This document shows positions 1 through 20,236 of a DNA stretch of 20,236 nucleotides, in pieces; the first letter of the stretch is position 1; each line of letters begins with the position of its first letter. The notes below the pieces were generated by a model that worked only from the letters and a program-made list of their open reading frames with translations, was not told where the DNA came from and made no database searches. This DNA comes from a virus, in the IMG/VR virus record IMGVR_UViG_3300009502_000250, positions 1 through 20,236 of that record, one strand, 5' to 3'. Made by a program: the position numbers and the translations under genes.

Positions 1-1
1 A

Positions 2-172
2 ATTATAAAAAGACATATGATAGAAATTACTGAGGAAATGTTAAAAGATTTTGAAATCAAAAAAATTATTTCTGATACAGTAGTAGATTATCATATAAAT
101 AATAAAGTATCCGGTATAACATTATGTCATAAATGTCATAATGAATTACATCCTTCTTTAAATTTTTCTTAG
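2..172 (+). CDS. C-terminal fragment of HNH-type homing endonuclease (partial at the left edge)
   Basis: An open frame enters from the left edge and stops with TAG at 170-172, leaving 56 visible residues. Its end, GITLCHKCHNELHPSL, is the usual C-terminal pattern of phage HNH/VSR-type homing nucleases: a glycine-rich turn, a CxxCH pair and a trailing histidine in LCxxCHxxxH. An in-frame ATG at 17 (context catATG, common in this genome) would allow a free-standing 51-residue protein, but the motif normally closes a longer nuclease, so a truncated view of a bigger gene is preferred. The next gene is also a homing-type nuclease, so this edge may be a mobile-endonuclease insertion zone. The family call rests on the short motif only. 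Confidence 0.5.
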   Translation: MIKRHMIEITEEMLKDFEIKKIISDTVVDYHINNKVSGITLCHKCHNELHPSLNFS

Positions 173-186
173 AGTATTAAAATAAC

Positions 187-214
187 TTGATGTTTTGTCT
201 ATATGGTATATACT
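187..214 (+). promoter_or_regulatory. sigma70-like promoter for the homing endonuclease gene
   Basis: TTGATG (187-192), a 16-bp spacer, then TATACT (209-214). The predicted transcript start near 221 leaves a leader of about 18 nt before the ATG at 239. The spacer length matches five other promoter candidates in the window. Confidence 0.55.
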
Positions 215-238
215 TATATATGAGAGTATAATTGGCAT

Positions 239-1903
239 ATGGAAATTAAAAACATACTAGAAATAATTAAATATAACAAAGATAGTTACGTCCAGATGAT
301 AAAATCAAAACATAAATCATTCTATACTGAAATTGTAGAAAAATATGAAGGAAACTCATTTGGAGAGAAATTATTCATTCATATTTATGGAACATTTAAA
401 TGTAAAAATTGTGGCGGAAAAGTTAAATTTTTATCATTCCAAACAGGCTACAATAAATATTGTTCTAGAAAATGCTCTAATGAGGCATCCGCATCAATCC
501 GTTCTCTCTCTATTAGAGAAACATATAAAAAAAATCATTATAATCATTATGAAATAATAAATTGTGCTATATGTGGAGAAAAATTCGAATCACTGAAGTA
601 TAGAAATCAAAAATGTTGTTCCACTAAATGTAGTGGAATATATGTGTCAAAAATGCCAGATAGAATCGAAAAAATAAAATTAACAAAATTAGAAAAATAT
701 GGAAATCCTACTTATGTAAATCCAGATAAAGCAAAGAAAACTTGTTTGGAAAAATATGGAGTGAATAATGTAGGATTACATCCTCCTATAAAACAAAAAA
801 TTAGAATATCATTTTTAAAATATTATTTACATAAATTAAAATCTTCAAATAGATTGAAAAATCTAATTGAACCTTTATTTACAGAATCCGATTTTAAAAG
901 CACATTTAGAAGTAATATTTATCCATTTAAGTGTAAAAAATGTAATTCTATATTTAATGATAATTTAGACGATGGCCGGGTTCCACGTTGTTTAAAATGT
1001 TATCCGATATTATCTGGAAAATCAGATGGTGAAAGAGAAGTTTCCTCTTATATAAAGAGTATTGTTAATACTATATTGGAAGAAAATAATAAAACAATAT
1101 TAAATGGAAGAGAATTGGATATATTTTTACCACAATTTAATGTGGCAATAGAGTATGATGGATTATATTGGCACGGACAGGTTCATGGTAATAAAAATTC
1201 TATGTATCATCTTAATAAAACAAATGAATGTAATTCTAAAAATATAAAGTTAATTCATATATTTGAAGATGAATGGTTATATAGACAGGATATTGTTAAA
1301 AATAGATTGAAATATATTTTAGGAGTTACTTCTAATTTAAAGAAAATACATTCACGTAAATGCGAAATAAGAGAAGTAGAATATAAAGAAGCCGATATTT
1401 TTCTGGATGAATATCATATTCAGGGGTCTATTAAATCTCATATAAATCTTGGATTATATTACAATAATGAATTAATATCATTAGCAACATTTGGAAGTTC
1501 TAGGATATCAAATGGAATACGAGCTATTTCTGGAGAATATGAATTGTATAGGTTTTGTTCTAAATTTGGTTATTCGGTAAGGGGTGGAATGTCTAAATTA
1601 TTGTCATACTTTATAAAAACTTATAATCCAAATAAAATTATAACATATGCCGATAAACGATGGAGTATTGGTAATTTATATAATAAGATTGGATTTAATT
1701 ATGTGGATGATACCTCCCCCAATTATTGGTATGTGAAAGCCGGGGGAAATGTCAGATATCATAGATTTGGCTTTAGAAAAGATCAACTTACTAATAAATT
1801 AACTATATATGATCCACTATTATCGGAATGGGAAAATATGCAATTAAATGGTTATGATAGAATATGGGATTGTGGAAATATGAAATTTGAATGGAACAAA
1901 TAA
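239..1903 (+). CDS. VSR/EDxHD-type homing endonuclease with zinc fingers and C-terminal acyltransferase-like domain
   Basis: A 554-residue free-standing phage nuclease. Three CxxC...C(x2-3)C knuckles lie at about residues 55-79, 109-131 and 232-254. Between the second and third are two copies of an LEKYG element (151-155 and 170-174), a repeat typical of phage homing nucleases and thought to contact DNA. The nuclease core shows ELDIFLP (292-298), EYDGLYWH (305-312) and HIFEDEW (340-346), the pattern of very-short-patch-repair-like homing enzymes of the I-Bth0305I group. Residues of about 385-515 (SVRGGMSKLL, then YADKRWSIGNLYNKIGF) look like the GNAT-like tail domain often fused to these proteins. 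It should cut DNA at a specific site to spread itself; the target site is not visible here. The ATG follows a good promoter and ends 13 nt before the ClpP-like gene. Confidence 0.82.
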   Translation: MEIKNILEIIKYNKDSYVQMIKSKHKSFYTEIVEKYEGNSFGEKLFIHIYGTFKCKNCGGKVKFLSFQTGYNKYCSRKCSNEASASIRSLSIRETYKKNHYNHYEIINCAICGEKFESLKYRNQKCCSTKCSGIYVSKMPDRIEKIKLTKLEKYGNPTYVNPDKAKKTCLEKYGVNNVGLHPPIKQKIRISFLKYYLHKLKSSNRLKNLIEPLFTESDFKSTFRSNIYPFKCKKCNSIFNDNLDDGRVPRCLKCYPILSGKSDGEREVSSYIKSIVNTILEENNKTILNGRELDIFLPQFNVAIEYDGLYWHGQVHGNKNSMYHLNKTNECNSKNIKLIHIFEDEWLYRQDIVKNRLKYILGVTSNLKKIHSRKCEIREVEYKEADIFLDEYHIQGSIKSHINLGLYYNNELISLATFGSSRISNGIRAISGEYELYRFCSKFGYSVRGGMSKLLSYFIKTYNPNKIITYADKRWSIGNLYNKIGFNYVDDTSPNYWYVKAGGNVRYHRFGFRKDQLTNKLTIYDPLLSEWENMQLNGYDRIWDCGNMKFEWNK

Positions 1904-1916
1904 CTATATATATTAT

Positions 1917-2492
1917 ATGGCCATTATTTTACCCATCCCAAAAGATAGAACTTTATTATTTAATAAAGATGTTACACAAATTACAATAGGAGAATTGACC
2001 ACCTCAATATTAGAAATTGAAAATGATGATGTATATATTAAACAATTATATAAATTACATAATTTAGAATATTCACCAAATCCAATTAAAATATATATTG
2101 ATAGTCATGGTGGAGACGTATATCATTGTTTGGGATTACTTGGCATAATGTCACATTGTAAAACTGATATTCATACAATTGTGACTGGATGTGCAATGAG
2201 TGCCGGTTTTATGATACTCATTACTGGACATAGACGGTTTGCATATAAACATTCCACTTTATTATATCATCAAATTAGCTCTGGTGGAGGATGGGGATCA
2301 TCGACTTTATGTGAACAATTGGAAGAGATAGATGAGACGGAAAGATTACAAAAAATATTAGAGCGGCACATTTTAGATCATACTAAAATAAACAAGGAAA
2401 AATTGAAAAAAATATACGAAAATAAAACTGATTGGTATATGACTTCGTTGGAAGCCTTGAAATTTGGATGTGTTGACGAAATTATATCCTAA
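1917..2492 (+). CDS. clpP: ClpP-like ATP-dependent serine protease subunit
   Basis: A 191-residue ClpP-fold peptidase. The signature IDSHGG (61-66) corresponds to INSPGG of bacterial ClpP. The triad is readable as Ser95 in GCAMSAG, His118 in LLYHQ and Asp172 in KTDWYM, with spacings close to those of cellular ClpP. The C-terminal SLEALKFGCVDEII matches the usual helix ending in G(L/I)VD. The frame is open upstream to a TTG at 1887, which overlaps the previous gene; the ATG at 1917, in the tat-ATG context shared across this genome, is preferred. No ClpX or ClpA partner is visible, so it would have to use a host unfoldase, act alone, or serve as a maturation protease for phage proteins. It lies just before hsp20, which suggests a small proteostasis module. 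Confidence 0.88.
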   Translation: MAIILPIPKDRTLLFNKDVTQITIGELTTSILEIENDDVYIKQLYKLHNLEYSPNPIKIYIDSHGGDVYHCLGLLGIMSHCKTDIHTIVTGCAMSAGFMILITGHRRFAYKHSTLLYHQISSGGGWGSSTLCEQLEEIDETERLQKILERHILDHTKINKEKLKKIYENKTDWYMTSLEALKFGCVDEIIS

Positions 2493-2501
2493 AAAAAATA
2501 C

Positions 2502-2529
2502 TTGACATTTTTTCAATCTGTGTTATATT
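2502..2529 (+). promoter_or_regulatory. Strong sigma70-like promoter of hsp20
   Basis: Perfect TTGACA (2502-2507), a 16-bp spacer, then TATATT (2524-2529) preceded by TGT, an extended -10. It is flanked upstream by an A-tract (2491-2498) that could act as an UP-type element. Start of transcription is predicted near 2536. Confidence 0.72.
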
Positions 2530-2535
2530 TATAAT

Positions 2536-2556
2536 TGTAGTATGAAAAATACTACA
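2536..2556 (+). promoter_or_regulatory. 5'-terminal stem-loop in the hsp20 leader
   Basis: TGTAGTAT (2536-2543) pairs perfectly with ATACTACA (2549-2556) around a GAAAA loop. The 8-bp stem begins almost exactly at the predicted transcript start, so the mRNA would open with a hairpin, a layout known to stabilise mRNAs such as ompA. A smaller hairpin, CTAC-TTGT-GTAG, follows at 2564-2575. Confidence 0.5.
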
Positions 2557-2627
2557 TCATATGCTACTTGTGTAGGTATGATAAAAAACAAACTATAGAT
2601 AAACAACTATTATAGAAAGGTAAATAT

Positions 2628-3125
2628 ATGAATACTAATAAATTAGTCCGTTACAATGCTTATAATCCATCACTATTCACTAGTAGGGATGAATTTCTAA
2701 CTCCATTTACTTCATTATATGATGAAGTTTTCAATTCCTCATTTCCCGATTTGTTCGCTAATTTTGGAATTGATTTTTATGGAAAGAATTCATATCCAAA
2801 AGTCGATATTCAAGATAATGAAACTTCGACGCTTATTGAAGCGGAAATTCCGGGTTTATCCAAAGATCAAGTTTCTGTTGAAATTAAGGATGATGTTTTA
2901 ACTATTAGGGGTGAAAAACAAGACAAGAAAGATTATTCTACTGGTTCTCAATGCATTCATAAAGAATTGAAAAAATCTTCATTTAGCAGAAGTTTCTCAC
3001 TAAATTCCAATTATGACAAGGAATCTGTTGCTGCCAAATTTAATAATGGAATTCTTGAAATTACATTGAAAAAACTAAAACCAACACCTAAAAAAGAAGA
3101 ATCTAGAAAAGTAGAAATTAAATAA
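2628..3125 (+). CDS. hsp20: Hsp20 family small heat shock protein (alpha-crystallin domain)
   Basis: A 165-residue small heat shock protein. The N-terminal arm (about 1-52) is rich in Phe and Tyr. The alpha-crystallin domain (about 55-150) contains AEIPGLSKDQVSVEI, DDVLTIRGEKQ and the closing NGILEITLKK. The tail ends in KVEIK, whose V-x-I matches the C-terminal anchoring motif used for oligomer assembly. Such proteins hold unfolding clients without ATP. Hsp20 genes are known in marine T4-like phages. This is the only gene in its unit: promoter at 2502, leader of about 90 nt, AGAAAGG Shine-Dalgarno seven bases before the ATG, and a terminator 21 bases after the stop. It has one of the few good ribosome binding sites in the window, which fits strong expression. 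Confidence 0.95.
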   Translation: MNTNKLVRYNAYNPSLFTSRDEFLTPFTSLYDEVFNSSFPDLFANFGIDFYGKNSYPKVDIQDNETSTLIEAEIPGLSKDQVSVEIKDDVLTIRGEKQDKKDYSTGSQCIHKELKKSSFSRSFSLNSNYDKESVAAKFNNGILEITLKKLKPTPKKEESRKVEIK

Positions 3126-3146
3126 TATTTTCTAAGGTTTGGTCGT

Positions 3147-3177
3147 AAAAGCACTGGAATTACTCCAGTGCTTTTTT
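3147..3177 (+). terminator. Rho-independent terminator after hsp20
   Basis: GCACTGGA (3151-3158) and TCCAGTGC (3164-3171) pair around ATTAC, with four A before the stem and six T after it. Confidence 0.9.
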
Positions 3178-3201
3178 ATTGGTTTTTGTATTATAATTGT
3201 A

Positions 3202-3215
3202 TATTTATATTTATA
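3202..3215 (+). repeat. 14-bp A/T motif, copy 1 (upstream of the gene at 3233)
   Basis: TATTTATATTTATA occurs here and again, identically, at 14673-14686, each just before a gene whose product has a similar N-terminus. A one-base-shorter version precedes the tape measure gene (5963-5975). The sequence holds two overlapping TATTTATA units, the reverse complement of the T4 late promoter box. In this AT-rich DNA, chance is a serious alternative. Confidence 0.3.
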
Positions 3216-3232
3216 ACTTTACAATATCATAT

Positions 3233-4144
3233 ATGAAAATAAAACAAGAACTTTTAGAAACCCTTATTCGTGTTTGCGCTAAGGAAGTTTTAACTCAATT
3301 AAACGAGGGAAAATCCAAGAAATGTAAATGCGGAAAGAATGTTATATTTGGAGAAAAGAAATGTAAAGAATGTAAATCTGGATGTTTGAAAGAAGTAGAA
3401 GAAAATACAGAAGTAGAGGAAGAAGGAAAAGATAAAAAATGGATACAGAAGGCAGTTAATCCTAAACATAAAGGATTTTGTACTCCAATGACCAAATCTA
3501 CTTGTACACCTGCTCGTAAAGCATTGGCAAAACGTTTTAAAAAAGGTATTGATGAAGATGAAACGTCAGGTGCCGCTGCTCCTCCGGTTGCCGGACAGGG
3601 AACGGCAGAAACACCAGAAATACCAAGAGATGAAACTCCTATTGACAATGAGCCATCCGGTGCCGAAACTCCTAAGAAGGTAAAGAAAGAAAAATTAAAA
3701 GGAATTGTATTATATACTCCATCAGGTGAAACTAGAGAAGTTCCATTTAGAATGTGGGCAGATGATGCATCTATTGAACGAACCTTACATAGAGTAGGAG
3801 CTTCTATTGGTGGAAATAGAGTAAAAATTGCCATTCAAACATTAAAGAAAGTAAAAAGTGGGCTTAATGATAAAACTCCTACTTATGTTTATATTGGAAA
3901 ATATGATCCTAACGCAGAAGAATTGTTTGTTTTTGCTGATAGAAATATAGATGTTGCTAAAGAAGAATCAATTAAACCAGAAGATAATGCTGGAGAAAAC
4001 ACTGGAGATGCCGAAGAATTATATAATCGTGATCAAGAAGTAAATAATGATGATGAACTTTTAGGAAAACATTTAGCCGGTGATGACCGTCCTAATATAG
4101 ATAAAGAAATAGGATTTGATGATTCTGAATCGGGACAAGATTAG
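3233..4144 (+). CDS. Putative virion/internal head protein with zinc-ribbon-like and basic motifs
   Basis: A protein of 303 residues. The frame can be extended to a TTG at 3197, but the ATG at 3233 has the atat-ATG context seen elsewhere and is chosen. The N-terminal helix (1-25) is amphipathic and ends LTQLNE before Gly26, an LxE site like those cut by T4-type prohead proteases. Next come CKC (31-33) and CKEC (44-47), a possible zinc site. A basic segment at about 68-105 (KKWIQKAVNPKHKG, then CTPMTK and CTPARKALAKRFKKG) recurs, as I recall it, in phage structural proteins. After an acidic, proline-rich linker a compact region at about 150-240 precedes an acidic tail. Its stop lies 2 nt before the next gene, so the two are probably cotranslated. 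The exact function is unknown. Confidence 0.6.
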   Translation: MKIKQELLETLIRVCAKEVLTQLNEGKSKKCKCGKNVIFGEKKCKECKSGCLKEVEENTEVEEEGKDKKWIQKAVNPKHKGFCTPMTKSTCTPARKALAKRFKKGIDEDETSGAAAPPVAGQGTAETPEIPRDETPIDNEPSGAETPKKVKKEKLKGIVLYTPSGETREVPFRMWADDASIERTLHRVGASIGGNRVKIAIQTLKKVKSGLNDKTPTYVYIGKYDPNAEELFVFADRNIDVAKEESIKPEDNAGENTGDAEELYNRDQEVNNDDELLGKHLAGDDRPNIDKEIGFDDSESGQD

Positions 4145-4146
4145 AA

Positions 4147-4494
4147 ATGAAACATTCTCAATTACAAGAATTAGTCAAGCATATAGTAAGACAAATTGTT
4201 AATGAATATAACGCAATTGGACTTGATGATATGGACGAAGATGATGATTCTACCGAATTATCAGGAGGTCAATTAACAAACCCTCCTCCAGTTGCAATGT
4301 CAGTGTCTGATCGACAGAAAATGAAACAGTTAAAGGATAAACAACGAACTGTTAATTTAAAGGCTCAGAAAACAGAACTTGATACCGCAAAGAAAAAATT
4401 AGATTATACCAGACGGGATCAAGATCAAATTAAGAGGGTCGAAATACCATCTTTACAACGTTCCGTTCAACAATTAAGCCATCCTACATCTTAA
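4147..4494 (+). CDS. Small coiled-coil protein, putative internal or prohead protein
   Basis: A 115-residue, strongly charged protein. The N-terminus MKHSQLQELVKHIVRQIVNE is an amphipathic helix resembling that of the preceding gene product (MK-start, L-x-x-L-I/V spacing, ending NE). An acidic linker (about 25-37) and a Pro-rich stretch follow. Residues of about 55-108 are Lys, Gln and Leu rich and predicted to form a coiled coil. No enzymatic motif is visible. It starts 2 nt after the upstream stop and its own stop directly abuts the stop of the convergent minus-strand ORF at 4495. An internal, scaffold or assembly role is inferred from composition and context only. Confidence 0.6.
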   Translation: MKHSQLQELVKHIVRQIVNEYNAIGLDDMDEDDDSTELSGGQLTNPPPVAMSVSDRQKMKQLKDKQRTVNLKAQKTELDTAKKKLDYTRRDQDQIKRVEIPSLQRSVQQLSHPTS

Positions 4495-4773
4495 TTATCG
4501 TCTTATAGATGGAGTTGCTTCATGTACTCCTTTTGCTTTTTCCATTGCTTTTTCTTCTTTTTCTTTGTTTTTTATTAAACGATTATAATAAAAATTACGA
4601 AGAGGAATCGGCATTGAATATAATTCATCGTGATCGAACCTCCCAACGTGAACCAAGTCAAATATTGAATTATGAACTGATAAAATGTATTCTTTAGTTA
4701 GGGAAAAAAAATCCGATTCCCATCGGAACCTCTTGCTTTCTTTCGGAGTCACATGAAGAACAAGTAAAATCAA
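4495..4773 (-). CDS. Small tail-assembly ORF, probably expressed as a frameshift extension of the gp26-like protein
   Basis: The open frame runs from a TTG at 4773 and has no ATG until residue 54, so an independent start is doubtful. It overlaps the end of the gp26-like gene by about 80 nt in the +1 (equally -2) frame. The part beyond the overlap is the convincing protein: DFFSLTKEYIL, then FDHDELYSMPIPLRNFYYNR and a Lys/Glu-rich helix. To my recollection, small proteins with a Y(S/T)MP-x-x-x-R-x-(F/Y)-(Y/F) motif follow gp26-like genes in other T4-related phages. Translation through the T8 run at 4704-4711 would add about 69 residues to the upstream protein. A GTG at 4752 is another possible start, but no Shine-Dalgarno precedes it. 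The coding status is fairly secure; the start is not. Confidence 0.6.
   Translation of the reverse strand: MILLVLHVTPKESKRFRWESDFFSLTKEYILSVHNSIFDLVHVGRFDHDELYSMPIPLRNFYYNRLIKNKEKEEKAMEKAKGVHEATPSIRR
4694..4714 (-). other. Candidate programmed ribosomal frameshift site (T8 run)
   Basis: On the minus strand the zero-frame codons GGA TTT TTT TTC CCT AAC TAA end the gp26-like gene. A +1 or -2 shift on the eight T residues enters the frame of the following ORF; a -1 shift would hit TAA at once. No strong downstream pseudoknot was seen by eye. Confidence 0.45.
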
Positions 4774-5521
4774 ATGTAGTATTCAATAATGGGGAAATTT
4801 CCTTTATGTGCTTTCTAAGCTCTAAACTATCCTTTGAAATAAGCTCTCCATCATTTACAAATTTTCGTATTTTTGCTTGATCAGTATCTCCTTCAATTGA
4901 AGTTATAATATAACTTAAACGAGTTGTCATCTCTGTGCTTTGTTTATTTACTTTCTTTAATCCTTCTATTTCTTTATCTATATTATAGATGTCTTTTCTG
5001 GTTAACAATTTAAATGTTATGGTTTTTTTAATATTAGGCAATTCAAATGAAAAATTATTCTGTCCTCTTATAAAGTTCGATTCATTTAAATCTTTATTTT
5101 TCATTTGATTTAAATCAATATCCACCAATGTATCTTTTCCACATCTTCCACAAGTAACAGAAACTTCATATGAATCTCCATATGCCATTCGACGAAGAGC
5201 GAATATAGAAGCATCAAAATCACACATTAACATATCATTTGTTTTAATTGATTTGTCAATTATCACCGATTCAAGTAATTTATCAAGTAAAGTTCCATTT
5301 TTCATTAACGTTTGGTTGGTTAATAGATTTTCTTCTTTAGCTGTTAGATTTTTTAATTCCAATGTTCCTGAACTTAAAGGATTACTATCTTCGTATGGAA
5401 GTCCTTGACTTGGTAATGATATAATTTCAGTTGGATATTTCGATACTTCCTTTTGAATGGGAGTTGGTATTGGTCCTGAAACCGATGGTCTGGTTATTGC
5501 TATTGTATTATTTTCTGACAT
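4694..5521 (-). CDS. T4 gp26-like baseplate hub/tail assembly protein (PF12322-like)
   Basis: A 275-residue protein with the features of the T4 baseplate protein family PF12322 (gp26/gp51 relatives): a disordered N-terminus, LPSQGLPY (36-43), and LTAKEENLLTNQTLMKNG (59-76) leading into a helical domain. Two CxxC pairs, C124/C127 and C254/C257, probably bind one zinc. In T4, gp26 and gp51 act in hub assembly; in this lineage the position next to the tape measure gene also fits a tail-assembly chaperone. The stop follows a slippery GGA TTT TTT TTC CCT AAC TAA, allowing read-through into the next ORF. The start is ATG in the atat-ATG context. It is the middle member of a minus-strand unit after the small membrane protein gene, 68 nt downstream. 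Confidence 0.72.
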   Translation of the reverse strand: MSENNTIAITRPSVSGPIPTPIQKEVSKYPTEIISLPSQGLPYEDSNPLSSGTLELKNLTAKEENLLTNQTLMKNGTLLDKLLESVIIDKSIKTNDMLMCDFDASIFALRRMAYGDSYEVSVTCGRCGKDTLVDIDLNQMKNKDLNESNFIRGQNNFSFELPNIKKTITFKLLTRKDIYNIDKEIEGLKKVNKQSTEMTTRLSYIITSIEGDTDQAKIRKFVNDGELISKDSLELRKHIKEISPLLNTTFDFTCSSCDSERKQEVPMGIGFFFPN

Positions 5522-5589
5522 ATATGTAATCTTTGTTTAATCTATGAATATACATATATTCCATTTTAACTTTTTAGTTTAATTATATT

Positions 5590-5892
5590 TTACTTGGCAA
5601 ATCCACATCCAGCCGGAGGAATCATTCTATTTATTATTAAAAATAACCAAGAACAAATACAAATAGTCCATAGCATTATATTTACCATAACCATTTTTGA
5701 TTTAACTCGTTCATCATTCTCCGAACATCCGAACTCACCCATATAACGTCCTCGAAAATATGGTGCAAATGCCGGTGCAGCCAGCAGGAACACGAACACA
5801 AATGTTACTAGCGTCAGTATAATTATTTCAATCACAAGTTTAAAAAAATCTCCAATAAACTCGGTAATCATATTTTCACGTTTTTCTTTCAT
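5590..5892 (-). CDS. Small two-helix membrane protein
   Basis: A 100-residue protein with two hydrophobic segments: about residues 17-45 (an Ile, Leu, Val and Phe-rich run ending FLLAAPAFAP) and about 68-90 (VNIMLWTICICSWLFLIINR). A polar loop of about 25 residues with GCSENDERVKSK separates them. No signal-peptide cleavage pattern or enzymatic motif is evident. Size and topology would suit a holin or another phage inner-membrane protein, but nothing proves this. Its promoter ends only 8 nt before this ATG, so translation is either leaderless from 5892 or begins at the second ATG, 5871, giving 93 residues. It heads the minus-strand unit that continues into the gp26-like gene. Confidence 0.6.
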   Translation of the reverse strand: MKEKRENMITEFIGDFFKLVIEIIILTLVTFVFVFLLAAPAFAPYFRGRYMGEFGCSENDERVKSKMVMVNIMLWTICICSWLFLIINRMIPPAGCGFAK

Positions 5893-5900
5893 ATTTCAGT

Positions 5901-5928
5901 AGTATATCGAAGATATATAAAAAGTCAA
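5901..5928 (-). promoter_or_regulatory. sigma70-like promoter for the membrane protein/gp26-like unit
   Basis: On the minus strand TTGACT (5928-5923), a 16-bp spacer, then TATACT (5906-5901). The predicted start lies at or next to the ATG at 5892. Confidence 0.62.
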
Positions 5929-5934
5929 GGGTTA

Positions 5935-5949
5935 TTTTAACGGTTAAAA
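5935..5949. promoter_or_regulatory. 15-bp perfect palindrome, candidate operator between divergent genes
   Basis: TTTTAAC-G-GTTAAAA, arms of seven bases around one base. It lies six bases upstream of the minus-strand -35 box and 25 bases before the tape measure ATG, a position suited to a repressor or activator of either unit. Confidence 0.35.
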
Positions 5950-5974
5950 CGTAATAAATCTATATTTATATTAT

Positions 5975-8290
5975 ATGGCTGATGTTCGAACTAAAGAAAC
6001 CGATCCAAAAATTGTAGCAGAGTATAATAATTTGTTAAAAAATACTAATGATACTCTTTCCGATATGCTTGGAATATCGGAAAAATTAAATATGAGTTGG
6101 AATAACCGCATACAGCGACAAGGACAACTTGCGAGTATCCTAAATAAAAGCAGAACTGAAGAAATTGAAGCTCAGAATGGACTTGGGAGATATTTCGGCA
6201 TACGGGAGACTGAACAAAAAATAATAGTATCTTCTATAAAACAAAGAATAAAAGAAGAAGAAAGGGAGATGGCACTTCTTAAATTTATGAATGAATCTGG
6301 GATTGGTCCATTCCTTTATATAGCCGAACAAACTTGGAAATTATTTTTAGAAATGGATAAAGCAGTTACGGTGTTTAATAAAACAATGGGAATGTTACGT
6401 CAAAATACAGCAACCATACAATGGAATGCACAAGAAATTGCAATTTCACTTATGAGTATGGGTGTAACCATTGAAGGTGTTTATAAATCCGCAGTGGCAT
6501 TATCAAATTCATACGGAAGTATTTATATCGTATCTCAAGAGTTAATAATCGCATCATCGTTACTAAACGCTCAATTAGGAGTATCTGAAGAAATATCTGC
6601 TGGATTTTTTAAAAATATGGCATTTATATCGGGGACAACTATGGAGAGTCAAAAAAATATGGCATATATGGCAGGAGCATTAAGCAATGCCGCTGGAACT
6701 AATTTATCACAAGTAATGGGAGATGTCGCATCCAAGTCAAATAATACTTTATTGTTAATGTCGAGAATTCCGGAAATTGCAATTAAATCGGCAACTGAAT
6801 TTAGAAGATTAGGAACTTCGATGGATACAGTGGCCGATACTTCTCGTCATATTCTAAACTTTACGCAGAGTGTTCAGGAAGAAATGGAAGCGTCTGTATT
6901 ATTGGGTCATGCTATAAATTTACAAAAAGCCCGTGAATTAGCATATCATAGAGATTTAGAGGGGTCCAATCGTGAAATTTTAAGATTGACCAAACAAAAT
7001 AGATTTAATCAACTTGATGTATTTCAACAGGAAGCATTTGCCAAAGCAACCGGAAGAAGTGTAAGCGAGTTGCTTAATATGGTTCAAGCTGACAAGGAAT
7101 GGAATGATGCTAGACGCAATGGAACGGATAAACTTAAAGACCAAATTAAAGCATATGATCAATTAAAAGAGGCCAATGATAATATATTAAAAGATAAAAC
7201 TAAACAATTCGAGATGGATGTTCAGACAAAATCAAATCAAGAGAGAATGGTAGCAATTCAACAAAAATGGAACCAGTTAGTTGCTCAGGTTTCATCTTTT
7301 CTTTTACCCATTATTGACTGGGCATTGGCAATTGTTCCTGCTTTATTTCCTGTTATATCATTATTCGTAGGAGCATATAAAATTTTAAGAGATATTGAAT
7401 TGACAGCCGGGAAGATATATAGTATATTTAAAGGAGTAGGAATAATTGCCCTTATATCTGGCAAAACAGTAGATGGAATTATGTTGTTGTTTAGAATTCC
7501 AAAAATAATAGGTTCTATGTTATATATTCCTATTATGTTTTCAAAATTAGGAAAATATATAACCCCCTTCATTGATTTTTTTATTGGACTTGGAAAATTT
7601 GGAGGATTGTTAGGAACATTCGGGGAAGCGATACCTATTATCGGAGAAATAATAACCGCATTTCAATTTTTATTTGGATTCATTAGAGGATTTGAGAATA
7701 CACAAGGAGGATTTTGGGCTAAATTATGGGGTGGACTGAAAACTGGATTGTTGGCAGTTGTTCAGCCCATACTAGATATATTCAAAGGAATAATAAATTG
7801 GATATGGTCATTTTTTTCAAACTCTCCTTTATTTGGTCATTCACCTTCTAAATTGGGACTTGCTATAGTTAAAGGAATTATATCAGTTGGAGCAATGTTA
7901 TATGATGCTTTAACTTGGCCATTCAGACATGCGTTTGCATGGATATTGGATCATGTTCCGGGAATGTCTAAATTTGCCAATGGATTACGAGAAGGTGCTG
8001 GGGGAATATCAACTAAAGTAAATCATAGTATAGATACTTTAACTTCAACGCCACAAAAAACACCGGAACAATCTCTAACGGAAACCAAAAAACAAACAGA
8101 ATCATCTAACCAACAGGTAGATCAGAACGATACATCCAATAAATTATTACAACAAGTTATTACGGCTATAAATAATCTTAGACAGGATTTGAATGATGGA
8201 AAAATAGGAGTTAATATTGACAGTCAGAGGTTGTCAAGTGTTATGGCTCGAAATTTAAATTTCAGCGGAGGATTTGGAACTAATCATTAA
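5975..8290 (+). CDS. Tail tape measure protein
   Basis: A 771-residue protein. The N-terminal third is charged and helical (coiled-coil-like to about residue 105). The middle is rich in Ala, Met and Ser helices. Strongly hydrophobic helices cluster at about residues 439-680, as expected for tape measure proteins that fill the tail tube and later contact the host membrane. The motif GHSPSKLG (621-628) inside this part is a hallmark of phage tape measure proteins. The Gln/Asn-rich C-terminus ends in the short domain containing DGKIGVNIDSQRLSSVMARN. The protein sets tail length and helps start tube polymerisation. It stands first in a tightly packed tail unit, the next gene starting 5 nt after its stop, and diverges from the gp26-like unit. 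No Shine-Dalgarno precedes the ATG. Confidence 0.85.
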   Translation: MADVRTKETDPKIVAEYNNLLKNTNDTLSDMLGISEKLNMSWNNRIQRQGQLASILNKSRTEEIEAQNGLGRYFGIRETEQKIIVSSIKQRIKEEEREMALLKFMNESGIGPFLYIAEQTWKLFLEMDKAVTVFNKTMGMLRQNTATIQWNAQEIAISLMSMGVTIEGVYKSAVALSNSYGSIYIVSQELIIASSLLNAQLGVSEEISAGFFKNMAFISGTTMESQKNMAYMAGALSNAAGTNLSQVMGDVASKSNNTLLLMSRIPEIAIKSATEFRRLGTSMDTVADTSRHILNFTQSVQEEMEASVLLGHAINLQKARELAYHRDLEGSNREILRLTKQNRFNQLDVFQQEAFAKATGRSVSELLNMVQADKEWNDARRNGTDKLKDQIKAYDQLKEANDNILKDKTKQFEMDVQTKSNQERMVAIQQKWNQLVAQVSSFLLPIIDWALAIVPALFPVISLFVGAYKILRDIELTAGKIYSIFKGVGIIALISGKTVDGIMLLFRIPKIIGSMLYIPIMFSKLGKYITPFIDFFIGLGKFGGLLGTFGEAIPIIGEIITAFQFLFGFIRGFENTQGGFWAKLWGGLKTGLLAVVQPILDIFKGIINWIWSFFSNSPLFGHSPSKLGLAIVKGIISVGAMLYDALTWPFRHAFAWILDHVPGMSKFANGLREGAGGISTKVNHSIDTLTSTPQKTPEQSLTETKKQTESSNQQVDQNDTSNKLLQQVITAINNLRQDLNDGKIGVNIDSQRLSSVMARNLNFSGGFGTNH

Positions 8291-8295
8291 CTTAT

Positions 8296-10470
8296 ATGGA
8301 AAATATTCAACAATTAACCACTATTAAACCATCTCAGCCGGGAAGAATTGAATCCATATGGGATAGTGTCAACTCCCAATTATATCACGAATTTAATCCA
8401 GTAGATTCATCAGGTCAGCCATATGTTTATACTTACATAGATAAAGCTAATAATTTTCCAAATACAAAATACGATAGTTTTTCATTTCCGGTACAGTCTA
8501 GTTTATTAGACGTTGATAGAATTTCACAATTTCTAACATCTGGAAAGGGGTTAATATGGTTAGCCAAACAATTTTTATTTCAGACCGGAAACGCATTTAA
8601 TGAAACTCGATTATATTCTCCAACTGAAGTGTTAGTGTCAGCCGGTCGGGCTGCTTCGTTATATATCATTCCCAGAGTAACTAGACATATAGATTTATCA
8701 AGTGGGTTAATGGGAGCATTGACATCTTTAATAGGTATTTCAACCGGAAATATAACACCACCCCAAGGAACAGTTGCGGCAGCACTTCCTTCTTCAACGG
8801 CAACTACAGATGGACACGGATTGCTACGTGCTCAAACAGCAAATGCGGGATTGAATAGATTTACCTCTATGTGGTCCAATAAAAGTTCCAATGGGGCTGG
8901 TTTTATGGCATCTTTATTTGCCAATATAATTCCGGCAACTCAAACTGGAATTACATATAATAGTAGCGAGGGATCATATGGACTAATGATTGACGATATA
9001 ATGGATAGATTAGTATATACTGATAAAAATGGTATAGGACAACCAATGAATCAGCAATGGGTAGCAGGATCAACTACAATTAGAAAAAATGGAGAATATC
9101 CAGATCAAGCATCCCGATGGTTTGTAACGGTTGATTCTAATGGTAATATTAAAACCAATGTAGTGTTAACATCGACATTAGGAAATTCAAATACAACCGT
9201 GGTTGGAGCCGTGGGATATACAACCAACGAAAGTTCAAATACATTGAAACCGGGAGTTAGATATGGTGATAATGTAGGATATAATATTGCTAATTCCGGA
9301 CCATTTACAAATTCCGATATAATGTATCAGTTTTCAGATTATGCTGATCCATCAAAAAATTATCCAAGTAAAAAAACAGATCCATTATCGATTACTGATT
9401 ATAATAACTTGATGCAGTCTGTTTTGACAGATATAAAAAACACCGGATTCATATCTAATGCGGGGAAATCTATATACAACACGTCCCCAATACAAGACTC
9501 TAGTATATTACAAAATAATAATACGACTATAAACGGATATAATAAGTTGTTTAAGACGAAAAATAAAAATGATGGTAAAAGTGCATTAACATATCAGTAT
9601 GGAGTATTAAAAGAATACCGAGATAACGCACCTAAATTAGTTTCCGATGATATTGCGACTCAATTAGAGAAATCATTACGGCTTCCTTCTTCATTGGCAT
9701 TTGATGCTATAAATACATTAACTGTATTAGACAACAATAAAAAAGGAAAAGGTCCAATGACTGGTTGGAGCAATGTAACTTGGACTCCATATATACATGA
9801 TCAAATAGCATTTTATTTTTATGATATTGTAAATCAGAAATACATTCCGTTTCGTGCGACTATAAAAGGATTATCTGAAAACAACACTGCTAATTATGAT
9901 GAATTTTCTTATATAGGACGATCCGATAAATTATTTTCATATATTGGATTTGTCAGAGAATTAAATTTTAATTTTAAAGTGGTTATAAATAGCATCGTTG
10001 AATTGGCTCCAACTTGGCAACGAATAAATTATTTAACGACGGCAGTTAAACCTTCTAATTATACATCAAATGGGGTTAATGTGTCATCTAATAGATATAT
10101 AGTTCCTCCTATGTATTATATCACGATTGGAGATATGTATAAAAATCAACCTTGTATTATAAAAAGTGTAAATTTAACAATTCCAGAAGATGCGATATGG
10201 GAAACTACGAGTCAAGAAAGCACATCCCAATGGTCATATTTGGCAAATTATATTACCTCTCCAACCACTACAAATTTTGGACAACTACCAAGAGAAATAG
10301 ATATTTCGCTTGCTATGAATTTATTAGAAAAAGAACAACCCATTGCCGGAGGAGCAAACTTTGGAAATGCTCCACGAACCGATGTGTTTTCTTCTAATAG
10401 TTGGAACGTTAATACTCCGTTAGGTAAATCTCCAACTTCAATGGATCAAAGTTTAGTTGTAACTCCATAA
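8296..10470 (+). CDS. Large tail/baseplate structural protein
   Basis: A 724-residue protein directly after the tape measure gene. Residues of about 70-120 (DVDRISQFLTSGKGLIWLAK, then QTGNAFNETRLYSPTEVL) form a pattern I recognise from large phage structural proteins. The central part is rich in Asn, Ser and Thr with a low-complexity feel. The C-terminal region (about 495-640) is a beta-rich domain containing FRATIKGLSEN, YIGRSDKLFSYIGFVRELNF and PPMYYITIGDMYKNQP, similar in style to tail-tube or baseplate domains that accompany LysM-type proteins. No enzyme signature is visible. Its place between tape measure and gp53-like genes makes a baseplate or hub role likely. The specific T4 counterpart cannot be assigned. 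Confidence 0.7.
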   Translation: MENIQQLTTIKPSQPGRIESIWDSVNSQLYHEFNPVDSSGQPYVYTYIDKANNFPNTKYDSFSFPVQSSLLDVDRISQFLTSGKGLIWLAKQFLFQTGNAFNETRLYSPTEVLVSAGRAASLYIIPRVTRHIDLSSGLMGALTSLIGISTGNITPPQGTVAAALPSSTATTDGHGLLRAQTANAGLNRFTSMWSNKSSNGAGFMASLFANIIPATQTGITYNSSEGSYGLMIDDIMDRLVYTDKNGIGQPMNQQWVAGSTTIRKNGEYPDQASRWFVTVDSNGNIKTNVVLTSTLGNSNTTVVGAVGYTTNESSNTLKPGVRYGDNVGYNIANSGPFTNSDIMYQFSDYADPSKNYPSKKTDPLSITDYNNLMQSVLTDIKNTGFISNAGKSIYNTSPIQDSSILQNNNTTINGYNKLFKTKNKNDGKSALTYQYGVLKEYRDNAPKLVSDDIATQLEKSLRLPSSLAFDAINTLTVLDNNKKGKGPMTGWSNVTWTPYIHDQIAFYFYDIVNQKYIPFRATIKGLSENNTANYDEFSYIGRSDKLFSYIGFVRELNFNFKVVINSIVELAPTWQRINYLTTAVKPSNYTSNGVNVSSNRYIVPPMYYITIGDMYKNQPCIIKSVNLTIPEDAIWETTSQESTSQWSYLANYITSPTTTNFGQLPREIDISLAMNLLEKEQPIAGGANFGNAPRTDVFSSNSWNVNTPLGKSPTSMDQSLVVTP

Positions 10471-10482
10471 TACATATACTAT

Positions 10483-10797
10483 ATGATAAATGATTATTCG
10501 TCACGTTATGCTAACATTTCATCTTCAATAAGATGGGATGGGAAACAAGTATATTCATCTGTTACCTATCCAATAGTTACCCCTCAAGATAGTGATATAA
10601 CAATTATAACTAATGATACAACGTATATAGATTCATTGGCATATAAATACTACGGTGATTATTCTCTTTACTGGATTATATCATTGGCAAATTCTGGGCT
10701 TGGAAATGGAAGATTATCGGTCCCGGCTGGACTTCAGCTTAGAATACCGATGAATGTAAATTCTATTATAACAAGCTTTAAAAATCTAAACCTTTAA
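10483..10797 (+). CDS. gp53-like baseplate wedge protein / LysM-type tail protein
   Basis: A 104-residue protein. The core at about residues 42-90 reads DTTYIDSLAYKYYGDYSLYW, then IISLANSG and, after a glycine turn, VPAGLQLRIP. This is the layout of T4 gp53 (Phage_gp53 family) and of tail protein X, both LysM-related: an onset strand, Y-x-D-x-x-L/YW, ALAN-like helix and a final P-G-x-x-L-x-I-P strand. In T4, gp53 joins wedges around the hub. It lies 12 nt after the preceding gene and 1 nt before the next one, as part of the tail unit. Size and motifs agree well with the family, but gp53 cannot be separated from tail protein X by eye. Confidence 0.75.
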   Translation: MINDYSSRYANISSSIRWDGKQVYSSVTYPIVTPQDSDITIITNDTTYIDSLAYKYYGDYSLYWIISLANSGLGNGRLSVPAGLQLRIPMNVNSIITSFKNLNL

Positions 10798-10798
10798 T

Positions 10799-13267
10799 AT
10801 GGCAACAACGTCAAGTCCAATATTTATTCCTTGGGAAGTTCAAAATATTCCATCCCAAATACAACTTGAATTTTCAAGACGAGAGGGAATGCGAGGATTA
10901 AATTATGTTGATCCAGTTCAAGGAGATTGGGGAAATTCGAGCGGCACCAATAAATGGCAAAATTATAAAGGACCACAGACGCCTTGGATACGAATTACTA
11001 GCAATGGATATGGTTCAGAAGCAAATAAGAATAATATTAACCCCGGTTTTATATTGGCATCTCCTAGTAGTTTTTTTAATAGTTATGGATTTAACAAATC
11101 CAATGACGTAAATAAAAGTATAATAGGATACCAGCCGGATGCTTCGTTCACCCCACATACGATAACAAATAATAAAAATCAAGCGGCATATTCGATTCAC
11201 GTCCCACCTCCACAGATAGAAAATATAAGTATAATCGTTCAACATGAATTATATAGAAAAGCAACTATAAATTGGATATGTTTTTCCAAGCAGCAGTTAG
11301 AGTATATGATTCCGTATTTTTCAATCCCTAGTTTAACATTTGTATTAGAATGGGGATGGAACAATTTTAATACTTCTAATTTAATAGATCTCTCCATTTC
11401 AAATTTAACTTCATTATTTCGAGATCCATACCAATTATATTCAAAGGTTATAGGTTCAAATGGAACTTATGATGCTATGTTAGGAACTGTTAGTAATTTT
11501 AGTTTTTCATCCGAAGGAAATAAATTTAAATGTATGACCGAAGTGTCATCCAGAGATAGAATGTATTCTGGGATATTGTTAACGTCTGTAGTGGAAGACA
11601 TTCCGGTTGATAATGATGGAAAATCATCAACCGAAACCCCCGATTCATCAATTTTACCATTCGGAAGTTTGATTGATTTTATTGACAATCGAATAGATCT
11701 TCTAAGATCTGTATTGGATAAAAATAGCAATTTATATAAAGGAACTCCGGTTACTTCCGATGAATTATTATTGACTTCGTTTATAAATTATGTAAAATCA
11801 AAAAGAAAAGATAATTGGAGAGAATACATATTCGGAATATTCTATGGCCGAGATCTTAATCCCATTGATGACGATATAGATTCTTCCATAAGGAATCCAA
11901 AAGATTTTGACATACAATCGCCACAGAAAAACATCTGGGTTAATTTGGGACTTGTAATTGACGTTTTTAATTTTTGTAATAGATATCTCGGAACAAAAAC
12001 CGGAGATGAATTTTTCAGAATTGATATAGATGATATTAAAATAAGCGCACATAGAAATATGATATCAGCGGATGGCAGTATATTGTTAATTCCTAACTGT
12101 GATGCTCCTAAATATTTATATGGTCTCGCCGCTACAGATTATAATAGTATATCAAAGGATGATATATCAAAAATGTCAGTAAGTTCACATTTTAAGAAAA
12201 AATCAAATACTGGAGGAGATCCATCTGATACAAGATTACAAAATATTTGTGCTCAACCGGGAGGATCATTTAGAGATGATTTGGATGAACTTATTAATAA
12301 TGGTAGATATAGTAATGGGGTAGATCCGTATAACTCCACGTGTGAATTTCCAACCGGTGTAGATTTTACAACTGGCTATTTAAAAAATCTATATGTTAAT
12401 ACATCATTTCTTAAAAGGTTAATACACGACACAGGGATTAAAACATATACTGATTTAATAAATAAAATGATGGAATCTATAAATGGTGCATGTGGAAACT
12501 TTTGGGATTTTAGATTGGTGTCATCTACTGGAAATCCGTTTCCTGATGGACAACAATCAACTATGAAAATAGTTGATATAAAATATATTCCAGATAATGT
12601 AGGACTTCCTTATACGTTTAAACACTTGTCCGATAATTCTATATTGACATCATTAGAATTTAAACCGACCATTAGCGATGCTCAAGCAATTCGTTCATTG
12701 TATGCTGCTACTAATATACGAAAAAACGCAACTTCCAAGCTTAATAATGGATCTACTGAATTATTAGACTATATGTTTCGGGATAGATTATTTTTAAATA
12801 ATGCTATAAAAAATTCAAATGATGTTAAAAACGTTAAAATTAAAATTGACAGGATATCACTTATTAAAAATTTACAAACCTTAGATCCAACTCCGGAAAT
12901 GTTTCAGATGACCTCGAACTCACACGGAAAAGTAATCATACGTAGATTGGCACTTCCTTCAACCGAAGTATTGAATATGCTACTCGACGATGGAGATTAT
13001 GATAATAATCCAACCTATGTCGGAATAATGCCAGGAATTCAAGCTACATTTACTCTTCAGGGTATAGGTGGATTGCGAACATTTATGTTGTTTCTTGTCG
13101 ATGGACTTCCCGAACCATATAGTTCGAATAATATCGTTTTCCGTATAGTAAATTTAACAGAGTCAATCGAAGCTGGGAAATGGACCACTGCTATTACCGC
13201 TGGCGTAATTCCATTGCGGAATGGAGTTCGGAAAAAACTTGGACTTCCGCCAATTATAAATACTTGA
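10799..13267 (+). CDS. Large baseplate hub-like structural protein
   Basis: An 822-residue protein. Residues of about 136-188 contain PPPQIENISIIVQHELYRKA and FSKQQLEYMIPYF, followed by LTFVLEWGWNN; the closing (V/L)LEWGW strand is a recurrent feature of large phage baseplate proteins. The middle is a long mixed domain. The C-terminal 80 residues contain GIGGLRTFMLFLVDGLP and FRIVNLTESIEAGKWTTAIT, which resemble the domain of gp27/gpD-type hub proteins (receiving a loop, then a VxHxIxxGxWxTxL-like strand). A hub or hub-associated role is inferred. The gene ends the packed tail unit; the last codons overlap a T4-late-like TATAAATA box at 13255. Its start codon follows the gp53-like stop by one base. 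Confidence 0.68.
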   Translation: MATTSSPIFIPWEVQNIPSQIQLEFSRREGMRGLNYVDPVQGDWGNSSGTNKWQNYKGPQTPWIRITSNGYGSEANKNNINPGFILASPSSFFNSYGFNKSNDVNKSIIGYQPDASFTPHTITNNKNQAAYSIHVPPPQIENISIIVQHELYRKATINWICFSKQQLEYMIPYFSIPSLTFVLEWGWNNFNTSNLIDLSISNLTSLFRDPYQLYSKVIGSNGTYDAMLGTVSNFSFSSEGNKFKCMTEVSSRDRMYSGILLTSVVEDIPVDNDGKSSTETPDSSILPFGSLIDFIDNRIDLLRSVLDKNSNLYKGTPVTSDELLLTSFINYVKSKRKDNWREYIFGIFYGRDLNPIDDDIDSSIRNPKDFDIQSPQKNIWVNLGLVIDVFNFCNRYLGTKTGDEFFRIDIDDIKISAHRNMISADGSILLIPNCDAPKYLYGLAATDYNSISKDDISKMSVSSHFKKKSNTGGDPSDTRLQNICAQPGGSFRDDLDELINNGRYSNGVDPYNSTCEFPTGVDFTTGYLKNLYVNTSFLKRLIHDTGIKTYTDLINKMMESINGACGNFWDFRLVSSTGNPFPDGQQSTMKIVDIKYIPDNVGLPYTFKHLSDNSILTSLEFKPTISDAQAIRSLYAATNIRKNATSKLNNGSTELLDYMFRDRLFLNNAIKNSNDVKNVKIKIDRISLIKNLQTLDPTPEMFQMTSNSHGKVIIRRLALPSTEVLNMLLDDGDYDNNPTYVGIMPGIQATFTLQGIGGLRTFMLFLVDGLPEPYSSNNIVFRIVNLTESIEAGKWTTAITAGVIPLRNGVRKKLGLPPIINT
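13255..13262 (+). promoter_or_regulatory. T4-late-type promoter box candidate (TATAAATA)
   Basis: A perfect match to the T4 late promoter octamer, 37 nt before the ATG of the polymerase A-like gene; transcription would start near 13269. In AT-rich DNA such octamers occur by chance, and no late sigma factor gene is visible here. Confidence 0.3.
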
Positions 13268-13299
13268 GATTTCAAAATTTTATGGTATATTAGGGGTGA

Positions 13300-14649
13300 A
13301 TGATTGAGAATAATTCAGATTTTGATAATTTTAAATCCAAAATTGGAGGTGATGATTTATTTATTCATATAATCCCGATAGATAATAAATTACATTCCGC
13401 CGATAATAAAATAAGTTCTATTTTTATTAAACATATAAAATCGAATGTTACATTTTATATATCTATAAATCATCCAGATTCAGTTGCTTCAATTGAGTTG
13501 AAAACAAAGATGTTACAGTATTTATTATATTCATTAAATGTTAAGTGGGTAGTCGATAAAAAATCCTTTATTCAATTACTAAATTGTAAAAATATAAATG
13601 ATATAAATCTGGTTTCTTATTTGAGTGAAAACAAAATTTTAAAACTAACAGATTATTCAACGTCGGCGCATGATTTTTTATATCGGACATTTGACATATC
13701 AGGAAATTTAAATCAGGCAATTCCAATACAAAAACATTTAGAATTATTTGAAGATATATGGTCTGATGTTGAAACTATAATAAAATCAGCCAGCTTGGAT
13801 ATGGCTTATTTTAATATAAATAATATTATTATTCCTACATTGTCAAACATAGAAAAACGTGGAATGTATGTGGATAGAGAGTTATATTATAGACAATATT
13901 CTAAATACCCATCTTCTGATATTATATATAGTGAATACAATTTATATACTTCGACTGGAAGACCATCTAATAAATTTAATAATATTAATTTCGCAGCATT
14001 GAATACGACAGATGGAACAAGAGATAAGTTTATTTCTCGATATGGAAAAGATGGTAAAATGGTTCTGATAGACTATAATGCGTTTCATCCACGTATAATA
14101 TGTTATTTAACCAATTATAAATTGGATAACTCAGTCGATATATATCAGTACTTGGCAAAATTATATTTTCAAAAACAGATAGTAACCGTAAGTGAAATCA
14201 AAGAATCAAAGAAAATTACATTTCGCCAACTTTATGGTGGGATTGAAGATAAATATTCTCATATAAAATATTTATCTAAATTGAAAGAGTATGTTTTTAA
14301 ACAGTGGGAATTTTTTCAATCTAATGGATATGTTTTGACTCCTATATTCAATCGAAGAATAACCAATAAACATATCCTTGAACCAAATCCCTATAAGTTG
14401 TTTAATTATATATTACAGGCATTTGAGGGGGAAGTTGCTATTTCGAGATTAAAATTAGTTGAGGAATTTTTAAAAAACAAAAAAACAATGCCGGTTTTAT
14501 ATACCTATGATTCGATTCTTTATGATTTTTATGTCCCGGATGGTGATGAATTACTCGACCAGATTATAAAAATTATGACGTTTAATGAAATGTTTCCGAT
14601 TAAACTTTTTATCGGGACTTCATATGGCAATCTTACGCAACGATATTAA
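13300..14649 (+). CDS. Compact family-A DNA polymerase-like protein lacking a thumb domain
   Basis: A 449-residue protein with readable Pol I motifs. Residues of about 172-194 (IPTLSNIEKRGMYVDREL) match the start of the Pol A palm. TGRPS (219-223) equals TGRLSS. Motif A is LIDYNAFHPR with Asp258. Motif B holds KKITFRQLYGG (304-314), with Lys, Phe and Tyr of the O helix. NYILQAFEGE (369-378) equals the NxxIQGxxA helix, and motif C is TYDSIL with Asp404. Both metal-binding aspartates remain, but E. coli Glu710 is His263, His881 is Tyr403 and Glu883 is Ser405. Only about 25 residues separate VDREL from TGRPS, against about 120 in Pol I, so the thumb is essentially missing. The first 170 residues look like a degenerate exonuclease domain. 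It lies between tail and head-type genes, which is odd. The ATG follows AGGGGTG at close spacing. Confidence 0.75.
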   Translation: MIENNSDFDNFKSKIGGDDLFIHIIPIDNKLHSADNKISSIFIKHIKSNVTFYISINHPDSVASIELKTKMLQYLLYSLNVKWVVDKKSFIQLLNCKNINDINLVSYLSENKILKLTDYSTSAHDFLYRTFDISGNLNQAIPIQKHLELFEDIWSDVETIIKSASLDMAYFNINNIIIPTLSNIEKRGMYVDRELYYRQYSKYPSSDIIYSEYNLYTSTGRPSNKFNNINFAALNTTDGTRDKFISRYGKDGKMVLIDYNAFHPRIICYLTNYKLDNSVDIYQYLAKLYFQKQIVTVSEIKESKKITFRQLYGGIEDKYSHIKYLSKLKEYVFKQWEFFQSNGYVLTPIFNRRITNKHILEPNPYKLFNYILQAFEGEVAISRLKLVEEFLKNKKTMPVLYTYDSILYDFYVPDGDELLDQIIKIMTFNEMFPIKLFIGTSYGNLTQRY

Positions 14650-14662
14650 ATATAATGTGTTT

Positions 14663-14670
14663 CATAAATA
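14663..14670 (+). promoter_or_regulatory. Weak T4-late-like box before the gene at 14691
   Basis: CATAAATA differs by one base from TATAAATA and lies 20 nt before the ATG, giving a predicted start near 14677. Low confidence because of base composition. Confidence 0.2.
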
Positions 14671-14672
14671 TT

Positions 14673-14686
14673 TATTTATATTTATA
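14673..14686 (+). repeat. 14-bp A/T motif, copy 2 (upstream of the gene at 14691)
   Basis: TATTTATATTTATA, identical to 3202-3215, ends four bases before the ATG. See the entry at 3202 for the comparison. Confidence 0.3.
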
Positions 14687-14690
14687 GTAT

Positions 14691-15359
14691 ATGGATAATT
14701 TAATAGATTATATTTTATCAGAAGTCTCTGTAGACCAAAGAGTTATGGATGGAATTTTCAATATTGAAAATAACGATCATATGACTGTTTTATATGAGTA
14801 TTTCGTTAATCACGGACTATCCGAACGTGAATCTACACAAATAATAAATGGCATGGTCGAGGGTAAATTTCCAGATAGACAAGCATTTAATGTTGATAGT
14901 GGAAGAACCACTACATTTTCATCTAAAGAACGACGAGATGCTGCTATTAAAGCAGGAACACATACGTTGAAAGAACCGGCTAAGCCACAGATGAAGGAAC
15001 CAACTGAAAAACCATTGGATGACTCAGGAGATAAAGAGGTTCCGAAATTAGAACCGACTCAACCTGAAAGAGAACCTAATATATTTCAGAATGGACATCA
15101 ACTTGAGGTAGAGCCTTTGGGCGGATCATCAAACGATATAAATGTGGATAAACCTTCTGCTCCGGTTGTTCAATCACAAACTCCAAATCAAATTGCGGCA
15201 ACCAAACTAGTAGTAAAACAAATAATAGGAAGTGACAACACCACATTATCAAATTTGGTTCCTTCTCTTAATCTAAAAGAAGAATTATCTATTTTATTAA
15301 AAGAAGCTAGTCGATTAAATTTCAAAGAATCTGTTACATTTCTGATACAGCACATCTAA
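14691..15359 (+). CDS. Putative virion protein with LxE-type N-terminus and RQAFN motif
   Basis: A 222-residue protein. The start MDNLIDYILSEVSV is a short amphipathic helix ending LSE before Val12, compatible with a T4-type prohead protease site. Residues of about 35-92 contain FVNHGLSERES, FPDRQAFN and TTFSSKERRDAAIKAGTH; from memory, a P-x-RQA(Y/F)N...TF-x-S-x-E-x-x-x-A-x-x-x-GTH pattern recurs in phage structural proteins. The centre (about 93-160) is Pro, Glu and Lys-rich and probably disordered. The C-terminal 60 residues are predicted helical (KLVVKQIIGS, NLKEELSILLKEASRLN). No catalytic motif is visible. The gene starts 41 nt after the polymerase-like gene and precedes a small hypothetical gene by 26 nt, probably in one transcript. 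Confidence 0.6.
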   Translation: MDNLIDYILSEVSVDQRVMDGIFNIENNDHMTVLYEYFVNHGLSERESTQIINGMVEGKFPDRQAFNVDSGRTTTFSSKERRDAAIKAGTHTLKEPAKPQMKEPTEKPLDDSGDKEVPKLEPTQPEREPNIFQNGHQLEVEPLGGSSNDINVDKPSAPVVQSQTPNQIAATKLVVKQIIGSDNTTLSNLVPSLNLKEELSILLKEASRLNFKESVTFLIQHI

Positions 15360-15385
15360 TTGTAGATAGAAATAAATAACTCATT

Positions 15386-15772
15386 ATGAATTCGATAAAT
15401 CGACAACTCCTCTGTACTTTCTGTAGTTCCGATAATATTTCCAAAACATTAGATTTAATATATAATACGTATGATAATTGTAATCGGGTATTTATATTTT
15501 CAAATTTTAAAAATAAAAATGAATGTTATTTGACCTATAATGTAATAAACAATATTAAAAAAATTCCAAATACAATTTTAATACATCGAAAAAAAGAATT
15601 TAATATTCTCTACACCATCAATAGTCTTAACCAATTAATACGTGATGAGAATGGCGGAGTGTTTGACAAATCATATATTGTTAATTGGAAATTATACGAG
15701 AATTCTCTTATTATCAATGGAGATATTTCTGTAAAAATAATCCAATTGAAATTTGAACGTATGGAGTTTTGA
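15386..15772 (+). CDS. Conserved-looking hypothetical phage protein
   Basis: A 128-residue soluble protein with no transmembrane segment. It begins LLCTFCSSDNISKTLDLIYN and contains NTILIHRKKEFNILYTINSL followed by NQLIRDENGG. The alternating pattern suggests a small alpha/beta fold: strand-helix at the N-terminus, then a central IHRK-x-x-x-N-x-LYTIN-x-LN-x-L segment, then beta strands. I recall similar segments from uncharacterised T4-like phage proteins but cannot assign a function. It lies between a putative virion protein gene and the gp32 unit. The ATG lies in a catt-ATG context and follows AAATAAATAAC rather than a Shine-Dalgarno. Confidence 0.6.
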   Translation: MNSINRQLLCTFCSSDNISKTLDLIYNTYDNCNRVFIFSNFKNKNECYLTYNVINNIKKIPNTILIHRKKEFNILYTINSLNQLIRDENGGVFDKSYIVNWKLYENSLIINGDISVKIIQLKFERMEF

Positions 15773-15793
15773 TTAAAAAAAGTTGTAATATTT

Positions 15794-15821
15794 TTGATTT
15801 TTTGTTAAACTCATTTATAGT
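15794..15821 (+). promoter_or_regulatory. sigma70-like promoter of the gp32-like gene
   Basis: TTGATT (15794-15799), a 16-bp spacer, then TATAGT (15816-15821), with predicted start near 15828. An overlapping alternative is TTGTAA (15783-15788), 17 bp, TAAACT (15806-15811). An A7 tract lies upstream (15775-15781). Confidence 0.55.
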
Positions 15822-15828
15822 TATTAGA

Positions 15829-15903
15829 GGTTAGAAGATGGAACATAGTTATAGTTCTTGATTTTGACCGAAAATAATTAAACAATTAACTAAATTAAAA
15901 ATT
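15829..15903 (+). promoter_or_regulatory. gp32 leader: 5' hairpin plus A/T-only repeats, candidate autoregulatory operator
   Basis: GGTTAGAA (15829-15836) can pair with TTTTGACC (15862-15869) including two G-U pairs, enclosing a second stem GGAAC (15840-15844) with GTTCT (15854-15858). After it comes a tract of about 33 nt with only two C, up to the ATG, with ATTAA units at 15877, 15885 and 15894. T4 gp32 represses its own translation by binding a similar structured leader followed by unstructured UUAAA-type repeats. Analogy, not proof. Confidence 0.45.
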
Positions 15904-16734
15904 ATGGCACTTAACATAGAAAAACTACAAAACAAACTTAAACAATTAGAATCTGGAAAGAAAACAGTAGACTTCAATCGTCTTCTTTGGAAGCCCAAAG
16001 AAGGTTCTCAAAAAATCAGAATAGTCCCTTATCGTCCTAATGGTGAAGAACAAGATTCTCCGTTTATTGAATTGAAATTTTATTACAAATTCAATGGAAT
16101 TGCGTCCATATTGGCACCTTCTACCTTCGGTAAGCCCGATCCTTTTGAAGAGAGATATGAGGCTCTTACTACCAATGGAACTACGGAAGAAAAGGAATTA
16201 GCAAACAAGCACTTTAAGTCGGTTGCTAGAACTTATGTTCCTATTATTGTCCGTGGAGAAGAGGATCAAGGGGTTCGTTTCTGGGGGTTTGGGGTTACTG
16301 TATATAAGCAATTACTTTCTTATTGTAATACCGAATGGGGTGATATTACCGACTTGCGTGAAGGCAATGATATCGAAGTAAGGTTCACTGAAAAGGGTCA
16401 GAAAATTGATAAGAAAACAGGAAAGCCTTTTCCCGAGACAAATATTATTCCAAGTCCAAAGAAAACTTTAGCGGTATCTCCTACTAATAAAGAGGCTATG
16501 GAAAGCATTCGAAAACAATTGGATATTACTCAAGTATTCCCATTAAAGACATACGAAGAATTGGATGCTATAATCGAATCTTATTTGACTCCCGAAGGAC
16601 AAGAGCCTTCATCTTCGGAAGTTGAAAAAGCATCGGCAACCATTGATAAAAAGGACGTTGTTGAAACCGCAACCCCAGTTCCATCTGCGGCAGAAGAGGA
16701 AGACTTTCAGAAGTTTTTTGCGAAATCTTCTTAA
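15904..16734 (+). CDS. 32: gp32-like single-stranded DNA-binding protein
   Basis: A 276-residue relative of T4 gp32. A basic N-terminal cooperativity-type region (1-25) precedes the core: WKPKEGSQKIRIVPYRP (29-45), PFIELKFYYKF (53-63), APSTFGKPDPFEE (71-83) and SVARTYVPIIVRGEEDQGVR (106-125), then FWGFGVTVYKQLL. This order and the aromatic-rich strands are those of the gp32 OB fold. The C-terminus is disordered and acidic and ends EEEDFQKFFAKSS, as in proteins that use this tail to contact replication partners. The zinc-binding His/Cys set of T4 gp32 is absent; only Cys141 is present. It coats single-stranded DNA in replication and recombination. The gene is a single unit with its own promoter, leader and terminator. 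Confidence 0.9.
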   Translation: MALNIEKLQNKLKQLESGKKTVDFNRLLWKPKEGSQKIRIVPYRPNGEEQDSPFIELKFYYKFNGIASILAPSTFGKPDPFEERYEALTTNGTTEEKELANKHFKSVARTYVPIIVRGEEDQGVRFWGFGVTVYKQLLSYCNTEWGDITDLREGNDIEVRFTEKGQKIDKKTGKPFPETNIIPSPKKTLAVSPTNKEAMESIRKQLDITQVFPLKTYEELDAIIESYLTPEGQEPSSSEVEKASATIDKKDVVETATPVPSAAEEEDFQKFFAKSS

Positions 16735-16748
16735 TTTGTAATCTCACA

Positions 16749-16789
16749 AAAAAGACCGTATAATACTAAAACTATTATACGGTCTTTTT
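16749..16789 (+). terminator. Strong Rho-independent terminator after gp32
   Basis: A perfect 17-bp stem, 16749-16765 with 16773-16789, around a CTAAAAC loop, ending in five T. The A and T tails pair, so it could also work on the minus strand. Confidence 0.92.
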
Positions 16790-16801
16790 ATTTAAAAAAA
16801 G

Positions 16802-16829
16802 TTGATAAAAATAAAAAAGTTGGTATAAT
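16802..16829 (+). promoter_or_regulatory. Strong extended -10 promoter of the uvsX-like gene
   Basis: TTGATA (16802-16807), a 16-bp spacer, then consensus TATAAT (16824-16829) preceded by TGG, an extended -10. The predicted start near 16836 leaves a leader of only about 17 nt without Shine-Dalgarno. Confidence 0.75.
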
Positions 16830-16852
16830 CTTCTAATAAATTCAATACAATT

Positions 16853-18034
16853 ATGGCAAAAGAAAAAAATATAAATACAAAATCAAAACATGTAGAAGTG
16901 GAATCTAATGTGGGTAGAGATGAATTGGCAGTAACATTACATAATGCATTAAACAAATCATCTAAAGATGGTACTAAATCTGCATATTGGGTGGACGATG
17001 ATGATAATCCGTCAATAATACGAGATTGGGTTTCTACCGGATCAACTCTTTTAGATTTGGCTATTTCTAATAGACCACATGGAGGTCTTCCGGTTGGACG
17101 AGTGGCAGAATTATCTGGCCTTGAAGGAACTGGAAAATCTTTGATGTGTGCTCATATTATTCGTGAAACCGAAAAAAAAGGAGGATTAAGTGTGTTTTTT
17201 GATTCTGAATCGGCTATTGATAGAAATTTTTGGGTAGCATTAGGAGTCAATATTAAAAATACAAATTATTGTCCGTTTACTACTCTTGAGGATTTGTTTA
17301 AAAAAGTAGAGTTGTGTATTGGAGAATTTAGAAAATCTTCTCATGATAGATTATTAACTATTTTCATTGATTCAGTAGCACAGGCTACTATTGAAAAGGA
17401 GTTGGAAGCCGAACACGGTATTGATGGATATAACACAGGAAAATCTTTGATCTTAGGGAAGGCATTCCGAAAAATAACCGGAATTATTTCACGAGAAAGA
17501 ATTTTAGTTGTATTTACAAATCAACTTAGATTTAATATGAATTCTGGACCGTTTGGTGATAAATGGACAACTCCCGGTGGAAAATCTTTAAGTTACACTG
17601 CTTCTACAAGAGTACGTCTTGGGACTATTGGAAAATTGAAAAAGAACAATGAAGTAATTGGTGTTAAATGTACCTGTGCAGTTATTAAAAGCAGAATGGG
17701 ACCGGGAGCAAGAGGGGCACAATTCGAGATTCATTATGACTCTGGAATTCAGGATTTAGCAAGCTGGCTTAATTTTTCCAAGGAACGTGGAATTATAACA
17801 GGAACGGCAGCAAAATATTCTTGGAAAAGAACAAATGGAGAAACTATGGAATTCAATACTGCTAAATTCGTAGAACTTATGAATTCAGATAAAGATCTAA
17901 AAGAAGAGTTCTATCAAGTTATTTGTGATAATTATATAATGCATTATAGAGATCCAAATTCCAAGATTGTAGAAGATGTTGAGGAAGTTTCGGATGAAAC
18001 TCCACCAGAAACAGAATCCAATTCCGATGAATAA
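16853..18034 (+). CDS. uvsX: UvsX/RecA-like recombinase
   Basis: A 393-residue RecA-fold ATPase. Walker A is GLEGTGKS (89-96), the catalytic glutamate is Glu119 in FFDSESAID, Walker B is LLTIFIDSV (167-175), and the DNA-binding loop L2 region is at about 224-246 (TNQLRFNMNSGPFG, then TTPGGKSLSY). The helix before residue 60 and WVSTGSTLLDLAIS (59-72) match the start of the RecA core. The last 60 residues are acidic. It should form a filament on single-stranded DNA coated by gp32 and exchange strands during recombination-dependent replication. It has its own promoter directly after the gp32 terminator and is followed by a terminator, then FEN. The motifs are closer to RecA than to the divergent T4 UvsX. 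Confidence 0.93.
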   Translation: MAKEKNINTKSKHVEVESNVGRDELAVTLHNALNKSSKDGTKSAYWVDDDDNPSIIRDWVSTGSTLLDLAISNRPHGGLPVGRVAELSGLEGTGKSLMCAHIIRETEKKGGLSVFFDSESAIDRNFWVALGVNIKNTNYCPFTTLEDLFKKVELCIGEFRKSSHDRLLTIFIDSVAQATIEKELEAEHGIDGYNTGKSLILGKAFRKITGIISRERILVVFTNQLRFNMNSGPFGDKWTTPGGKSLSYTASTRVRLGTIGKLKKNNEVIGVKCTCAVIKSRMGPGARGAQFEIHYDSGIQDLASWLNFSKERGIITGTAAKYSWKRTNGETMEFNTAKFVELMNSDKDLKEEFYQVICDNYIMHYRDPNSKIVEDVEEVSDETPPETESNSDE

Positions 18035-18054
18035 ACCTTCCAAATAAGTTACAG

Positions 18055-18082
18055 AAAAGAGTGGTGAAATTCCACTCTTTTT
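18055..18082 (+). terminator. Rho-independent terminator between uvsX and FEN
   Basis: AAAAGAGTGG (18055-18064) pairs with CCACTCTTTT (18072-18081) around TGAAATT, followed by T. FEN starts 21 nt later with no clear promoter, so some read-through is likely. Confidence 0.88.
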
Positions 18083-18102
18083 CATTGTATTAAAAAATAT
18101 AT

Positions 18103-19188
18103 ATGAGCGAATTAGATGATAAAAAAAAGTTATTTTCATTTTTTAAGAATATTAAATCTGAAATGAAAGATTCTCATCTTAACTGGAGAGAAAAAACCAA
18201 TAATCATATTTTAATAGTAGATGGAAATAATTTATTTATAAGAGCATTTTGTGCTACGGTTTCCATGAATTCCAATGGGGAACATAGTGGTGGAGTAGTT
18301 GCTTCTCTAAAATCTTTAGGAGCAGCAATTAAATTATTAACCCCCTCTCGTTGTATTGTAGTATTTGATGGTGTTGGCGGTTCTCAGAAAAGAAAAGCTA
18401 TTTATCCAGATTATAAGGCTCATAGTGCAAATAAAATTAGATTGAATAGAGTATATGATGACGATGTTACTCCTCAAAATGAAGATGAACAAAAACAGAA
18501 AGAATATCTTCAATTTATAAATTATCTTCGAGTATTACCTGTAAACATAGTAAGTGAAAATATGGTAGAAGCCGATGATGTAATATCCTATCTGGCACTT
18601 GATCAGTTTAAGAACTCCAAAAAAGTAACTATTATGTCAACTGATAAAGATTTTTTACAGTTGGCAAGTTCTAAAGTTCAAATATATTCCCCCACTAAAA
18701 AAAGAATATATGGGGTAAACGAAGTAATTTCAGAATATAATATCCATCCAAATAATTTTGTTCTATTTAGAAGTATGGACGGAGACAAAAGTGATAATAT
18801 AGACGGAATTGAGCGGGCCGGTCTTAAAACCGTATGTAAACATTTTCCATATCTAAAAGAAGAAACTATTCATACCATAGATGAAATTGTTACTCATGCA
18901 ACCGATATGAGAAATAAGTTTGTAGTATGTGAAAACATTGTTTCTAATAAATCTATAATCGAACGTAATTATGCGTTAATGCAGTTAAAAGATACTATGT
19001 TGGGAGTTACTTCACAGTTACATCTTCACGAAATATTAGCTGAAAATAAAATTCCAAAGTTGGATAGAAACGCATTTTTTAAATTCATAAGAAACGATAG
19101 ATTAGATGTAAATATGCCAGATTATAATAAATGGGTTTCTGATGTATTTTCTTTTTTGGATAATCAAGTAAGAGACGGAGAATTATAA
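18103..19188 (+). CDS. rnh: RNase H/FEN-type 5'-3' nuclease (T4 rnh-like)
   Basis: A 361-residue flap-endonuclease-superfamily enzyme. The PIN-type core shows ILIVDGNNLFIRAF (36-49; Asp40), FDGVGGSQKRKAIYPDYKAH (88-107; Asp89), VEADDVISYLA (155-165), MSTDKDFLQLAS (178-189; Asp181, Asp183) and MDGDKSDNIDG (225-235), so the acidic metal-binding residues are present. A helix-hairpin-helix-like element follows (IERAGLKTVCKHF). In T4 the relative removes RNA primers of Okazaki fragments and interacts with gp32. It is last in the plus-strand replication block and converges with the minus-strand gene at 19297; the shared terminator lies between. No Shine-Dalgarno; ATG in an atat-ATG context. Confidence 0.9.
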   Translation: MSELDDKKKLFSFFKNIKSEMKDSHLNWREKTNNHILIVDGNNLFIRAFCATVSMNSNGEHSGGVVASLKSLGAAIKLLTPSRCIVVFDGVGGSQKRKAIYPDYKAHSANKIRLNRVYDDDVTPQNEDEQKQKEYLQFINYLRVLPVNIVSENMVEADDVISYLALDQFKNSKKVTIMSTDKDFLQLASSKVQIYSPTKKRIYGVNEVISEYNIHPNNFVLFRSMDGDKSDNIDGIERAGLKTVCKHFPYLKEETIHTIDEIVTHATDMRNKFVVCENIVSNKSIIERNYALMQLKDTMLGVTSQLHLHEILAENKIPKLDRNAFFKFIRNDRLDVNMPDYNKWVSDVFSFLDNQVRDGEL

Positions 19189-19207
19189 ATACTAATACAT
19201 ACTATAA

Positions 19208-19229
19208 AGATATATATAGAAATATATCT
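19208..19229. other. A/T hairpin after the FEN gene
   Basis: AGATATAT (19208-19215) and ATATATCT (19222-19229) form a perfect 8-bp stem with a six-base loop, 20 nt after the FEN stop. No T-run follows, so it is not a terminator; it could shield the 3' end or be chance. Confidence 0.25.
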
Positions 19230-19267
19230 ATAGAAGGTAATATATTCGATGTCAAACAATGAATTTA

Positions 19268-19293
19268 AAAAGCCCTCAAATTTGAGGGCTTTT
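19268..19293. terminator. Bidirectional terminator between converging genes
   Basis: A 26-bp perfect palindrome, AAAAGCCCTC (19268-19277), then AAATTT, then GAGGGCTTTT (19284-19293). It serves FEN on the plus strand and the gene at 19297-20121 on the minus strand. Confidence 0.9.
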
Positions 19294-19296
19294 GTT

Positions 19297-20121
19297 TTAT
19301 TTTTTCCAATTTTTAGGAGGTTTACAATATTTACTTTCTTTAAAAGGTTCCGGAAATGATACTTGTTTCTCATTTGTAATAGGAACTCCCATTTCAATTA
19401 ACGATTGTCGGGTTGCGTAATATAAATCAACCGATTCAATTACACATTCTCTTTCAAACGCAACTTCTACAACTTTAGATTCTTTAGATTCACCAAATGC
19501 AGTTGACATATCAAATCCCTTTGTTTCAATCGTATGATTTAAATTTGAGGAGTATTGACAATCTTCTAAGTTAACTTCATTTATATTAAATGTAGTTGAA
19601 TTCAGGGTTGATGTATTACGTAATTTCCCTCCGGAATTACAGTTTGACGCATTATATACCGGAGTAGGATATCCAGTTGAGTTTAAATTAATTATATATG
19701 GATTAATATATGAAGTTATATATGAATTTACAATTGGATTTGGTTTTTCGTTGAAAATTCGAATCCCAATAACTCCTGAATTTTTTTCGCTTCCATCTTT
19801 TTTAGATGCGGCATACCCATTTGATTTAATATCAAATTTGAATTGTGCCACTTCGGTATCGTTAATTCTAAATCCATCAATTTTAGTTGATGTATAACTG
19901 TTAAGAACATAACCTGCACCAGTTTCTGCGGCTTCGTTTTTTCCCGTGATCGTGTTTAAAGAATCTACGCTGGATACTGCTAATACTCTATTATTAGAGT
20001 TATTTTTAATTTCTAATACGTAATTAGAACCTGCTTTTGCTTCGATGAATCGTTTTCCATTATGGGAATAGATTTTACAACGGGAACCATTGACGAGGAC
20101 ATTTACTTCGTAGTTTGACAT
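19297..20121 (-). CDS. Conserved protein of unknown function with strong promoter
   Basis: A 274-residue soluble protein without signal peptide or membrane segment. The N-terminal half (about 18-125) is a beta-rich domain: FIEAKAGSNYVLEIKNNSNN, RVLAVSSVDSLNTITGK, then GYVLNSYTSTKIDGFRIND and GVIGIRIFNEK. The C-terminal part contains AFGESKESKVVEVAFERE, VDLYYATRQSLIEMGVPI and a closing PPKNW. I recall this two-part layout (SVDGLxVxxGK, GxGxxxxSxV, YYxxRxxLxxxGV) from uncharacterised phage and bacterial proteins. The first part looks like a beta-sandwich carrier domain, and the hydrophobic-strand pattern could suit a virion or surface protein. It is monocistronic with its own promoter; AAAAGG precedes the ATG. 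Confidence 0.72.
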   Translation of the reverse strand: MSNYEVNVLVNGSRCKIYSHNGKRFIEAKAGSNYVLEIKNNSNNRVLAVSSVDSLNTITGKNEAAETGAGYVLNSYTSTKIDGFRINDTEVAQFKFDIKSNGYAASKKDGSEKNSGVIGIRIFNEKPNPIVNSYITSYINPYIINLNSTGYPTPVYNASNCNSGGKLRNTSTLNSTTFNINEVNLEDCQYSSNLNHTIETKGFDMSTAFGESKESKVVEVAFERECVIESVDLYYATRQSLIEMGVPITNEKQVSFPEPFKESKYCKPPKNWKK

Positions 20122-20194
20122 ATATACCTTTTCTTTTAATTGTTATTTTTTAAGAACTTGGCTGGCCTACACCAGATTTCGTATCTTACCTATA

Positions 20195-20222
20195 AGTATA
20201 TAGAAAAATAAAAAGTTGTCAA
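20195..20222 (-). promoter_or_regulatory. Strong sigma70-like promoter of the unknown minus-strand gene
   Basis: On the minus strand TTGACA (20222-20217), a 16-bp spacer, then TATACT (20200-20195). The predicted start near 20188 gives a leader of about 65 nt, with a small CTGG-TGTAGG-CCAG hairpin. Confidence 0.72.
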
Positions 20223-20236
20223 CTTATTTTAATATA

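Follow-up and report, generated by a model that had tools for sequence, protein, structure and literature searches.

A polymerase gene at the head of a replication and recombination cassette

The window, a 20,236-nucleotide stretch of viral DNA (IMG/VR record IMGVR_UViG_3300009502_000250, positions 1 to 20,236), contains an intact open reading frame of 449 codons that encodes a thumb-less protein related to family-A DNA polymerases (Table 1). Tape-measure and baseplate-type genes lie farther upstream, followed by a baseplate-wedge-like gene (phrog_7145, 10483-10797) and then by the gene for an 822-residue protein, which has no Pfam or PHROG name of its own and which has a homologue in 61 of the 63 polymerase loci with room upstream. 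On the other side, the order polymerase, (T222), S128, SSB, UvsX, 5'-3' exonuclease and DnaB is shared with the phages immuto and Mel-JY01, with LR756508 (484 kb) and with nearly all IMG/VR loci. Across the 57 loci whose sequence reaches 4.5 kb or more downstream, S128 is found in 55, the SSB and UvsX in 56 each and the exonuclease in 52. The polymerase gene heads a replication and recombination cassette, right after the baseplate genes. An earlier note on this sequence had placed it among structural genes and outside the replication block; it does follow baseplate genes, but it is also the first gene of the SSB-UvsX-exonuclease-helicase cassette.

Table 1. Features of the polymerase locus, with positions in the window
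Feature	Position	Strand	Evidence
822 aa protein, whose gene closes the tail/baseplate block directly before the polymerase	10799..13267	+	follows phrog_7145 gene
divPolA1-type thumb-less family-A DNA polymerase, 449 aa, ATG start	13300..14649	+	ORF, Pfam/PHROG, homologues, model, conservation
N-terminal degenerate 3'-5' exonuclease-like domain, residues 1 to about 165	13300..13794	+	global profile alignment to Pol I, column counts
Place of the missing thumb, G188-Y213	13861..13938	+	profile alignment, column counts
Motif A, residues 255-267 VLIDYNAFHPRII: catalytic D258, H263 (E710 in Pol I)	14062..14100	+	profile alignment, conservation
Motif B / O-helix, residues 300-314 IKESKKITFRQLYGG: K304, F308, Y312	14197..14241	+	profile alignment, conservation
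Motif C, residues 399-411 VLYTYDSILYDFY: Y403 (H881), catalytic D404 (D882), S405 (E883)	14494..14532	+	profile alignment, conservation
T222, 222 aa protein between polymerase and S128, in about a third of loci	14691..15359	+	
S128, conserved 128 aa alpha/beta companion protein	15386..15772	+	
gp32-type single-strand DNA-binding protein (SSB)	15904..16734	+	PF08804 E 3.8e-11, phrog_224
UvsX/RecA-like recombinase	16853..18034	+	PF00154 E 2.8e-40, phrog_97 E 2e-63
5'-3' exonuclease (Pol I N-domain / T4 RNase H type)	18103..19188	+	PF02739 E 1.9e-28, phrog_107

A single coherent phage clade could account for part of the shared gene order and co-occurrence. Polymerase distances correlate equally with those of the baseplate gene and of the exonuclease gene (r 0.81 for each; 0.78 for S128), and thus clade-wide inheritance explains part of the linkage.

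Whereas UvsX is uninterrupted in the window, in the 353 kb contig L005 (11948-14672) it is broken at Walker A, between GLEG and TGKS, into two open reading frames. Their ends resemble an atypically split intein, with a very short N part (CVTEDTLIEVIIE) and a C part of about 115 residues ending in MLNHN; between the halves lies a separate 361-residue reading frame, probably a homing endonuclease, and the interruption matched no Rfam intron. UvsX is also interrupted in other relatives, near Walker A in L040 and around residues 238-255 in L061 and L149, the L149 insert (7099-8196) encoding a DUF559 protein. Elsewhere in the window, positions 239-1903 encode a 554-residue protein with cysteine-rich, zinc-finger-like repeats, whose C-terminal region resembles the Mom DNA-modification family (PF25680, E 4.3e-5) and DUF7487, and positions 1887-3125 contain adjacent genes for a phage ClpP protease and an Hsp20 small heat-shock protein.

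Assignment to the divPolA1 family

Judged from the single sequence, the similarity to family A is weak but real. Pfam PF00476 matches the 449-residue protein with E 1.3e-5 and 24.8 bits, below the curated cut-off of 34.3; the immuto divPolA1 protein, at 42.7 bits with Pfam DNA_pol_A, lies above it. The DNA polymerase family phrog_17 matches the window protein with E 3.5e-13, and a family profile built from 70 relatives matches E. coli Klenow in the PDB (E 5.6e-11), aligning residues 205-439 to Pol I 651-919 with 97% probability. By canonical family-A standards the protein nonetheless departs in its Pfam score, in its thumb subdomain and in the Glu expected at position 710.

A family with these features was named divPolA1 in 2024 from 14 phages with genomes of 155-190 kb, and was described as having a truncated thumb, an inactive exonuclease, a conserved palm and a replication neighbourhood, and as occurring beside a regular polymerase (Virol J 2024;21:200, PMC11348598). 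The window protein is homologous over most of its length to the type example, from Flavobacterium phage immuto (MW353176 gene 1; tblastn E 1e-39, 31.7% identity, 79% of the query covered), and shares the short thumb, the conserved palm residues, the dead exonuclease domain and the downstream SSB, UvsX and exonuclease genes. It is a new member of this already published family. Rhodothermus phage RM378, considered as a precedent, gave no match to PF00476 and none in a tblastn search; it has a PolB instead.

The family comprises at least 586 IMG/VR loci and extends to phages of 353 and 484 kb, while cellular genomes yielded two matches only, both on short MAG contigs. The available part of the text of the divPolA1 paper makes no mention of the invariant His263 and Tyr403 or of S128 (PMC11348598). 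New relative to that paper are the at least 586 loci, the larger genomes, the invariant His and Tyr, the occurrence alongside a replicative polymerase as well as a DnaG-type primase, and S128.

Two other groups are comparable by their published descriptions. The divPolA2 proteins of barbaviruses are likewise extra family-A proteins without a normal thumb, found alongside a regular polymerase, but they have an unrelated N-terminal domain and variable neighbourhoods, whereas the window protein has an exonuclease-derived domain and a fixed neighbourhood (PMC11348598). The TV-Pols of mobile elements are also small family-A-related polymerases, but they keep a coiled-coil thumb and have no linkage to a nuclease domain, the opposite of the arrangement in the window (Iyer et al., 2008, PMC2579912).

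Predicted fold and the absent thumb

An AlphaFold2 model of the protein is confident along its whole length (pLDDT 95.5, pTM 0.92) and predicts a Klenow-like fold, with a TM of about 0.76 to Klenow. Foldseek ranks Klenow, M. smegmatis Pol1, Pol nu and Pol theta highest, with E near 1e-18 and TMq reaching 0.78, and a Foldseek search of BFVD returned phage PolA proteins. The earlier note had read an atypical, thumb-less family-A polymerase-like protein from the letters and had named structure prediction and structural search as the check; the predicted palm and fingers, the matches of Pol I and Pol theta type and the size of the thumb bear that reading out.

The span that holds the thumb in Pol I (G544 to Y659, 116 residues) is reduced here to 26 residues, starting at the Gly that ends the helix with IEKRG and ending at the Tyr that precedes the TGR motif; palm and fingers come after it. 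Across the family the span has a median of 27 residues (range 13-32).

The N-terminal domain, exonuclease-like as in Pol I, appears to have lost its active site. Alignment to Pol I shows the acids of exonuclease motif I replaced (D355 by I24, E357 by P26). D424 possibly corresponds to D86, an Asp in 40 of 70 members, in a stretch that aligns with low confidence. The divPolA1 exonuclease has been described as a dead domain with all three aspartates replaced (PMC11348598); the window protein agrees with this at D355 and E357 and may keep D86 at the D424 position.

Active-site residues are conserved across a divergent family

With E. coli Pol I/Klenow (1kfd, 1d8y) the protein shares, besides the palm and fingers fold, the two metal-binding aspartates (D258 and D404, for D705 and D882) and R221 (R668), K304 (K758), F308 (F762), Y312 (Y766), Q373 (Q849) and, in most members, N369 (N845). 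It differs from Pol I in H263 (for E710), Y403 (for H881), S405 or its Ala counterpart (for E883) and the loss of R754, and in that the 5' nuclease is encoded by a separate gene within the same cassette. The residue assignments of the earlier note for both aspartates and for the three substitutions were correct on this profile alignment.

Conservation at these positions is close to complete. D258 and H263 are present in 98 of 98 members and Y403 and D404 in 97 of 97; position 405 is Ser in 75 and Ala in 22, that is, one or the other in all but one member; and K304, Y312, Q373 and R221 are invariant or nearly so (98 members). Because this first sample was chosen by patterns containing motifs A and C, a search bias is possible. 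We therefore turn to an independent sample of 33 further polymerases, picked through the nearby S128 gene and without use of the polymerase sequence: where covered, all have D258 (32/32), H263 (32/32), Y403 and D404 (33/33). Median identity among members is only 33%. The two findings that the earlier note had named as refuting its reading, a model lacking palm and fingers and homologues that vary at D258 and D404, are thus both contradicted by the data. On these alignments the unusual residues are family signatures and not decay. In family A, E710 is said to be universally conserved and to contact the incoming nucleotide (PMC4882331), which makes the invariant His a true mark of this family. 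With E710, H881 and E883 replaced and R754 lost, the protein might catalyse poorly or act on another substrate.

The losses of the thumb, E710, H881 and E883, together with the adjoining baseplate genes, would fit a catalytically dead relative with a structural, loading or regulatory part in the replisome, or a virion protein. We consider this very improbable: the catalytic Asp pair and the equivalents of Lys758, Tyr766 and Gln849 are invariant or nearly so despite the low identity among members, and the conserved downstream neighbours are replication genes. Comparison with the polymerase of L005, a relative with 76% identity, gives dN 0.16 and dS about 1.0, a dN/dS of about 0.16 that indicates purifying selection on the gene. 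The idea of a remnant with a structural job, raised before this analysis, is not supported, given the same invariant positions and the same ratio.

A thumb-less palm and fingers could also be imagined to act at 3' ends without gripping duplex DNA, as a template-independent nucleotidyl transferase or an end-filling enzyme for genome ends. This we find barely credible, since the conserved R221 and Q373 point to templated synthesis and the neighbourhood contains nothing that concerns genome ends.

An extra polymerase in genomes that have a primase

Because the window record is a 20 kb fragment, coexistence with other polymerases and primases was read from the genomes of relatives. Phage immuto encodes a separate 778-residue PolA besides its divPolA1, and L005 an 870-residue family B polymerase; PolB is also present in Mel-JY01, LR756508 and L008/L011. 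In these relatives divPolA1 comes in addition to the main polymerase, as expected from the earlier suggestion of a specialised enzyme that is not the main replicase.

A DnaG-type primase, matching phrog_47, occurs in all six of the largest carriers examined (99, 160, 178, 190, 354 and 484 kb), which are the genomes of immuto, Mel-JY01, LR756508, L005, L098 and L106. The four carriers without a DnaG-type primase match are all partial contigs of 70-90 kb. A role as replacement primase, which the loss of E710 and the nearby helicase had brought to mind, was rejected, since the six largest carriers all have a primase of their own.

These genomes also bear on the reading of the protein as a polymerase that uses or tolerates ribonucleotides, whether as an RNA primer maker or as an RNA polymerase. 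H263 is invariant at the position of E710, the residue with which Pol I selects against ribonucleotides; motif C reads YD[SA], which recalls the HDS of T7-type RNA polymerases; and 11 of 98 members have Met at the F762 position, the residue found there in T7 RNA polymerase. Primase activity has, moreover, been argued for the related TV-Pol family (Iyer et al., PMC2579912). We nevertheless regard this reading as unlikely. A bulky His may still exclude ribose, most members keep a DNA-polymerase-like Phe at the 762 position, the top Foldseek matches are all DNA polymerases, and no primase is missing from the six largest carriers, which also weakens the role in primer synthesis proposed earlier.

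The companion protein S128

S128 is predicted with confidence as an alpha/beta protein and has invariant residues H67, R68, Y76, N79, N82 and W101. A fold search gave no significant structural match, and comparison with PHROGs gave scattered weak matches only and no significant database match. In the phage collection S128 was found in the six records with divPolA1. Among 80 IMG/VR loci selected by S128, 50 have the polymerase upstream within the fetched flank. The 30 loci without a polymerase in the 5 kb flank had suggested that the pairing is not exclusive, and many of their contigs end too early to judge; in the six longer contigs searched, divPolA1 lies farther upstream in 6 of 6. Seen from the S128 side, no testable case breaks the pairing. 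From the polymerase side there is one exception, locus L066, which has the other cassette genes but no S128. The pairing could also stem from clade-wide inheritance.

Other genes occupy this interval in some relatives. Within the L153-L171 sub-lineage (for example L158, L159 and L162), divPolA1 and S128 are separated by an inserted gene that can reach about 1,500 codons, and after S128 comes a peptidoglycan-binding, chitinase-like gene. In Microcystis phage Mel-JY01 (L003:13880-15166), a protein with an S-adenosylmethionine lyase domain (PF23780, E 4.4e-10) is encoded between S128 and the SSB.

One conjecture makes divPolA1 and S128 the two parts of a single polymerase: S128 (or the SSB) would replace the thumb, and the invariant His would confer a novel selectivity, such as tolerance of rNTPs. 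We think this unlikely; if true, it would mean a nucleotide selectivity unlike that of other family-A DNA polymerases.

Proposed function

The reading we favour, with about even confidence, is that divPolA1 is an active, distributive DNA polymerase without proofreading, which would carry out short-patch synthesis on SSB-coated DNA together with the 5'-3' exonuclease, UvsX or both. The conservation of template-side and metal-side residues argues for templated nucleotide addition, and the missing thumb and proofreading argue for brief, short-patch synthesis. The neighbouring genes point to action on SSB-coated DNA, either with the 5'-3' exonuclease in primer replacement or with UvsX.

In mechanistic terms, the protein has kept the palm, the fingers and both metal-binding aspartates and has lost the thumb, with the dead exonuclease domain probably retained as a scaffold. 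A polymerase without a thumb would hold the primer-template only briefly and add few nucleotides per binding event, and a partner, the SSB or S128, perhaps holds the DNA in the thumb's place. Its most likely job would be gap filling after the neighbouring 5'-3' exonuclease removes RNA primers, in effect a Pol I whose nuclease and polymerase are encoded by two genes, as gene adjacency suggests. In T4, however, the main polymerase suffices. Alternatively, the favoured enzyme could extend recombination intermediates made by UvsX.

A rival reading is a translesion, end-joining or D-loop-extending repair polymerase that works with UvsX, in a role like that of Pol nu or Pol theta. Its neighbours UvsX, SSB and exonuclease, the absence of proofreading and the high rank of Pol nu and Pol theta in the fold search are all consistent with such a role. 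The Klenow match is equally good, however, and adjacency alone cannot tell repair from Okazaki maturation; we hold the repair role to be possible, though somewhat unlikely.

Significance

The divPolA1 family is far more widespread than reported. Many large T4-like phages have a second, accessory polymerase in their recombination and replication cassette, whatever the family of their main polymerase. The thumb counts as a basic element of polymerases that copy a template, and a large family that has lost it while keeping an invariant active site offers a natural test of the minimal requirements of a family-A polymerase. Its break with the universal Glu710 likewise offers a natural test of how nucleotide choice is controlled.
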